A stretch of 64,000 nucleotides of DNA from Streptococcus suis (GTDB lineage: Bacteria; Bacillota; Bacilli; Lactobacillales; Streptococcaceae). Where the stretch lies: the NCBI GenBank assembly GCA_024583055.1, contig CP102145.1:1984001-2048000 (forward strand), written 5' to 3'. The translations under genes and the position numbers were made by a program. The first letter of the stretch is position 1. Each line of letters starts with the position of its first letter. Below are positions 1-64,000 of this stretch, in pieces. The notes beneath the pieces were generated by a model. It was not told the origin of the DNA, did no database searches, and worked only from the letters and a program-made list of their open reading frames with translations.

Positions 1-489
1 CCTGATTAGTCAGGGTGTAAAAATCGCACATGCAACCTTGGAACAATATCTGAACAGCCTTACAGATAGCCTGCTCTTTTACGCAGTTCCTCGGTTTGAT
101 GTAAAAGGGTGTAGTCTCTTACAGCGTCTAGAAAAATACTACACAGTAGACCTTGGTTTTAGAAACCTATTGCTCCCAGATCATCAGGAAGATATTGGAC
201 ATATGATTGAAAATATTGTATTTTTGGAGCTATGTCGACGTTATAGCAAGGCCTATGTTGGCAATGTCGATAAGTACGAGGTGGATTTCATTGCCGTCAC
301 GGAGCAGGGGCATTGTGCCTACTACCAAGTCAGTGAAACAACTCTTGCGTCTGAAACGCTTGAAAGAGAATTGCGTCCGCTGCAGAAGATTTCAGACAGT
401 ATGTACTGACTATGGATACTATTCAACCCTATGCAAATTATGGCGGTATCGAGAAGATGAGCCTGCTAGACTGGTTAGTGGAGGCTTAA
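1..489 (+). pseudogene. C-terminal remnant of an AAA ATPase with DUF4143 domain (frameshifted)
   Basis: The frame is open from the window edge, so the gene begins upstream; the apparent TTG start at 38 is only an in-frame codon. The product matches the C-terminal DUF4143 half of the streptococcal ATP-binding proteins (a run ending YYQVSE then LERELRPLQKI). After KISDS the frame breaks at about position 400 and hits TGA at 407. The remaining C-terminus (VLTMDTIQ... to DWLVEA) continues in another frame to TAA at 487-489. A short deletion removing the usual YPKY-like segment would explain this. The family pairs an N-terminal P-loop ATPase with a C-terminal nuclease-like domain; its role is poorly known. 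The upstream half cannot be seen. Confidence 0.75.
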
Positions 490-512
490 AAAAGAGTCAC
501 CCCTCTTTTTTT
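488..512. terminator. Bidirectional intrinsic terminator
   Basis: An A-rich arm (AAAAAGAG) and a T-rich arm (CTCTTTTT) form a hairpin whose flanks give a U tract on either strand. It overlaps the stop codons of the convergent DUF4143 remnant and mvaA and can serve both. Confidence 0.7.
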
Positions 513-1770
513 AGTTTCTTCTCATTTCTTCTAACAATTTCTGTGCTGTCTCCAGATTGCTGTGTTTTTTTTGGCGCAGGAGGTGGGCTAGGTGGTCGAC
601 CTCCTTTTCGTGGGCGCCGGCTAGCAGGGCCAGGGATTTGGCATGAAGTTTCATGTGTCCCTGTTGGATACCAGTTGTGACCAAGGCGCGCAGAGCAGCG
701 AAGTTCTGGCTGAGACCGACAGCGGCTATGATAGAAGCTAGTTGCCGCGCCTGTGGATGTCCCAAAATAGCAAAAGCTGCTTGAACCTTAGGATTGAGGC
801 CAATTGAACCACCGACGGTAGCGATAGGCAGGGGCAGTGTGATGGAACCCACCAGCTCCTCGCCTTGGATTGTCCATGTCGAAAGACCGCGATATTGTCC
901 GTCGCGACTGGCATAGGCGTGAGCGCCTGCCTCAACCGCCCGCCAGTCATTTCCCGTCGCAACTACAAGGGCGTCAAGGCCGTTAAAAATCCCCTTATTG
1001 TGGGTGGCAGCCCGATAAGGGTCCACCTGAGCCAGTTTGCTGGCAAGGCTTATTTTTTTTGCCGTTTCTTGAGCAATGGCAGAGCTGATTGCTAGACTTG
1101 AGATGGCTATCCGACATTCTGCGGACACCAGGGACTCCGTTGCATAGTTGGACAGAATCCCCATCAAGGCCTGACCTTGCGATAGAGTTTCCAAATGTTC
1201 TTTTATCCCTTCCAACATATTATTTAACATATTGGCGCCCATGGCCTCTTGGACGTCGACCTGCAAGTAAACAATCAGAAATTCACCCTTTTGCTCGACG
1301 GTAATCCTTCTAGCGCCACCGCCTCGTTTGACAATAGATGGATGTGCGTCGTTGGCTAGTTGGAGCAGTTCTTCTTCCGCCTGACCAATGAGCTGACTAG
1401 CTCTGTTCATGTCAGGAACGTCGTAGAGTGCGACTTGACCGATCATAAGGCGGTTGTGGATAGTGGTGGAAAAACCGCCCGATTTGGCAATCATTTTTCC
1501 ACCTAGCGAGCAAGCGGCAACGACAGAGGGTTCTTCCGTGACCATGGGAATGCTGTAGCTGACACCGTCAACCAGCAATTCAGGTACGACCGAGAAGGGC
1601 AAGGAGAAGGTTCCAAGGTGGTTCTCAGCCATTTTTCCTGCAACGGTTTCTGGGAGATTATCATCTTGCTGGAGAATGGCAATGGTTTTCTCATCTAGCT
1701 CATGAGCTTGAGCTAGCAAGTCAATGCGTTCAAGCCGCGTTTTTTTGTAATATCCTGAGAAATGGGACAT
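511..1770 (-). CDS. mvaA: Hydroxymethylglutaryl-CoA reductase, degradative/class II type
   Basis: The 419-residue product reduces HMG-CoA to mevalonate with NAD(P)H in the cytoplasm, the third step of the mevalonate route to isoprenoids. The class II signature ENHLG is near residue 50. Catalytic Glu lies in TEEPSVVAA (about E80), Lys in THNKG (about K259), Asp in ATGND (about D275) and a His in the C-terminal QQGHMKLH. The nucleotide-binding DVQEAMGAN motif is near 172. Length fits the bacterial family. It is the last gene of the thiolase-mvaS-mvaA operon, 59 nt after mvaS, and that gap holds a hairpin that may tune its expression. The start ATG (complement of 1768-1770) is preceded by GAGGAAAT. 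Confidence 0.95.
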   Translation of the reverse strand: MSHFSGYYKKTRLERIDLLAQAHELDEKTIAILQQDDNLPETVAGKMAENHLGTFSLPFSVVPELLVDGVSYSIPMVTEEPSVVAACSLGGKMIAKSGGFSTTIHNRLMIGQVALYDVPDMNRASQLIGQAEEELLQLANDAHPSIVKRGGGARRITVEQKGEFLIVYLQVDVQEAMGANMLNNMLEGIKEHLETLSQGQALMGILSNYATESLVSAECRIAISSLAISSAIAQETAKKISLASKLAQVDPYRAATHNKGIFNGLDALVVATGNDWRAVEAGAHAYASRDGQYRGLSTWTIQGEELVGSITLPLPIATVGGSIGLNPKVQAAFAILGHPQARQLASIIAAVGLSQNFAALRALVTTGIQQGHMKLHAKSLALLAGAHEKEVDHLAHLLRQKKHSNLETAQKLLEEMRRN

Positions 1771-1783
1771 GATTTCCTCTTTC

Positions 1784-1822
1784 TATATGAGAAAAGCACC
1801 CTGGCTTGGCCAAGGGTGCCAG
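1784..1822 (-). promoter_or_regulatory. Intercistronic hairpin between mvaS and mvaA
   Basis: On the minus strand GCACCCT and AGGGTGC form a stem closed by a smaller GGC/GCC pair, followed by TTTTCTC. It resembles a weak terminator or a processing site placed just before the mvaA ribosome binding site, so it may lower mvaA relative to mvaS. The function is inferred. Confidence 0.5.
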
Positions 1823-1829
1823 TTACTGA

Positions 1830-2987
1830 CTAGTTTTTGATATAGATTCGTCTGTGGTCTTGGATTTTAGCTAGAGCAAATGGACTTTGGTCAGCAGGCA
1901 AGTCAGCAGAAGTGCCTGTTTCGTCCAATTCAATTTCTTCAAAGAAGATTTGTTCGTATTGGTCCATGCTCAAGCGTGTCCGCTGGTTGAGCTTGTCTAG
2001 GCGGTCCATTTCCAAGTGCTCTTGGTAGCCTTCGACTAGACGGCCGCTAAAGATTTCACAGACAGCTCCGCTACCATAGCTATAAAAGAGGACTTGGTCA
2101 TCTGCCTTGAGCGCTCTGCTATTTTCCAAAAGGGAAAGGAGAGAAAGGAAAATCGAGCCAGTATAGATGTTGCCGACCACCTTATTGTAAACGATGGCCT
2201 CTCGGAAGCGGTCAGAGAGGCGGGTCAGGGTTTCCTCATCCTTGGCAATGGCTTGGAGGCCCTTGAGCCCCTGCTTTGAGAATGGGATATGGAGGCACAT
2301 AGCCGCGAAGTCGCTGAGCTGTTGTCCAGTTTTCTCATGGTAGTGGTCGAAGGTAGTAGTCAAGCAATCAGTGTATTGTTCGGTTGAAAATTTGCCATCA
2401 ACACGCGGATATTTGTCATAGTTGGGACGCCAGAAGTCGTAGATGTCGCGGGTTTGGCAGACATTGTCATTGTTGAGGACCATGATGCGTGGGTCAGCAG
2501 TGACCAGCATGGCAACAGCACCCGCACCTTGAGTTGGTTCACCGCCTGATGCGATACCGTATTTGGCAATATCGCTGGCGATGACCAGAACTTTGGAGTC
2601 AGGGAATTGGTTGATGTGGCTTTTGGCTAGGCTGAGTCCAGCAGTTGCACCGTAGCAGGCCTCTTTCATTTCGATAGACCGTGCAAAGGGTTGAATACCT
2701 AGGAGTCCATGAATAGCCACGGCTGCAGCCTTACTCTGGTCAACACTTGATTCGGTACCAACGATAACCATGTCAATAGTTGCTTTATCTTCTTCGGTCA
2801 AGATGCTAGCCGCAGCCTGTGCCCCCAAGGTCACGATGTCTTGAGTCACAGGAGCCACAGCCATTTCAGACTGGAGCAATCCGATTTTAAATTTATTAGG
2901 ATCAACAGAGCGGGCTTGGGCTAAGTCAGCCAAATCTAATACAAAATCAGGTGCCGCAAAACCGATTTTATCAATACCAATATTCAT
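1830..2987 (-). CDS. mvaS: Hydroxymethylglutaryl-CoA synthase
   Basis: The 385-residue enzyme condenses acetyl-CoA with acetoacetyl-CoA to HMG-CoA. The nucleophilic cysteine lies in EMKEACYGATAGL (about C111), the general-base Glu in VGTESSVD (about E79) and the His in CLHIPFSK (about 233). The thiolase-fold ends and length fit Gram-positive MvaS. It starts 25 nt after the thiolase stop and is followed by mvaA, so the operon supplies all three upper mevalonate steps. The lower-pathway kinases are not in this window. Start ATG is preceded by AAAGGAATTTTT on the minus strand. Confidence 0.95.
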   Translation of the reverse strand: MNIGIDKIGFAAPDFVLDLADLAQARSVDPNKFKIGLLQSEMAVAPVTQDIVTLGAQAAASILTEEDKATIDMVIVGTESSVDQSKAAAVAIHGLLGIQPFARSIEMKEACYGATAGLSLAKSHINQFPDSKVLVIASDIAKYGIASGGEPTQGAGAVAMLVTADPRIMVLNNDNVCQTRDIYDFWRPNYDKYPRVDGKFSTEQYTDCLTTTFDHYHEKTGQQLSDFAAMCLHIPFSKQGLKGLQAIAKDEETLTRLSDRFREAIVYNKVVGNIYTGSIFLSLLSLLENSRALKADDQVLFYSYGSGAVCEIFSGRLVEGYQEHLEMDRLDKLNQRTRLSMDQYEQIFFEEIELDETGTSADLPADQSPFALAKIQDHRRIYIKN

Positions 2988-3012
2988 AAAAATTCCTTTG
3001 TTTACAAGTGAT

Positions 3013-4197
3013 TTATCTTGTGGTCGCCTTGGAAATGATGAGGGAAATTCCCTGACCGCCTCCGATACAGAGTGAGCAGAGGCCTAGTTTTCCATTGCGT
3101 TTTTCTAGTTCGTGGATCAGCGTCACCAGGATGCGGCTACCGCTGGCACCGATAGGGTGTCCGAGTGCGATTGCACCTCCGTTGACGTTGACCTTATCTG
3201 CTGGGATGCCCAATTCCTTGACAACAGGAATGGACTGGGCAGCGAAGGCCTCATTGATTTCAAACAAATCAATGTCGTCCACTGTTTTTCCGAGTTTTTG
3301 TAGAGCTTTCTGGCTAGCTGGAATTGGTCCCAAGCCCATGTAGGCTGGGTCCAATCCGCTAGTCGCATAGGCCTCGATGAAGGCTAGAGGCTGGACATTC
3401 AACTCCTTAGCCTTCTCTTCTGACATGAGAACGAGAACTGCACAGCCGTCATTGATACCTGAGGCATTGGCTGCAGTCACCGTACCATCTTTTTTGAAAG
3501 AAGGGCGGAGTGTTGCTAATTTATCAAGTGGGGTCAATCGTGGGTATTCATCTGTGTCAAATATGACTTCTCCCTTGCGGGTTTGTAGGCTAATTGGGAC
3601 AATTTCATCTACGAATGTGCCTTGGGCAATAGCCTGAGCAGCTTTTTCTTGGCTGGCAAAGGCGAAGGCGTCCTGTTCTTCACGAGTGACCTGATACCGC
3701 TCTGCAACATTTTCAGCGGTAATGCCCATGTGGTAGCCCTCAAAAGCATCCGTCAGACCGTCAGTCAGCATAGAATCTTCTAATTCCAAGTGTCCGAATT
3801 TAGCACCGAATCGGCTGTGCTTTGACAGGTAGGGGGCTTGGCTCATGATTTCAATACCACCTGCAACGACGACGTCATTGTCGCCCAGCATGATAGACTG
3901 GGCTGCGAGCAAGACGGATTTGAGACCGGAACCGCAGACCTTATTAACCGAATAAGCAGAAGTTTCTTGCGGAAGTCCTGCTTTGACAGCAACTTGGCGG
4001 GCAATATTTTGCCCCTGACCAGCAGAAAGGACATTGCCAAAGATGACCTCGTCAATGCTCTCCGCTGGGATATTCTTTTTCTCTAGCGCCTGCTTGAGAA
4101 CCTGGGATCCCAAGTCGGCGATTTCTATATCTTTTAGACTACCTCCGAAACTGCCAATGGCAGAGCGGTAGGCAGACACGATAGCTACTTTATTCAT
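3013..4197 (-). CDS. Acetyl-CoA C-acetyltransferase (thiolase)
   Basis: The 394-residue biosynthetic thiolase makes acetoacetyl-CoA from two acetyl-CoA and so feeds MvaS. The acyl-accepting Cys is in NKVCGSG (about C88), the His in [14 protein letters not shown] and the second Cys in [10 protein letters not shown] near the C-terminus. I chose the start [10 protein letters not shown] at 4197 because it has GGAG five bases upstream and matches the usual N-terminus; an in-frame ATG at 4254 would add 19 unrelated residues and has no well-placed ribosome site. First gene of the mevalonate operon, transcribed divergently from gpmA with an extended -10 at 4303-4308. Names used for this family include atoB, thl and phaA. 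Confidence 0.93.
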
Positions 4198-4302
4198 GAG
4201 TACTCCGTGTTCATTATTATTGTTCAGTTCGCAAAGGATAAAAAAGTCCGGCATTTCTAGAGTGCGGAATCTCCTCTTGGATCTGTCGTGTTCAGCCTAA
4301 CT

Positions 4303-4308
4303 ATTATA
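4303..4308 (-). promoter_or_regulatory. -10 box of the mevalonate operon
   Basis: Minus-strand TGA-TATAAT is an extended -10. It leaves a leader of about 100 nt before the thiolase start. No convincing -35 is seen. Confidence 0.55.
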
Positions 4309-4426
4309 TCATGTTTTTGGCATAATGGATAAGAAGAAGGATAGGTCTGAGGGCTGAATTTTCAAGAAAAAATAATGAAAGCGTAAACAGCTTGTGGAAA
4401 AACTAGCATTTTTTACGCAATTCGTG

Positions 4427-4432
4427 TAAAAT
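4427..4432 (+). promoter_or_regulatory. Probable -10 box of gpmA
   Basis: TAAAAT preceded by TG, about 48 nt before the gpmA start; no good -35. The gpmA ribosome site AAAAGGAG follows. Confidence 0.4.
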
Positions 4433-4480
4433 AGAGAAGTATAAGAGGGAAACCTCAAAATAAAAAGGAGAATCCATATA

Positions 4481-5173
4481 ATGGTAAAATTGGTTTTTGC
4501 TCGCCATGGTGAGTCTGAATGGAACAAAGCTAACCTTTTCACTGGTTGGGCTGATGTTGATTTGTCTGACAAAGGTACACAACAAGCAATCGACGCTGGT
4601 AAATTGATCAAAGAAGCTGGTATCGAGTTTGACTTGGCCTTCACTTCAGTATTGAAACGTGCAATCAAGACAACAAACTTGGCTCTTGAAGCTGCAGATC
4701 AATTGTGGGTACCAGTTGAAAAATCATGGCGTTTGAACGAGCGTCACTACGGTGGTTTAACAGGTAAAAACAAGGCTGAAGCTGCTGCTGAATATGGTGA
4801 TGAGCAAGTACACATCTGGCGTCGTTCATACGATGTATTGCCACCAGAAATGGCAAAAGACGATGAGCATTCAGCACACACTGACCGTCGTTATGCTCAC
4901 CTTGATGGCTCAGTTATCCCAGATGCTGAAAACTTAAAAGTAACGCTTGAGCGCGCTCTTCCATTCTGGGAAGACAAGATTGCTCCAGCCTTGAAAGATG
5001 GCAAAAATGTCTTCGTAGGTGCACACGGTAACTCTATCCGTGCCCTTGTAAAACACATCAAGCAACTGTCTGACGATGAAATCATGGATGTGGAAATCCC
5101 TAACTTCCCACCACTTGTGTTCGAATTGGACGAAAACCTCAACATCGTGAAAGAGTACTACTTGGAAACGTAA
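4481..5173 (+). CDS. gpmA: 2,3-bisphosphoglycerate-dependent phosphoglycerate mutase
   Basis: The 230-residue glycolytic enzyme interconverts 3- and 2-phosphoglycerate. The phosphohistidine motif ARHGESEWN (His at about 9) and the second catalytic His in [11 protein letters not shown] (about 181) are intact, as is [10 protein letters not shown], typical of the cofactor-dependent family. Length is as expected. Codon use (runs of GCT, GGT and GAA) is that of a highly expressed gene. It is monocistronic: own promoter region, strong AAAAGGAG ribosome site and a UUCG-loop terminator after the stop. Confidence 0.97.
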
Positions 5174-5181
5174 TTGGATGG

Positions 5182-5210
5182 ACACCTGGACTTCGGTCTA
5201 GGTGTTTTTT
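5182..5210 (+). terminator. gpmA terminator
   Basis: ACACCTGGAC, a TTCG tetraloop and GTCTAGGTGT form a 10-bp stem with one wobble, then six T. Confidence 0.9.
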
Positions 5211-5340
5211 GATGCTCGGATAGAATTATCACAACTTATAACTATGTTTGTATGACAACTGAATTCGTATATCAATAAATTATCAAGTGGATATATCCAC
5301 AAAATGCTTGTGATTAAAATCATTCAATGAAAGACTCTTT

Positions 5341-5355
5341 TTGTAAGCGTTCCAA
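5341..5355 (+). promoter_or_regulatory. Catabolite response element (cre)-like site
   Basis: TTGTAAGCGTTCCAA matches 14 of 15 positions of the CcpA consensus WTGNAANCGNWNNCW. It lies about 95 nt before the start of the broken surface-protein gene, so that gene was probably under carbon catabolite control before it decayed. Confidence 0.5.
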
Positions 5356-5437
5356 TATGGATGATGTAGGTTTAGGAGGATGCATCAAAAGTGAACACAA
5401 TATAATTAATATAATAAAAAAGAGAGGTCTATGTTAA

Positions 5438-6361
5438 ATGAGTAAATTTCAAAGCAACTATTTGATAAGCGGCAACGTTTTTCTATTCGACGTTTTACTG
5501 TCGGTATGGCTTCGGTTGCGATTGGTCGGACAGAAAATGCTCACTTTGATGTGCACAGTCTTTTGCCAACTACAAGTTATCGATTCCGTGTGACAGCCCG
5601 TAATCCACTAGGTTCTTCAGAAGCATCTGAGGTTCTCGAAACCGATACAATTGCTAAAGAGCCAAGCTTGAAAGTAGCAATTGTCAATGCAACTGCAAGC
5701 ACGGCAGAACAAGCAAATGAACCATTAACCAATCTTTACGATGATGATGATAATACACTTTACCATAGTGATTGGAACAATAATCGTGCTGTTCCGTCAA
5801 GTCTAGTTATTGATTTGGGAGAAAGTACAGCTGTCGATCACCTAATTTATCGTCCTCGCGATAACGCTGGTAATGGAAATATTACTGGATTGAGCCTTGA
5901 AATTAGTCAAGATGGTGAGACATGGCAAGCAGTCGGTGAACCAACAACCTGGCTTCGTAATGCGAACGAAAAAGCTGCTCTTCTACCAGAGGGGACCGTT
6001 ACTCGCTACATCAAGATTAACTGGCTATCAAGTGTGGGTGGCTATGTATCTGGTAATGAGTTGACTGTCATGGCGCCAGCAGCAGTCGTTGAAGAAGAAT
6101 TGGTGACGGAAAAAGGGAACCAGCTTATCACTATCTGCCAGCTTTGAGTTCAAAGTACCAGCTGCACCTGTCACTACTTCAACAGTAGCTAGTCCAGAAC
6201 CGGCTTCAACTTCTGAACTCTCAATTCCAACTGAGTCAGTAAGTCCAGCTTCAGCAACTCAATCAGAATCTGCTAGCTTGCCAAATACCGGAGATAGTCA
6301 ATCAGTCCTTGCTCTTATTGGTCTTACAGGATTTGCAGCTCGCAAAAGAAATCATAGTTGA
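5438..6361 (+). pseudogene. Decayed LPXTG cell-wall surface protein (YSIRK signal, FN3, F5/8-type C domain)
   Basis: The ATG at 5438 follows AGAGAGG and begins MSKFQSN. A one-base frameshift near 5460 then moves to the frame FDKRQRFSIRRFTVG, a YSIRK/GS signal peptide. The signal joins directly, after AIG, to the second half of a fibronectin III domain (YRFRVTARNPLGSSEASEVL), so a large central part has been deleted. A discoidin (F5/8 C, CBM32-like) domain follows at about 5690-6080. A second frameshift near 6125 separates it from a Pro/Ser/Thr-rich wall spanner and LPNTGDSQ with hydrophobic tail and basic end (6278-6361). The domain set recalls large streptococcal glycoside hydrolases such as EndoD-like endoglycosidases, but the catalytic domain is gone, so identity is a guess. 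Confidence 0.8.
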
Positions 6362-6519
6362 TAGGGAGTGTTCATGACCATTGGTCTCAGGGGCAATAGG
6401 AATTGAGCATCAACTATATAAGGTGGACCGTCCTTGTGATGGTCCACTTTTCATATCAGATATCAGATTTTTCATGTATTTTATGATAGAATTTAAGTAT
6501 CAAATAAAAGGAGTCTAAC

Positions 6520-6903
6520 ATGGCAAGTAAAAAAATGTTGCACGCTTGTTTGCGTGTTGAAAACTTAGAAGCTTCTCAAAAGTTCTACGAAGAAGCCTTT
6601 GGATTTAAAGAAACCCGTCGTAAGGATTATCCGGACCACAAGTTTACCTTGGTGTATTTGGCACTTCCAGGTGATGAGTTTGAGATTGAATTGACTTATA
6701 ATTACGATCATGGTCCTTATGTGGTTGGGGATGGTTTTTCACACCTGGCTCTCTCTTCCGATGATTTGGAAGGGGACAATGCTAAGCACAAGGCGCTTGG
6801 CTATCCAACGACAGACCTCAGTGGACTACCAGGCAATCCAGGACGATACTATTTTGTAACGGATCCAGATGGCTACCGTGTGGAAGTTATTCGCGCAGAC
6901 TAA
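6520..6903 (+). CDS. gloA: Lactoylglutathione lyase-like glyoxalase I
   Basis: The 127-residue VOC-fold protein matches glyoxalase I: it starts KMLHACLRVENLEAS with the first metal-ligand His near residue 8, FEIELTYN supplies a Glu, FSHLALSS the second His and YRVEVIRAD the last Glu. The family isomerises the hemithioacetal of methylglyoxal and a thiol. Small single-domain length is normal. It is monocistronic, with AAAAGGAG before the ATG and a terminator directly after the stop. Which thiol is used in this organism cannot be told from sequence. Confidence 0.85.
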   Translation: MASKKMLHACLRVENLEASQKFYEEAFGFKETRRKDYPDHKFTLVYLALPGDEFEIELTYNYDHGPYVVGDGFSHLALSSDDLEGDNAKHKALGYPTTDLSGLPGNPGRYYFVTDPDGYRVEVIRAD

Positions 6904-6909
6904 GAGATG

Positions 6910-6940
6910 AAAAGGAGTCGAAAAAGTTCGGCTCTTTTTT
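6910..6940 (+). terminator. Terminator after the glyoxalase gene
   Basis: AAAAGGAGTCGAA pairs with TTCGGCTCTTTT (one bulged G), followed by a T run. Confidence 0.75.
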
Positions 6941-7035
6941 ATTTTATGTAACTGTTTTCAGAAACCGAATATTGATTGAAAAAAAGTCGTTTTTATACTA
7001 TGATAGTTATATATCTATGAAAGAGATTTACTTGT

Positions 7036-8433
7036 ATGAGAAAACAAAATGTTGCGCTGTTGGTTGTCAATAGCATTCTTTTTTTAGTGTGCCTTGGCAT
7101 GTTGGTCTTTGCTTATGGAAAATACCAGGAACAGGCCTTGAGAGATGACGTCAAACAGCTAAAATTAAACTATTCCAAGGAAAGCAATGTCTATCGTCAG
7201 GCTGGGAAAATCGGTTCAGAATTTGTTCAAGTTGCCATTCCAGAAGATGAAGCTGGGAATCCGATTTCGGTGATTCAGAAGGAGGTCCTAGCACTGGTGA
7301 AAAAGCAATTCGGCCAGGAAGGGCCTCAATCTAGAACGACAGGACTGCATTTTTTCAGTGTGGATAAGGAAAACTCTGAGTACAAAGACATCATAGCTTA
7401 TCGGATTCGAACAAGGCCTTACAAGGTACGGGGAACCAAGTTGGTTTCTCAGAAAAAACAGGATGTGGAGCAGATTTTACTGACAGCGGAGCAAGAGGTC
7501 TTTAGTTTGAAACATTTGGTTGAGGACCAGGGAGTTTTTCGTGCCATTGTCTCATCTCATCTGCAGAGAGAATTGGCTAGTCAAGGCATGGAGCAGGCAG
7601 AAATCGACCAGCTTCTCCAGAAATTTGGCCAGGAAGAAGTGGAAAATCTATCCTTCAGCTACCGAGAGAGTCAGTTTCTGTTAAACCTGCCAGAAGGCTA
7701 TCAAGTGGAGACCCTAGCCATTTCCATCTCAGAGCTCTATGATTGCTTGTCCGGCCATCATTTGACAGTCACAGATCAGGAAAACTACGACAAGTACCAA
7801 AAGGAAAAAGAAGAATTGGCCAATCAAAAACGGATTGCTCTGACCTTTGACGATGGTCCCAACCGCCAGACGACACCAAAGATTTTGGATATTTTGAAGA
7901 AATACAATGTTAAGGCAACATTCTTTATTTTAGGGAAAAATATTGCTGGCAATGAGGATATTATCCAGCGAATGGTGGCCGAAGGTCATGAAATTGGTAA
8001 CCATACCTGGAACCATCCGAAGTTAACGGGCATCAGTCCAGAGGCTGTTCAGTCAGAAGTTGGTGACACCCAGGCTGCTCTGGAAAAGATTCTGGGCTAC
8101 AAGCCCAAGCTCATGCGGCCGCCGTACGGAGCAGTCAATCAAGCGACCATGAATGTCATTAATATGCCCATTATCTATTGGTCAGTGGATTCCAATGACT
8201 GGTCCAGCCGGAATCCTGCGGTCATTCTGGAAACCATTAAGGCCAATACGATTCCTGGATCTATCGTTTTGCTCCACGATATCCATCCTACCAGTGTAGA
8301 AAGTGTCGAACCAACGCTCCAGTATTTTGCGAGCCAAGGCTTCAAGTTGGTGACTTCTAGTGAATTACTGGGGCAAGAACTAAATCCTCAATTGATTTAT
8401 TACAATCAATTTGATGCCGGACCCGGCGCTTAA
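7036..8433 (+). CDS. pgdA: Peptidoglycan N-acetylglucosamine deacetylase
   Basis: The 465-residue protein removes acetyl groups from GlcNAc in peptidoglycan, which gives lysozyme resistance in streptococci. A single N-terminal membrane helix (about residues 6-28) anchors it facing outward. A middle region with no clear catalytic motif follows. The C-terminal NodB domain has TFDDGP (about 268-273), HEIGNHTWNH with the metal His residues (about 318), RPPYG (about 359), the DSNDW motif and LLHD (about 412), so all NodB motifs are intact. It is monocistronic with a terminator after the stop. No Shine-Dalgarno is obvious; only AAAGAGAT lies about 10 nt before the ATG. PgdA is a known virulence factor of S. 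suis. Confidence 0.92.
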   Translation: MRKQNVALLVVNSILFLVCLGMLVFAYGKYQEQALRDDVKQLKLNYSKESNVYRQAGKIGSEFVQVAIPEDEAGNPISVIQKEVLALVKKQFGQEGPQSRTTGLHFFSVDKENSEYKDIIAYRIRTRPYKVRGTKLVSQKKQDVEQILLTAEQEVFSLKHLVEDQGVFRAIVSSHLQRELASQGMEQAEIDQLLQKFGQEEVENLSFSYRESQFLLNLPEGYQVETLAISISELYDCLSGHHLTVTDQENYDKYQKEKEELANQKRIALTFDDGPNRQTTPKILDILKKYNVKATFFILGKNIAGNEDIIQRMVAEGHEIGNHTWNHPKLTGISPEAVQSEVGDTQAALEKILGYKPKLMRPPYGAVNQATMNVINMPIIYWSVDSNDWSSRNPAVILETIKANTIPGSIVLLHDIHPTSVESVEPTLQYFASQGFKLVTSSELLGQELNPQLIYYNQFDAGPGA

Positions 8434-8447
8434 ATAAGATCATATCT

Positions 8448-8478
8448 AACCTATGTTCACCATGAGCATAGGTTTTTC
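8448..8478 (+). terminator. pgdA terminator
   Basis: AACCTATG pairs with CATAGGTT across an 11-nt loop, followed by a T run. Confidence 0.8.
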
Positions 8479-8528
8479 TTTGCCCAGAACCCAAGGATTT
8501 TCCGTAGGGAAAAGGAAAAGTTTGGTCT

Positions 8529-8567
8529 TAGAAACCGTTTACAAATCCAGTATATTAAGAGTATACT
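8529..8567 (+). promoter_or_regulatory. Promoter with overlapping cre site for the beta-glucoside operon
   Basis: TTTACA (8538-8543) and TATACT (8562-8567) are spaced by 18 nt. The cre-like TAGAAACCGTTTACA (8529-8543) matches 14 of 15 positions of the CcpA consensus and covers the -35, so CcpA binding would block RNA polymerase when glucose is plentiful. Confidence 0.75.
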
Positions 8568-8598
8568 TTTAGTAAGAGTAAAATGGAGGATAATGCCT

Positions 8599-9948
8599 AT
8601 GGTTAAACTCGTAACAATAGGTGGTGGCTCAAGCTATACACCGGAACTGGTAGAAGGAATGATTCTAAGACATACCGAGGTACCTATCAAAGAATGGTGG
8701 TTTGTAGACATCGAAGATGGCCGAGAAAAATTGGAAATCGTGGTAGAACTTGCCAAACGCATGGTCAAAAAAGCTGGTCTTGACTGGGAAATTCATGCGA
8801 CCTTGGATAGGAGAAGCGCTCTAAAAAATGCAGATTTTGTGACCTCTCAATTTCGGGTCGGTCAATTGCAGGCGCGATACTTGGATGAGACCATTCCTCT
8901 CAGTCATGGATTTTTAGGTCAAGAGACTAACGGAGCTGGAGGTATTTTTAAGGCTCTGCGGACCATTCAAGCCTATAAGAGCATCATTGCTGATATGAAA
9001 GAGCTCTGTCCAGATGCCTGGCTGATTAACTTTACGAATCCTGCTGGCATGGTGACGGAGGCTATTGTCAATTACCTGGGGTGGGAAAAGGTGATAGGTC
9101 TATGCAATATTCCGATTGGGCAAAAGAAAGCTGCCGCAGAGGTGCTTGGTCTTCAGGAATCTGAGGTTATGACCCGCCATATCGGTTTGAATCATTTTCA
9201 TTTTCATCAGGTTTGGGACCGTTTTGGAAAAAATCGGACCATGGAAGTGATGGAGAAACTCTATGGAAATCAGGCAAGCCGTCCAGCAGATGCGGTGAAA
9301 AATATCAGTAATCTGGAATTTTCAATTGACTTACTTCGGACAATTGGCCTGCTGCCGTGTGACTATCACCGCTATTATTTTTTGGAAAAGGAGATGTTGG
9401 ATGATGCCCTCCAGCAATACCAGGCTGGGCGGGTGCGTGCCGCAGTGGTCCAAGAGGTAGAAAAGGAACTGTTCCAGCTCTACGCCGACCCTCATTTACA
9501 AGAAAAGCCCAAGCAGTTGGAGAAACGGGGCGGAGCTTATTACAGCGACATTGCCTGCCAGTTGATTGTGGCCATTTACAATGACAGCCACCAGGAGTTA
9601 ACCGTTTCGACGGTCAATCGGGGTGTGATTCCCTATCTACCAGAAAATTGTGTTGTGGAGGTGACTGCTATTATTACAGCTCATGGGGCTATTCCGCTCG
9701 GCTGTCCGCCAAGTCCACCTCTGGTGACTGCTTATTTGAAGCTAATGAAGGAGATGGAATTAGCAACGGTAGAAGCTGCGGTGACAGGTGATTATGACTT
9801 GCTCTTGCAAGCCTTCTATCTCAATCCCTTGATTGCCAACGGGCCTAAAGCAGAAGAACTATTAAAAGACCTATTGCTTGCACATGCGGATTATTTACCG
9901 CAATTTGTATCCAGCATTGAAGCCATCAAAGCAGAAAGGAAAGTATAA
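8599..9948 (+). CDS. 6-phospho-beta-glucosidase, glycoside hydrolase family 4
   Basis: The roughly 450-residue GH4 enzyme hydrolyses PTS-imported phospho-beta-glucosides by an NAD- and metal-dependent redox mechanism. The N-terminal dinucleotide-binding motif TIGGGSSYTPELV, the LINFTNPAGMV segment, GLCNIPIG with the metal-binding Cys, and GLNHFHF with the metal-binding His are present. I prefer the ATG at 8599 (MVKLVTIGG) because GGAGG at 8585-8589 is nine bases upstream; the ATG at 8593 is only three bases from it. The stop overlaps the next ATG by one base (TAATG), so it is translationally coupled to the GH1 gene. First gene of the CcpA-controlled operon. Confidence 0.9.
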   Translation: MVKLVTIGGGSSYTPELVEGMILRHTEVPIKEWWFVDIEDGREKLEIVVELAKRMVKKAGLDWEIHATLDRRSALKNADFVTSQFRVGQLQARYLDETIPLSHGFLGQETNGAGGIFKALRTIQAYKSIIADMKELCPDAWLINFTNPAGMVTEAIVNYLGWEKVIGLCNIPIGQKKAAAEVLGLQESEVMTRHIGLNHFHFHQVWDRFGKNRTMEVMEKLYGNQASRPADAVKNISNLEFSIDLLRTIGLLPCDYHRYYFLEKEMLDDALQQYQAGRVRAAVVQEVEKELFQLYADPHLQEKPKQLEKRGGAYYSDIACQLIVAIYNDSHQELTVSTVNRGVIPYLPENCVVEVTAIITAHGAIPLGCPPSPPLVTAYLKLMKEMELATVEAAVTGDYDLLLQAFYLNPLIANGPKAEELLKDLLLAHADYLPQFVSSIEAIKAERKV

Positions 9949-11348
9949 TGACAGAACAAGGGACATTTTATCAATTTCCAGAAGGATTTCTCTGGGGTTC
10001 ATCCACCTCTGGTCCACAGAGTGAGGGGATAGAGCCAGGTGACGGAAAGGGCTTGAACAACTGGGATTACTGGTTTGGGATTGAGCCGGAGCGTTTCCAT
10101 GGGCAGATTGGTCCGGATGTGACCTCCACTTTTTATAAAAACTATCAGACCGATATTGAGCTTTTGAAAGAAACGGGGCATACGATTTTTCGGCCATCTA
10201 TCCAGTGGTCACGTTTAATCCCGGACGGTGTCGGTCAGGTCAATCCAAGGGCTGTGGAATTTTACCGGGATGTTTTTCAGCAGGTCAATGCCTTGGGTAT
10301 CAAGTTGCTGGTCAATCTCTATCATTTTGACCTACCTTATGCTTTGCAGGAAAAAGGAGGATGGGAATCCAAGGAAACGGTTTGGGCCTATGAAGCCTAC
10401 GCTCGGAAATGTTTTGAATTATTTGGGGATTTGGTGGACCACTGGGTGACCTTCAATGAGCCGATTGTGCCGGTAGAGTGTGGCTATCTGGGCTCCTACC
10501 ATTATCCCTGTAAAGTTGATGCTAAGGCTGCAGTAGCGGTGGCTTACCATACTCAATTAGCCAGCTCCTTGGCAGTCAAGGCCTGTCATGAATTGCATCC
10601 AGACCATCAGATTTCTATTGTGCTCAATCTGACTCCTGCCTACCCAAGGAGTGACAGTCCTGAAGACCAGAAAGCTGCCCGCATTGCCGAACTTTTCCAG
10701 ACCAAGAGCTTTTTGGATCCGTCTGTATTGGGGGCCTACCCAGAAGAATTGGTAGCCATTATCGATGAATACGGGCTCAGACCAGATGTTACAGAAGAGG
10801 AACTTGCTATCATCAGGGAAAATACGGTTGATTTCCTAGGGGTCAACTACTATCAGCCTCTCCGAGTACAGGCTCCGAAAGTAATCTTTGAGGAGGGTGA
10901 CCTGTTGACGACGGAACATTTCTTTGCCTCTTATGATATGCCTGGCAAGAAAATCAACCCTCACCGTGGCTGGGAAATCTATGAACGTGGCCTTTATGAC
11001 ATTGCCATGAATTTGAAAAAGGACTATGGCAATATCGTTTGGCTGGTCACGGAAAACGGCATGGGCGTGGAAGGAGAAGAGGCCTTCAAAGAGGACGGCT
11101 ATATTCAGGATGATTATCGGATTGAATTTATTCAAGACCATTTGATTGAGCTACATCGAGCCATTCAAGAAGGCGCCAATTGTAAGGGTTACATGCTTTG
11201 GACCTTTATTGACTGCTGGTCTTGGTTAAATGCTTATAAAAATAGATATGGCTTGGTTGAGCTGGATTTGAGCACTCAAAAGAGAATCATCAAAAAATCA
11301 GGTTATTGGTTTAAGGAAGTCAGTCAAGCCAACGGCTTTAGTAGGTAG
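9948..11348 (+). CDS. 6-phospho-beta-glucosidase, glycoside hydrolase family 1
   Basis: The 466-residue TIM-barrel enzyme cleaves phospho-cellobiose or phospho-aryl-glucosides. The acid/base Glu is in TFNEPI (about 167-172) and the nucleophile Glu in LVTENGMG (about 366-373), both intact. It follows the GH4 gene with a one-base overlap and precedes the MupG-like gene by 10 nt. Two phospho-glucosidases of unrelated mechanism in one operon suggest a range of disaccharide substrates. Candidate names in the family are bglA, ascB and celA; I do not choose one. Confidence 0.92.
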   Translation: MTEQGTFYQFPEGFLWGSSTSGPQSEGIEPGDGKGLNNWDYWFGIEPERFHGQIGPDVTSTFYKNYQTDIELLKETGHTIFRPSIQWSRLIPDGVGQVNPRAVEFYRDVFQQVNALGIKLLVNLYHFDLPYALQEKGGWESKETVWAYEAYARKCFELFGDLVDHWVTFNEPIVPVECGYLGSYHYPCKVDAKAAVAVAYHTQLASSLAVKACHELHPDHQISIVLNLTPAYPRSDSPEDQKAARIAELFQTKSFLDPSVLGAYPEELVAIIDEYGLRPDVTEEELAIIRENTVDFLGVNYYQPLRVQAPKVIFEEGDLLTTEHFFASYDMPGKKINPHRGWEIYERGLYDIAMNLKKDYGNIVWLVTENGMGVEGEEAFKEDGYIQDDYRIEFIQDHLIELHRAIQEGANCKGYMLWTFIDCWSWLNAYKNRYGLVELDLSTQKRIIKKSGYWFKEVSQANGFSR

Positions 11349-11358
11349 GAGGGGGAAT

Positions 11359-12450
11359 ATGACAAACTTTGGATTTTCAATCTATCCGGAGCGACATGGC
11401 TTGGAGAAATGTCAGAGCTACATCGATTTGATGGAACGATATGGTGCAAGGAGGATTTTTATCAGCTTGCTCCAGATTGGGCCAGATAATTCCGAGGTGT
11501 TTGACCTGTATCGTTCAGTTATTTCCTATGCCAACCAAAAGGGGATGCTAGTGATTGCAGATATCAGTCCAGGATTCATTGAATCCTGTGGTTGGAAAGA
11601 TTCCCTTATTGAAAAAGCGCATGCATTCGGAGTTGCAGGGATTCGCTTGGATGAAGCTCTGCCCTTGGAAGAAATTGTTTCTCTGACACAAAATCCTTAT
11701 CAGCTGAAAATTGAGTTGAACATGAGTACAGATAAGAGATTATTGACAGATCTCTTGCAAGCAGGAGCTAATAGAGAGAATATAATTGCCTGTCATAATT
11801 TTTATCCCCATGAATATACGGCACTTTCGGAAGATTACTTTCTCGAAATGTCAGAGTTTTATAGACAAGAGGGGATTACATCGGCAGCCTTTGTCTCCTC
11901 GCAGACTGCAACAGAGGGCCCATGGCCCTTGTCTGAAGGGTTACCAACTCTAGAAGAACACCGTCATCAAGAATTAGCTCGTCAAATTGCGTGGATAAAA
12001 GCGACTGGTTTGATTGATTGGGTATTGATTTCCAATCAGTTCGTGATAGAAGAAGAATTAGAGTCTATTCAAGAGGTGCTCGATGAAGATGTTCTGACTT
12101 TCAGAGTGCAATTGGCAGAACACGTGACCGATATTGAGAGAGAGATTATTGATTTTAGTCACAATTATCGTGGGGATATCTCTGCTTATGTTATTCGTTC
12201 AACCATGCCACGAATTGTATATAAAGATAACTCTATTCCTGCTCAGACAGATGGATATCGCAAGGTAGAAGCCGGAACTGTCATCATTGATAATGACCTC
12301 TACGGTCGCTACAAAGGAGAACTCCACATTGTCATTAAGGAACTGGAGCTATCCCCTAAGGCAAATATCGTTGGAACCATACATCCTGAGGATTGGCCGT
12401 TGGTTTCCTTTTTGAAGCCATGGCAGGCCTTTCGCTTAAAAGTAGTTTAG
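11359..12450 (+). CDS. MupG-like 6-phospho-N-acetylmuramidase (DUF871 family)
   Basis: The 363-residue protein begins FGFSIYPERHG, the hallmark of the DUF871/MupG TIM-barrel family, followed by a C-terminal cyclophilin-like part (about 250-363). In Staphylococcus aureus MupG hydrolyses 6-phospho-MurNAc-GlcNAc inside the cell after PTS uptake, salvaging cell-wall sugars; transfer of that role here is inference. It has a GGAGGGGG ribosome site and follows the GH1 gene by 10 nt, so it is probably co-transcribed. No MurQ etherase is next to it. An alternative is another 6-phospho-disaccharidase matching the cellobiose-type PTS. Confidence 0.8.
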   Translation: MTNFGFSIYPERHGLEKCQSYIDLMERYGARRIFISLLQIGPDNSEVFDLYRSVISYANQKGMLVIADISPGFIESCGWKDSLIEKAHAFGVAGIRLDEALPLEEIVSLTQNPYQLKIELNMSTDKRLLTDLLQAGANRENIIACHNFYPHEYTALSEDYFLEMSEFYRQEGITSAAFVSSQTATEGPWPLSEGLPTLEEHRHQELARQIAWIKATGLIDWVLISNQFVIEEELESIQEVLDEDVLTFRVQLAEHVTDIEREIIDFSHNYRGDISAYVIRSTMPRIVYKDNSIPAQTDGYRKVEAGTVIIDNDLYGRYKGELHIVIKELELSPKANIVGTIHPEDWPLVSFLKPWQAFRLKVV

Positions 12451-12575
12451 TCGCAATCTTTCATCAATGCTAAGGAAAAAAGAAGAATAGTCAATTTCTT
12501 GTGTGTATGTTATTATAAATCTATAGAGCTACAGGGATTTTGAATACAGATTTTAAGTTTGGAAAGGAGGACGAG

Positions 12576-14633
12576 ATGCTATCAAAAAAGGAGATTCGAT
12601 TATTAGAATTTCTAATCGACCATCCAGATGATTACGTTTCTAGTTTGGAAATTGCTCAGCAGCTGCATATTAGCGACCGTACGGCTAGAACCTATCTGAA
12701 GCAGTTAACGGCTTCGCTACAAAATAGCGGGAGTCAATTGCTATCAAAGCCTGGTCTCGGTTATCATCTGCAAGTGGATGATTCTCGTGCATTTGAAACC
12801 TTTTGGCAATCCTCCCTTTCTTCCAAAAGGCAGCTGACCAATCTTCATTCGGTGGAAGAAGCTGTGGACAGGCAGAGATTTGTGCTCAATAAGCTCTTGT
12901 TTGAAGGACAGTCGCCAACATTGGCGGAATTGGAAAGGGACTTATTTATCAGTAAAACAACCCTGCACTCGGTGATTGTTGATATCCGAAACCTATTGTC
13001 ATCCTACGATATGGAATTAAATATGACAAAAGCAGGTTTAGAAATCACTGGTAAAGAGACGGCGATTCGGCATTTTATCATGGATTATTTTTTCAGCGAA
13101 CAGCTAGGGAAAACCTTATATGGACTCGTTGAGAATAACCTCCTTCCATCCATCAATTTCACAGAAATTATGAGGATTGTGATTGATGAATGTCGGGATG
13201 CCAGTCTTCGTCTATCAGATTTTGTATTGCAAAATTTGGTCCTTCATATCGCCCTGATGTTGCAGCGGATGCGGGCTGGCTCTGCAATTGAACGCTTTCC
13301 CATTTCAGAACAAATTAGTCGCTCTAAGGAATATCAGGTTGCCCAAAAAATTCTCAGGAAAATTGAAGGAGCCTTTGACCTATTGATTCCTGAGGAAGAA
13401 GCAAATTATATTGCCCTTCATTTGAAGGTTAAGCTGACGGAAAATCTGGCCAAAATAGATCAGGCAGAAGTGGCCTTGAGACAGCAAATTCAAGATAGTT
13501 TGCTCCAATTGTCTCGTAAGATCGGTTTAGAACTTTCTGCCGATCAGCAGTTATTTAAAGGAATTCTAGCCCACATGTTGCCCCTAAAAATCCGACTGGA
13601 AAATGGGATTGTCTTGGATAATCCATTGACGGAGGAGATTCGTAGGGATTATGCGGAAGTCTTTGACCTCACAAAGGAGGTCTTTGGACAAATGCCCCTC
13701 TTTCAAGGTTATAAAGTTTCAGATGATGAATGGGCTTATCTTTCCCTGCACTTGATGGCGGCAGTTGAACGGTACAATCCACAGCGAAAGACAAAGGTAT
13801 TGGTCGTTTGCTCAACAGGTGTCGGTAGTGCCTTGATGTTGAAAAATCGGCTGGAGAAAGAATTTTCTTCAAGTATAGAAATTGTAGATGTGGTCAGCTA
13901 TTACGAGGTGACCGAGGAGCGATTGTCTGATGTTGAGTTGATTATCTCATCTGTCAGTCTATCCAATCTTATCTTTATGACACAGGTTATCACGGTTTCC
14001 GTTTTTCTATCCGGAGAGGACGTCTCAAAGATAAAGCAACATTTGCAGCAAGGTTTGACTTTTTCGATGGGTGAGGAACATGGGGAAAATATGGACCATG
14101 TTCAAGCGCGTCAGATTGCTGAGGCGGTCTTTGGACCGAGTCGGATTGTGGTAGTCGATGAAAATAGGGAACGAATGTCCCTGTTGGAAGAGTTGACAAT
14201 GAAGCTGAATGAAGCTAGTCAGCCAGGTTTTGTAGAAACGTTTTTAGACCAGGTTCATCTGCGGGAGACCTATAGCTCTGTAGTATTTGAAGAAATGTTG
14301 GCCTTCCCTCATCCTGCGGTAGCAATGAGCTATTCAGAACAGATTGTAGTAGGCATTTCTAAAGAAGGTATCCGTTGGGGTGAGGAGGGAATCGTTCATT
14401 TTGTATTCTTACTATCCCCTTCAAAGGGGCGAAATTCTCACATAAAATATATATCCCCCTGTCTGGTCGAGTTTGTCAAAGACAAAGACCTACAAAAACG
14501 GTTGTTGAACAATCCAACCTATGATGAATTAGTAACTATTTTTATTCCCTTAATACAAAAACATACTAAGATTAGTAGTGAAGAAATCTCCGACGGGAGA
14601 GAGTACTCACTACTTTTTTCATTCTCAAGATGA
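12576..14633 (+). CDS. PRD-containing PTS-controlled transcription activator (LicR/MtlR type)
   Basis: The 685-residue regulator has an N-terminal HTH (SSLEIAQQLHISDRTARTYL), a second wHTH/Mga-like region (about 90-170), two PRD domains with phosphorylatable His (about 180-400), an EIIB-like domain with the P-loop Cys in VVCSTGVGSA (about 410-420) and a C-terminal EIIA type-2 domain with its His in AFPHPAVA (about 590). Such proteins activate a neighbouring PTS operon according to phosphorylation by HPr and EIIB. Start ATG 12576 has a perfect AAAGGAGG; the in-frame TTG at 12540 does not. The last residues (about SLLFSFSR) may come from IS110 sequence, so the original C-terminus could differ. 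Confidence 0.9.
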   Translation: MLSKKEIRLLEFLIDHPDDYVSSLEIAQQLHISDRTARTYLKQLTASLQNSGSQLLSKPGLGYHLQVDDSRAFETFWQSSLSSKRQLTNLHSVEEAVDRQRFVLNKLLFEGQSPTLAELERDLFISKTTLHSVIVDIRNLLSSYDMELNMTKAGLEITGKETAIRHFIMDYFFSEQLGKTLYGLVENNLLPSINFTEIMRIVIDECRDASLRLSDFVLQNLVLHIALMLQRMRAGSAIERFPISEQISRSKEYQVAQKILRKIEGAFDLLIPEEEANYIALHLKVKLTENLAKIDQAEVALRQQIQDSLLQLSRKIGLELSADQQLFKGILAHMLPLKIRLENGIVLDNPLTEEIRRDYAEVFDLTKEVFGQMPLFQGYKVSDDEWAYLSLHLMAAVERYNPQRKTKVLVVCSTGVGSALMLKNRLEKEFSSSIEIVDVVSYYEVTEERLSDVELIISSVSLSNLIFMTQVITVSVFLSGEDVSKIKQHLQQGLTFSMGEEHGENMDHVQARQIAEAVFGPSRIVVVDENRERMSLLEELTMKLNEASQPGFVETFLDQVHLRETYSSVVFEEMLAFPHPAVAMSYSEQIVVGISKEGIRWGEEGIVHFVFLLSPSKGRNSHIKYISPCLVEFVKDKDLQKRLLNNPTYDELVTIFIPLIQKHTKISSEEISDGREYSLLFSFSR

Positions 14634-14639
14634 TAAAGT

Positions 14640-14780
14640 AGAGGTGTCTTGTTAAGTCGAGGGTTCTTTTGACGCTAGACGTCGCGACAAAAACTGGCAA
14701 GACACCTGTTTTAGGAAGAATGTTATCAAAGTATGTGGGACGCCAGACGTCGAGTATTGAAAATGACATCGCTAAAACAA
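14640..14780 (+). ncRNA. Candidate bridge RNA of the IS110 element (two-lobed leader RNA)
   Basis: The leader folds into two consecutive stem-loops. Lobe 1: AGGTGTCTTG (14642-14651) pairs with CAAGACACCT (14698-14707). Lobe 2: GTTTTAG (14708-14714) pairs with CTAAAAC (14772-14778), and ATGTTAT (14720-14726) with ATGACAT (14763-14769). Each lobe has a large internal loop and ends in a nearly identical apical hairpin, GACG-CTAGA-CGTC (14671-14683) and GACG-CCAGA-CGTC (14739-14751). This is the layout of IS110 bridge RNAs, whose two internal loops carry target and donor guides, and it sits where they are encoded in IS621-like elements, upstream of the transposase. By eye the guide sequences could not be matched confidently to the borders. 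Confidence 0.6.
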
Positions 14781-14809
14781 GGAATCATTCAAGACAAAGA
14801 GGTAGTATC

Positions 14810-16012
14810 ATGCGAGTAGTATTTGGGATTGACGTGAGTAAGGTAAGTTCAGAAATAGCCATTCTAGTCAATGGCGAGAAGGTACATAACTACACCATGT
14901 CCAATGATGCCATTGGCTTTTCACGGCTACTTGGCGATTTGAGAACCGTCCACAAGCCAGAAATCATCTTTGAAGCAACAGGCGTCTATTCTCGTCGTCT
15001 TCAATCTTTTCTGGATGAACATGGCTACGCTTATACACGACTCAATCCCTTAGAAGCCAAGAAGCAACTGGATAGCTTGCGTGTGAGAAAAACAGATCAA
15101 ATTGACGCCGAAAAACTAGCTCAATCTCAGTTTGTACTGAATCGTAAATCGACGTATGTCCAAGAAGAAGTCTACCAAAACTTGCGGGATCTCAGTCGTT
15201 TCTATCAGAATCTGACCGAGGACATTGTTCGGGCTAAAAACCGCCTGCACAAGGTCTTACAGGTCACTTTCCCTGAATTGGAAAATATCTTGTCAACACC
15301 AACTGGTGAACAATACTGGAACTTAGTTATAGCTTTTCCTTGTAAGGACTTCGTGCTTGAGCTAAGCCAGGATAAACTCTTAGAAAGCATTCGTCAATCC
15401 ACTTCAAAACGGATTTCGGACAAGCGTGTGGCGTACTTAGCCGAAAAGCTGATAGCACTAGCTAATCAATCTTATTGTGCCGTCAAGAAAACCTCTCCAA
15501 TGCTGGAAGAGGTCCGTTACTATACAAAAGAATTGCTTAGACTTTCTGAACAGAGACAGGCAGTCTTAGACGAAATGGTGGAACTAGCCCAACCTTTACC
15601 AGAGTATGACATTCTGCTTTCTATTCCTGGTATCGCTGAGACTACTGCAACAAGTATTATTGGCGAACTGGGAGATATTCGCCGTTTTCAGTCTGCCAAT
15701 CAAATCAATGCCTTTATCGGTATTGACCTGAGACACTATGAATCTGGAAACTTCATCGCTAAGGAACACATTACCAAGCGTGGCAATCCCTATGCTAGAA
15801 AGATTCTGTTCAAATGCATTCACAATATCGCTTCAGCTAGTCACACCAATCCTTGCCATATAGCAGACTTTTATGAGAAACGAAAAAGGCAATCGCAAAT
15901 GACTTCAACGAAGCCACACACGATTGCCTCCATACATCGACTCATTCGGACAATGTATTACCTCATTATGCATAACAAACTTTACGATTACGCTTCAACC
16001 CAAAATCGATAA
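14810..16012 (+). CDS. IS110-family transposase (DEDD/RuvC-like recombinase)
   Basis: The 400-residue protein has the N-terminal RuvC-like fold with its acidic set: Asp in FGIDVSK, Glu in IFEATGVYS and the Asp pair in TDQIDAEKLA. The C-terminal transposase-20 domain has LSIPGIAETTATSIIGELG, then ESGNFIAKEHITKRGN containing the conserved Ser-Gly taken as the catalytic serine. The gene appears intact. I start at ATG 14810 (MRVVFGIDV), the family N-terminus; the frame is open further upstream but there it overlaps the structured leader. These enzymes form circles and insert with an RNA guide. The gene disrupts no reading frame visibly but splits the beta-glucoside locus. Confidence 0.93.
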   Translation: MRVVFGIDVSKVSSEIAILVNGEKVHNYTMSNDAIGFSRLLGDLRTVHKPEIIFEATGVYSRRLQSFLDEHGYAYTRLNPLEAKKQLDSLRVRKTDQIDAEKLAQSQFVLNRKSTYVQEEVYQNLRDLSRFYQNLTEDIVRAKNRLHKVLQVTFPELENILSTPTGEQYWNLVIAFPCKDFVLELSQDKLLESIRQSTSKRISDKRVAYLAEKLIALANQSYCAVKKTSPMLEEVRYYTKELLRLSEQRQAVLDEMVELAQPLPEYDILLSIPGIAETTATSIIGELGDIRRFQSANQINAFIGIDLRHYESGNFIAKEHITKRGNPYARKILFKCIHNIASASHTNPCHIADFYEKRKRQSQMTSTKPHTIASIHRLIRTMYYLIMHNKLYDYASTQNR

Positions 16013-16035
16013 AACTGTTTATGCTCTATCATTGT

Positions 16036-16074
16036 AACACCTTATCAAAAAATTTCAACATAAGGTGTTGGTTT
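16036..16074 (+). terminator. Hairpin after the IS110 transposase
   Basis: AACACCTTAT (16036-16045) pairs perfectly with ATAAGGTGTT (16060-16069), followed by GGTTTT. It probably ends transposase transcription and insulates the PTS genes from read-through. Confidence 0.65.
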
Positions 16075-16212
16075 TGTATACACTTTTTTCACTAAACTTT
16101 AGTCCAAAAGAAAACAATTTCCTTATTTTGACTATTGAACTCAAAATATTTTTCGTCAAATACCTTGATAGACTTGACAAATGGTAGAAAACAGAAATAG
16201 GAGGAAAAGATA

Positions 16213-16524
16213 ATGAAAAACATTATGTTAGTATGTAATGCAGGTATGTCAACAAGTATGTTGGTAACTAAGATGCAAAAAGCAGCAGAGGAAAAAGGTC
16301 TTGAAGCTACTATTTGGGCGGTTCCTGTTTCTGAAGCTGATTCCGAAGTGGCTCAAAAGGAAATTGATGTTCTCTTATTAGGACCACAGGTCAAATTCCT
16401 CTTGAATGAATACAAAGGAAAATTTGAGCCAGGTATCAAGGTGGATTCCATCAATATGATGGACTATGGTGTTATGAATGGTGCTAATGTTTTAGATGCC
16501 GCGCTAAAGTTAATGGGAGAATAA
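16213..16524 (+). CDS. celA: PTS lactose/cellobiose-family EIIB component
   Basis: The 103-residue cytoplasmic phosphocarrier takes phosphate from EIIA on the Cys of MLVCNAGMSTSM (about residue 8) and passes it to the incoming sugar at EIIC. Size and motif are typical of CelA/LicB. AGGAGG precedes the ATG. It is the first gene after the IS110 element; EIIA follows after one base. The 120 nt between the IS and this gene contain TTGACA at 16174 but no good -10, so its promoter is unclear. Confidence 0.92.
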   Translation: MKNIMLVCNAGMSTSMLVTKMQKAAEEKGLEATIWAVPVSEADSEVAQKEIDVLLLGPQVKFLLNEYKGKFEPGIKVDSINMMDYGVMNGANVLDAALKLMGE

Positions 16525-16525
16525 T

Positions 16526-16843
16526 ATGAATTCTTCAGGCAATTTAGAATCCATTATGGGTTTAATCATGTATGGTGGTGATGCCAAAGGCTTGGCTGTC
16601 CAAGCAATTCAGGCTGCTAAAAAAGGCGAATTTGCAGATGCGCATGCAAAGCTTGAACAGGCTAATGATTCCTTGAATATTGCCCACAAGTCACAAACAA
16701 GTCTATTGGCTCAGGAAGCAGGTGGACAATCTGTTGAGGTATCCTTGCTCATGGTGCATGGTCAAGACCATCTGATGAATGCCATTACCTTCATTGATAT
16801 GGCCAAAGAGATTGTTAGTTTGTACGAACGATTGGACAGCTAA
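16526..16843 (+). CDS. celC: PTS lactose/cellobiose-family EIIA component
   Basis: The 105-residue helical protein accepts phosphate from HPr on the His of LLMVHGQDHLMNA (about residue 76-80) and hands it to EIIB. It begins ESIMGLIMYGGDAKGLAVQAI, typical of LacF/CelC trimers. It starts two bases after the EIIB stop, so translation is coupled. Confidence 0.92.
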   Translation: MNSSGNLESIMGLIMYGGDAKGLAVQAIQAAKKGEFADAHAKLEQANDSLNIAHKSQTSLLAQEAGGQSVEVSLLMVHGQDHLMNAITFIDMAKEIVSLYERLDS

Positions 16844-16887
16844 ACAATGCTACAGAGCCATCTGTGGGTATATAGAAAGGAGGAGGA

Positions 16888-17325
16888 ATGGAAATCACAA
16901 AAACTTATCCGGTTTCTATTGATCGACTTTTCGAGGCGATAGTGACGTCCTTAAAAGAAGATTATCGACAAAATACTGGTGAGGAGCCGGCGGAAGTTGA
17001 CTTGGTAGCTGGCTTAACCTACCAAAAACGATTTGGCGAGAAACATCAGCATAGTGTCCAAGTCACCCTGCTGGAGTTGGCCAGTCCATCCCTCTATTCT
17101 GTTCGATTCTCATCTAATCGAGGCAAGGAAACGATGACCTATCAATTGACTCCTGTAGATAAGGGACATACCAGTATTCAGTATTCTTATGGAGTGGAAG
17201 CTGCGGATTTTTTTACCAAGGCTAATTATTTCCTGATGGAAAAATTGATGGCAAAAAGTCTAGAACGGCAGACAGAGGCACAATTAGATGCCTTGGTTCG
17301 TTATGCCACACAAGAAGCCGGATAA
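16888..17325 (+). CDS. DUF3284 domain protein
   Basis: The 145-residue protein belongs to the DUF3284 family commonly found inside Gram-positive cellobiose PTS operons. It starts EITKTYPVSIDRLFEAIVTSLKED and has the alpha/beta profile of a small START-like/SRPBCC fold, without membrane helices or obvious catalytic motif. A strong AGGAGGAGG ribosome site precedes it. Position between EIIA and EIIC suggests a role in PTS assembly or regulation, but no function is established. Confidence 0.8.
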   Translation: MEITKTYPVSIDRLFEAIVTSLKEDYRQNTGEEPAEVDLVAGLTYQKRFGEKHQHSVQVTLLELASPSLYSVRFSSNRGKETMTYQLTPVDKGHTSIQYSYGVEAADFFTKANYFLMEKLMAKSLERQTEAQLDALVRYATQEAG

Positions 17326-17335
17326 TATTTTTCAG

Positions 17336-17418
17336 AAATCAAATCATTTGCCCACTAGTTTCATAGAGGTACGTTTTCTGCAAAAGACTATTTTTAGGAA
17401 TGAATCATGATTTGATTT
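17336..17418 (+). promoter_or_regulatory. Long inverted repeat upstream of EIIC
   Basis: AAATCAAATCAT (17336-17347) and ATGATTTGATTT (17407-17418) are perfect 12-base complements separated by 59 nt, just before the EIIC ribosome site. They could form an RNA stem controlling EIIC or mark a regulator operator pair. Confidence 0.45.
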
Positions 17419-17483
17419 TCTTTGTCTACAAATTGTCACAAAACCGTTTAACGCGGAAGAAAAAAATAAAAAGGAGACAGATT

Positions 17484-18860
17484 ATGTCAAATATTTCTGA
17501 TAAGTTTATGGAAATATCTGGGAAAATCGGCTCGCAAAGGCATTTAGTTGCGATTCGAGATTCCTTTATTTCTATGATGCCAGTTACCATGGCCGGTTCA
17601 GTAGCAGTCTTGCTCAATGTTTTTCTGAGGGACATCCCAAATAATATGGGGTGGACTGGCTTTGCAGAGGCTATGCAACCACTGATAAATGTCAATGGTT
17701 ATGTCTATTTTGGTACCATTGGTATAATGGCCCTCGTTTTCTCATTTGCCCTGGGCTACAATTTGTCTAATATGCACAAGGTCAACCCTTTGGCAGGTGG
17801 TTTGATTTCCTTTGCTTCCTTTATTTCTACTATGCCACAGAGCTTGACAATCTCCACAGCTCTCGATGGACTAGATAATTCAGTTATAACAGCTTTGAAA
17901 GACTTGGGGCTGACAATAGCAACAAATGATGGTGCATCTGTACTTGAAACAAGTGAATGGGGAGCCATTGCTTTGAAATATGCGGGAGCTACCGGTCTTT
18001 TCACCGCCCTCTTCATTGGCTTCCTATCAACATTTGTCTATGCCAGCCTGGTAAAACGGAATATTACTATCAAGTTACCAGATACAGTACCGCCTGCGGT
18101 AAACAAGGCCTTTGTAGCCATCATCCCTGGTACAGCAGCTATTTACGCATCTTCAATCTTGGCTTATGCAGTCTACGCTGCGACTGGTCAAGCCTTGAGT
18201 GATGTGATTTCAACCTATATCCAGATGCCATTGATGGGTCTATCTCAAGGTATTGGCTCAGTTATTTTGCTCACCTTCTTGGTTCAGCTTTTCTGGTTCT
18301 TTGGCTTACATGGTCACAACGTTTTGGCACCAGTTATGGATGGTATCTACGGGGTTGCCCTCAATGAGAATACTGCCGTTTATGAAGCGACAAGAAGCGC
18401 GGCAGACTTACCATGGTTATGGACTCGTGGTTCCTTTGATGCCTACGCTCAAATGGGTGGTTCAGGGGTTACATTGGCGCTCATCCTTGCCATCTTCATT
18501 TTCTCTAAACGAGAAGAATATAAAACAGTAGCTCGTCTTTCAACACCAATGGGAATCTTTAATATCAACGAACCAATCACATTTGGTATTCCAATGGTAC
18601 TGAACCCACTCTTTGTTATTCCATGGTTGATTGTACCGCCTGTTTGTGCAACAATTGCCTATCTAGCGACCTCTATGGGCTTGATTCCGCCTGTCTTCTT
18701 AGCGGTTCCATGGATTACACCTCCAGGCTTGTATGCTTACTTGGCAACTGGTGGTAATGTGATGGCAGCCCTTGTATCACTCTTCAACCTCTTCATTGCC
18801 TTCCTGATCTGGACACCGTTTGTTATTTCAGCAAACAAGGTGAAGGCTGGAACAGAATAA
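17484..18860 (+). CDS. celB: PTS cellobiose-family EIIC permease
   Basis: The 458-residue membrane permease carries the sugar across the membrane while EIIB phosphorylates it. About ten hydrophobic segments are visible, and the conserved central region WFFGLHGHNV and the NINEPITFGIPMVLNP motif bind the sugar. I start at ATG 17484 (MSNISDKFME) with AAGGAG eight bases upstream; an in-frame ATG at 17400 adds 28 non-conserved residues and falls in an inverted repeat. It overlaps the next small gene by one base. Confidence 0.92.
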   Translation: MSNISDKFMEISGKIGSQRHLVAIRDSFISMMPVTMAGSVAVLLNVFLRDIPNNMGWTGFAEAMQPLINVNGYVYFGTIGIMALVFSFALGYNLSNMHKVNPLAGGLISFASFISTMPQSLTISTALDGLDNSVITALKDLGLTIATNDGASVLETSEWGAIALKYAGATGLFTALFIGFLSTFVYASLVKRNITIKLPDTVPPAVNKAFVAIIPGTAAIYASSILAYAVYAATGQALSDVISTYIQMPLMGLSQGIGSVILLTFLVQLFWFFGLHGHNVLAPVMDGIYGVALNENTAVYEATRSAADLPWLWTRGSFDAYAQMGGSGVTLALILAIFIFSKREEYKTVARLSTPMGIFNINEPITFGIPMVLNPLFVIPWLIVPPVCATIAYLATSMGLIPPVFLAVPWITPPGLYAYLATGGNVMAALVSLFNLFIAFLIWTPFVISANKVKAGTE

Positions 18861-18997
18861 TGTTTAAGAAAAATAAACATCCATTTTTGCTCTCGGTTGG
18901 TTTCTTTCTCATTGCAGTGAGTCCACTGTATGGTAATCCCTATCTGAACATCGTTGCAGGATTAAGCCTGATTTTAATCAGCATTCTGTGGAAATAA
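18860..18997 (+). CDS. Small membrane protein at the end of the PTS operon
   Basis: A 45-residue ORF starts at ATG 18860, overlapping the EIIC stop (TAATG), and ends at 18997. It begins MFKKNKHPF, followed by two short hydrophobic stretches with a turn at YGNPYLN, then ends SILLW-K-like. The overlap and the terminator six bases downstream support it as a real, translationally coupled gene. I do not recognise a family. Confidence 0.6.
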   Translation: MFKKNKHPFLLSVGFFLIAVSPLYGNPYLNIVAGLSLILISILWK

Positions 18998-19002
18998 TCA
19001 AA

Positions 19003-19031
19003 ACTCCCTAGCTTCAATCTGGCTAGGGAGT
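19003..19031. terminator. Bidirectional terminator between the PTS operon and the DEAD-box gene
   Basis: ACTCCCTAGC and GCTAGGGAGT form a perfect 10-bp stem between two convergent genes. The T run is better on the minus strand. Confidence 0.8.
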
Positions 19032-19054
19032 ATCTGTTTATTATAGCTTAGTTC

Positions 19055-20137
19055 TTAGACCTTATACAATTCCTGTTGTTTCAGGATGACTTCTTGCACT
19101 TGGGCGTATTTTTTCAACTGTTTGAGCTCGCTTGGGCTGGATACCAGGGTGATAACCAAACCCTCCTTGCCCATACGACCGGTACGACCTGCTCGGTGGG
19201 TATAGGCCTCCTGGTCAAAGGGAACCTCGAAGTTGAGGACGCATTCCAGATTATCGATGTCAATCCCACGCGCTACCATATCTGTAGCCAGCAAGAGGTT
19301 GATTTCATGGTTTTTGAACCGCTTGATGATAACCTTGCGGAACTTGACGTTGACATCAGATGCCAGCGAAACAGCATTGGCACCGTTGTAGAGCAACTTA
19401 TCCTCGCTAGCACCCAGGTCCGATAGGCTGTTGAAGAAGGCAAGGGCTCGGAAATCAGGGATATTGGCAAACTTGCGAAGGACTTCCAGACGATTTCGCT
19501 TGTCCACCATCATGTAGCAATGCTGGATATTGTCCAATTTCTTCTCGGAAAGGTCCAAGGTCAGCACATCAGGACCAATCTTTTCCCGGTTAAACTTGGC
19601 TGTCGCACTCATATAGACCAACTGGTGGTCCCGAGGGACGTAGTTGATAATTTTTTCCACGAAATGGTACTGGGAATCGCTAAAAAGCTGGTCAAATTCA
19701 TCCAGGATAATGGTGTTAACATTCATTATCTTGATTTTTTTCAGCTTGATGAGCTCAAAAATCCGACCGGGCGTTCCGATAAGGATTTCAGGTCCTTTTT
19801 TCAGTCGCTCAATCTGGCGCTTTTGACTGGAGCCAGATATAAAGAGCTGGGCAGTGAGGCCGATCGTCTCCGACCAGGTCTTGCAGACATCAAAAATTTG
19901 TCCAGCTAGTTCTGTATTTGGTGCTAAAATCAGCAATTGTTGGGCTTTTTTGGGCGTCAAGGCCAGCAAACTAGGCCAGAGATAGGCCAGGGTCTTACCG
20001 GTGCCTGTTGGGCTGATAGCCAGCAGGGACTGTCCATTTTTGATAGGCTCGAAAGCCTGGGTTTGAACCGGAGTGAAGTCTTCAAATCCGGCCTGTGTCA
20101 GCTGGTCCAGCCAGCTAGTTGGGAAGTTAGTTTTCAT
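19055..20137 (-). CDS. DEAD-box family ATP-dependent RNA helicase
   Basis: The 360-residue two-domain helicase has the Q motif (FEDFTPVQTQAF), Walker A SPTGTGKT, motif Ib GTPGRIFEL, motif II as DEFD rather than DEAD, motif III SAT, and C-terminal ATDMVARGID and HRAGRTGRMG. It lacks the long basic tail of CshA, so it is nearer the short CshB-like group; the role is probably rRNA or mRNA remodelling. It overlaps the oxidoreductase gene by four bases (ATGA), so both are one minus-strand operon. Confidence 0.88.
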   Translation of the reverse strand: MKTNFPTSWLDQLTQAGFEDFTPVQTQAFEPIKNGQSLLAISPTGTGKTLAYLWPSLLALTPKKAQQLLILAPNTELAGQIFDVCKTWSETIGLTAQLFISGSSQKRQIERLKKGPEILIGTPGRIFELIKLKKIKIMNVNTIILDEFDQLFSDSQYHFVEKIINYVPRDHQLVYMSATAKFNREKIGPDVLTLDLSEKKLDNIQHCYMMVDKRNRLEVLRKFANIPDFRALAFFNSLSDLGASEDKLLYNGANAVSLASDVNVKFRKVIIKRFKNHEINLLLATDMVARGIDIDNLECVLNFEVPFDQEAYTHRAGRTGRMGKEGLVITLVSSPSELKQLKKYAQVQEVILKQQELYKV

Positions 20138-21114
20138 ATCGTATCCGCCTTAAAGGTGATTCCTGCGTCCTTGCGCATGGTGTAAAGAGTTTGGTGGACG
20201 GCCTGGGCCACATCCAGCCACTGGTCCGCCAGTTCATGGTTTTGCTCCCTGATGACCCGAGCAAAGTTGACCGCCTCCTCCAGCATGGGGTGCGGAGCTA
20301 CTTGGACAGGCAGGGCAATTTGGCTACCATCGTGTTTTTTGAAAATAGCAGAGCTGATCCGTTGGCAACCATCCAGGACCAAGGTACCATCCGCTGTATA
20401 GATTTCGCTTGGCAGGTCACTGGTCACATTTTTTCCAGCCTGAACGGTCACGAAGAAGTCATCATAAATGAGTTGTCCACTACCGTTCAAATCCAAGCTG
20501 GACGGCAATTGCTGGGCTGTGTAGCGAGCAGACTTGGGAGTGCCAATCAAGCCGATAGCCGCATAGAGAGTATAGACACCCAAATCCATGAGGGCCCCAC
20601 CTGAAAAATCTGTCGAGAAGATATTGGGTGTCTGGTCAGCCAGCAACTCAGGCATTTTTGATGAATACTTGGCATAGCCAAAGTAGCCACCCAAAATAGT
20701 CTGATCAGCCAGGAAGTCACGAATAATGGCAAATGCCTCTTCCTGGTAATTACGGGCCGCTTCAAAGAGAAAGATACCTTTTTCCTTGGCTATTTGTCTC
20801 AGCGTAGCCAATTCATCAGGCCGTGATACCATGGTTTTTTCGACAATGGCATGTTTACCAGCCTCTAGCACGGCCTTGGCCTGTTCAAAATGAAGGGAAT
20901 TGGGACTGGCGATATAAACCAGGTCCAAGTTCGATGCCAGAAACTCTTGCATACCTGTGTATAAAATTACATTTTCATAAGGAGCAGAAAAATTTCTGGC
21001 GGTCTCGATATTTCTAGACAGGACGGCGCTTAGTTGATAGGCTTGACTTTTTTGAGCCGCTTTAATAAATTCATGAGAAATGGATGAAGTTCCAATAATT
21101 CCAAATTTAAGCAT
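20134..21114 (-). CDS. Gfo/Idh/MocA-family oxidoreductase
   Basis: The 326-residue protein has an N-terminal Rossmann domain starting [18 protein letters not shown], the [25 protein letters not shown] motif region with the catalytic Lys of the EK(T/P) motif (here EKTMVSRP), and a C-terminal beta-sheet domain. The family reduces or oxidises sugars or related polyols with NAD(P); substrate unknown. Minus-strand TATAAT about 35 nt upstream is the likely promoter and faces the uridine kinase promoter region. The stop overlaps the helicase start. Confidence 0.85.
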
Positions 21115-21196
21115 AAAATCTCATTTCTTTATGTGTTATTCTTTTCATTATAGCACGTTTCGTGTTAAAATAGTATTGATAAGAGAAGGAGTTGAT

Positions 21197-21826
21197 ATGA
21201 CACAGAAACCGATTATTATTGGCGTAACAGGTGGATCGGGCGGCGGCAAGACCAGTGTGTCTCGCGCGATCTTGGATAATTTTCCTGATGCACGAATTTC
21301 AATGATTGAACATGATTCTTACTATAAGAATCAATCTCACCTGACATTTGAAGAACGTATCTTAACCAATTACGACCATCCACTGGCTTTTGACACAGAT
21401 CTCATGATTTATCATATAGGAGAACTGTTAGCAGGTCGAGCAGTGGACATTCCGATTTATGACTATACCCAACACACTCGTTCTGACAAAACCTATCGTC
21501 AAGACCCTCAAGATGTCTTTATTGTAGAAGGAATCTTGGTGCTAGAGGATCAGCGTCTTCGCGATTTGATGGATATTAAAATTTTTGTGGATACAGACGA
21601 TGACATTCGCATTATTCGTCGGATCAAGAGAGACATGTTAGAACGCGGGCGGAGTTTGGATAGTATTATTGATCAATACACCTCGGTAGTGAAACCTATG
21701 TATCACCAATTTATCGAGCCAACCAAACGTTATGCCGACATTGTCATCCCTGAGGGGGTTTCCAATGTCGTGGCTATTGACTTGATAAATACCAAGGTGG
21801 AGAGTATTTTGAGAGAGCGTGGTTAA
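21197..21826 (+). CDS. udk: Uridine kinase
   Basis: The 209-residue kinase phosphorylates uridine and cytidine in pyrimidine salvage. Walker A is [12 protein letters not shown] near residue 10, followed by EHDSYYKNQ and NYDHPLAFD with substrate-binding residues, and [15 protein letters not shown] in the lid. I start at ATG 21197 (MTQKPIIIG) with AAGGAG upstream; the longer in-frame start adds unrelated residues. The PadR gene begins two bases after the stop. Confidence 0.95.
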
Positions 21827-21827
21827 G

Positions 21828-22367
21828 ATGCCGAAGCAGAGAGTGTTGCCCAATATCATTTTAGGGATTATGGCTTCCAGTGATAGTATGGTAACAGGAA
21901 AACAAATAACAGAGTTCGTCCAGCGTGATTTGGGAGAATTTTGGCAAGTAGCCCATAGTCAAGTCTATCCAGAGTTGAAGCGGATGACCAGCGACCAATG
22001 GATTACCTGTCATCCAGTACCTGGTAACGATAAGGAAAAGCAGTATGCGATGACCGAAGAGGGAATGAAAATCTTAGATGAGTGGTTGTCTGTCCCAAAT
22101 GAAGACACACCACAGCAGAAAGATATTTTCTCCTTGAAATTGTTCTTCATTCGCAACCGCAATGATAAACGGATTCCAGTTTTATTGGAAGGCCAGATTG
22201 AGCTGGTTGACAAGCATTTGCGCCATCTAGAAGATCGGAAAAATCACCTGTTTTCTGATAAGGAAGCGATTCGCGAGAATTTCGGAAGATACTTGATTCT
22301 AAATCGAGCAATTGCTCGAAATCGTGCCCAACTGAATTGGTTGCAGGATACTTTAGACGATATCTAA
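21828..22367 (+). CDS. PadR-family transcriptional regulator
   Basis: The 179-residue protein has a PadR winged helix (LPNIILGIMASSDSMVTGKQITEFVQ... WQVAHSQVYPELKRM) and a helical C-terminal dimerisation region (PadR C-terminal, Vir-like). PadR proteins repress stress or transport genes in response to small ligands; the target here is unknown, as no exporter lies next to it. The ATG at 21828 follows the udk stop directly, so expression likely depends on udk translation. A GTG at 21819 overlapping udk is an alternative. Confidence 0.82.
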   Translation: MPKQRVLPNIILGIMASSDSMVTGKQITEFVQRDLGEFWQVAHSQVYPELKRMTSDQWITCHPVPGNDKEKQYAMTEEGMKILDEWLSVPNEDTPQQKDIFSLKLFFIRNRNDKRIPVLLEGQIELVDKHLRHLEDRKNHLFSDKEAIRENFGRYLILNRAIARNRAQLNWLQDTLDDI

Positions 22368-22370
22368 AAG

Positions 22371-22399
22371 ACGGTTCAGATTTTCTGAATCGTTTTTTT
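22371..22399 (+). terminator. Terminator of the udk-padR unit
   Basis: ACGGTTCAGA and TCTGAATCGT form a 10-bp stem with one wobble and a 3-nt loop, followed by six T. Confidence 0.88.
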
Positions 22400-22552
22400 C
22401 TTGTCTCTATCAGGATAGTATGGTAAAGTTGAAGTAGTAATGCTCTGTGAAAATCATCTTCGATGTCAATCCAACTCGATGAATAAGAGCTTGGGCAGGA
22501 TTGACCGTCGGCCAGATTGAATTTTATTGAGCGAAAGTAGAAAGAGAAAAAA

Positions 22553-22822
22553 ATGGACAGTAAACAAGTTGTGGCCATGCTGTTGTTAGTGTGGAACCTG
22601 GTGGTCTTTCTGACTTACGGTATGGACAAGGGCAAGGCCAGAAAGGGTGCCTATCGGATTTCTGAAAAGACTCTGCTCTGGATGTCTTACCTGGGCGGTG
22701 GTCTAGGTGCCTGGGCAGGTGGCAATCGTTTCCGTCACAAGACCCAAAAATGGTATTTTAAATTGGCTTGGACAGTTGGGGTCCTGATTGACCTGGCTAT
22801 CCTCTTGTGGGTGATGAAGTAG
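22553..22822 (+). CDS. DUF1294 small membrane protein
   Basis: The 89-residue protein has hydrophobic segments at about 5-20, 42-60 and 70-88 and the DUF1294 motif (FLTYGMDKGKA... RISEKTLLW... GGGLGAWAG... RHKTQKWYF). The function of the family is unknown. The ribosome site (AGAAAGAG) is weak. A 150-nt gap with a terminator separates it from padR, so it has its own promoter. Confidence 0.85.
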   Translation: MDSKQVVAMLLLVWNLVVFLTYGMDKGKARKGAYRISEKTLLWMSYLGGGLGAWAGGNRFRHKTQKWYFKLAWTVGVLIDLAILLWVMK

Positions 22823-22875
22823 GCGCAAGCCTTTTTCTTTTTTACTTGGAACTATAAATGTTCCTCATTCTGTGC

Positions 22876-22881
22876 TATAAT
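22876..22881 (+). promoter_or_regulatory. Extended -10 directly before the fRMsr start (leaderless)
   Basis: TGC-TATAAT, then six bases, then the ATG at 22888. Initiation from this box would give an mRNA starting at or within a base or two of the AUG. Confidence 0.7.
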
Positions 22882-22887
22882 AATTCT

Positions 22888-23385
22888 ATGAAAAATCAAG
22901 AAAAAATCGCACAGTATCAACTCTTGCTGGCTCAATTGGAAGCTCTCCTCGACGGAGAAACCAATGCGCTAGCTAATTTGTCCAATGCCTCGGCTCTGCT
23001 CAATCAAGCTTTGCCTCAATCTGTCTTTACAGGTTTTTACTTGTATGATGGGCAGGAATTGATTTTGGGGCCATTTCAGGGTGGCGTATCCTGCGTTCAC
23101 ATTGCCCTTGGAAAGGGTGTCTGTGGGGAATCGGCAGAGAAACGTCAGACCATTATCGTAGACGATGTCCGGACCCACACTAACTACATCTCCTGCGATG
23201 CGGCAGCCATGTCCGAAATCGTGGTGCCTATGGTGAAAAACAGTCAGCTCTTGGGCGTTTTGGACTTGGATTCCAGACTTGTTGCGGATTATGATGCCAT
23301 TGACCAAGAATACCTTGAGAAATTTGTCGCCCTCCTATTGGACAAGACAAATTGGAATTTTGCTATGTTTGGAGAAAAGCGCTAA
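22888..23385 (+). CDS. GAF-domain free methionine-(R)-sulfoxide reductase
   Basis: The 165-residue single GAF domain has the three cysteines of fRMsr: C69 and C79 in [12 protein letters not shown] and C103 in [13 protein letters not shown]. It reduces free Met-R-sulfoxide, using thioredoxin, to repair oxidised methionine. I start at ATG 22888 ([10 protein letters not shown]); an upstream in-frame ATG lies before the -10 box. With TATAAT six bases upstream there is no room for a ribosome site, so the mRNA is probably leaderless. The stop overlaps the dnaX start by one base (TAATG). Confidence 0.88.
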
Positions 23386-25052
23386 TGTATCAAGCCTTAT
23401 ATCGGAAATACCGGAGCCAGACCTTTGAGGAAATGGTTGGGCAGGAAGTTGTGGCGACCACGCTTAAGCAGGCCATCGAACAGGAAAAAATCAGCCATGC
23501 CTACCTTTTCTCAGGCCCTCGGGGAACAGGAAAAACCTCTGCTGCTAAAATTTTTGCCAAGGCCATGAACTGTCCCAACCAAGTCAATGGCGAGCCTTGC
23601 AATGACTGCTATATCTGTCGGGCTATTACCGAAGGAAGTCTGGAGGATGTGATTGAGATTGACGCGGCATCCAATAATGGTGTCGATGAAATTCGTGATA
23701 TTCGGGACAAATCGACCTACGCACCTAGCCTTGCGACCTATAAGGTCTATATCATCGACGAGGTGCACATGCTGTCGACAGGGGCCTTTAATGCCCTCTT
23801 GAAAACCTTGGAAGAACCGACTGAAAATGTGGTCTTTATCCTTGCAACGACGGAGTTGCACAAAATTCCAGCGACCATTTTGTCTCGGGTTCAACGGTTT
23901 GAATTTAAGTCTATCAAGGTGACCGACATTCAGCGGCATCTGGCGGAAATTTTGACCAAGGAAGGTCTTGCCTTTGACAGCCAAGCTCTGACTGTCATTG
24001 CCCGTCGGGCAGAAGGTGGGATGCGGGATGCCCTGTCAATCCTCGATCAGGCTCTCAGTCTCAGTCCCAATCAAGAAATCACCCTGGCTATCGCTGAGGA
24101 AATCACAGGCTCTATCAGTTTGAAGGCGCTAGATGATTATGTGACCAGCCTTCGTCAAGCAAATAGCCTAGAGGCCCTCAGTCACTTACAGACCTTGTTC
24201 GACCAAGGCAAGAGCATGAGCCGGTTTGCGACGGACTTGCTCCATTATCTGCGGGACATGCTCGTGGTTCAGACCGGTGGCGAGGATACGCACTTAACCG
24301 TAGGTTTTACGGAAAATTTGGCCCTGCCTCAAGCGCGGATTTTTGCCATGATTGAGCAGGTGACTAAGGGCTTGAGCGACATTAAGACCAGTCCCCAGCC
24401 CAAGATTTACGCCGAGATGATGACCATTCGCTTGGCTGAGGATGGTTCATCTTTTTGGAAAATGGCAGAGCTACCAGACGATTTGGCCCAGCAATTGACC
24501 AAGCTCCAGCAGCAGGTGGCAGATTTGCAGCAACAATTGGCTAATTTATCTAGTCAGCCTGTCCAAGTCAAGCCGGTTTCCCGCAAGCCACAGGCACCTA
24601 AGAAATACAAATTAGACACCAGTAAGGTTCATGCTATTTTGCAAGAGGCCATGGAAAATCCAGCTCAGGCGCGTGAAAATTTGACCCGCCTACAAAATGC
24701 TTGGGGCGAGATTATCGAGAGCTTGTCCGGTGCAGACCGTGCCTTGCTAGTCGGTTCACAGCCGGTTGCGGCCAATGAAAATCACGCAATTTTAGCCTTT
24801 GAGTCCCCGCTTAATGCTGAACAAACCATGAAACGGGACAATCTCAATACCATGTTTGGCAATATTCTCAGCAAGGCTGCCGGATTTTCACCGCAAATCT
24901 TGGCCATCGCCCACGAAGATTGGTTGTCCATTCGGGCGGAATTTTCAGCCAAGGCCAAAGGAGCCAAGGTGCAAACTGTTGAGAAAGAAGAAAGCCCAGT
25001 GCCAGAGGAATTTGGATTCTTGGCAGACACAGTGGAAATTGTGGAGGATTAG
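23385..25052 (+). CDS. dnaX: DNA polymerase III subunits gamma/tau
   Basis: The 555-residue clamp-loader ATPase opens the beta clamp and organises the replisome. It begins [21 protein letters not shown], with Walker A GPRGTGKTS, the four-Cys zinc module (CPNQ...CNDCYIC), DEVHMLS and a sensor/Arg-finger region, then a long Gln-rich linker (about 365-400) and the tau C-terminal polymerase-binding domain. Length is normal. I start at 23385, which overlaps the fRMsr stop, rather than at an upstream in-frame codon. No internal slippery A-run typical of E. coli gamma is seen. Confidence 0.95.
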   Translation: MYQALYRKYRSQTFEEMVGQEVVATTLKQAIEQEKISHAYLFSGPRGTGKTSAAKIFAKAMNCPNQVNGEPCNDCYICRAITEGSLEDVIEIDAASNNGVDEIRDIRDKSTYAPSLATYKVYIIDEVHMLSTGAFNALLKTLEEPTENVVFILATTELHKIPATILSRVQRFEFKSIKVTDIQRHLAEILTKEGLAFDSQALTVIARRAEGGMRDALSILDQALSLSPNQEITLAIAEEITGSISLKALDDYVTSLRQANSLEALSHLQTLFDQGKSMSRFATDLLHYLRDMLVVQTGGEDTHLTVGFTENLALPQARIFAMIEQVTKGLSDIKTSPQPKIYAEMMTIRLAEDGSSFWKMAELPDDLAQQLTKLQQQVADLQQQLANLSSQPVQVKPVSRKPQAPKKYKLDTSKVHAILQEAMENPAQARENLTRLQNAWGEIIESLSGADRALLVGSQPVAANENHAILAFESPLNAEQTMKRDNLNTMFGNILSKAAGFSPQILAIAHEDWLSIRAEFSAKAKGAKVQTVEKEESPVPEEFGFLADTVEIVED

Positions 25053-25070
25053 AACTCCTCTGCTATATAA

Positions 25071-25118
25071 AAAAATCAATCAAGGCAGTCTTTCATTTTG
25101 TTGCCGTGATTGATTTTT
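25071..25118. terminator. Bidirectional terminator after dnaX
   Basis: AAAAATCAATCA (25071-25082) pairs with TGATTGATTTTT (25107-25118), and the stem continues inward with GGCA/TGCC. It serves dnaX and the convergent lipoprotein relic. Confidence 0.85.
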
Positions 25119-25126
25119 GTTTCTTC

Positions 25127-25641
25127 TTACGATTTGGTTTTTATAAGTTTATCGTTTTCCATGATAAAGGGCTGAGCAGTTTCTTGGCTGTAGTCCACGG
25201 CATACTTGTCTAGCAAGTAAGAGTAGACAGCCTCCTTGTTCTTGAATTTCTAGGCTTGGAAGGAAAGTATTTCGACGAAAAGGGCGCCTTCTTCATCTTC
25301 AACCATGACACCCACGTGACCGATGAAGAGGTTATTGCCGTCCAAATCATCGTGCATAACGACGGATACCATTTTGGCCTTATCTGAAAATGAAATGGTG
25401 GATAGATGTTCTTACATTTTTTGGGCATGAACCGTGACATCTTTTGTTGCCTAGGTTGGAATAGCGCTATAAAAATTGGTTGACATCCTCTTCTGGCAAG
25501 GTTGCTTCAAGCCGTTTTTTTGACATCGGTTAGACTGGACTTATCCACCAGATTGGATACTTGTGGCTCAGACGATAGAATGGTTTGGCATCCAGCCAAG
25601 ATTAGAAAACTTGTAAGCATAAGTGCAAGAATTTTTTTACA
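25127..25641 (-). pseudogene. Decayed DUF4300-family lipoprotein
   Basis: Read on the minus strand the segment gives a lipoprotein signal with lipobox LAGC, then SNLVDKSSLTDVKK, typical of the DUF4300 family. The start is damaged: the ATG is followed by an extra T giving TAA before AAAAAAATT. A poly-A frameshift follows at TDVKK, then LEATLPEEDVNQF in another frame, a stop after TVHAQKM, then an intact stretch HVGVMVEDEEGALFVEILSFQA, a further stop, and a clean C-terminus (VDYSQETAQPFIMENDKL) to TAA at 25129-25127. At least four inactivating changes are visible. The function of DUF4300 lipoproteins is unknown. Confidence 0.85.
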
Positions 25642-25797
25642 TTGCTTTCCTGCCTGAAAACTTCTTCTAGCATAGTTCATTTGGCTATTTTTAGCAAGAC
25701 AGATATTAAAAATTCAATGTCTGGCTGTGCAAATTGGAGATTTTTGACATGAAAGATGTTTGTGACACAAAAATCAGCCATTGGCTGAATTTTTTGC

Positions 25798-25803
25798 TAT
25801 AAT
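25798..25803 (+). promoter_or_regulatory. Extended -10 directly before the DUF3272 start (leaderless)
   Basis: TGC-TATAAT, seven bases, then ATG at 25811. A small T-rich hairpin (CAGCC/GGCTG) ends just upstream of it. Confidence 0.7.
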
Positions 25804-25810
25804 CTATTGT

Positions 25811-26005
25811 ATGAGACTATCACATTTTCTATTTTTAGCATTGACTACGATTTTAGCGACTTATTTTATGAATGCCTCGATTTTGGCTGGGGATTTTTTG
25901 ATTGCGGGCATCTATGCCTTTATCGTCATCCGCAACCTTCATTTTGCCTATAAGGTTACGCAATTCATACGCCTCTTTAATGGTCCGTCCAAGAAGAAAG
26001 GCTGA
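25811..26005 (+). CDS. DUF3272 small membrane protein
   Basis: The 64-residue protein has two hydrophobic segments (about 4-20 and 27-45) and a basic C-terminus ending PSKKKG. It resembles the streptococcal DUF3272 family, of unknown function. The start at 25811 fits MRLSHFLFLA; no ribosome site fits, and TATAAT seven bases upstream suggests a leaderless mRNA. Its 3' end overlaps the convergent birA by 29 bases, giving antisense overlap. Confidence 0.7.
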   Translation: MRLSHFLFLALTTILATYFMNASILAGDFLIAGIYAFIVIRNLHFAYKVTQFIRLFNGPSKKKG

Positions 26006-26921
26006 TTTCTCCGCTAGAAATCATTTTGGCCTTGCCATTGTCCAGTTGAATGACCAGGTTTCCAGTATCGGTAACGGCGATGGCTGTGCCCTTGAAAGTC
26101 ACATTATTTTCGACAAAGCTCACTTGTTGGCCTACGACAAGTGATTTTTCTTTATAGAGGGCAATCAATTCCCGTTCATCTGTGTGGAAGAAGGCCTGCC
26201 AGATGGCTGTGATGAGTTGATTGCGGGTAAAGGGGGGGTGGTCCTCAAAGAGATTTCCTGCTGTTTCTTTCAACTCTTTTGGAAAATCATCAATATGCAC
26301 ATTGATGCCAACGCCGATGATGACGTCTGTAATGGTCTGACTTTCCATGGAAGAAATGGCTTCGGTCAGGATGCCAGCGACTTTTTTCTTGCCCAGATAA
26401 ATATCATTAACCCACTTGATTTGCACGTCCAAGTCGCTCAATTCTTGGATAGCTTTCACAACCGCGGCTGCCACCAAGATGGTGTAGGGCTTGAATTCCA
26501 AGAAGGGAACATTGGGCGATAGTCTGAGAGACATATAGATGCCACCGGATTTTGAGGTGTAAAATGGGCGCCCGAACCGACCCTTGGCCTTGTTTTGATA
26601 GGGAGCCAGATAGAGGGCAGGGCTGGGGTGACCGTTTTCGATACCTTGTTTGGCGTCCAATTGGGTAGAGTCGCTATCGGCCTTGATGTAGACAGGAATC
26701 TGCAAGGTCTCAGCAATCACATCCGGCAAGAGCAAATCGCCTTCCACCAGCTTGTAACCTCGATTGCGGGCAGCCTCGATGGTCAATCCATGCATTTCCA
26801 GCTGGCGGATAGCTTTCCAAACCGAAGTCCGAGAGACCCCCAATTCTTGAGCAATTTCTTCACCGCTGATATAATCCTGTCGCTCGACCAAAAGAAGATA
26901 AATTTTTTGATAGGTTTTCAT
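25977..26921 (-). CDS. birA: Biotin-[acetyl-CoA-carboxylase] ligase and biotin repressor
   Basis: The 314-residue bifunctional protein has an N-terminal HTH ([21 protein letters not shown]), the ligase core with GRFGRPFYTSKSGGIYMSL (the GRGRxGRxW-like ATP/biotin loop, partly diverged) and KWVNDIYL, and a C-terminal SH3-like domain. It attaches biotin to carboxylase carrier proteins and may repress biotin transport genes. TATAAT lies six bases before the ATG with a TGC extension, so the transcript is probably leaderless. Convergent with DUF3272. Confidence 0.93.
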   Translation of the reverse strand: MKTYQKIYLLLVERQDYISGEEIAQELGVSRTSVWKAIRQLEMHGLTIEAARNRGYKLVEGDLLLPDVIAETLQIPVYIKADSDSTQLDAKQGIENGHPSPALYLAPYQNKAKGRFGRPFYTSKSGGIYMSLRLSPNVPFLEFKPYTILVAAAVVKAIQELSDLDVQIKWVNDIYLGKKKVAGILTEAISSMESQTITDVIIGVGINVHIDDFPKELKETAGNLFEDHPPFTRNQLITAIWQAFFHTDERELIALYKEKSLVVGQQVSFVENNVTFKGTAIAVTDTGNLVIQLDNGKAKMISSGEISLSSWTDH

Positions 26922-26927
26922 GATTTC

Positions 26928-26933
26928 ATTATA
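26928..26933 (-). promoter_or_regulatory. Extended -10 directly before birA (leaderless)
   Basis: On the minus strand TGC-TATAAT, six bases, then the birA ATG (complement of 26919-26921). Confidence 0.7.
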
Positions 26934-26985
26934 GCAAAATAAATGGCTAAAAGTGGTATAATAGTCTTACAAACAGGAGGTTTCC

Positions 26986-28020
26986 ATGCAAACAGTAGAT
27001 TATATTGTAAAATTAACCAATACACCTTCGCCAACGGGCTTTACGACGGACATTATGAACTATATCAAGAGCGAGGTCGAGTCCTTCGGCTATCAGGCGA
27101 CCAAGACTGCTAAAGGCGGCATTCTGGTTTCGGTGCTGGGGGAAAGTGACCAACAACACCGCATTGTCACTGCTCATCTAGACACACTCGGAGCAATGGT
27201 TCGGACCATTAAACCAGACGGTCGGATTAAAATGGATTTGGTGGGAGGATTTGGCTACCCTTCTATTGAAGGTGAAAACTGCCTGATTCACTGTGCGAAA
27301 AACGGCAAGGTCTTTACGGGGACCATTCTCATGCACCAGACTTCTGTCCATGTCTACCGCGATGCCAATACCGCTGAGCGCAATCAGACCAATATGGAAA
27401 TCCGACTGGACGAAAAAGTAAGCTCTGCGGATGAGACGCGCGCTTTGGGTATTGAAGTCGGAGATTTCATTTCCTTCGATCCGCGTACGGTGGTTACAGC
27501 GACTGGCTTTATCAAGAGCCGTCATTTGGATGACAAGGTTTCGGCAGCCATTCTCATCAACCTGCTCAAGACCTACAAGGAAGAGGGTATCACCCTGCCT
27601 TACACCACCCATTTTTATTTTTCAAATAATGAAGAAATCGGCTACGGTGCTAATTCTAGCCTGCCAGATAAGGTTGTAGAGTACCTAGCGGTTGATATGG
27701 GAGCGATGGGAGACGACCAGCAGACGGATGAATACACGGTTTCTATCTGTGTCAAAGATGGCTCCGGTCCTTATCATTATGAATTGCGTCAGCACCTCGT
27801 TTCCTTGGCTGAGAAGGAAAACATTCCTTACAAATTAGACATTTATCCTTACTATGGTTCAGATGCTTCTGCGGCTATGCGAGCAGGTGCAGATGTCAAA
27901 CACGCCCTGCTGGGTGCAGGAATTGAGTCTAGCCATTCCTACGAGCGTACCCATTTGGACTCTGTGCAGGCGACTGAGCGTATGGTCGATGCCTATCTCA
28001 AATCGCACATGGTAGATTAA
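26986..28020 (+). CDS. M42-family metallopeptidase (aminopeptidase)
   Basis: The 344-residue enzyme has the M42 arrangement: TAHLDTLG (His and Asp metal ligands, about 63-70), KSRHLDDKVS with the bridging Asp, NNEEIGYGA with the catalytic Glu pair, and a late GIESSHSYERTHLDSV with the last His. M42 peptidases form dodecameric tetrahedra and trim peptides; glutamyl aminopeptidase and endoglucanase-like annotations exist for relatives. An extended -10 (TGG-TATAAT) and AGGAGG precede the start. The CBS-domain gene begins two bases after its stop. Confidence 0.9.
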   Translation: MQTVDYIVKLTNTPSPTGFTTDIMNYIKSEVESFGYQATKTAKGGILVSVLGESDQQHRIVTAHLDTLGAMVRTIKPDGRIKMDLVGGFGYPSIEGENCLIHCAKNGKVFTGTILMHQTSVHVYRDANTAERNQTNMEIRLDEKVSSADETRALGIEVGDFISFDPRTVVTATGFIKSRHLDDKVSAAILINLLKTYKEEGITLPYTTHFYFSNNEEIGYGANSSLPDKVVEYLAVDMGAMGDDQQTDEYTVSICVKDGSGPYHYELRQHLVSLAEKENIPYKLDIYPYYGSDASAAMRAGADVKHALLGAGIESSHSYERTHLDSVQATERMVDAYLKSHMVD

Positions 28021-28021
28021 C

Positions 28022-28762
28022 ATGAGTGAAACACGTTTTTTACAGCTCTTTAATGACTTGGATAAAATCTTGCGCAAGGTCTGCAAGGTTCCAGATGGTG
28101 AATACGCCGACGTAGCATCCATGCTTGCCAAGGCCAAGGAACTCAGTCCTCACAATCCAGTCGAGGCCAACTGGGACAAGCTCTATGTAGCTCGTCAGCT
28201 CCGTAATCTCTTGGTCCATGAAAATCGCACCAATTTGCAGGAGGTGGCCCAACCTTCGCAGGAGTTGATTGCGGTTTTGGAAAAGGTCATCGCCCAGTAC
28301 CAAGAACCCATGACGATTGGTAAGTTTTTGCGCCAGATTGAGAAAGTCAAGCCCGTTATCTTTGAAGGCTCTGACAAGCTGATTAAGGCCTTGGAAGTAG
28401 TGGACAGGGAGCATTTTTCAAAATTTCCTATCTTCGCTCAAAATACCTATCAAGGCTTGGTTTCGGACAAGGGATTGACCAACTGGCTTGCCAAGGCTAG
28501 CAAGGAGACGGGCTCTATCCGAGAAAAATTGGAACGGGCCAGCCTAGCGGATGTCCTAACCTGTGAAGATGACAGCATTCGCGTGGTGCAAGTCTCTGCC
28601 AAAACCAGCCTTTATGAAGTGATGAGCCAATTTGAAAGCCGCAAGCGGACGACCATCTTGGTCAGTCGCCAAGGTCATGGCAATATTCAGTCTCCAGAAG
28701 ATCTGATTGGCATTATCACGGCGCAGGATTTGGCGGAAATTTACCGGCTGTTGGATGAATAG
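28022..28762 (+). CDS. CBS-domain protein of unknown function
   Basis: The 246-residue protein has an all-helical N-terminal half (about 1-125; a WDKLYVARQLRNLLVHENR segment recalls HEPN/DUF4145-type helical modules) and a C-terminal CBS-like half (VVQVSAKTSLYEVMSQFESRKRTTILVSR ... IGIITAQDLAEIYRLL). CBS domains sense adenosyl nucleotides. It is coupled to the M42 peptidase and followed by dCMP deaminase 12 nt later. The role is unknown. Confidence 0.7.
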   Translation: MSETRFLQLFNDLDKILRKVCKVPDGEYADVASMLAKAKELSPHNPVEANWDKLYVARQLRNLLVHENRTNLQEVAQPSQELIAVLEKVIAQYQEPMTIGKFLRQIEKVKPVIFEGSDKLIKALEVVDREHFSKFPIFAQNTYQGLVSDKGLTNWLAKASKETGSIREKLERASLADVLTCEDDSIRVVQVSAKTSLYEVMSQFESRKRTTILVSRQGHGNIQSPEDLIGIITAQDLAEIYRLLDE

Positions 28763-28774
28763 AAAGGATAAGTT

Positions 28775-29242
28775 ATGTCAACAAATCGTCTAGCTTGGGA
28801 TGAATATTTTGCGTCGCAGGCGCTTTTGATTGCCAATCGTGCTACCTGCAAGCGTGCCAAGGTCGGTGCGATCTTGGTCAAGGACAATAAAGTAATTGCG
28901 ACAGGCTATAATGGTTCGGTTTCTGGTACAGAGCATTGTTTGGATCAAGAATGCCTGATGATTGACGGTCACTGTGCCCGAACCCTCCACGCAGAAGTCA
29001 ATGCGATTTTGCAAGGAGCAGAGCGAGGTATCCCCAAAGGATTTACTGCCTATGTGACACATTTCCCCTGCCTGAATTGCTCCAAACAGCTCCTGCAAGT
29101 GGGCTGCAAACGAGTGGTTTATATCAATGAGTACCGTATGGACGACTATGCCCACTATCTCTACAAGGAGAAGGGCTGTGAACTGGTTCATCTGCCATTA
29201 GAAGACGTCAAACAGGCCATTCAAGATGCAGAATTTATATAG
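28775..29242 (+). CDS. Deoxycytidylate deaminase family protein (ComEB-like)
   Basis: The 155-residue zinc deaminase converts dCMP to dUMP for dTTP synthesis. The zinc motif HAEVNAIL (His ligand, Glu proton shuttle) and PCLNCSKQL (two Cys ligands) are intact, with KVGAILVKDN and GYNGSVSG substrate loops. The extra Cys/His near EHCLDQECLMIDGHC is the family's second zinc site. It is the last gene of the M42-CBS-deaminase unit; a weak AAAGGA ribosome site precedes it and the next terminator is 230 nt away. Confidence 0.9.
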   Translation: MSTNRLAWDEYFASQALLIANRATCKRAKVGAILVKDNKVIATGYNGSVSGTEHCLDQECLMIDGHCARTLHAEVNAILQGAERGIPKGFTAYVTHFPCLNCSKQLLQVGCKRVVYINEYRMDDYAHYLYKEKGCELVHLPLEDVKQAIQDAEFI

Positions 29243-29474
29243 AAGAGGAAGAGTTTGTAGACAAAGTCTCCTTTCGGACTTTCCTGAGGTGATGTCGGAC
29301 GGTAGTAAACTTTCTTGTTTCTGGGTTTACTCCTCAAACAGTCTCCCAGACTGTCTAAGCACAGCGGAAAGTCTCGGTTTAGACTCGCTCAGCTCGCAAA
29401 ATAAATCAAATTTAATTTTTTCTTAGCAGAGCTACTCAGTTTATTTATTTAGAGTATAGTCTGTCTACGTTCTG
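29243..29474 (+). repeat. Gene-free stretch with small inverted repeats after the deaminase
   Basis: Two perfect short palindromes, AGTAAAC/GTTTACT (29304-29310 and 29325-29331) and ACAGTCT/AGACTGT (29338-29344 and 29348-29354), lie in a stretch without convincing codons. It looks like a degenerate intergenic repeat unit; the identity is unknown to me. Confidence 0.35.
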
Positions 29475-29502
29475 AGAGTTGTAAGGATGCAACTCTTTTT
29501 TT
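29475..29502 (+). terminator. Terminator ahead of the metK leader
   Basis: AGAGTTG pairs with CAACTCT across a short loop, followed by seven T. It closes the upstream M42-CBS-deaminase unit. Confidence 0.8.
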
Positions 29503-29542
29503 CGATTTATTTGTTAAAAAGGTCACGTTTTGGTAAGAAATG

Positions 29543-29690
29543 TGCTATACTAGAGGGGTTATTAAGTCCCGAAAAGGCAGTCTGAACACTGGTTAATGAT
29601 TTGTAGCAATGTAAATCATCTTCCTTGCTCGATTTCAAAGAAATCTCGCAAAGAACCAGTCGTTTACGACTGGTTCTTTGTAACTTTTTA
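29543..29690 (+). promoter_or_regulatory. metK leader: promoter and SMK (SAM-III)-like element with hairpin terminator
   Basis: An extended -10 (TGC-TATACT, 29543-29551) starts an RNA with GTCCCGAAAAGG (29566-29577) and later CCTTG (29623-29627). The SMK crystal construct has UUCCCGAAAGG paired with the metK Shine-Dalgarno plus AAGG/CCUU pairing. Here AAGG/CCTT is kept and GTCCC complements GGGAC (30038-30042) in the metK ribosome site, a compensated version. But the sites lie 470 nt apart, with a 14-bp hairpin (29649-29680) followed by T-rich sequence and a mobile element between. The P3 helix of the known motif is not obvious. An independent small RNA ending at that hairpin is an alternative. 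Confidence 0.45.
29649..29689 (+). terminator. Strong intrinsic terminator in the metK leader
   Basis: CAAAGAACCAGTCG, loop TTTA, CGACTGGTTCTTTG form a perfect 14-bp stem, then TAACTTTTT. If it ends transcription, RNA from 29558 is about 130 nt long. Confidence 0.8.
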
Positions 29691-30020
29691 ACCCGCTAAG
29701 AAAATTTCTGTCGCAAGCTCCGTATTTTCTACGGAAGCCACTATCCTGCGGTCTTCCTAAGCGGCTTACTAACTTTTCCAAGAAAATAATATCGATTTTC
29801 TCGGATTCGTGTCGTAACCCGCTAAGAAAATTTCGTTGAATATGCGACGAAGTCGCAAGGGGATAGTTTCCGCCGTGGTGAAAGTCATAGAATGTTTACA
29901 TTCTATGACTAGGGCTTGGCAAGACTTAGGTTTGCCAAAAAGAAATAGAACTCCGCAGGAGATCGCTTTCGGCCTGCACCACTTCAGGAAACTATCGGAA
30001 AACAGAAATTTTTAGCAAAC
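29689..30020. mobile_element. Candidate MITE-like element in the metK leader
   Basis: TAACCCGCTAAGAAAATTTC occurs at 29689-29708 and again at 29815-29834. The right end (30002-30020, ACAGAAATTTTTAGC and flanks) is its near-inverted complement. The two left copies both lead into GTCGCAAG, the second after a small TGCGAC/GTCGCA hairpin. So one roughly 205-bp unit (29815-30020) with terminal inverted repeats seems to sit behind a partial copy (29689-29814). No open reading frame is present. A target duplication could not be assigned. Confidence 0.55.
29862..29996 (+). ncRNA. Highly structured core of the MITE-like element
   Basis: GATAGTTTCC (29862-29871) pairs with GGAAACTATC (29987-29996) and GTGGTG (29875-29880) with CACCAC (29977-29982). 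Inside are three hairpins: a perfect 12-bp stem AGTCATAGAATG/CATTCTATGACT (29883-29910), TTGGCAA/TTGCCAA, and GCAGG/CCTGC. Whether it acts as RNA or only as a mobile DNA hairpin is unknown. Confidence 0.4.
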
Positions 30021-30048
30021 AAGATTTATTTAAAAGGGGGACATTTTT

Positions 30049-31239
30049 ATGTCAGAACGTAAGTTGTTTACGTCTGAGTCAGTTTCGGAGGGGCATCCGG
30101 ATAAGATTGCTGACCAGATTTCAGATGCTATTTTGGATGCTATTTTAGCCCAGGATCCAGATGCCCACGTGGCAGCAGAGACAGCCGTTTACACAGGTTC
30201 TGTCCATGTGTTTGGCGAAATTTCGACCACAGCCTATGTGGACATTAACCGCGTGGTGCGTGATACCATTGCTGAGATTGGCTATACCAAGGGCGAATAC
30301 GGTTTTGCTGCAGAATCAGTCGGGGTGCACCCGTCATTGGTGGAGCAATCACCGGATATTGCGCAAGGGGTTAATGAAGCCTTGGAGGCACGTCAAGATG
30401 CCAGTCAAGATCCACTCGATTTGATTGGGGCAGGTGACCAAGGGCTCATGTTTGGTTTTGCGGTAGATGAAACGCCGGAACTCATGCCTTTGCCAATTTC
30501 ACTGAGTCATCAGTTGGTTCGTCGCTTGGCAGAGTTGAGAAAATCAGGCGAAATTGCTTATCTTCGTCCAGATGCCAAGTCTCAAGTAACTGTTGAGTAT
30601 GATGAAAATAATCAGCCTGTTCGTGTTGATACAGTAGTTATTTCGACCCAGCACGACCCAGAAATCAGTCAAGAACAAATTCGTCAAGATGTGATTGAGC
30701 AGGTCGTTAAAGCGATTATTCCGGCAAATTATCTGGATGATCAAACTAAGTTCTTTATCAATCCTACAGGGCGCTTTGTGATCGGTGGTCCGCAAGGTGA
30801 CTCTGGTTTGACTGGTCGTAAAATCATTGTGGATACCTATGGTGGTTATGCTCGTCATGGTGGGGGTGCCTTTTCTGGTAAAGATGCGACCAAGGTTGAC
30901 CGTTCAGCATCCTATGCAGCCCGTTATATTGCCAAAAATATTGTCGCGGCAGGATTTGCCAAGAAGGCAGAAGTCCAGCTAGCCTATGCTATCGGTGTGG
31001 CCCAGCCTGTTTCTGTCCGTATTGATGCCTTTGGCACCAGCATTGTTTCTGAAAGCAAATTAGAGGCAGCTGTGCGTCAGATTTTCGACCTGCGCCCAGC
31101 GGGAATTATCCAAATGTTAGACCTCAAGCGTCCGATTTATAAGCAGACGGCGGCTTATGGACACATGGGACGGACAGACATTGATCTTCCGTGGGAACGA
31201 CTGGATAAGGTGGATGCTTTGAAAGAGGCCTTGGCCTAG
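30049..31239 (+). CDS. metK: S-adenosylmethionine synthetase
   Basis: The 396-residue enzyme makes S-adenosylmethionine from ATP and methionine. Signature motifs are [17 protein letters not shown] (about 15-31), [12 protein letters not shown] and [16 protein letters not shown] (phosphate-binding loop), all intact and of normal length. The start follows AAAAGGGGGA, whose GGGAC part may be sequestered by the upstream SMK-like arm, consistent with SAM feedback known for metK in lactic bacteria. The quinone reductase gene follows 19 nt later and is probably co-transcribed. Confidence 0.97.
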
Positions 31240-31258
31240 TTGATAGGGAGGTCTTGTG

Positions 31259-31870
31259 ATGAAAAAAGCCCTGATTGTATTTGCCCATCCTCGAAAAGAA
31301 AGTTTTACCCATGCCTTGGTGGCGCGGGTTGAGCAGGCTTTACGAAAAAATGGGATAGAAGTGACTGTACGTGATTTGTATGCTCTGGGTTTTGATCCTG
31401 TATTGCGTGGAGAGGATGCCATCCATATTAAAAATGGTCAGTTTGTTCGCGATGCAGCTGCCTATCCAGCTGATGTTCAAGTTGAGATGGACTTGATTGC
31501 GGAGAGTGATTTGCTGGTTTACATTTTTCCGTCTTGGTGGAATGGGATGCCGGCTATCATGAAAGGCTACGTTGACCGTGTTTTTCAGCATGGATTTGCC
31601 TACAGCTTTGAATCCGATGAACCGCGCCAGCTATTTTCCACGAAAAAAGCCATGTTCTTTACTCCAACAGGGCAACCGCAGAATACAGATGGCAGCTTGA
31701 CACCGATTGACCAAGCCATGAAGTTTTTGACCTCTGATTGGCTCTTCAATAGCAATGACGCCCAAGTTCTTGGCCATGTTTTTTATGGCCGTGTGCCTTA
31801 TTTGACACGGGATGAATTGGAAGTCTACTTGCAAGATGCAGAAGAGCGTATCCAGAGAATATTCGATTAA
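31259..31870 (+). CDS. Flavodoxin-fold NAD(P)H:quinone oxidoreductase
   Basis: The 203-residue flavoprotein matches the KefF/MdaB/DT-diaphorase family: KALIVFAHPRKESFTHAL at the N-terminus, FPSWWNGMPAIMKGYVDRVF around FMN, and TPTGQPQNTDG in the flavin loop. It transfers electrons from NAD(P)H to quinones. I choose the ATG at 31259, seven bases after GGGAGG; a GTG at 31256 is less likely. It lies between metK and murA with a terminator after it. Confidence 0.85.
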   Translation: MKKALIVFAHPRKESFTHALVARVEQALRKNGIEVTVRDLYALGFDPVLRGEDAIHIKNGQFVRDAAAYPADVQVEMDLIAESDLLVYIFPSWWNGMPAIMKGYVDRVFQHGFAYSFESDEPRQLFSTKKAMFFTPTGQPQNTDGSLTPIDQAMKFLTSDWLFNSNDAQVLGHVFYGRVPYLTRDELEVYLQDAEERIQRIFD

Positions 31871-31873
31871 AGC

Positions 31874-31906
31874 AAAGGGGGCCTGCAAGGGCTACCCTTT
31901 TCATTT
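31874..31906 (+). terminator. Probable terminator after the quinone reductase
   Basis: AAAGGG with GCC and GGC with CCCTTT form an imperfect stem, followed by TTTTCATTTC. Confidence 0.55.
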
Positions 31907-31937
31907 CAAATAACTAGCATTTTCACTAAGCTTGTGG

Positions 31938-31950
31938 TAAAATAAAACGT
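31938..31950 (+). promoter_or_regulatory. Extended -10 upstream of murA
   Basis: TGG-TAAAAT (31938-31943) then seven bases to an ATG at 31951 in frame with murA. It could drive a leaderless mRNA from 31951 or a short leader for the conserved start at 31990. Confidence 0.5.
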
Positions 31951-31989
31951 ATGCCTTTTTGGGCAAAGTTAGAAATGAGAAATTCTAGT

Positions 31990-33249
31990 ATGAGAAAAAT
32001 TGTAATTCAAGGTGGGAAACCTTTAAAAGGGACTGTTACAGTCAGTGGTGCTAAGAACTCTGTTGTAGCATTGATTCCAGCCATTATTTTATCGGATGGG
32101 ATTGTAACTCTGGATGGTGTGCCAGCTATTTCCGATGTAGATAGTTTGATTGATATTATGGAGACTATGGGGGCAACGGTCAAACGTGACGGCGAAACTC
32201 TTGAGATTGACCCGCGTGGTGTGCAAGATATGCCCATGCCTTTCGGGAAAATCAATAGTCTGCGGGCCTCTTATTATTTCTACGGTTCGCTGTTAGGTCG
32301 TTTTGGACGGGCAGTGGTCGGTCTACCAGGTGGTTGTGACCTGGGGCCTCGTCCCATTGATTTGCATCTGAAAGCATTTGCTGCTATGGGCGCTGAAACG
32401 ACCTACGAGGGCGAGTATATGCGTTTGGCGACGGATGGTTCTCGTATCCGTGGGGCTCATATCTTTATGGATGTTGTCAGTGTTGGCGCGACTATCAATA
32501 CCATTTTGGCGGCTGTCAAGGCTGAAGGGCGGACAGTTATCGAAAATGCGGCGCGTGAGCCAGAAATCATTGACGTAGCAACTCTTTTGAACAACATGGG
32601 AGCCCATATTCGCGGTGCTGGTACAGACATCATTACCATCGAAGGTGTTGACCGTTTGAATGGTACCCGTCACCAAGTCATTCCTGACCGGATTGAAGCA
32701 GGTTCCTATATCGCACTTGCAGCAGCAGTTGGGGAAGGTATCCGCATTGACAATGTGCTCTACGAACACTTGGAAAGTTTCATTGCCAAATTGGAGGAAA
32801 TGGGCGTTAGGATGACTGTTTCTGAGGATAGCATCTTTGTTGAAAAACAGGAGCAGCTTAAGGCAGTCAGCATAAAAACAGCGCCTTACCCAGGCTTTGC
32901 GACGGATTTGCAGCAACCCATTACCCCACTCTTGCTCAAGGCAGAGGGGACTGGGACAATTACCGATACAATCTATGAAAAACGTGTCGGACATGTTCAG
33001 GAATTGTCAAATATGGGTGCCAAAATCATGACCCGCAGCAATCACATTGCCTTTGAAGGTCCAAACAATTTGGTTGGAGCGCCTGTTAAAGCAACGGATT
33101 TACGTGCAGGTGCGGCCATGGTCATCGCTGGTTTGATGGCACAAGGGCGGACAGAAATCACCAATATTGAATTTATCCTTCGGGGCTATTCCAATATTAT
33201 CGAAAAACTAACAGAACTGGGTGCGGACATCCAGCTAGTAGAAGAATAA
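31990..33249 (+). CDS. murA: UDP-N-acetylglucosamine 1-carboxyvinyltransferase
   Basis: The 419-residue enzyme transfers enolpyruvate to UDP-GlcNAc, the first committed step of peptidoglycan synthesis. Substrate residues in [21 protein letters not shown] and the catalytic Cys in [11 protein letters not shown] (the fosfomycin target) are present; the IPDRIEAG and [10 protein letters not shown] motifs close the second domain. I prefer ATG 31990 (MRKIVIQGG), the conserved N-terminus. An in-frame ATG at 31951 would add 13 residues and lies seven bases after a -10 box, so a leaderless longer form is possible. Confidence 0.93.
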
Positions 33250-33255
33250 AAGAAG

Positions 33256-33279
33256 GAGGCTGGAAGTCATTCCAGCCTC
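33256..33279 (+). terminator. Perfect hairpin after murA overlapping a ribosome site
   Basis: GAGGCTGGAA, loop GTCA, TTCCAGCCTC form a 10-bp stem with no T run. AAGGAGG just ahead of it is the only good ribosome site before the acetyltransferase. Confidence 0.55.
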
Positions 33280-33288
33280 TCAAGATAG

Positions 33289-33864
33289 ATGATGACTATA
33301 TGGATGGGCTTGGCAGCGACTGCCAGATTTGAAACAGAACGCCTCATCTTACGGCCTTTTCGCTACGAAGATGGGGATGATTTTTACCAGATGGTTTCTA
33401 AGCCAGAAAAGATGCCTTTCATTTTTCCGGCTTTGCCCGACAAGAACTTGGCAGTAGCGACCATGGTGGAGAAATTTATGCGCCAACCCTTGGGAAACTG
33501 GGCTTTGGTGGACAAGGTTTCCCAGCAGCTAATCGGTGCGCTCTGTTTTGAAAAAATGGACGAGAGCAAGCTGACTGCGGAGCTCAGCTATTTCCTTAAA
33601 AAAGAAAAATGGAGGCAGGGTCTGATGACGGAGGCCGTGCGCAACCTGGTCTTTTTGGCCTTTTATGAATTGGGCTTGCGTGAGCTGACCATCATCACCC
33701 ATCTGGAAAATGCTGCTAGTCAGGCTGTGGCCAGAAATGCTGGCTTTGTGCAGGTTGACCACTATCGCGGGAGTGACCGTTATAGTCACAAGACGCGGGA
33801 CTACCTGAAATTTAGCTTGAAAAAAGCAGACTTTAGATTAGAAATCAATGAGGAGAACCAATGA
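33289..33864 (+). CDS. GNAT-family N-acetyltransferase (RimJ/RimL-like)
   Basis: The 191-residue protein has the GNAT 3 fold: FETERLILRPFRYEDGDDF at the N-terminus, TAELSYFLKKEKWRQGLMTEAV for acetyl-CoA binding and ENAASQAVARNAGFVQVDHYR near the C-terminus. The family acetylates proteins or small molecules; substrate unknown. The start at 33289 has no good ribosome site nearby except AAGGAGG 30 bases upstream, folded into the murA hairpin; in-frame ATGs at 33292 and 33304 are alternatives. It overlaps map by four bases. Confidence 0.8.
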   Translation: MMTIWMGLAATARFETERLILRPFRYEDGDDFYQMVSKPEKMPFIFPALPDKNLAVATMVEKFMRQPLGNWALVDKVSQQLIGALCFEKMDESKLTAELSYFLKKEKWRQGLMTEAVRNLVFLAFYELGLRELTIITHLENAASQAVARNAGFVQVDHYRGSDRYSHKTRDYLKFSLKKADFRLEINEENQ

Positions 33865-34721
33865 TTACCATTAAATCACAGCGTGAAATTGATGCCATGA
33901 ATCGTGCAGGAGACGTCTTGGCTGGAGTGCATATCGGATTGCGTGAGCTGATTAAGCCGGGCGTAGACATGTGGGAAGTAGAAGAATATGTCCGAAAGAC
34001 TTGTAAGGAAAAGAATGTTTTGCCCCTTCAAATCGGTGTAGATGGCGAAATCATGGACTATCCTTATGCCACTTGTTGTGGTCTTAATGACGAGGTGGCT
34101 CATGCCTTTCCGCGTCATTACAAACTCAAAGAAGGCGATTTGCTCAAGGTGGACATGGTTCTGAGTGAGCCATTGGACAAATCAGTTATCGATGTGTCAA
34201 AACTCAATTTTAACGATGTAGCAGCCATGAAGAAAATCACCCAAAGCTATCGCGGTGGTGTGGCGGATTCTTGCTGGGCTTACGCAGTTGGTCAGGTGTC
34301 CGAAGAAGTGACCAAGCTGATGGAAGTGACTAAAGAATGTCTCTATCGTGGAATGGAGCAGGCTGTTGTAGGCAATCGGATTGGTGATATTGGCGCGGCG
34401 ATTCAAGAATATGCCGAAAGTCTCGGCTACGGTGTAGTCCGTGACTTGGTTGGTCACGGGGTTGGTCCAACCTTCCACGAAGAACCAATGGTGCCTCACT
34501 ACGGAATTAAAGGCCGTGGTCTCCGTTTACGCGAAGGTATGGTCTTGACCATCGAACCTATGATCAATACAGGTACTTGGGAAATTGACACCGATATGAA
34601 AACAGGTTGGGCTCATAAAACTTTGGATGGCGGTTTATCTTGCCAATACGAGCACCAATTTGTCATCACCAAAAATGGTCCTGTTATCTTGACCAGTCAA
34701 GGCGAAGAGGGAACTTATTAA
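33861..34721 (+). CDS. map: Methionine aminopeptidase type I
   Basis: The 286-residue enzyme removes initiator methionine. The pita-bread fold motifs are present, with metal ligands in KVDMVLSE, ADSCWAYAVG, the His of VGHGVGPTFHEEP, TIEPMI and a C-terminal Glu (QYEHQF). It is longer than E. coli MAP (264) because of the streptococcal insert around SEPLDKSVIDVSKLNFND. The start overlaps the GNAT stop. Essential gene and drug target in relatives. Confidence 0.93.
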   Translation: MITIKSQREIDAMNRAGDVLAGVHIGLRELIKPGVDMWEVEEYVRKTCKEKNVLPLQIGVDGEIMDYPYATCCGLNDEVAHAFPRHYKLKEGDLLKVDMVLSEPLDKSVIDVSKLNFNDVAAMKKITQSYRGGVADSCWAYAVGQVSEEVTKLMEVTKECLYRGMEQAVVGNRIGDIGAAIQEYAESLGYGVVRDLVGHGVGPTFHEEPMVPHYGIKGRGLRLREGMVLTIEPMINTGTWEIDTDMKTGWAHKTLDGGLSCQYEHQFVITKNGPVILTSQGEEGTY

Positions 34722-34754
34722 ACAGACTTATGCCATAAAAAAGGAGGAGAGAAG

Positions 34755-35678
34755 ATGAAGGAGGAAACACTTTTTGAGAAGGTCAAGTCCTTTTTCGGGT
34801 CCTTCTTTGCTTTTTATCGATCAGCAGAGGTGGATTTGACCAGCGTGGCAGTGGCCTATTATTTGCTGATTTCAGGCTTTCCCATTTTGCTGACTCTGGC
34901 TAATCTTCTGCCCTACTTTCCCTTTGATGTGGAAGAAATCCTGGCCATTCTCAAAGAATTTATTCCAAGTCAGTTTTCTGGGACAGTTTTGCCAACGGTG
35001 CGGTTGCTCCTGACCCAACGTTCCTCCTCTTGGTTGGGAATTTCAATTATGACAACACTCTGGACGGTCTCTAAGAGCATGATGATTTTACAAAAGGCGG
35101 TCAACAAGGCCTACGGTGTCACAGACCACCGCAATGTGATTCTTGCACGGATTGTAGGTGTCTTGATGGGGCTTGGTCTCCAAACCATTCTCATTTTGTC
35201 CATTACGCTCTTGACCTTTGGCCAAGCCATTGTCCAATTTATCCGGTCCAATCTGGGTATTGACAATGATTGGTTGCTGGGGATTTTTAGCCAGGTCCAG
35301 TGGATTGCTTATCTAGCCCTGGCGGTTAGTTTGATTATGTTTTACTATGTTTTACCCAACGTAAAAATTCCCAAGCTACGCTATGTTTTGCCAGGACCTG
35401 CTTTTGTTCTGGGAGTCTTTATTGGTCTGGGGAATATGTTGGCGACCTATGTTCAGCGTTCGGCAGATAAGATGGTCGATGTCCGCCTGGTGACTAGTTT
35501 GGTCTTTCTGGTTGTTATGATTTGGTTCATTCTCTTGAGCCATCTTCTCATAGTGGGAGCAGTTCTCAATGCCACTGTCCAGAGCAGACAGGAGGGCGAA
35601 TTTGAACAGCGGTCGGGAGATATGAAAGAAACCTGGAAGGCCCTGAAAAGATTTTTTACAAGAAAGCAGAGTACATGA
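34755..35678 (+). CDS. YihY/BrkB-family membrane protein
   Basis: The 307-residue protein has six hydrophobic segments and the family motif SVAVAYYLLISGFPILLTLANLLP near the N-terminus. The family was once called RNase BN by mistake; the real function is uncertain (possible transporter). GGAGGAGAGAAG precedes the start. It follows map by 33 nt without a terminator, so it ends that operon. The stop overlaps the terminator. Confidence 0.88.
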   Translation: MKEETLFEKVKSFFGSFFAFYRSAEVDLTSVAVAYYLLISGFPILLTLANLLPYFPFDVEEILAILKEFIPSQFSGTVLPTVRLLLTQRSSSWLGISIMTTLWTVSKSMMILQKAVNKAYGVTDHRNVILARIVGVLMGLGLQTILILSITLLTFGQAIVQFIRSNLGIDNDWLLGIFSQVQWIAYLALAVSLIMFYYVLPNVKIPKLRYVLPGPAFVLGVFIGLGNMLATYVQRSADKMVDVRLVTSLVFLVVMIWFILLSHLLIVGAVLNATVQSRQEGEFEQRSGDMKETWKALKRFFTRKQST

Positions 35679-35700
35679 CCAGCGAGAGTTGGTCTTTTTT
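35676..35700 (+). terminator. Terminator of the gnat-map-yihY unit
   Basis: GACCAGC, GAGA tetraloop, GTTGGTC and six T; the first bases overlap the stop codon. Confidence 0.88.
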
Positions 35701-35770
35701 GGTGCGTTTTTCTGGATTTTATGAATAATTAGTGATATAGTTATAAAAAAGTTGGATACAGGAGGGTGAT

Positions 35771-36514
35771 ATGAAATTTAGCCGAATTTTATTTTTATCC
35801 TTGTTCAGTTTGATTCTTGTAGCCTGCGGGCTTAGTCAAGGTCAGAATTCTGCACAATCATCAGATTCTGAAGCTGCTGTTACTGGGACTTCAAGCAGTG
35901 GAACAGCTGAAACTTCTAGTCAATTGCCTTCAAAGCAAGCATTAGAGGCTGATCCCACACCCTTGGATATTGCGAGTGTAGTCAATCCTGCAAATTTGGG
36001 TCAGAATCTGTCAGACGGAGGCTATGTTTTTGTTTTTCGCTATACAGGGGCTGGCGGAGAGCGGACAGCAGTTCCGGAGAATCTACAAGGTCAGGTTATC
36101 GATGATGGTCAGCGGATTTCTGATTCTAGCGTAGAAAAGATGGGACTTTATGGGCAAAAATACCGGGATTTAGGGGTAGAAGCTGACCATATCCTTACTT
36201 CTGAATATTACTTCGTCTGGCAGCATGCCCAGGCTGCATTTGGGGATAATTTGGAAATCAATCGAGATTTGACAGGGTCCTTGAATTTTTCTGACGATCA
36301 GGAATTGGAGCAATCTTTACAAAACTTGCGGAATCGGACCATTCAAGTCCCTGAAGCTGGAAAATCAACGATTTTATTTACCCACCAGGGCAAGTTTGAC
36401 AAGGCCTATGGCTACTATATTCCAGCAGGGACGACCCTGGTATTCAAGCCGGATGGGAGCAACCAACCCAAGCTCATTGCTGTTTTGACTTTTGAAGAGT
36501 TTTTGAATGTATAA
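35771..36514 (+). CDS. Lipoprotein with a degenerate histidine-phosphatase-like fold
   Basis: The 247-residue protein has a signal peptide with lipobox LVAC (Cys at about 19), a Ser/Thr-rich linker (about 25-60) and a folded domain. It reads GGYVFVFRYTGAGGERT, where the RHG motif of histidine phosphatases is R-Y-T, then DDGQRISDSSVEKMGLYGQKYRDLGV, TSEYYFVWQHA and FTHQGKFDKAYGYYIPAG, where the second His remains. So the phosphohistidine nucleophile is replaced and enzymatic activity is doubtful; a binding role is possible. A -10-like TATAGT region and AGGAGGGTG precede it. Convergent with gtrA through a shared terminator. Confidence 0.7.
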   Translation: MKFSRILFLSLFSLILVACGLSQGQNSAQSSDSEAAVTGTSSSGTAETSSQLPSKQALEADPTPLDIASVVNPANLGQNLSDGGYVFVFRYTGAGGERTAVPENLQGQVIDDGQRISDSSVEKMGLYGQKYRDLGVEADHILTSEYYFVWQHAQAAFGDNLEINRDLTGSLNFSDDQELEQSLQNLRNRTIQVPEAGKSTILFTHQGKFDKAYGYYIPAGTTLVFKPDGSNQPKLIAVLTFEEFLNV

Positions 36515-36530
36515 ATTAGATACTTAAAGC

Positions 36531-36559
36531 AAATAGGTTTGGACCCGCCAAACCTATTT
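36531..36559. terminator. Bidirectional terminator between the lipoprotein and gtrA
   Basis: AAATAGGTTTGG and CCAAACCTATTT form a 12-bp stem with T runs on both strands. Confidence 0.9.
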
Positions 36560-36991
36560 TGTATTTTTAAAAATAAATAATTTACTAAGGACATAGTTGA
36601 GGACGATGACCAAGACCTGCGAAAGAGCAGTTGCGATAGCATTGACTTTTTGAATGTCCTGTTGAACAAATTGGCCGATGATGTGAGGGAATTTTTCGAC
36701 CAGGAAATAGGCTAGAGCCATATCGAGGACCAGGGTAGAAATACGGGCACCGATAAATTTGACCAGCCGTCCCTGCCAACCATTTTTTTCCTGCTTGAAG
36801 ACATAGCGGTCATTGGTCCAAAAGGCAAAGAGAATGGCAACTGTGTTGGCAATCAGAGTGACCATTAAAATGTTGGGCCAGATGTAAAAGAGGCTGGTTC
36901 GCGTGATGATATAGACCAGGGTTGCGGCGACGCCTGCGATTAGATAGAGGATGACTTCATTTTCTAAGAATGTTTTTACTAGTTTTTTCAT
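36554..36991 (-). CDS. GtrA-family membrane protein
   Basis: The 145-residue protein has four transmembrane segments and the family pattern LYLIAGVAATLVYIITRTSLFY ... FAFWTNDRYVFKQEKNG ... NYVLSKLFIFKN. GtrA proteins are thought to flip or hand over polyprenyl-linked sugars, as in teichoic acid or O-antigen glucosylation; no partner glycosyltransferase is adjacent. The -10 TGA-TAGACT lies seven bases before the ATG, so the mRNA may be leaderless. It is divergent from the queT promoter. Confidence 0.85.
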   Translation of the reverse strand: MKKLVKTFLENEVILYLIAGVAATLVYIITRTSLFYIWPNILMVTLIANTVAILFAFWTNDRYVFKQEKNGWQGRLVKFIGARISTLVLDMALAYFLVEKFPHIIGQFVQQDIQKVNAIATALSQVLVIVLNYVLSKLFIFKNTK

Positions 36992-36998
36992 AAGAACT

Positions 36999-37004
36999 AG
37001 TCTA
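36999..37004 (-). promoter_or_regulatory. Extended -10 directly before gtrA (leaderless), facing the queT promoter
   Basis: Minus-strand TGA-TAGACT is seven bases before the ATG. The queT -10 (TGC-TATACT, 37026-37031) lies only about 22 bases away on the other strand, so the two promoters overlap. Confidence 0.6.
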
Positions 37005-37025
37005 TCATTTTTTTGAAAATTATGC

Positions 37026-37118
37026 TATACTGGAAAACGTTGTAAATACAACCCTTGGGGCTTGCTCACTTTACCCAAGCATATTTCAGGCGGTCAACCC
37101 GCTAAAGGAGAATTTTTT
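37026..37118 (+). promoter_or_regulatory. preQ1-II (COG4708) riboswitch with promoter for queT
   Basis: TGC-TATACT is the promoter. The RNA then has GTTGTA/TACAAC, CTTGGG (37054-37059) pairing with CCCAAG (37074-37079), the TTGCTCAC and TTCA loop segments, and GCGG/CCGC (37090-37093 and 37099-37102) just before AAAGGAG (37104-37110). This is the preQ1-II fold known from streptococci, which hides the ribosome site when preQ1 is bound. Confidence 0.9.
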
Positions 37119-37628
37119 ATGAAGACATCTACCTTTTCTGTCAGAGATCTGGCAGAGATTGCTATCGTTGCGGCCATTTATGTGGCTTTGACCCTCACAC
37201 CACCCTTGAATGCTATATCCTTCGGTGCCGTTCAATTTCGGATTTCAGAAATGCTGAATTTTCTAGCCTTTTACAATCCTAAATACATCATCGGAGTGAC
37301 CATCGGTTGCATGATTGCCAATCTGATTGGCTTTGGGGTCATTGATCTATTTGTTGGTGGTTTTTCAACTCTTATCTTCGTGACACTTGGTGTGAAATTA
37401 TTTTCAAAATACAAGGACCACTATCTTATCAATGGTTTGATCAATAAGGCTTTTCTCTATTTTTCCTTATTTTTCTCATTTACCATGTTTACCATTGCTT
37501 TAGAGCTAAAGTTCTTGTACGATTTGCCATTTTTCCTTACCTGGTTGACAACAGCGGCTGGGGAATTGCTTTCGCTCTCGGTCGGGGCAGTCATTATGGA
37601 TAAATTGGCTAAGCGATTGAATTTGTAA
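37119..37628 (+). CDS. queT: QueT-family queuosine precursor transporter
   Basis: The 169-residue ECF-type S component has six hydrophobic segments and the COG4708 motif LAEIAIVAAIYVALTLT and FGAVQFRISEMLNFLA. It imports preQ1 or preQ0, queuosine precursors, with the shared ECF energy unit. Start ATG 37119 follows AAAGGAG inside the riboswitch, so translation is switched off by preQ1. It is single-gene, with a terminator after the stop. Confidence 0.93.
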   Translation: MKTSTFSVRDLAEIAIVAAIYVALTLTPPLNAISFGAVQFRISEMLNFLAFYNPKYIIGVTIGCMIANLIGFGVIDLFVGGFSTLIFVTLGVKLFSKYKDHYLINGLINKAFLYFSLFFSFTMFTIALELKFLYDLPFFLTWLTTAAGELLSLSVGAVIMDKLAKRLNL

Positions 37629-37649
37629 CAGAACGAGTTAATGTGAGCA

Positions 37650-37678
37650 GGGTCTGGACTGAAGTCCAGGCTCTTTTT
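37650..37678 (+). terminator. queT terminator
   Basis: GGGTCTGGAC and GTCCAGGCTC form a 10-bp stem with two wobbles and a TGAA loop, then a T run. Confidence 0.85.
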
Positions 37679-37759
37679 GCATGTAAGATAAAATGAGCTC
37701 ATTCAGTTAATCAAAGACAATACGATTTTCTGGACTATAGCAATAAAAATTGCTCCGCA

Positions 37760-37806
37760 GACCGGATCTTTGGCTCTCTTTTTGAGCTGTTCAGGTCTTT
37801 TTTCAT
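37760..37806 (+). terminator. Second hairpin just upstream of the tex promoter
   Basis: AGACC pairs with GGTCT and GGCTC with GAGCT inside, followed by six T that run up to the tex -10. It would insulate tex from queT read-through. Confidence 0.5.
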
Positions 37807-37808
37807 GG

Positions 37809-37814
37809 TATAAT
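37809..37814 (+). promoter_or_regulatory. Extended -10 directly before tex (leaderless)
   Basis: TGG-TATAAT, seven bases, then ATG at 37822. Confidence 0.7.
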
Positions 37815-37821
37815 AGAGCTT

Positions 37822-39978
37822 ATGGAAGAAAAATACATGAAGATTGCCCAAGAATTGGGTGTAAGTTTGAAACAGATTGATACGGTATTGACCCTGACAG
37901 CTGAGGGCAATACCATCCCCTTCATCGCTCGTTACCGCAAGGAAGCAACGGGTAATTTGGACGAGGTTCTTATCAAGGCCATTATTGACCGAGATAAGGC
38001 TTTGACGGCTTTGGCTGACCGCAAGGCGACGGTTCTGACCAAGATTGAAGAGCAGGGCAAGCTGACTGACCAGCTCCGTCAGGCCATTGAAGAGGCTGAA
38101 AAGTTGGCGGACGTCGAAGAGTTGTACCTGCCATATAAGGAAAAACGTCGGACCAAGGCGACGGTGGCGCGTGAGGCTGGTCTCTTTCCACTGGCACGCT
38201 TGATTTTGCAGTATGGTACAGACTTAGAAACTCAGGCGACAAGCTTTGTCACTGAAGGCTTCGATACGCCGACCGCTTGCTTGGTCGGTGCAGTGGACAT
38301 TCTCGTGGAAGCTCTGGCTGAGGACGCCAAACTCCGTGCTTGGGTCTACCATGAAATCCTGACCAATTCCAGACTTATATCAGAAGTCAAGGACCAGGAC
38401 AGCGATGAGAAGGCTGTCTTTGAAATCTACTATGAATTTGCCGAAAAAATCGCGAGGATGCAAGGCTATCAGACTCTTGCCATCAACCGCGGTGAAAAAT
38501 TAGGCATTCTCAAGGTCGGTTTCCAGCACAATCTGGACAAGATGATCCGCTTTTTTGAATTGCGCTTTCCGCAGCAAAATGCCCATATTCAAGAAGTTAT
38601 CAGTCAGGCCCTGAAAAAGAAGATTATCCCAGCTATGGAGCGCCGTATTCGTACGGAATTGACTGAGCAAGCGGAAGAAGGGGCCATCCAACTCTTCTCG
38701 AAAAACCTCCGCAACCTGCTTTTGGTTTCACCCCTGAAGGGCAAGGTAGTCCTCGGCTTTGACCCTGCCTTTCGTACAGGGGCAAAACTAGCGGTCGTTG
38801 ACCAGACAGGAAAACTCCTGACGACGCAGGTTATTCACCCCGTCAAGCCGGCCTCACAGGCTCAGATTGCCCAAGCCAAGCAGGATTTGGCGAATCTGAT
38901 TGGTCAATACCAAGTCGAAATCATAGCCATCGGAAACGGTACGGCCAGCCGCGAATCAGAAAGCTTCGTTGCTGATTTGCTCAAGGACTTCCCACAGGTC
39001 TCCTACGTCATCGTCAATGAAAGCGGAGCCTCAGTCTACTCTGCCTCTGAACTGGCCCGTCAGGAATTTCCAGACCTAACTGTCGAAAAACGCTCTGCTA
39101 TTTCCATCGCCCGCAGGCTCCAAGACCCGCTGGCTGAGCTGGTCAAGATTGACCCGAAGTCCATCGGTGTCGGCCAGTACCAGCACGATGTTAATCAGAA
39201 ACTTCTGTCCGAGAGTCTGGATTTTGTCGTCGATACGGTGGTCAACCAAGTCGGTGTCAATGTCAATACGGCTAGTCCCGCCCTCCTTGCCCATGTGGCT
39301 GGTCTCAACAAGACCATTTCGGAGAATATCGTCAAGTATCGCGAGGAGCATGGCGCTCTGACCACCCGTCAAGAGCTCAAAAAGGTGCCGCGTTTGGGCG
39401 ATAAGGCTTTCGAGCAGGCGGCTGGCTTCTTGCGTATTCCTAACGGCACTAATCTTTTGGATAATACTGGCGTGCATCCTGAGTCTTACAAGGTTGTCGA
39501 GAACTTGCTTGCTCATCTAGCTATCGACCACTTGGACTCTGCTACGCAGGAAAAATTAGCGACGGTGTCAGTTGCGGACATGGTTGAAACCTTGGGCATC
39601 GGTCAGGAAACACTGAAAGATATTATCGCAGACTTGCTCAAACCGGGTCGGGATTTACGGGATGATTTCGAGGCCCCTGTTTTGCGTCAGGATGTCTTGG
39701 ATGTCAAAGACTTGAAAGTCGGTCAAGAATTGCAGGGAACGGTCCGTAACATTGTGGACTTCGGTGCCTTTGTCGATATTGGTGTCCATGAAGATGGGCT
39801 AATTCACATTTCCCACATGGTCAAACGTAAGCGTGACGGCAAAGGTCGTCTTATGGCGCAACCTCACCCGAGTGAAATCCTTGCGGTTGGCGAAATTGTC
39901 ACTGTCTGGGTGACAGAAGTAGATATAAAACGCAACCGCATCGGTCTGAGCCTCTTGAAATCTCATGGACTTGACTAA
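37822..39978 (+). CDS. tex: Tex-family RNA-binding transcription accessory protein
   Basis: The 718-residue protein has the Tex N-terminal helices, a YqgF-like RNase H fold ([18 protein letters not shown]), helix-hairpin-helix repeats (about 480-560, [17 protein letters not shown]) and a C-terminal S1 domain ([32 protein letters not shown]). It binds nucleic acid and interacts with RNA polymerase. The start codon lies seven bases after TATAAT, so the mRNA is probably leaderless. The SprT-like gene overlaps its end by 14 bases. Confidence 0.95.
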
Positions 39979-40408
39979 GTACGTAGAGCTGGTGTCCAGA
40001 GAGGACTTCGGCAAGGAATTTCGTCATGTAGCCATCTGGAATCGCCGTCTGCGCTCGACAGGCGGACGCTTTTTCCCGCAGGATGGGCACTTGGACTTCA
40101 ATCCCAAGCATCTGGAAGAGTTTGGTTTGGAGGTCTTTCGGCAGATTGTCCGCCACGAGCTCTGCCATTACCATCTCTATTTTGAGAAAAAGGGCTATCG
40201 TCACGGGGATAGGGATTTTCAAGAACTATTACAGGCTGTCGATGGACTTCGTTATGCACCTAAATTGGTACAAGCACAGAAACCAAATCCCCGCTACAGT
40301 TGCACGGCCTGTGGTCAAGTCTACATGAGAAAGCGCAGGATTGACCTCAAGAAATACAGGTGCGGCAAGTGCAGGGGGATGCTAAAACAGCTAAAAAACG
40401 AATCATGA
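39965..40408 (+). CDS. SprT-like zinc metallopeptidase-fold protein
   Basis: The 147-residue protein has the HELCHYH zinc-binding motif (HExxH type, about residues 62-68), the RHGDRDFQ segment and a C-terminal zinc ribbon (CTACG ... CGKC). SprT-domain proteins include SPRTN-like proteases acting on DNA-protein crosslinks; the bacterial role is unknown. It starts inside the end of tex, so it is translationally coupled. A terminator follows. Confidence 0.9.
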
Positions 40409-40435
40409 TAGTTTCGTCATCACGATTCGTTTTTC
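40394..40435. terminator. Bidirectional terminator after sprT
   Basis: AAAAACGAATC pairs with GATTCGTTTTT, with further pairing TGAT/ATCA inside. Convergent with the NusG-II gene. Confidence 0.85.
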
Positions 40436-40438
40436 TTT

Positions 40439-40876
40439 TTATAGGGGTAAAATCAATTCTTCCTCTTCCTCTTCCTCTGTAGGTTCGCCCCCAACGGCCT
40501 TGATTTCAATCATGAGATTGTGGGGCAGGCAGACGGAGAGTTGACCGGGTTTGCTAATCCAGCCTGTCATGACGGCAATCTGGTCCGGGCTATTGTCTTC
40601 CTTGACCCGGATACTCTGACCGTCGACTTCGATGATATTGTATTGGCCAGGATTGGGATAATAGGTGATTTCCTGATGTTTGGTATCGGCAGCTAGTTCA
40701 AATTCATCCACGACCTCGCCGTTGATGCGGACATAAGCAATGATTTTTGCTTCTTGTCCCTGCTCTGATAGCTCTGCATAGGTGAGGATAGCAGGTGTGA
40801 AGGACAGGACCAGGGCCAGTCCGATGAGCAGGTAGTCGAATAGTTTTAGCTGCTTGAGAATAGTCTTGAACGTCAT
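40439..40876 (-). CDS. NusG domain II membrane protein
   Basis: The 145-residue protein has one N-terminal membrane helix (about 14-33) and an extracytoplasmic NusG-II-like beta domain with CLPHNLMIEI, a motif of the family. The C-terminus is a run of Glu (GGEPTEEEEEEE). The family is often next to flavin-insertion genes (ApbE/Gx1), but none is seen here. TACAAT lies six bases before the ATG (40874-40876 complement), so the mRNA may be leaderless; the recG terminator overlaps this promoter. Confidence 0.75.
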   Translation of the reverse strand: MTFKTILKQLKLFDYLLIGLALVLSFTPAILTYAELSEQGQEAKIIAYVRINGEVVDEFELAADTKHQEITYYPNPGQYNIIEVDGQSIRVKEDNSPDQIAVMTGWISKPGQLSVCLPHNLMIEIKAVGGEPTEEEEEEELILPL

Positions 40877-40882
40877 AGCTCT

Positions 40883-40888
40883 ATTGTA
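40883..40888 (-). promoter_or_regulatory. -10 directly before the NusG-II gene (leaderless)
   Basis: Minus-strand TACAAT, six bases, then ATG. It lacks the TGn extension of the other examples. Confidence 0.5.
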
Positions 40889-40891
40889 TAG

Positions 40892-40921
40892 AAAAAATCC
40901 AGCTTTGTAAATTGCTGGATT
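40892..40921 (-). terminator. recG terminator
   Basis: Minus-strand AATCCAGC and GCTGGATT form an 8-bp stem followed by a T run; its end abuts the NusG-II -10. Confidence 0.8.
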
Positions 40922-40971
40922 GATTTTATTCTGGGGACAGCTTTATAACTGAGTAGCTGACTTGATGATGC

Positions 40972-42990
40972 CTAATCCAACTCATTTTTCATATCCAGGT
41001 GTTGGGCCAGGATACTCCAGCTTGGGTTTTCTTGCCAGTTGGCTTCAGCGGTAATTTGGCTAGCCAGGCGCCTAGCTTCTTCTAGGATAGGATAGTCATC
41101 AATGATATTGGCAACCTGAAATTCTGGCAGACCGGATTGGCGGGTACCAAAGATCTCACCAGATCCCCGCATTTTCAGGTCTGCTTCGGATAGGACAAAT
41201 CCGTCCGTAGTTTCTGTCATCAGTTTCATCCGTTCCTTGCCGGACTCGGTTTTGGGATTGGCGACCAGGATGGCGTAGGATTGCTTGTCTCCCCGACCCA
41301 CCCGGCCCCTCAGCTGGTGGAGCTGGCTGAGACCAAAACGATCCGCATCCATGATAACCATAATGCTGGCATTGGGAACATTGACACCAACCTCGATAAC
41401 CGTTGTTGAGACCAGGATATCTGTTTTTCTTTCCTTGAAAGCCTGCATGATACTATCCTTTTCCTCGGAGGACATCTTACCATGCAGGAGGTCAATTGTG
41501 GCCTTCGAGCCGAAATAGTCCCTCAATTCCTCCGTTAAGGCAACCGCATTTTTCAAGTCCAGGGCTTCGGATTCCTCAATCAAGGGAGAAACGAAGTAGA
41601 CCTGGCTTTCTTTTTTTAGCTCCTTTGTCATCCAATCCAGTACAACTGGTAGCTGCTGGTGTTTGACCCAGCGCGTGATAATGGGTTTTCGTCCGGCTGG
41701 AAGTTGGTTGATGATGGAGACGTCCATATTGCCAAAGGCTGTGATGGCTAATGTCCTTGGAATCGGTGTAGCCGTCATCATGAGAACATCTGGATTGCTC
41801 CCTTTTTGACGGAGAAGTTTTCGTTGCTTGACCCCAAACCGGTGTTGTTCGTCTGTGATGACCAAGCCTAATTTATGATAAGTGACTGCATCCTGAATCA
41901 AAGCATGGGTCCCGACGATCAAGTCGACCTGATTTTCCTCGATAGCCTTGAGCGCGGCCCGTCTAGGGGCAGCCTTCATTTTACCGGTTAACAGGGCTAT
42001 GGATAAGTTGGGAAAGAGCCCTTGTAGGCTTTGATAATGTTGCTCGGCTAGAATTTCCGTTGGAACCATGAGGGCAGATTGAAAGCCAGCTGTGTGAGTG
42101 GCGTAGATGGCCAAGCCTGCCACAACCGTTTTTCCGGAACCGACATCACCTTGCAGCAGCCGATTCATGTGGCGACTGGATTTCATATCTTCTAAGATAT
42201 CCTCCAGGACCTGATTCTGAGCCTGGGTCAGAGAGAATGGGAGGGCCTGGATGGCTTGCTGGACAGCTGGTTGGTTAAATGGAATGGCTAGTCCCTTAGA
42301 TTGGTCACGGTTTTGCGTCTTGAGTTGCTGGAGCTGTAGCTGGAAATAGAAGAGTTCTTCAAATTTAATACGGCGCAGGGCTTGTCTATACTGGTCTAAG
42401 TCTTCTGGGAAATGCATGGCCCGTACAGCGTCGACCCGTCCCATGAGCTTGTAGCGTTCCAGTATAGGGCTGGGGAGATTCTCAGTCAGGAGGTCTAAAT
42501 AGCCTAGGTCCACGGCGGACTTGACCAGTTTAACCAGCTGGGTCTGACTAATTCCTTGAGCGACATGATAGACAGGCTGCAAATCATCTGCTTGCTGGGA
42601 CAAGATTTTCATTCCCGTCAGGCTAGCCTTGGCTTTATCCCATTTACCCCAAATGACTATATCTTGTCCTACTTCCACCTTGTCGGCCAGATAGGGTTGA
42701 TTGAAAAAAGAAACGGCTACCACCACCTGGTCCTGCTTAATAGAAAAACGAAGGCGGTTGCGTTTGAAGCCATAATATTGCACATTGGCTGGAGTGACGA
42801 CCTGCCCCATAATCACAGCCTTTTCGCCGTCCATAAGCTCTAAGATGGATTTTGTCTCGTAATCTTCGTAGCGGAAGGGATAGTAGCACAGGACATCTTC
42901 CACGCTATAGAGGTCTAGTTTTGTAAATTTCTCTGCTGACTTGGGTCCGATTCCAGGCAAGACAGACAGTGGATCCTTCAATTGTTTCAT
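40972..42990 (-). CDS. recG: ATP-dependent DNA helicase RecG
   Basis: The 672-residue helicase reverses stalled forks. It has an N-terminal wedge/OB domain, Walker A GDVGSGKTVV (about residue 285), DEQHRFG (DEQH box), TATPIPRTL and the C-terminal QLRGRVGRG and TAP-like end. I start at 42990 (MKQLKDPLSVLPGIG); the longer start at 43026 lies upstream of the -10. TATAAT with TGC sits six bases before this ATG, so the mRNA is probably leaderless. Confidence 0.95.
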   Translation of the reverse strand: MKQLKDPLSVLPGIGPKSAEKFTKLDLYSVEDVLCYYPFRYEDYETKSILELMDGEKAVIMGQVVTPANVQYYGFKRNRLRFSIKQDQVVVAVSFFNQPYLADKVEVGQDIVIWGKWDKAKASLTGMKILSQQADDLQPVYHVAQGISQTQLVKLVKSAVDLGYLDLLTENLPSPILERYKLMGRVDAVRAMHFPEDLDQYRQALRRIKFEELFYFQLQLQQLKTQNRDQSKGLAIPFNQPAVQQAIQALPFSLTQAQNQVLEDILEDMKSSRHMNRLLQGDVGSGKTVVAGLAIYATHTAGFQSALMVPTEILAEQHYQSLQGLFPNLSIALLTGKMKAAPRRAALKAIEENQVDLIVGTHALIQDAVTYHKLGLVITDEQHRFGVKQRKLLRQKGSNPDVLMMTATPIPRTLAITAFGNMDVSIINQLPAGRKPIITRWVKHQQLPVVLDWMTKELKKESQVYFVSPLIEESEALDLKNAVALTEELRDYFGSKATIDLLHGKMSSEEKDSIMQAFKERKTDILVSTTVIEVGVNVPNASIMVIMDADRFGLSQLHQLRGRVGRGDKQSYAILVANPKTESGKERMKLMTETTDGFVLSEADLKMRGSGEIFGTRQSGLPEFQVANIIDDYPILEEARRLASQITAEANWQENPSWSILAQHLDMKNELD

Positions 42991-42996
42991 GCTTGT

Positions 42997-43002
42997 ATTA
43001 TA
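42997..43002 (-). promoter_or_regulatory. Extended -10 directly before recG (leaderless)
   Basis: Minus-strand TGC-TATAAT, six bases, then the ATG at 42990. Confidence 0.7.
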
Positions 43003-43028
43003 GCAAAAGTTTGACCAATTTCCCAAAA

Positions 43029-43059
43029 CAAAAACACCCAGTGTCGAACTAGGTGTTTG
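43029..43059 (-). terminator. MATE gene terminator
   Basis: Minus-strand AAACACCTAGT and ACTGGGTGTTT form an imperfect 11-bp stem with a T-rich tail; it overlaps the stop codon. Confidence 0.8.
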
Positions 43060-44389
43060 CCATGGCTTGTTTAAGCCGTTTTCTGTAAATCAGGCTACTA
43101 GGTATGAGGACGAGAATGCTGCCAATCCAGGCTGCAGGATTAGCGGCCGCAACGCCATTGAAGCCGAAATAGTGGAGGCCAACAATGGCCACGAGAGCCC
43201 GCATGATCAATTCTCCGAAACCAGCCAGCATAGGTACGGCACCATTTCCCAGCCCCTGGATGAAGCTCCTAAGGATAAAGAGGCTGGCCACAATCCAATA
43301 ACAGGAGGCATTGATGATGTAGTAGGCCAGTGCCAAGTCAAGAACTGTCTCGCTGGCGTCTGCGATGAAGAGACCTGAGAAGAACCGATTTCCCCAGATA
43401 AGAACAAGGGCGAACAAGATAGACCAGGCCAAATTGATATAGAGGGTCTTTTTGACCCCTTCCAAAATGCGGTCATATAGTTTAGCACCATAGTTTTGGG
43501 CCGTAAAGGTTGAGATAGCCAGTCCCAGATTCACCATGGGCAACATGGCCAATTGGTCCGTCCGTAGGGCAATAGATTGGGCAGCGATGGCATCGGTTCC
43601 CAACTGATTCATCATGACCTGGAAGGTCAAGGAGCCAATGGCAATAACGCTGGCCTGTAATCCCATTGGAAAGCCAATATTGGCATGTTTGATTAACTCC
43701 TCTTTTTCAAGCTTCAAATCGCCTGGTTTTAAGTGGTAATGGGGAATTTTTCTCTTGATGTAAATGATGAGGAATATAACGGAGAAGGCCTGGGCCAAGA
43801 CTGTTGCAAAGCCAGCTCCGAAGACGCCCCATTTCATGGTTAAAATAAAGAAAAAGTCAAGGCCGATATTGATGATGCAGGCGATGATGAGGGCGATAAG
43901 CGGAGTTCGCGAATCTCCCAGACTACGGATGGCACTGGACAAATAGTTATAAAAGATGGTAAAGGTCATTCCGCCATAGATAGCTAGAAGGAAGTCGTGG
44001 GCGTGCTCGATGATATCAGCAGGTGTCTGCATGAGTTCCAGGGTTGGGCGGAGAAAGAGAAGGGAGACCGTCGTCAGTACCAAACTAACGATGGCAGCAT
44101 AGAAAAGTCCGTGAACAAAGCTTTTCTTGAGGCCAATCAAGTCCCCTGCACCAAAGCGTTGGGCACTAATAATGGTGAGGCCATTAGTTAAGCCTTGGGC
44201 AAAGCCTAGAATCAAAAATGTCAGCCCAACAGTGGCTCCTACACTTGCAAAGGCCGTGGTCCCAAGGGTATGGCCAACAATCATGCTGTCAGCAAAATTG
44301 TAGGTTAACTGGAAAAAGGAGCCGATCAAGAGAGGGATAGCAAATTGTAAAATAACAGTTAAGGGTTTCCCCTTGGTCAAATCGTTCAT
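43049..44389 (-). CDS. MATE-family efflux transporter
   Basis: The 446-residue protein has twelve transmembrane segments in two homologous halves, starting LTVILQFAIPLLIGSFFQLTYNFADSMIVGH, the MATE signature. It would export cationic drugs using sodium or protons; substrate unknown. The start follows AAGGAG on the minus strand. It is a single gene, with a terminator after it and the ktrA stop 47 nt upstream. Confidence 0.92.
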   Translation of the reverse strand: MNDLTKGKPLTVILQFAIPLLIGSFFQLTYNFADSMIVGHTLGTTAFASVGATVGLTFLILGFAQGLTNGLTIISAQRFGAGDLIGLKKSFVHGLFYAAIVSLVLTTVSLLFLRPTLELMQTPADIIEHAHDFLLAIYGGMTFTIFYNYLSSAIRSLGDSRTPLIALIIACIINIGLDFFFILTMKWGVFGAGFATVLAQAFSVIFLIIYIKRKIPHYHLKPGDLKLEKEELIKHANIGFPMGLQASVIAIGSLTFQVMMNQLGTDAIAAQSIALRTDQLAMLPMVNLGLAISTFTAQNYGAKLYDRILEGVKKTLYINLAWSILFALVLIWGNRFFSGLFIADASETVLDLALAYYIINASCYWIVASLFILRSFIQGLGNGAVPMLAGFGELIMRALVAIVGLHYFGFNGVAAANPAAWIGSILVLIPSSLIYRKRLKQAMANT

Positions 44390-44436
44390 ATAATCTCCTT
44401 AAAATATGAATGATAAATCAGTCAAAACTTGTCACC

Positions 44437-45102
44437 TTATCCTGTGAACTCTTCAAAATGATCGACCGTGTTGTGGTCCGTTACAGCCATAACGACCTCG
44501 TCTTCATTGAAAACATAGTCAGGCGATAACTGGATATTGAGTTCCTTGGTGGTTTTGAGGCGGTAGCCGATAATGTTCATCTTGTAGTTCTGACGCAGTT
44601 GCAACTCTGCCAAAGTCTTGCCCAGCCATTTTTTAGGCGGGTGAAACTCAACAATGGACACGTTACCATCCAGCTGGACTAGGTCCGTCGTATTGCGGTG
44701 GAGGAGGTGCTTGGCCAGGGAAACGCCTGTTTCTCTTTCTGGTGAAATAATCTTATCAGCACCAATTTTTAAGAGGACCTCTTTAGCGGTCTTGCTCTTC
44801 ACCTTTGCGATGACCTTTGGAACACCCAGCGCCTTACAGTGGAGGACGGCTAGGACGCTAGACTCCAGATTGTCACCTGTTGCGACGACGACGGTATCAC
44901 AGCTGTCAATACCTGCGGCCCGCAAGAGGGATTTATCAGTGATATCTCCGACAATACCGCGGGACAGGATGGGCTCCAATTGGTTGATTTGATTTTCATG
45001 ATTATCGACGGCGATAATATTGCAGTTGTAGGGATGTAGGGTCTTAGCGATAGTGGTGCCAAAAACTCCTAGACCTAAAATACCGATAGTAAATGATGAC
45101 AT
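44437..45102 (-). CDS. ktrA: KtrA/TrkA-type potassium uptake regulator (RCK protein)
   Basis: The 221-residue cytoplasmic protein has an RCK-N Rossmann domain (TIGILGLGVFGTTIAKTL; VDNHENQIN) and an RCK-C domain after about residue 135. It forms a gating ring on the KtrB channel, opened by ATP and controlled by nucleotides (and in many relatives by c-di-AMP at RCK-C). I choose start 45102 (MSSFTIG), six bases after AAAGGAG; an in-frame ATG at 45120 is less well placed. It follows ktrB by 10 nt. Confidence 0.92.
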   Translation of the reverse strand: MSSFTIGILGLGVFGTTIAKTLHPYNCNIIAVDNHENQINQLEPILSRGIVGDITDKSLLRAAGIDSCDTVVVATGDNLESSVLAVLHCKALGVPKVIAKVKSKTAKEVLLKIGADKIISPERETGVSLAKHLLHRNTTDLVQLDGNVSIVEFHPPKKWLGKTLAELQLRQNYKMNIIGYRLKTTKELNIQLSPDYVFNEDEVVMAVTDHNTVDHFEEFTG

Positions 45103-45112
45103 GGGTTCTCCT

Positions 45113-46453
45113 TTAAACAATCATGGTTGATTTTGCATATTGTAAATGATCCTTCTTGTCAGGTCTGTGACTAGATAGACTGACTAGAATGGAGATAGGG
45201 CCGATTCTGCCAAAGAACATCAGGAACATGATGATAACTTTTCCAGCCAAACTGAGGAAGGGGGTTAAATTAGCTGTCACACCGACCGTTGCCAGGGCTG
45301 ACATGACCTCAAACATGAGGAAAATCAAAGGTTGCTTAGCATCTGTCATACTGAGTCCAGCCAAGCCTAAGATAAAGACAGACATAAAGACGATGAAGGT
45401 TGCAAATGCCTTGCGGATGGTCAGATGGTCAATGGTATGGTGGTTGAAATTAGTATGGGGAAGCCCCAGAATTTCACTGCGTGCATAGAGTAAAAGCGTC
45501 AGGAAGGCTGTGATTTTAATACCTCCTGCCGTACCACCAGGGGCTCCTCCCAGCATCATTTGGAAGATATAGAGGAGGAGGGTGATAGGTTCGGCCTTGG
45601 TATAATCAATACTGGCAAAGCCTGCTGTCCGCATGGTCACCGTTTGGAAAAAACTGGTCAATAGTTTGTTGCCCAGCGACATGGAGCCAATAGTGGCAGG
45701 ATTATTGTATTCTGTGATAAAGGTTAAGACTGTCCCCGCTGCAAGAATGAGTACAGTCAGAGCCAGCACTACCTTGGTATGGAAATGGAGTTTTCTGTGG
45801 TGGAATTTCTTGCCTATTTGAGAACGTAAGTCAAACCAGACGGAAAATCCCAATCCTCCCATGATAATCAGAGCAGCCAAGGTTAGATTGATGAGGGGAT
45901 TTTCAGCGTACTGGACGATGCTGCTGGCCCCTAAATTATCAAAACCAGCATTACAGAAGGCAGAGACAGCCACAAAGACAGAAGAAAATAGACCGTCCTT
46001 CCAGCCGTATTCTGGAACAAATTGAAAGGCCAGGAAGAAGGCGCCCAGGGCCTCACTGGCAAAGGTAAAGGCAAAGACAGATTTGATAAAGCTGGAAAAA
46101 TGCTTGGTGTCCGTTCGCGACAGGGCCTCCTGTAAGGTAGAAGCATTGACAAAACTCAATTTCCGTCCTCCTCGAAGGGAGAAGAGACCGATAAAACTAA
46201 TTAAGCTCAATCCGCCGATTTGAATCAGGACCATACAAATCAATTGTCCAAACATGTTGTAGGTTTCAGCCACAGGCTTGGTAAATAACCCCGTCACGCA
46301 GACCATGGATACCGTAGTAAACAAATGGTCCAGGTAGCTAGCAGTAGAGCTAGCCTTTTGAGCAATTGGTAAACTGAGCAAAAATGAGCCAACCAGAATT
46401 ACAGCTAGGAAACTGGCGATAATCCGTTGACTAGGTGAAAATTTCATTTTCAA
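45113..46453 (-). CDS. ktrB: KtrB/TrkH-type potassium channel subunit
   Basis: The 446-residue membrane protein has the four-fold P-loop repeat of the Trk/Ktr channels, each with a filter Gly, such as SMVCVTGLF, FCNAGFDNLG, TMRTAGFASI and ALATVGVTANLTPF. It imports K+ with KtrA. First gene of the two-gene minus-strand operon, divergent from asnA across 200 bp. The region before it has no clear -10. Confidence 0.93.
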   Translation of the reverse strand: MKMKFSPSQRIIASFLAVILVGSFLLSLPIAQKASSTASYLDHLFTTVSMVCVTGLFTKPVAETYNMFGQLICMVLIQIGGLSLISFIGLFSLRGGRKLSFVNASTLQEALSRTDTKHFSSFIKSVFAFTFASEALGAFFLAFQFVPEYGWKDGLFSSVFVAVSAFCNAGFDNLGASSIVQYAENPLINLTLAALIIMGGLGFSVWFDLRSQIGKKFHHRKLHFHTKVVLALTVLILAAGTVLTFITEYNNPATIGSMSLGNKLLTSFFQTVTMRTAGFASIDYTKAEPITLLLYIFQMMLGGAPGGTAGGIKITAFLTLLLYARSEILGLPHTNFNHHTIDHLTIRKAFATFIVFMSVFILGLAGLSMTDAKQPLIFLMFEVMSALATVGVTANLTPFLSLAGKVIIMFLMFFGRIGPISILVSLSSHRPDKKDHLQYAKSTMIV

Positions 46454-46594
46454 AGCCCCATTCTATTCTATAAAATATGAAGCCATTTTAGCATAATTTT
46501 TCCAAAAAGTAAGGAAAGAAGTGGCGAGAAAGCAGAAGAACCAGCATTTTGGAAGAAATAATTCATTAAATTTTCAGAATATTTAATAAAATCC

Positions 46595-46622
46595 TTTACA
46601 AGTCGATGAAAATGGGTATAAT
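46595..46622 (+). promoter_or_regulatory. asnA promoter
   Basis: TTTACA (46595-46600) and TATAAT (46617-46622) spaced 16 nt, with a 32-nt leader and AGGAGG before the ATG. Confidence 0.75.
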
Positions 46623-46654
46623 AGGGAGTATAGAAAAAATTAGGAGGTTTAGGT

Positions 46655-47647
46655 ATGAAGAAAAGTTTCATTCAGCAGCAAGAGGAGATTTCTTTCGTCA
46701 AGAATACATTTACCCAGTATTTGAAAGACAAGCTAGAAATCGTTGAAGTGCAGGGACCGATTTTGAGTCGTGTCGGGGATGGTATGCAGGATAATTTGTC
46801 TGGCGTGGAAAATGCCGTTACCGTTAATGTCAAATTGATTCCAGATGCGACCTACGAGGTAGTGCATTCCCTTGCAAAATGGAAGCGTCATACCTTGGCT
46901 CGTTTCGGTTTCAATGAAGGCGAGGGACTCTTTGTCCACATGAAGGCTCTCCGCCCGGATGAAGAGGATTTGGATGCCATCCACTCGGTCTATGTAGACC
47001 AGTGGGATTGGGAAAAGGTCATTCCAGCTGGTCGGAGAAATCTGGCCTATCTGAAGGAAACAGTTGAGCAGATTTACAAGGCCATCCGCCTGACGGAGTT
47101 GGCAGTTGAGGCGCGTTACGATATTGAGTCTGTCCTGCCCAAGAAAATTACCTTTATCCACACAGAAGATTTGGTCAAGAATTTTCCTGATTTGACACCT
47201 AAGGAACGTGAGAATGTTGTTGCCAAAGAATACGGTGCTGTTTTCCTCATCGGTATCGGTGGTGAATTGGCCGATGGCAAGCCACATGATGGTCGCGCAC
47301 CTGACTACGATGACTGGACGACACCGTCAGAAGGTTCTTACAAGGGTCTCAACGGAGATATTTTGGTCTGGAATGAAGCTCTAGGTTCTGCCTTTGAATT
47401 GTCCTCAATGGGCATTCGGGTGGACCAAGATGCTCTCAAACGCCAAGTAGCTATTACCGGCGATGAGGCTCGTTTGGCCTATGATTGGCATCGTGCTCTC
47501 TTGGACGGCCAGTTTCCGCTATCTATCGGTGGTGGTATTGGACAATCGCGTCTGGCCATGTTCCTCCTTCGTAAAAAACATATCGGTGAGGTTCAATCTA
47601 GCGTCTGGCCACAAGAAGTGCGTGACAATTTCGAGAATATTTTGTAA
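46655..47647 (+). CDS. asnA: Aspartate-ammonia ligase (asparagine synthetase A)
   Basis: The 330-residue enzyme makes asparagine from aspartate, ammonia and ATP. It has the class II aminoacyl-tRNA-synthetase-like fold: [16 protein letters not shown] at the N-terminus, [19 protein letters not shown], a [10 protein letters not shown] motif and a C-terminal [14 protein letters not shown] (motif 3 with the ATP-binding Arg). Length is normal. It has its own promoter and terminator, so it is monocistronic. Confidence 0.96.
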
Positions 47648-47653
47648 AAAAAG

Positions 47654-47682
47654 AAGAGATTGATTTTCAATCTCTTTTCTTT
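47654..47682 (+). terminator. asnA terminator
   Basis: AAGAGATTGA and TCAATCTCTT form a perfect 10-bp stem with a 3-nt loop, followed by T-rich sequence. Confidence 0.85.
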
Positions 47683-47788
47683 CTTGTTTATCAAACAGAC
47701 TGAAAACATTTACAATGCGATTATCTGTGATTTTTCAGTCAATCTATGATATACTTTTTTAGTTACATTAAATGATTTAGAGGATATT

Positions 47789-49636
47789 ATGACAAAACTT
47801 AGAGAAGACATCCGTAACGTAGCCATTATTGCCCACGTTGACCACGGAAAAACAACCCTCGTTGATGAGCTCTTGAAGCAATCACAAACTCTTGATGAGC
47901 GTACGCAATTGGATGAGCGTGCCATGGACTCAAACGACATCGAAAAAGAGCGTGGTATCACCATCCTTGCCAAAAATACAGCTGTAGCTTACAATGGAAC
48001 TCGTATCAACATCATGGATACGCCAGGACACGCGGACTTCGGTGGTGAGGTTGAGCGGATCATGAAAATGGTTGACGGTGTTGTCCTTGTCGTGGATGCT
48101 TACGAAGGTACTATGCCGCAGACTCGTTTCGTATTGAAAAAGGCCCTTGAGCAAAACTTGACACCAATCGTCGTTGTCAACAAGATTGACAAACCATCTG
48201 CTCGTCCAGAAGAAGTAGTGGACGAAGTGCTTGAGCTCTTCATCGAGCTTGGTGCGGATGATGACCAGTTGGAATTCCCAGTTGTTTACGCATCTGCTAT
48301 CAACGGAACATCTTCTCTGTCAGACAATCCAGCTGACCAAGAAGAAACAATGGCACCAATATTCGATACCATCATCGAGCACATTCCAGCTCCAGTTGAT
48401 AACTCAGACGAGCCACTTCAGTTCCAGGTTTCGCTCTTGGATTATAACGACTTCGTTGGTCGTATCGGTATCGGCCGTGTCTTCCGTGGTACGGTAAAAG
48501 TTGGTGACCAAGTTACCCTTTCTAAACTAGATGGTACGACCAAAAACTTCCGCGTTACAAAACTCTTTGGTTTCTTCGGCCTTGAGCGTAAAGAAATCCA
48601 AGAAGCTAAAGCGGGTGACTTGATTGCCGTTTCTGGTATGGAAGACATCTTCGTTGGTGAGACGGTAACTCCTACTGATGCGGTTGAGGCCTTGCCAGTA
48701 TTGCGCATTGACGAGCCAACCCTTCAAATGACTTTCTTGGTGAACAACTCACCATTTGCGGGTCGTGAAGGGAAATGGGTAACTTCACGTAAGATTGAAG
48801 AGCGTCTCTTGGCTGAATTGCAGACAGACGTATCTCTTCGTGTAGATCCAACCAATTCACCAGATAAATGGACTGTTTCAGGTCGTGGTGAATTGCACTT
48901 GTCTATCTTGATTGAAACCATGCGTCGGGAAGGCTATGAGCTTCAAGTATCACGTCCAGAAGTTATCATCAAAGAAATCGACGGCGTGAAAATGGAGCCA
49001 TTTGAGCGCGTGCAAATCGATACTCCTGAAGAATACCAAGGTTCTGTTATCCAATCCCTTTCTGAGCGTAAGGGTGATATGTTGGATATGGTTTCAACAG
49101 GTAATGGCCAAACTCGTCTTGTTTTCCTTGTACCTGCGCGTGGTTTGATTGGTTATTCAACAGAATTCCTTTCTATGACTCGTGGTTACGGTATTATGAA
49201 CCATACTTTCGACCAATACCTGCCTGTTGTTCAAGGTGAGATCGGTGGTCGTCACCGTGGCGCCCTTGTCTCTATCGACCAAGGTAAGGCAACGACTTAC
49301 TCTATCATGCGTATCGAAGAACGTGGTACCATCTTTGTCAATCCAGGTACGGAAGTATACGAGGGAATGATTATCGGTGAAAACTCTCGTGAAAATGACT
49401 TGACAGTTAACATCACGACCGCTAAACAGATGACAAACGTTCGTTCAGCTACCAAAGACCAAACGTCTGTAATTAAGACACCACGTATCTTGACCCTTGA
49501 AGAATCTCTTGAATTCTTGAATGACGATGAGTACATGGAAGTAACACCAGAATCTATCCGTTTGCGTAAGCAAGTTCTCAATAAGGCAGAACGTGATAAG
49601 GCTGCCAAGAAGAAAAAATTAGCAACTGAAGAATAG
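47789..49636 (+). CDS. typA: Ribosome-associated translational GTPase TypA/BipA
   Basis: The 615-residue GTPase binds the 70S ribosome and aids large-subunit assembly under stress. Motifs are [10 protein letters not shown] (G1), GITI (G2), DTPGHADF (G3) and [10 protein letters not shown] (G4); EF-G-like domains II, III and V and the BipA-specific C-terminal domain complete it. It has a TATACT-like -10 near 47750 and an AGAGGA ribosome site. The small DUF3165 gene follows 20 nt later. Confidence 0.96.
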
Positions 49637-49656
49637 AAATCTCAAAGGGGATGGTC

Positions 49657-49917
49657 ATGTTTTATCTGATACTAGCAATATTATTGGTGCTCTTTTATAT
49701 CTTTTTAGCCCCCAATAATGTACGAGGGACTATCAACCTCATGGTAGCAGTTGTTGCCGTTGTAGCCCTCTTCATCTTTTTAATGCTAGCCTTCCTAAAA
49801 ATCTTGCAGGTATCTTCAGATATTTGGGTAGGATTTATCGTCATCTTCATCGGCCTATGGGCCATGAGAGACATCTATTATTTAGATAAACCGAGTCGAA
49901 AAACAGTGAGAAAATAA
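49657..49917 (+). CDS. DUF3165 small membrane protein
   Basis: The 86-residue protein has three hydrophobic segments (about 2-16, 24-48, 55-70) and a charged end (DKPSRKTVRK). It belongs to the DUF3165 family of streptococci, of unknown function. I prefer the ATG at 49657 because AAAGGGG is a normal distance upstream; the ATG at 49651 directly follows the G run. It is co-transcribed with typA and closed by a terminator. Confidence 0.8.
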   Translation: MFYLILAILLVLFYIFLAPNNVRGTINLMVAVVAVVALFIFLMLAFLKILQVSSDIWVGFIVIFIGLWAMRDIYYLDKPSRKTVRK

Positions 49918-49921
49918 GAAG

Positions 49922-49951
49922 AAGCAGGATTGGAAAGAGTCCTGCTTTTTT
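49922..49951 (+). terminator. Terminator of the typA unit
   Basis: AAGCAGGA and TCCTGCTT form an 8-bp stem followed by a T run; it lies between convergent genes. Confidence 0.85.
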
Positions 49952-49989
49952 GTTATATTAAAAGCCCGACTTACTGTCGAGCTAAGATA

Positions 49990-51192
49990 TTATTCTTTAT
50001 CAATTTTCTTTTCTAATTTTTCCAATTGTTTGGCTGCGAAGTCACGACCACCGAGACCGAAGGCCAGGGCAAAGGCAACAGCCAAGGCTCCCAGAACAAT
50101 CGTGAAGGTCGATTGAACGATATTCTGTGCGAATTTCAATTGGTCAAGAGCCATGAAGGCTGCAAAGACAATGAGGCCATAGCGGACAAGGCCAGCTAGG
50201 AAGGCATTGTTGGTCACCTTGCTCAAGAAACCAGATAGAATGTTGCCACCAATGACTGCCAAAACAAGAATGGCAATGGCACTAATCAGGGACGGAAGGT
50301 AGGCAAGAATGGATGTACCAACAGCGTTAAAGACTTGCAGGTTAAGAACTTGGATAGCTTGAACAAAGAAGAATACAATAATGATGCCACGAACCAATTG
50401 AGCCAGGATAGAGGAAAGTTGGAAGTTGGCATCTTCTTTGTTTGTCAAATACTTAGAGTAGGCATTGATACCAGCAGTTTCAAGAAGATTTTCCAAGAGG
50501 TTGCCCAAGAGCTTGGCAATGAAGCTACCAAGAGCGACTAGGACAAGGGCTACCAGGATATTTGGAAGGAAGCCAATGACCTGGTTGAGAATGGTGACGA
50601 TTGGTTGAGAAATGCTGGTGATACCCAGAGTTTCCAAGGCCAAGGTCAAGATTGGAATGAAGATAAGAACGTAAACGACTGTTGCTAAGACAGTGATGAG
50701 TTGTTTAGTGTCAAATGGCAATTTTTCTTGGCCAGTAACCTTGGTGTACCATTTGTCAATTTCCAGACGCTCCAAGAAGGCTTTCAGAAGACCCTTAATG
50801 AAGTTACAGAAGAAGGTTCCTACAAAGAGAATCAATCCAGCTGCAATCAAATTAGGAATAAAGGCAAAGAATTTTTGGAACATGCTCGAAATCGGGTCAA
50901 CAGTACTGCTGATATTCAAGCCCGAAAGGATAGAAGGCAGGAAGAAGAGAATGACCAAGAAATAAACCAGTTGACCGAGGTTTTTAATGATGGCCTGTCC
51001 ATTATCTTCCGGCTTGAGGATACCCCATTTTTGCAATTTTTGAGCAAATTGAATCTTGTTCAAACCAGCCAGGGTTAATTTACGCAGGAGACCTGCAAGG
51101 ACAAAGGCAATGATCAAGAGAACGATCATGCGGACAACTCCTGGCAAGGCCGAAACCAAGGGCAGGAAGAGTGTATCGAAAATATTAGACAT
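49990..51192 (-). CDS. Mechanosensitive channel-related membrane protein (TM-helix repeat family)
   Basis: The 400-residue protein has many hydrophobic helices arranged as repeats: FIPNLIAAGLILFVGTFF, FLPNILVALVLVALGSFIAKLL and YLPSLISAIAILVLAVIGG are similar units, as in the CmpX/TM-helix-repeat branch related to MscS. The end reads AFALAFGLGGRDFAAKQLEKLEKKIDKE, resembling the MscS pore helix and cytoplasmic entrance but without the large beta domain. It may release solutes on osmotic downshock; its gating is unknown. Single minus-strand gene. Confidence 0.8.
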   Translation of the reverse strand: MSNIFDTLFLPLVSALPGVVRMIVLLIIAFVLAGLLRKLTLAGLNKIQFAQKLQKWGILKPEDNGQAIIKNLGQLVYFLVILFFLPSILSGLNISSTVDPISSMFQKFFAFIPNLIAAGLILFVGTFFCNFIKGLLKAFLERLEIDKWYTKVTGQEKLPFDTKQLITVLATVVYVLIFIPILTLALETLGITSISQPIVTILNQVIGFLPNILVALVLVALGSFIAKLLGNLLENLLETAGINAYSKYLTNKEDANFQLSSILAQLVRGIIIVFFFVQAIQVLNLQVFNAVGTSILAYLPSLISAIAILVLAVIGGNILSGFLSKVTNNAFLAGLVRYGLIVFAAFMALDQLKFAQNIVQSTFTIVLGALAVAFALAFGLGGRDFAAKQLEKLEKKIDKE

Positions 51193-51388
51193 ATAGATAC
51201 TCCTTAAAAATATATTTCTATTTTAGTCTAACATTTTTATAGGTAGGGTGCAAAGAAAACGCTTTACAGTCTGCTTTTTGTGGGATAAAAGGTAGTATAG
51301 GAGGCGTTAGCTTGTTGCTATGGCTTGAAAAAGCCGGGCTTTCAAGGTAAAATAAAGTGTTAGAAAGTTGAGAGATAGGAATTGTAAG

Positions 51389-52744
51389 ATGAAACAAATT
51401 GATAGTGTCAAAAATAAAAAGGTCCTGGTTCTGGGACTGGCTAAGTCAGGCGAGTCGGCAGCTCGCTTGCTCCACCAGCTCGGTGCCATTGTTACAGTCA
51501 ATGACGGCAAGCCGTTTGAGGATAATCCCACAGCTCAATCTCTCCTGGAAGAGGGGATTCGTGTCATCTGTGGCAGCCACCCCCTAGAATTATTGGATGA
51601 AGAATTTGCCCTCATGGTGAAAAATCCAGGTATTCATTATCAAAATCCTATGGTAGAGAAGGCCTTGAAAAAAGGGATTCCAGTTTGGACAGAGGTGGAG
51701 CTGGCCTATTTGATTTCAGAAGCGCCGATAGTGGGTATCACAGGTTCAAATGGCAAGACTACGACTACGACCATGATTGCGGAAGTTCTCAATGCTGGCG
51801 ATACATCTGCTAAACTGTGTGGGAATATCGGTTATCCAGCCTCATCAGTGGCTCAAACAGCGACAGAAGAGGACACCTTGGTCATGGAATTGTCTTCCTT
51901 CCAGCTTATGGGGACGGAGTCCTTCCGACCACACATTGCTGTGATTACCAACTTGATTGCCAGCCATATTGATTACCATGGGACCTTTGATGCCTATGTT
52001 GCTGCAAAATGGATGATTCAGCGTCAGATGACGGCTGACGATTTTATTGTGCTGAATTTTAATCAGCAGGAAGCCAAGGATTTGGCTGCTCAGACTTTAG
52101 CGACAGTGGTGCCTTTTTCTACGCTAGAGGTGGTAGATGGGGCTTATTTGGCAGAAGGCAAGCTGTATTTCAAGGGTGAATATATCATGGATGCTGATCA
52201 GATTGGTGTTCCCGGCTCGCACAATGTTGAAAATGCCCTGGCGACGATTGCGGTTGCCAAGTTACTGGGTGTGGCGAATCAGTCTATCCAGGAAAGTTTG
52301 GCTGCCTTTGGTGGTGTCAAACATCGCTTGCAATTTGTAGGAACGATCAACGATATTTCCTTCTACAATGACAGTAAATCTACTAATATATTAGCTACCC
52401 AAAAAGCTCTATCAGGTTTTGACAATAGCAAGGTCATTTTGATTGCCGGTGGTTTGGATCGTGGCAATGAATTTGATGACTTGGTGCCAGATTTAGTTGG
52501 ATTGAAACAGATAGTGATTCTCGGTCAATCTGCTGAGAGAGTCCAGCGGGCTGCAGACAAAGCGGGAGTGGATACCATTTCAGCGACAGATATTGCTGAT
52601 GCCACTCGCAAGGCCTTTGAATTGGCTCAAGCAGGAGACGTCGTTCTCCTTAGTCCTGCCAATGCAAGCTGGGATATGTATGCCAATTTTGAAGTTCGAG
52701 GGGATGTTTTCCTCGACACCTTTGAGGAGTTGAAAAACAAATGA
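51389..52744 (+). CDS. murD: UDP-N-acetylmuramoylalanine-D-glutamate ligase
   Basis: The 451-residue ligase adds D-Glu to UDP-MurNAc-L-Ala. The N-terminal Rossmann domain has [14 protein letters not shown], the central ATP domain [14 protein letters not shown] (about 117-128), and the C-terminal domain a DSKSTN loop and ALSGF region. I choose the start [11 protein letters not shown] at 51389, after GATAGGA; an in-frame start at 51368 lacks support. It overlaps murG by four bases. It opens the division and cell-wall cluster. Confidence 0.95.
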
Positions 52745-53829
52745 AAAAAATCGTATTTACGGGTGGGGGAACAGTCGGTCATGTGACTCTCAACCTCCTC
52801 CTAATCCCGCGTTTTTTGGAAGAAGGCTGGGAAGTTCACTATATTGGAGATGAAAAAGGGATTGAGCATGAACAGATTAGCCAGTCTGGTCTGGACGTGA
52901 CCTTCCATTCCATTGCCACAGGTAAACTGCGCCGTTACTTTAGCTGGCAGAATATGCTGGACGTCTTTAAGGTTGCCTGGGGGATTATCCAATCCTTAGT
53001 GATTATTGGCAAAATCCGTCCTCAAGCCCTCTTTTCAAAAGGTGGTTTTGTATCCGTTCCGCCTGTCATTGCTGCCAAGGCTCTCGGAGTGCCAGTTTAC
53101 ATTCACGAATCAGATCTGTCTATGGGACTGGCCAATCGCATTGCCTATAAATTCGCTACAACCATGTATAGCACTTTTGAGCAACCACTGTCACTGACAA
53201 AGGTTAAACATGTGGGGGCAGTGACCAAGGTAGGTCAGACCAAGAAGAAAGTCACCCCTATTCAACTGCCGGAAATTCTGAAACAGTTTGATAAAGAGCT
53301 GCCAACTTTACTTTTTGTTGGTGGTTCGGGCGGTGCCAAGGTTTTTAATGACCTGATTAGTCAGCATAAATCGGCCTTGACCGAGCGATTTAACATTATC
53401 AATCTGACTGGAGATAGCAGTCTCAACAGTCTGGAACAGCACCTCTATCGTGTGGACTATGTGACGGAGCTCTATCAGCCCTTGATGGATTTGGCGGATG
53501 TGGTAGTGACCCGTGGTGGCTCCAATACCCTCTTTGAGTTGATTGCCATGAAAAAGCTGCATCTGATTGTCCCGCTTGGATTAAAGGCCAGTCGAGGAGA
53601 CCAGATTGAGAATGCCAATTATGCGGTCAATAAGGGCTATTCACGAAAATTGGATGAAGAATTTTTGACGCTGGAGTCACTTTTTGATGAAGTGGGTTAT
53701 TTGTTGACCAATAAAGACCAATTTGTCACACAAATGGAAAACTCCAATGAAATCCAGTCGGTAGATAGTTTCTATGCTATTTTGATGTCAGATATTGAGG
53801 GTGGAGGTGCCAATGGGCCACAAAGATGA
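52741..53829 (+). CDS. murG: Undecaprenyldiphospho-muramoylpentapeptide beta-N-acetylglucosaminyltransferase
   Basis: The 362-residue GT28 enzyme converts lipid I to lipid II at the inner membrane face. It begins [20 protein letters not shown] (donor loop with the G-rich motif), has [12 protein letters not shown], and the donor site FVGGSGGAK and [16 protein letters not shown]. It is slightly divergent from proteobacterial MurG, as usual in streptococci. It overlaps murD (ATGA) and ends inside divIB's start. Confidence 0.95.
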
Positions 53830-54916
53830 ACAACTGATTTCTGATGAAAACGAAAAACTTGTAGAGGTCCAAGAGATGGAGGAAACTGAAGACCAGGAGG
53901 TAGAATCTGAGTCCTTTTCAGAAGAGCAAAGTGATATAGAGCGAGCTGATGAACATTCGCATGTAGAAGGCGATGAGGAAAGTTCTTTTGAGGATGGAGA
54001 GACCGATGCTGAACCTATAGCATTGGAAGACTTGGATCCAGATGAAGCCAGCGAATTTTTCAGGAACTGGAAGGAAAAGTTCAAAGAGCACCAACAAATC
54101 CAGGAAGAGGAAATCAAGCAGGCAGAAGACCAGACAGAGACTGAGGTAACACCTGTTTCAAAAAGGTCTTTCTTTCCATTTGGACGAAAAAAAGCAGGAG
54201 AAAAGAGTAAGAAAACAGAAGCTAGAATTCCTAAGGATGCCCTCCTTAAATCTATTCCGCTTTATTTAGCTGGGCTCCTCATCATTCTCTCTTCTGCCTA
54301 TCTGATTAGCCCTTTTGGTAAATTGAAAGATATTCAGGTAAAAGGAAATGAGCATATTTCGGAAGAATTGGTAAAAGAGTACAGTAATATCCATGAAAAG
54401 GACTATGTCCTATCTGTCCTTCTCAACCGAAAATCCTACACCAAGAATATCGTCAACAGAAGTAATCTAATCAAGGACGTATCTGTTCAATTCCAGCTGC
54501 CTAATCGCTTTTTGCTAGAATTAGAAGAATATAAAGAGCTTGGTTTTATCACAGAGAATAATCAATTTTACTCCATCTTATCTAGTGGCGAGGTTTCAGA
54601 GGTTCCTACTGAGGAAGAAAATATGCCTCTGAATGCAACAATGGTTCACACAACTGACAGGGAATTGTTGAAAAAAATGGCTTTACAGCTAGCTGAAATT
54701 GATGAGAATATTCGCGCCAATATCCTGACTATCGATTTGACACCTACTAAAGCAACCAAGGATTTGTTGACCTTGACCATGGCTGATGGCAACGTCGTCC
54801 TGGTGCCAGTTTCAGAGCTAGATATCAAGCTTCCCTACTATCCAAAAATTGCTCGCCAGCTCATTTTGCCGAGTATGATAGATATGGAAGTTGGAGTTTA
54901 CAGTTATGCTTTATAA
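53813..54916 (+). CDS. divIB: Cell division protein DivIB/FtsQ
   Basis: The 367-residue protein has a long acidic, low-complexity cytoplasmic tail (about 1-140, rich in Glu and Ser), a basic stretch [13 protein letters not shown], one transmembrane helix (about 155-175), then a POTRA domain ([15 protein letters not shown]) and a beta domain. It links FtsL/DivIC to septal synthesis. I start at ATG 53813 after GGAGG, overlapping the murG end; an in-frame codon at 53795 is less likely. No terminator follows, but ftsA has its own promoter. Confidence 0.93.
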
Positions 54917-54984
54917 AGCAAGGAAATGAGAAAAAATCTTTTAGAAATAAGCATGAAAAATAGCCATTTTAGAATGTTATATGG

Positions 54985-54990
54985 TATAAT
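54985..54990 (+). promoter_or_regulatory. Extended -10 upstream of ftsA
   Basis: TGG-TATAAT with a leader of about 70 nt; it separates ftsA-ftsZ expression from the murD-murG-divIB genes. Confidence 0.65.
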
Positions 54991-55067
54991 TAAGGATGAA
55001 TAATTCTATTTATCTAAAAAATGGATGCTTTTTTAAAATGAGATGAAAGTAAGAGAGGACTGACAGA

Positions 55068-56444
55068 ATGGCTAGAAACGGCTTTTTCACGGGATTAGAT
55101 ATTGGTACAAGCTCCGTTAAAGTCTTGGTTGCGGAATATATTGATAATGAAATGAACGTTATTGGAGTAAGTAACGTTAAGAGTGCTGGGGTCAAGGACG
55201 GGATTATCGTTAACATTGATGTTGCAGCCGCAGCAATTAAAAAGGCCTTAGAACAGGCTGAAGAAAAATCTGGGATTCGCATCGATAAGGTAAACGTCGG
55301 TTTGCCAGCAAACCTTTTGCAAATCGAGCCTACTCAAGGGATGATTCCAGTCACAACAGATTCCCAAGAAATTACAGACTTGGACGTTGAAAATGTTGTT
55401 AAATCAGCCTTGACCAAGAGCATCACACCAGAGAGAGAAGTGATTTCCTTTATTCCAGAGGAATTTGTGGTGGATGGCTTCCAGGGAATCAAAGATCCCC
55501 GTGGAATGATGGGAATCCGTCTAGAGATGCGGGGTATGCTCTACACAGGTCCAAGAACTATTTTGCACAATCTACGTAAAACCGTTGAGAGAGCTGGAAT
55601 CCAAGTTGAACATGTTGTGATTTCTCCTCTGGCCCTAACAAGGTCCGTTCTCAATGAAGGGGAACGTGAATTTGGTGCTACGGTGATTGACCTCGGTGGT
55701 GGTCAGACAACTGTTGCAGTTATGCGTGGCCAAGAGCTCCAATACACGAATATCTACCAAGAAGGTGGCGACTACATCACCAAGGATATCTCTAAAGTCC
55801 TTACTACATCTCAAAGTATTGCTGAAAATCTTAAATACAACTACGGTATCGCTTATCCAGCAGATGCAACTGAAAAAGAAACATTCACTGTTGAAGTGAT
55901 TGGAGAAAGCAAGCCTGTTGAAGTAACAGAATTGTACTTGTCAGAAGTGATTGCTGCTCGTCTTCGCCAGATTTTCAATAAAATCAAACAAGATTTGGAA
56001 AGAACACGAGCATTGGAATTACCAGGCGGGATCGTTCTTGTCGGTGGTGGAGCAATTCTTCCAGGTGTTGAAGAATTAGCAGAAGAAGTTTTTGGTGTAA
56101 CGACAAAAATCTTCGTACCAAATCAAATTGGTATCCGTAATCCATCCTTCGCACATGTGATTAGCCTAGTTGAGTATGTCGGTCACCTGAGTGAAGTGGA
56201 AAAAATTGCACAATATGCTGTAAACGGTGAGGCTCAGCTACGTATCAAACCAGTTGATATTCAACCAACAAGTCGAGTTCAAGTTCAACAGCCTGTAAGA
56301 GATTTTGAAGATGAAATCGCTGATGAACCGGTATATGATACGACCGTAAAACCATACGGACAAGAAGAATATGGTCAAAACGAGGAACCAAAAGTTAAGT
56401 TGACCGATCGTATCCGTGGTCTCTTTGGAAGTATGTTTGAATAA
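55068..56444 (+). CDS. ftsA: Cell division protein FtsA
   Basis: The 458-residue actin-like ATPase tethers FtsZ to the membrane. It has GLDIGTSSVKVLVAE (phosphate 1), the 1C subdomain, VIDLGGGQTTVAV (phosphate 2) and GGIVLVGGGAILPG (adenosine). The C-terminal amphipathic helix DRIRGLFGSMFE anchors the membrane, after a longer linker (about 385-440) as in streptococci. AGAGAGG precedes the start. ftsZ follows 26 nt later. Confidence 0.96.
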   Translation: MARNGFFTGLDIGTSSVKVLVAEYIDNEMNVIGVSNVKSAGVKDGIIVNIDVAAAAIKKALEQAEEKSGIRIDKVNVGLPANLLQIEPTQGMIPVTTDSQEITDLDVENVVKSALTKSITPEREVISFIPEEFVVDGFQGIKDPRGMMGIRLEMRGMLYTGPRTILHNLRKTVERAGIQVEHVVISPLALTRSVLNEGEREFGATVIDLGGGQTTVAVMRGQELQYTNIYQEGGDYITKDISKVLTTSQSIAENLKYNYGIAYPADATEKETFTVEVIGESKPVEVTELYLSEVIAARLRQIFNKIKQDLERTRALELPGGIVLVGGGAILPGVEELAEEVFGVTTKIFVPNQIGIRNPSFAHVISLVEYVGHLSEVEKIAQYAVNGEAQLRIKPVDIQPTSRVQVQQPVRDFEDEIADEPVYDTTVKPYGQEEYGQNEEPKVKLTDRIRGLFGSMFE

Positions 56445-56467
56445 TGAATGAAGGAAAAGGTAAATAA

Positions 56468-57721
<1,254 letters not shown>

Positions 57722-57722
57722 T

Positions 57723-58403
57723 ATGACCATAAAAGAAAACGTTGCAAGGGTGGGCCAAGCAGTTGAACAAGCCTGTTTGGAAGCTGGTCGCCCATTAGAA
57801 TCGGTAAAGGTAATAGCTGTCACAAAGTATGTTGACAGCTCTATTACTAGAGAATTGATTGAAGCTGGTGTGACAGATATTGGGGAAAATCGGGTGGACA
57901 AGTTTCTCGATAAGTACCATGCCCTGCAAGACCAGGCAGTAAGCTGGCATCTGATTGGAACCCTGCAAAGAAGAAAAGTCAAGGATGTTATCAATTTTGT
58001 TGATTACTTCCATGCCTTAGACTCTCTTAAGTTAGCAGAGGAAATTCAAAAACGGGCAAAGAAACCAATCAATTGCTTTTTACAGGTCAATGTTTCTAAA
58101 GAAGAATCAAAACATGGTTTTTACGAGGAAGAGATTGAACCGGCATTGGTTGAATTGGCTAGGTTAGATAAGGTAAGATTGGTGGGTCTCATGACCATGG
58201 CACCTATCAATGCTGATAAAGAACAGCTCAGTCAAATTTTTCATCAAACAAACGCAATCAGAGAAAGATTAGCAAATTTGAATCTCCCTAATATGCCTTT
58301 TACGGAATTAAGTATGGGAATGAGTGGAGATTTCAAGGAAGCAATTGAGGCGGGCTCGACTTTTGTTCGCATTGGGACAGCATTTTTTAGTAAGGGAGAG
58401 TAA
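57723..58403 (+). CDS. ylmE: YggS/PLPBP-family pyridoxal phosphate-binding protein
   Basis: The 226-residue TIM-barrel protein has the PLP Lys in VIAVTKYVDSS (about residue 35) and GENRVDKFLDKY, SWHLIGTLQRRKV and LSMGMSGDF as family motifs. It buffers PLP and affects amino acid balance. Its place between ftsZ and sepF is conserved in Gram-positive bacteria. It lies two bases after ftsZ. Confidence 0.92.
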   Translation: MTIKENVARVGQAVEQACLEAGRPLESVKVIAVTKYVDSSITRELIEAGVTDIGENRVDKFLDKYHALQDQAVSWHLIGTLQRRKVKDVINFVDYFHALDSLKLAEEIQKRAKKPINCFLQVNVSKEESKHGFYEEEIEPALVELARLDKVRLVGLMTMAPINADKEQLSQIFHQTNAIRERLANLNLPNMPFTELSMGMSGDFKEAIEAGSTFVRIGTAFFSKGE

Positions 58404-58405
58404 AA

Positions 58406-58972
58406 GTGGCATTCAGAGATACATTTAAAAATTTTTTCACCTACTTTGAAGTGGATGATAGTGCTGAATTAGAAGATTCAACCGGCCATCAAATGCCCAA
58501 TGAACAGCCCAAATTGCAAGTTGCTAAGAAAGAAGTTACAAGAGAGCAGGCTTTACCATTGGAAAAAAGAAGAGGAACTGGGAGTCATTCTTCGGAATCC
58601 GTTGCCAATATTCAACGGTTGAATGAACGGCAGCAAGAATTGCTCGCGATCAATGGTCCTGAGAGAGAGAAGAAGACAACCATCGACATTAAGTTTCCTA
58701 AGCGATACGAAGATGCACCTGAGATTGTGAATCTATTGTTAGAAAATGCAAGTATTTTAATTGATTTCCAATTTATGACAGAGCAGCAAGCTAGGAGATG
58801 TTTGGATTATCTGGATGGGGCTCGGTCAGTCTTGGCCGGAAATCTTAAAAAGGTTTCCAATTCTATGTGGCTATTGACCCCGGTTAATGTTCGGGTAAAT
58901 ATTGATGAGTTGAGAAATGTGAACTCTGGCCAACATTTGGACGGGCAGTTCGATTTCGATATGAAGCGGTAA
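58406..58972 (+). CDS. sepF: Cell division protein SepF
   Basis: The 188-residue protein starts with a GTG codon behind AAGGGAGAG. An N-terminal amphipathic segment (FRDTFKNFFTYFEV) binds membrane, a variable linker follows, and the C-terminal SepF domain (KRYEDAPEIVNLLLENASILIDFQFMTEQQARRCLDYLDGARSVLAGNLKKVSNSMWLLTP) polymerises into rings that align FtsZ. The GTG start gives the family N-terminus and is the best choice. Confidence 0.93.
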   Translation: MAFRDTFKNFFTYFEVDDSAELEDSTGHQMPNEQPKLQVAKKEVTREQALPLEKRRGTGSHSSESVANIQRLNERQQELLAINGPEREKKTTIDIKFPKRYEDAPEIVNLLLENASILIDFQFMTEQQARRCLDYLDGARSVLAGNLKKVSNSMWLLTPVNVRVNIDELRNVNSGQHLDGQFDFDMKR

Positions 58973-58978
58973 GACATC

Positions 58979-59236
58979 ATGTGGTTACTAGTACAAATCC
59001 TGCTAAAGGCTATTGATGTCTATGCAAGCATTTTATTGATTTATGCTCTCATGACTTGGTTTCCAGCTCTTGTCCAATCTAGGATTGGTCAACTAATCAG
59101 ATGGCTTGTTGAGCCCATTTTGATACCGTTCAGAAGATTGAACCTACAATTTGGTGGATTCGATTTCACTATCTTGGTGGCCTATCTGTCTCTTCAAATC
59201 TTATCGAGAATTCTAATAGGATTGGTAATTTTATGA
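58979..59236 (+). CDS. ylmG: YggT-family membrane protein (YlmG)
   Basis: The 85-residue protein has two hydrophobic segments (about 3-28 and 58-84) with WFPALVQSRIGQLIRWLVEPIL in between, the YggT signature. It is needed for correct division or nucleoid positioning in relatives. It overlaps the YlmH gene by four bases (ATGA) and starts six bases after the sepF stop without a strong ribosome site. Confidence 0.88.
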   Translation: MWLLVQILLKAIDVYASILLIYALMTWFPALVQSRIGQLIRWLVEPILIPFRRLNLQFGGFDFTILVAYLSLQILSRILIGLVIL

Positions 59237-60024
59237 AGGATAGGCAAGTCATCCTGCAACACTATCAAAAGTCGGAGCAAGATTTTGTTGAGCGGATTTA
59301 TGAAATGTGTCAATTTGTAGATAGGACTTCCATCGACAGGTTGACAGATTTTCTTAATCCAAGACAGGTCATGATTACTGAAGCAATTGCCGGGAAGTTT
59401 AATCTCTTTGCTCATTCGAGTGGGCATCATCTTCCGACGGAATATAGCAGGCTCATTATTTCAACAAGCGATCAATTGCCAGAGTTTGCTGACTATGAAA
59501 TTTCGATTTTAGAAGTTGATTTTAACAGAAAGTTTCATCAGCTTAGTCATTCGCAGATTTTAGGAACACTCTTAAATCGTTTGGGTATTCAGCGGAAATT
59601 TCTGGGAGATATTTTTATCAATGATCAGGAAATTCTCCTGTTTATTGATGAAAAATTTAGTACCATTCTCTTAATGGATGTTGAAAGGATTGCAAAGGTT
59701 CCTGTAAAATGGAAGATGCGGACAACTGAATCAGTGAGCTTGGAGCACCATATCCAGGTTGACAAGAGGGTCATTCTGGCCTCCAGTTTGCGATTGGATA
59801 AATTAGTAGCTGCTGCTTTTCAACTATCTCGTTCAGCAGTTGTGAAGCTAATTGAGTCAAACAAGGTCAAGGTTGACTATGCTGAAATTAGTCAGGTTTC
59901 AAAAACTCTTGAAATAGGTCAATTGGTTAGTGTGCGTGGCTTCGGAAGATTCCGATTGGTAGACCTGCTCGGAACATCCAAGCAGGGGAAATTTAAAATA
60001 GAAATAGAAGTGACAAAAGTATAG
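59233..60024 (+). CDS. ylmH: S4-domain RNA-binding protein YlmH
   Basis: The 263-residue protein has an N-terminal helical region, a central domain and a C-terminal S4 RNA-binding domain (SSLRLDKLVAAAFQLSRSAVVKLIESNKVKVDYAEI, about 185-220). YlmH is linked to rescue of stalled ribosomes in Gram-positive bacteria, and its loss alters division in streptococci. It is translationally coupled to ylmG and ends eight bases before divIVA. Confidence 0.92.
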   Translation: MKDRQVILQHYQKSEQDFVERIYEMCQFVDRTSIDRLTDFLNPRQVMITEAIAGKFNLFAHSSGHHLPTEYSRLIISTSDQLPEFADYEISILEVDFNRKFHQLSHSQILGTLLNRLGIQRKFLGDIFINDQEILLFIDEKFSTILLMDVERIAKVPVKWKMRTTESVSLEHHIQVDKRVILASSLRLDKLVAAAFQLSRSAVVKLIESNKVKVDYAEISQVSKTLEIGQLVSVRGFGRFRLVDLLGTSKQGKFKIEIEVTKV

Positions 60025-60032
60025 GGGGAAAT

Positions 60033-60713
60033 ATGGCCTTAACAACACTTGAATTAAAAGATAAGACCTTTGGGACAAAATTCAGAGGCTATAATGCTGA
60101 TGAAGTTGATGAGTTTTTGGACATTGTCACCAGAGATTATGAGGAATTGGTTCGTCTGAAGCAAGAACACGAAGCAGAATTGAAAGCCTTGCGCGAACGC
60201 CTCACTTACTTCGATCAGATGAAGGAATCGTTGAGCCAATCTGTCTTGATTGCCCAGGATACAGCTGATCGTGTAAAAGCAGCAGCGGAAGAGCGTGCCT
60301 TTAATATTAAGCAACAGGCTGAATATGATGCGCACAATCTTCTCAACGAAGCCAAAGAGAAGGCAAATGAAATCCTTCGTTTGGCGACAGACAATGCTAA
60401 GAAGGTTGCAGTAGAGACTGAGGAGTTGAAGAACAAGACACGTGTTTTCCATCAACGTCTTCGCTCTACTTTGGAAAGCCAGCTTGCCCTTGTAAATAAC
60501 GCTGAGTGGGAAGAAATTCTCCAACCAACGGCGTCTTATTTGCAGACAAGTGACGAAGCTTTCCGTGAGGTCCTGGTTAAAGCGATTGATGAAGATGTGG
60601 AGTTGGAAGAGTTAAACCTTGATTATACTCGCCAGCTTACAGCTGAAGAAATTGCTGAACTCAATCGCCAGGCAGCTGCTATTGAAGCTGAATTGGAACA
60701 ATCAGCAGACTAA
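60033..60713 (+). CDS. divIVA: Cell division protein DivIVA
   Basis: The 226-residue coiled-coil protein starts MALTTLELKDKTFGTKFRGYNADEVDEFLDIV, the membrane-curvature-binding DivIVA N-domain with its exposed Phe/Arg loop. It is followed by heptad coiled coil (about 35-190) and a short acidic tail. In streptococci it marks poles and septa and is a substrate of the StkP-type kinase. A GGGGG ribosome site precedes the ATG. It ends the division cluster before the T-box. Confidence 0.94.
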   Translation: MALTTLELKDKTFGTKFRGYNADEVDEFLDIVTRDYEELVRLKQEHEAELKALRERLTYFDQMKESLSQSVLIAQDTADRVKAAAEERAFNIKQQAEYDAHNLLNEAKEKANEILRLATDNAKKVAVETEELKNKTRVFHQRLRSTLESQLALVNNAEWEEILQPTASYLQTSDEAFREVLVKAIDEDVELEELNLDYTRQLTAEEIAELNRQAAAIEAELEQSAD

Positions 60714-60739
60714 TTACATACTGATGAAGCAAAAACACA

Positions 60740-60940
60740 ACGAATATTGATAGGTTTAGCGAGCAGGTGACGGTGGAAGACTTGTACTCACTCAATAGGA
60801 GTTATCATTTTGCGTATTTTTCCTTGAACTCAAGTAGGGGAAAACGTCTGTTCACGTTACGAACGTAGAGGGATAGGGGAAACTCTGTCTAAACTAAGGT
60901 GGTACCACGAACTTTCGTCCTTATTGGCGGGAGTTTTTTT
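60740..60940 (+). promoter_or_regulatory. T-box riboswitch for isoleucine, with terminator
   Basis: The leader contains the stem I AG-bulge/GGTGACGGTGG region, a likely specifier ATC followed by A (60804-60806, matching isoleucine) and the T-box AAGGTGGTACCACG (60896-60909). A terminator made of ACTTTCGTCC and GGCGGGAGT with seven T lies at 60910-60940. Uncharged tRNA-Ile would bind and prevent termination. The next gene's ribosome site GGGAG lies in the terminator's 3' arm, so the terminator also hides it. Confidence 0.9.
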
Positions 60941-60941
60941 G

Positions 60942-61403
60942 ATGCTTATGATACGATTAGAAGAAGTAACGAAAGAAAATTTTGATGCCGTGCTAGATTT
61001 AAGTCTGGCAGAGGAAGACAAGCGTAAAGTGGCTCCGGTGGAGTATTCGCTTGCTCAAGCCTGGCTTTATCGAGAGGAAGAGAGGCTCTATCCCCTGGCT
61101 GTTCGTCTTGGCAAAAGGATTGTCGGTTTTGTCCTCCTTTCGGTAGATAAGGACAGGCAAACGGTCTTGCTCTGGCGCTTGCTGATTGATAAATCCTATC
61201 AAAACAAGGGCTACGGCCAGGAGGTTATTCGACAGGTAATGGTCCTAGCTAGGCAAACATTTTCTTGCCACCAGCTAGTCACTAGCTATGTCATCGGCAA
61301 TCATAAAATGCGGTACATCTTAGAAAAACTCGGTTTCCAGTCAGCTGGAATGACTGGACATGAAATAAAAATGGAATATCAACTAAATAAGGAGATAAAA
61401 TGA
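60942..61403 (+). CDS. GNAT-family N-acetyltransferase under T-box control
   Basis: The roughly 153-residue acetyltransferase reads [20 protein letters not shown] and has QVMVLARQ and [18 protein letters not shown] as typical GNAT elements; the acetyl-CoA loop is [13 protein letters not shown]. It resembles spermidine or PaiA-like GNATs but the substrate is unknown. I start at 60942, eight bases after GGGAG; the ATG at 60948 or a TTG at 60924 are alternatives. It lies between the T-box and ileS and overlaps ileS by four bases, so it is expressed when isoleucine is scarce. Confidence 0.8.
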
Positions 61404-64000
61404 AATTAAAAGAAACACTTAATCTAGGTCAAACAGCCTTTCCAATGCGTGCAGGCTTACCAACACGTGAACCAGAATGGCAAAAGGCTTGGGATGAAGC
61501 AAACTTGTATGCTCGTCGTCAAGAACTTAACGCAGGCAAGCCAGCCTTCCACTTGCATGATGGACCTCCATACGCAAATGGAAATATCCACGTTGGACAT
61601 GCCCTGAACAAGATTTCGAAAGACATCATCGTTCGTTCTAAGTCCATGTCAGGCTTCCGTGCACCATTTGTACCAGGTTGGGATACACACGGCCTTCCTA
61701 TTGAGCAAGTCTTGGCAAAACAAGGTGTCAAACGCAAGGAAATGGACCTGGTTGAATATCTTGAAATGTGCCGTGACTACGCTCTTAGCCAGGTTGACAA
61801 ACAACGGGATGACTTTAAACGCTTGGGTGTTTCTGCAGACTGGGAAAATCCATACATCACCTTGACTAAAGACTATGAAGCAGCTCAAATCCGTGTCTTC
61901 GGTGCTATGGCAGACAAGGGTTATATTTACCGTGGTGCCAAGCCTGTCTACTGGTCATGGTCATCTGAATCTGCCCTTGCAGAAGCTGAAATCGAATACC
62001 ATGACATTGACTCAACATCTCTTTACTATGCTAACAAGGTCAAAGATGGCAAGGGACTCTTGGATACAGATAGCTACATCGTTGTCTGGACAACGACTCC
62101 ATTTACAGTAACGGCATCTCGCGGTTTGACAATGGGAGCAGACATTGACTATGTCTTGGTTCAACCAGCTGGTTCTGAGCGTAAGTATGTCTTGGCAGAA
62201 GCCTTGGTTGATAGCTTGGCAGTTAAATTTGGTTGGGAATCCTTCGAAGTGATTTCAAAACACAAGGGTGCTGAATTTGAATATATCGTGACCGAACACC
62301 CATGGGATAGAGAAGTGGATGAATTGGTCATCTTGGGTGACCATGTTACCACAGACTCAGGTACTGGAATCGTCCATACGGCTCCAGGATTTGGTGAAGA
62401 CGACTACAATGTCGGTGTCAAATATGGCTTGGAAGTTGCTGTAACTGTCAACGAACGTGGCTTGATGAATGAAGCTGCGGGTCCTGATTTTGAAGGTCAA
62501 TTCTATGATAAGGTTGTGCCAACTGTTAAGGAAAAATTGGGTGACTTGCTCCTTGCTAGTGAAGTGATCAATCACTCCTACCCATTTGACTGGAGAACCA
62601 AGAAACCAATCATCTGGCGTGCAGTGCCACAGTGGTTTGCCTCTGTTTCCAAATTCCGTCAGGAAATCTTGGACCAAATCGAAGCAACAACTTTCAATCC
62701 ATCTTGGGGTAAAACACGTCTTTACAACATGATCCGTGACCGTGGTGACTGGGTCATCTCACGTCAGCGTGCTTGGGGTGTGCCGCTTCCAATCTTCTAT
62801 GCAGAAGATGGTACAGCCATTATGACCAAGGAAGTGACAGACCACGTTGCTGCCCTTTTTGAAGAGCATGGTTCTATTATCTGGTGGAAATCAGAAGCAA
62901 AAGACCTCTTGCCAGCAGGCTTCACCCATCCAGGTTCACCAAATGGCGAATTTACCAAAGAAACAGACATCATGGACGTATGGTTTGACTCAGGTTCATC
63001 TTGGAATGGCGTTATGAATGCCCGTGAAAACCTTGCCTACCCAGCAGACCTCTACCTAGAAGGTTCTGACCAATACCGTGGTTGGTTTAACTCATCCTTG
63101 ATCACCTCTGTAGCCGTAAATGGTCATGCCCCATACAAAGCTATCTTGTCACAGGGCTTTGTCCTTGATGGTAAAGGCATGAAGATGTCTAAATCATTGG
63201 GGAATACCATCCTTCCAAGTGATGTTGAAAAACAATTTGGTGCAGAAATCTTGCGTCTGTGGGTGACATCCGTTGATACTTCAAACGACGTACGTGTGTC
63301 TATGGATATTCTTGGACAGGTTTCTGAAACCTACCGTAAAATCCGTAATACCCTTCGCTTCTTGATTGCCAACACTTCTGATTTCAATCCTGCAAGTGAT
63401 GCGGTGGCATACGAAGAGCTTCGTTCTGTTGACCAGTATCTCTTGGTGAAATTCAACAAATTGGTAGCTCAAATTCGTGAAGCCTACGACAATTATGATT
63501 TCATGGCTATTTACAAATCTGTAGTAAACTTTGTAACACTTGATTTGTCAGCCTTTTACCTCGATTTTGCCAAAGATGTCGTCTACATTGATGGTGCTAA
63601 ATCACTTTCTCGTCGTCAGATGCAGACAGTTTTCTATGACATCTTGGTCAAAATTACCAAGCTCTTGACTCCGATCTTGCCACATACGGCAGAAGAAATC
63701 TGGTCATACTTGGAACACGAAGCAGAAGAATTTGTACAATTGGCGGAAATGCCAGAGGTGGAAACCTTTGCTAATGAAGCGCAGCTTTTGGTTGACTGGG
63801 AAAACTTTATGGTCTTCCGTACAAAAGCTCAAAAAGCCTTGGAAGAAGCACGTAATGCTAAAGTGATTGGTAAGTCACTTGAAGCTCATTTGACTGCCTA
63901 TGTCTCAGTTGAAACCCAGTCCTTCTTGGAGAGCTTGAATGCAGACCTTGCTCAGTTGCTCATCGTTTCAAACTTGACAGTAACCACGGAAGCAGCTCCT
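61400..64000 (+). CDS. ileS: Isoleucyl-tRNA synthetase (5' part, continues past the window)
   Basis: 867 codons are visible without a stop, and the frame is open at the window end; the full enzyme is about 930 residues. The HIGH-type motif is [14 protein letters not shown] (about 56-70), the CP1 editing domain has VVWTTTPFT (about 229) and [16 protein letters not shown] (about 315-330), and KMSKS is [10 protein letters not shown] (about 593). A C-terminal tRNA-binding part begins after about 690; the usual zinc-binding tail would lie beyond the edge. It has AAGGAG and starts inside the GNAT gene's end. Transcription is controlled by the isoleucine T-box. Confidence 0.97.

Follow-up and report, generated by a model that had tools for sequence, protein, structure and literature searches.

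The leader at positions 14640-14780 of the window (the whole 64,000-nucleotide stretch of Streptococcus suis DNA that was analyzed) very probably encodes the bridge RNA of an IS110-type element, with lobe 1 acting as the target loop and lobe 2 as the donor loop. This assignment bears out an earlier note on this DNA, which had proposed a candidate bridge RNA here, and it is evidenced by the fold, the covariation of the stems, the matching of guides to insertion flanks, and a location on the 5' side of the transposase gene. Sequence comparisons also support four guides and their polarity: when the transposase gene sets the frame, the guide order appears to be the opposite of that in IS621, even though the RNA is upstream in both elements. 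The element appears to be a naturally occurring variant, differing in its arrangement, of an already known RNA-programmed DNA recombiner.

The element and its main parts outside the leader RNA are as follows.

14559..16191, plus strand: IS110-type element of about 1.63 kb, delimited by two-copy comparison, end motifs in relatives, and unoccupied sites.
14567..14572, plus strand: TAAGAT, a -10-like promoter half, read from sequence, with a 17-nt spacer to the TTGACA of the right end when the ends join.
14810..16012, plus strand: DEDD transposase/recombinase of 400 amino acids (P0001), with matches to PF01548, PF02371, and NF033542.
16036..16069, plus strand: hairpin AACACCTTAT...ATAAGGTGTT downstream of the transposase gene, followed by a T-rich stretch, from the fold of 16012-16191.
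16174..16191, plus strand: right end TTGACAAATGGTAGAAAA, with a -35-like TTGACA and the left-donor sequence GTAGAAA, conserved in the ends of relatives.

A second copy in the source genome (G000) is identical across window positions 14555-16191 and different outside them, and the end motifs AAACATACTAAG and GGTAGAAA are conserved among relatives; the exact ends are ambiguous by a few nucleotides, both falling within A-runs. The two copies and an unoccupied site in a relative show that the element is inserted at the very 3' terminus of a gene for a PTS-type regulator; NCBIfam matches of this regulator to the AcpB/EbpR/MafR and GlcT families all fall short of the respective cut-offs. The regulator reading frame (12540-14633) continues into the element, where its present stop codon lies at 14631-14633. 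At the unoccupied site (L268), the regulator terminates ...FIPLIQKQG*, and the IIB gene follows directly. Because the copies diverge outside 14555-16191 and the regulator at the empty site ends earlier, the final ~23 codons and the stop of the regulator frame are element sequence. The 176 nt that the earlier note had counted between the regulator stop and the transposase start is, therefore, right as arithmetic but is not the length of the element's leader, since that stop lies inside the element; the left end (LE) before the transposase gene spans ~14559-14809, or about 250 nt. The right noncoding end is also long, at about 177 nt.

When the ends are joined, the TTGACA of the right end and the TAAGAT of the left end would form a promoter in the circle. 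A TTGAC word stands ahead of the right end in 17 of 17 distant relatives, whose ends were themselves located via TTGAC-like words. The As at both junctions and at the free site, counted by hand, give the circle junction GGTAGAAAACATACT and therefore place the crossover in the A-tract, with the exact core blurred by A-runs.

P0001 scores 228.6 against NF033542, "IS110 family RNA-guided transposase" (cut-off, 140), and an ESG motif is visible by eye. Its closest named protein relatives are 97% (L134, S. suis) and 99.8% (an S. suis plasmid) identical. The transposase frame is open through the RNA, over window positions 14669-14809, and the S. suis plasmid record annotates a similarly longer transposase, probably with an over-extended start. 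A start at 14669 was not adopted here, since that frame covers the guides.

The leader RNA comprises a 5' stem-loop and two lobes, each with an apical hairpin between two guides, as listed below.

14574..14619, plus strand: 5' stem-loop AGTAGTGA...TCACTACT followed by TTTTTT, terminator-like, upstream of both lobes, from the centroid fold of 14568-14810.
14642..14707, plus strand: lobe 1, the probable target-binding loop, from fold, flank scan, and stem covariation.
14660..14670, plus strand: putative 5' target guide, from a complementary diagonal between LE 14659-14668 and right flank +12 to +3.
14671..14683, plus strand: lobe 1 apical hairpin GACG-CTAGA-CGTC, with double-sided changes in alignments A1 and A2.
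14685..14694, plus strand: putative 3' target guide CGACAAAAAC, identical to the top strand of the left target, from an identical diagonal between LE 14684-14693 and left flank -10 to -1.
14708..14778, plus strand: lobe 2, the probable donor-binding loop, from fold, covariation, and co-change with the element ends.
14730..14736, plus strand: putative 5' donor guide AGTATGT, complementary to the element's left end (ACATACT), from co-changes with the left end in relatives.
14739..14751, plus strand: lobe 2 apical hairpin GACG-CCAGA-CGTC, with double-sided changes in A1 and A2.
14754..14763, plus strand: putative 3' donor guide GTA(TT)GAAAA, matching the right end GTAGAAAA with a 2-nt bulge, from sequence and from swaps in relatives seen by eye.
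14790..14796, plus strand: CAAGACA, complementary to the 5' strand of the lobe 1 stem (TGTCTTG, 14645-14651), from own versus swapped helix scores in relatives.

On direct reading, the outer stem of lobe 1 (AGGTGTCTTG at 14642-14651 with CAAGACACCT at 14698-14707) is a perfect 10 bp, and that of lobe 2 (GTTTTAG at 14708-14714 with CTAAAAC at 14772-14778) is a perfect 7 bp, which ATGTTAT (14720-14726) and ATGACAT (14763-14769) extend with one G-U pair. The internal loops measure 19 and 14 nt in lobe 1 and 12 and 11 nt in lobe 2. The stems, twin hairpins, coordinates, and loop sizes first described in the earlier note are all correct, and the folding and covariation analyses that it had proposed both favor the structure. 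Folding of 14640-14780 gave -41.6 kcal/mol (z -3.04), with 0 of 200 shuffles as stable, and the minimum free energy structure recovered both outer stems and the lobe 2 apical hairpin while pairing the interior of lobe 1 differently. Alignment A2 holds 10 distant left ends out of the 21 in A1, and its structure and register were drawn from its first row, which favors that structure; within it, 91.4% of cells are paired versus 28.8 to 47.6% when the strands are slid, 15 of 27 named pairs show double-sided changes, and the covariation score is 0.494 versus 0.219 (sd 0.024) in shuffles. Further pair types are less striking (34 versus 28.7, with 13 of 500 shuffles as high). RNAalifold on the 21 sequences of A1 recovered only the two apical hairpins, with double-sided changes at 6 of 8 pairs, because MAFFT misaligns the outer stems between lineages; these stems were therefore counted on the 10 sequences of A2. 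Moreover, G-U/U-G cells number 27 in the A2 stems versus 6 A-C/C-A cells, which was counted in favor of the RNA strand.

A search of the whole window with Rfam 15 found no family matching the leader region. The sole match at gathering scores anywhere in the window is a preQ1-II riboswitch at 37021-37118 (77 bits). Counterparts of the 5' stem-loop at 14574-14619 were seen by eye in relatives, and this hairpin is absent from the plus-strand list of the promoter/terminator scan. Lying between the junction promoter and the lobes, it might block read-through from outside when the element is inserted.

The structure and donor tests excluded several broken or partial loci (L220, L223, L228, L232, L238, L239, and L241) and the copy at L249, whose upstream DNA is without lobes; L232 is without lobes as well. 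Separately, the left ends of L066, L067, L069, L070, and L073 are about 67 nt shorter than usual. Read by eye, the deletion spans from one apical hairpin to its twin and leaves one fused lobe that keeps the 5' target guide and the 3' donor guide. L067 and L073 have an identical left flank.

Loop 1 is, by eye, the most variable part of the leader. The earlier note could not match the guides of its loops to the borders by eye; matching succeeded here by using relatives. The additional material consisted of 40 fetched stretches and 78 loci from a named-genome scan, with contigs partly shared between them. After parsing and removal of duplicates, 104 left-end/flank records remained, of which 85 gave both guides (18 distinct 3' guides and 30 distinct 5' guides) and 58 also had a right flank; the records dropped were 19 of the 104 without a parsable guide pair, fused-lobe copies among them, and 27 of the 85 without 26 nt of right flank. 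Each aligned LE column was scanned against each flank position for identity and complementarity, with flanks permuted among elements. The scan was reduced to unique guide/flank combinations (n = 59 left and n = 55 right); the permutations leave some relatedness among elements.

On each side, the six best five-base windows fall on one diagonal. For the left flank in the identical sense, LE 14684-14693 gave a best score of 30.1 versus a null maximum of 10.4 in 1000 permutations (n = 59), and for the right flank in the complementary sense, LE 14659-14668 gave 19.1 versus 11.5 (n = 55). Identity with the top strand of the left target means that the 3' target guide would therefore pair with the bottom strand. 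The opposite senses in the same left-end scan gave no signal, their best windows having p values of 0.65 and 0.86. Guide-flank matches average 4.05 of 6 on the left versus 2.75 when permuted (z 10.5) and 4.40 of 8 on the right versus 2.93 (z 7.4), or 5.62 versus 4.24 (z 10.2) when a one-position shift is allowed. A first, less reduced pass (72 left, 58 right) placed the four best cells on the left diagonal; for the right flank, off-diagonal single cells reached 5.5 (complementary) and z 6.7 (identical) versus 5.4 for the best diagonal cell, and it is the diagonal sum that separates the right-flank diagonal from such high single cells.

Matches are often partial: over the variable positions, the in-register match is perfect in only 3 of the 59 combinations on the left and 2 of the 55 on the right. 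The window copy is a poor example, since its guides agree with the left target at 7 of 9 positions but with the right target at 4 of 11 in register, or 6 of 11 when shifted by one. The second copy in the source genome matches its right and left targets at 9 of 11 and 7 of 9 positions. Single-element guide scans are weak, with most matches not beyond shuffles (L258-L261, L218, and L246). Target guides were tested singly in two of the 17 distant relatives, L218 and L246 (the latter a further copy of the L221 element): the left-target match is beyond shuffles in both (0.017 and 0.003, respectively) and the right-target match is weakly so (0.060 and 0.117).

Two families of intergenic repeats, CCACTACAGTTGACAAAGAGCC and GGGAGCGGGAAAGAACTCGACTGGTC... 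(L074-L103 and L104-L133), have received insertions repeatedly, and copies of both repeated targets were collected by pattern search. Among 60 repeat contexts examined, 46 are element-free, 13 are occupied, and 1 holds a truncated copy. The free targets mostly read ...GTTGACAAAGAGCC or ...CTGGTC-A-run-GAGTTCG, in agreement with the guide prediction. In the truncated copy (L098, G075:C1 around 712242), the left target half GTTGACAAA is joined to the interior of the RNA gene at the 3' target guide, as if the target had recombined with the DNA that encodes the guide.

Comparison of lobe 2 with the element ends was carried through the relatives, for which both ends were set by copy comparison in the multi-copy genomes G318 and G529, the left end only in G339, and the conserved motif was used elsewhere. 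Eight distinct left-end variants were set against their 5' donor guides: six match perfectly (CATACT/AGTATG, CTTACT/AGTAAG, CGGACT/AGTCCG, CATATT/AATATG, AATACT/AGTATT, and CATCCT/AGGATG), one has a single mismatch (CAACCT/AGGCTG), and one, L235, fails. This co-change is equaled in 4 of 40320 permutations, the hexamers having been written down after both sides had been seen. By eye, the 17 distant relatives fit the clade layout, the exceptions lying in the 5' donor guide, where L235 fails and L230 is one base off. The streptococcal 5' donor guide has GG where an A-tract core would need UU. On the other side of the hairpin, swaps between GGAAA and AGAAA/TGAAA in the 3' donor guide agree, by eye, with the relatives' right ends, and extra bases most often separate GTA from the GGAAA/AGAAA/TGAAA word.

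Put together by strand, the 5' guides read the right target and the left element end, and the 3' guides read the left target and the right element end, an order of top then bottom in both loops with the RNA upstream. One could suspect that the bridge RNA is an ordinary one in the IS621 order and that the reversal is an artifact of assigning left and right, given that the lobes, the apical hairpins, and the 2-nt bulge resemble those of IS621 (PMC11208158). Yet left and right were fixed throughout by the direction of the transposase gene, the alternative senses carry no signal, and six control insertions read alike give the IS621 order, all of which makes such an artifact improbable. These controls (L273-L278) are IS110 insertions from the same bacterial order, with transposases 27 to 29% identical to P0001 and the RNA upstream as well. 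In these controls, the 5' guide matches the left target in the identical sense (own sum of 31 versus a permuted mean of 23.3, with 6 of 720 permutations as high) and does not match the right target's reverse complement (416 of 720 permutations as high), in a small set where two of the six insertions are copies of one element and one guide is only partly read. The control polarity rests on the six insertions jointly because single-element scans are weak. With the controls coming out in the IS621 order, the reversal is not a product of the reading rule.

Another reading places the guide RNA on the 3' side of the transposase gene, as in IS1111, and treats the leader structure as incidental. The length of the right noncoding end would suit this reading, and two of four right-end scans, both with the right flank, are marginal (p 0.028 and 0.050). 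The same scan, run on 180 nt of the right end in 58 rows with 44 unique combinations on the left and 55 on the right, however, found no comparable diagonal, and the best score is 9.2 versus a 99% null of 9.8, against 30.1 and 19.1 in the left end. We therefore regard a 3' guide RNA as extremely improbable and place the bridge RNA on the 5' side.

The leader might instead be a transcription attenuator or anti-readthrough element that controls the transposase. Upstream of the lobes is a terminator-like hairpin with a T-run, and shortly before the transposase start, a third strand (14790-14796) competes for the lobe 1 stem. Among 14 representatives chosen from 21, own third-strand partners score 15.96 versus 11.85 (sd 0.72) when swapped, with 0 of 20000 as high; for comparison, the lobe 1 pairing itself scores 16.04 versus 12.89, with 3 of 20000 as high. 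In alignment A1, this alternative pairing is kept while its sequence changes among relatives. What an attenuator leaves unexplained is that loop 1 covaries with outside DNA and loop 2 with the element ends, and as a replacement for the guide RNA, it is very unlikely. An attenuator role may exist in addition to the bridge RNA, and the third strand could be either a closing helix or a switch. If the competition is real, the transcript would switch between guide RNA and transposase messenger, which would couple the supply of RNA and enzyme.

The element matches 133 of 284 genomes of the genus. Across the order, 43 of 295 genomes hold a relative at E <= 1e-30 (30 by hand count at 1e-45 or better), and among 398 genomes sampled from the phylum, 1e-45 was passed only by G000 and one genome of the same class. 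The clade seems to be mainly, not exclusively, from Lactobacillales. In a tree of 26 rows with long reference branches, few references, and a midpoint root, the reversed clade's 18 rows form one group (100/99), separate from IS4321, IS621, ISCro4, ISEc32, ISEc45, and the control elements. We tentatively propose a Lactobacillales-centered IS110 clade that combines a bridge RNA of reversed polarity, an A-tract core, and a conserved third strand competing for the target-lobe stem, a combination that is possible rather than probable.

For steps beyond sequence pairing, we infer a mechanism by analogy with IS621. The excised circle would join the right end to the left end and so build the promoter TTGACA-17 nt-TAAGAT, from which the RNA would be transcribed first and then the transposase. 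The recombinase would bind the RNA, the two loops would hold the target and the circle junction for strand exchange, and exchange would take place in the A-rich core.

Should experiments bear out the polarity, the order of the guides in IS110 elements would be independent of where the RNA lies, and a third class would have to join the two drawn in two reports (PMC11208160, PMC11187229), namely IS110 (RNA upstream, one order) and IS1111 (RNA downstream, the other order). The complex of recombinase and RNA could then work in both orientations with respect to the gene that encodes it, a point that, if true, bears on the evolution of the IS110 and IS1111 arrangements. For the engineering of bridge recombination, these closely related recombinases, with their different core and many guide specificities, would be a useful natural collection, and the many natural guide variants of such elements document past retargeting.

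As in IS621, the RNA lies upstream, and a 5' stem-loop precedes two lobes with guides in internal loops, of which the target loop is first and variable and the donor loop second and conserved; a promoter spans the end junction, and a short inverted trinucleotide, GTA/TAC in the S. suis element, flanks the donor core (PMC11208160). Two nucleotides are likewise flipped out of the 3' donor guide (PMC11208158). The S. suis element differs from IS621 in the guide strands, whose order with respect to the transposase gene is the opposite in both loops, in its A-tract crossover versus the CT core (PMC11208160), and in its transposase of 400 amino acids versus a chain length of 328. A bottom-strand guide 5' of a top-strand guide is the order reported for IS621 and ISEc21 (PMC11208160, PMC11187229). 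The seekRNA of ISEc21, an IS110-type element with guides bottom then top (Siddiquee et al., PMC11187229), is similar in lying upstream of the transposase gene and in reading the target on both strands, but its guide order is the opposite, with the bottom-strand match first.

The tested IS1111 elements (ISEc11, ISPa11, and ISKpn4) have guides top then bottom with the RNA downstream (Siddiquee et al., PMC11187229), and the target guides of the S. suis element resemble their seekRNAs in placing the top-strand-complementary segment 5' of the bottom-strand-complementary one. IS1111 RNAs are usually downstream of transposases of 330 to 350 amino acids (PMC11187229), whereas the S. suis element has an upstream RNA and a 400-amino-acid transposase. 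The IS1111 group also has subterminal inverted repeats of 7 to 17 bp (PMC11208160); these were not seen in the ends read by eye, which have only the 3-bp GTA/TAC. A more distant likeness is with tigRNAs (TIGR-Tas), in which two spacers define the DNA target, although these are guide arrays for a nuclease, not a recombinase, and have no donor loop (PMC12045711). Because tigRNA guides with spacers A and B swapped stayed functional (PMC12045711), a swap of polarity is plausible. By class features, the S. suis element departs from IS110 in guide order and from IS1111 in RNA location and, by eye, in inverted repeats, while it shares the upstream RNA with IS110 and a top-strand guide 5' of the bottom-strand guide with IS1111.
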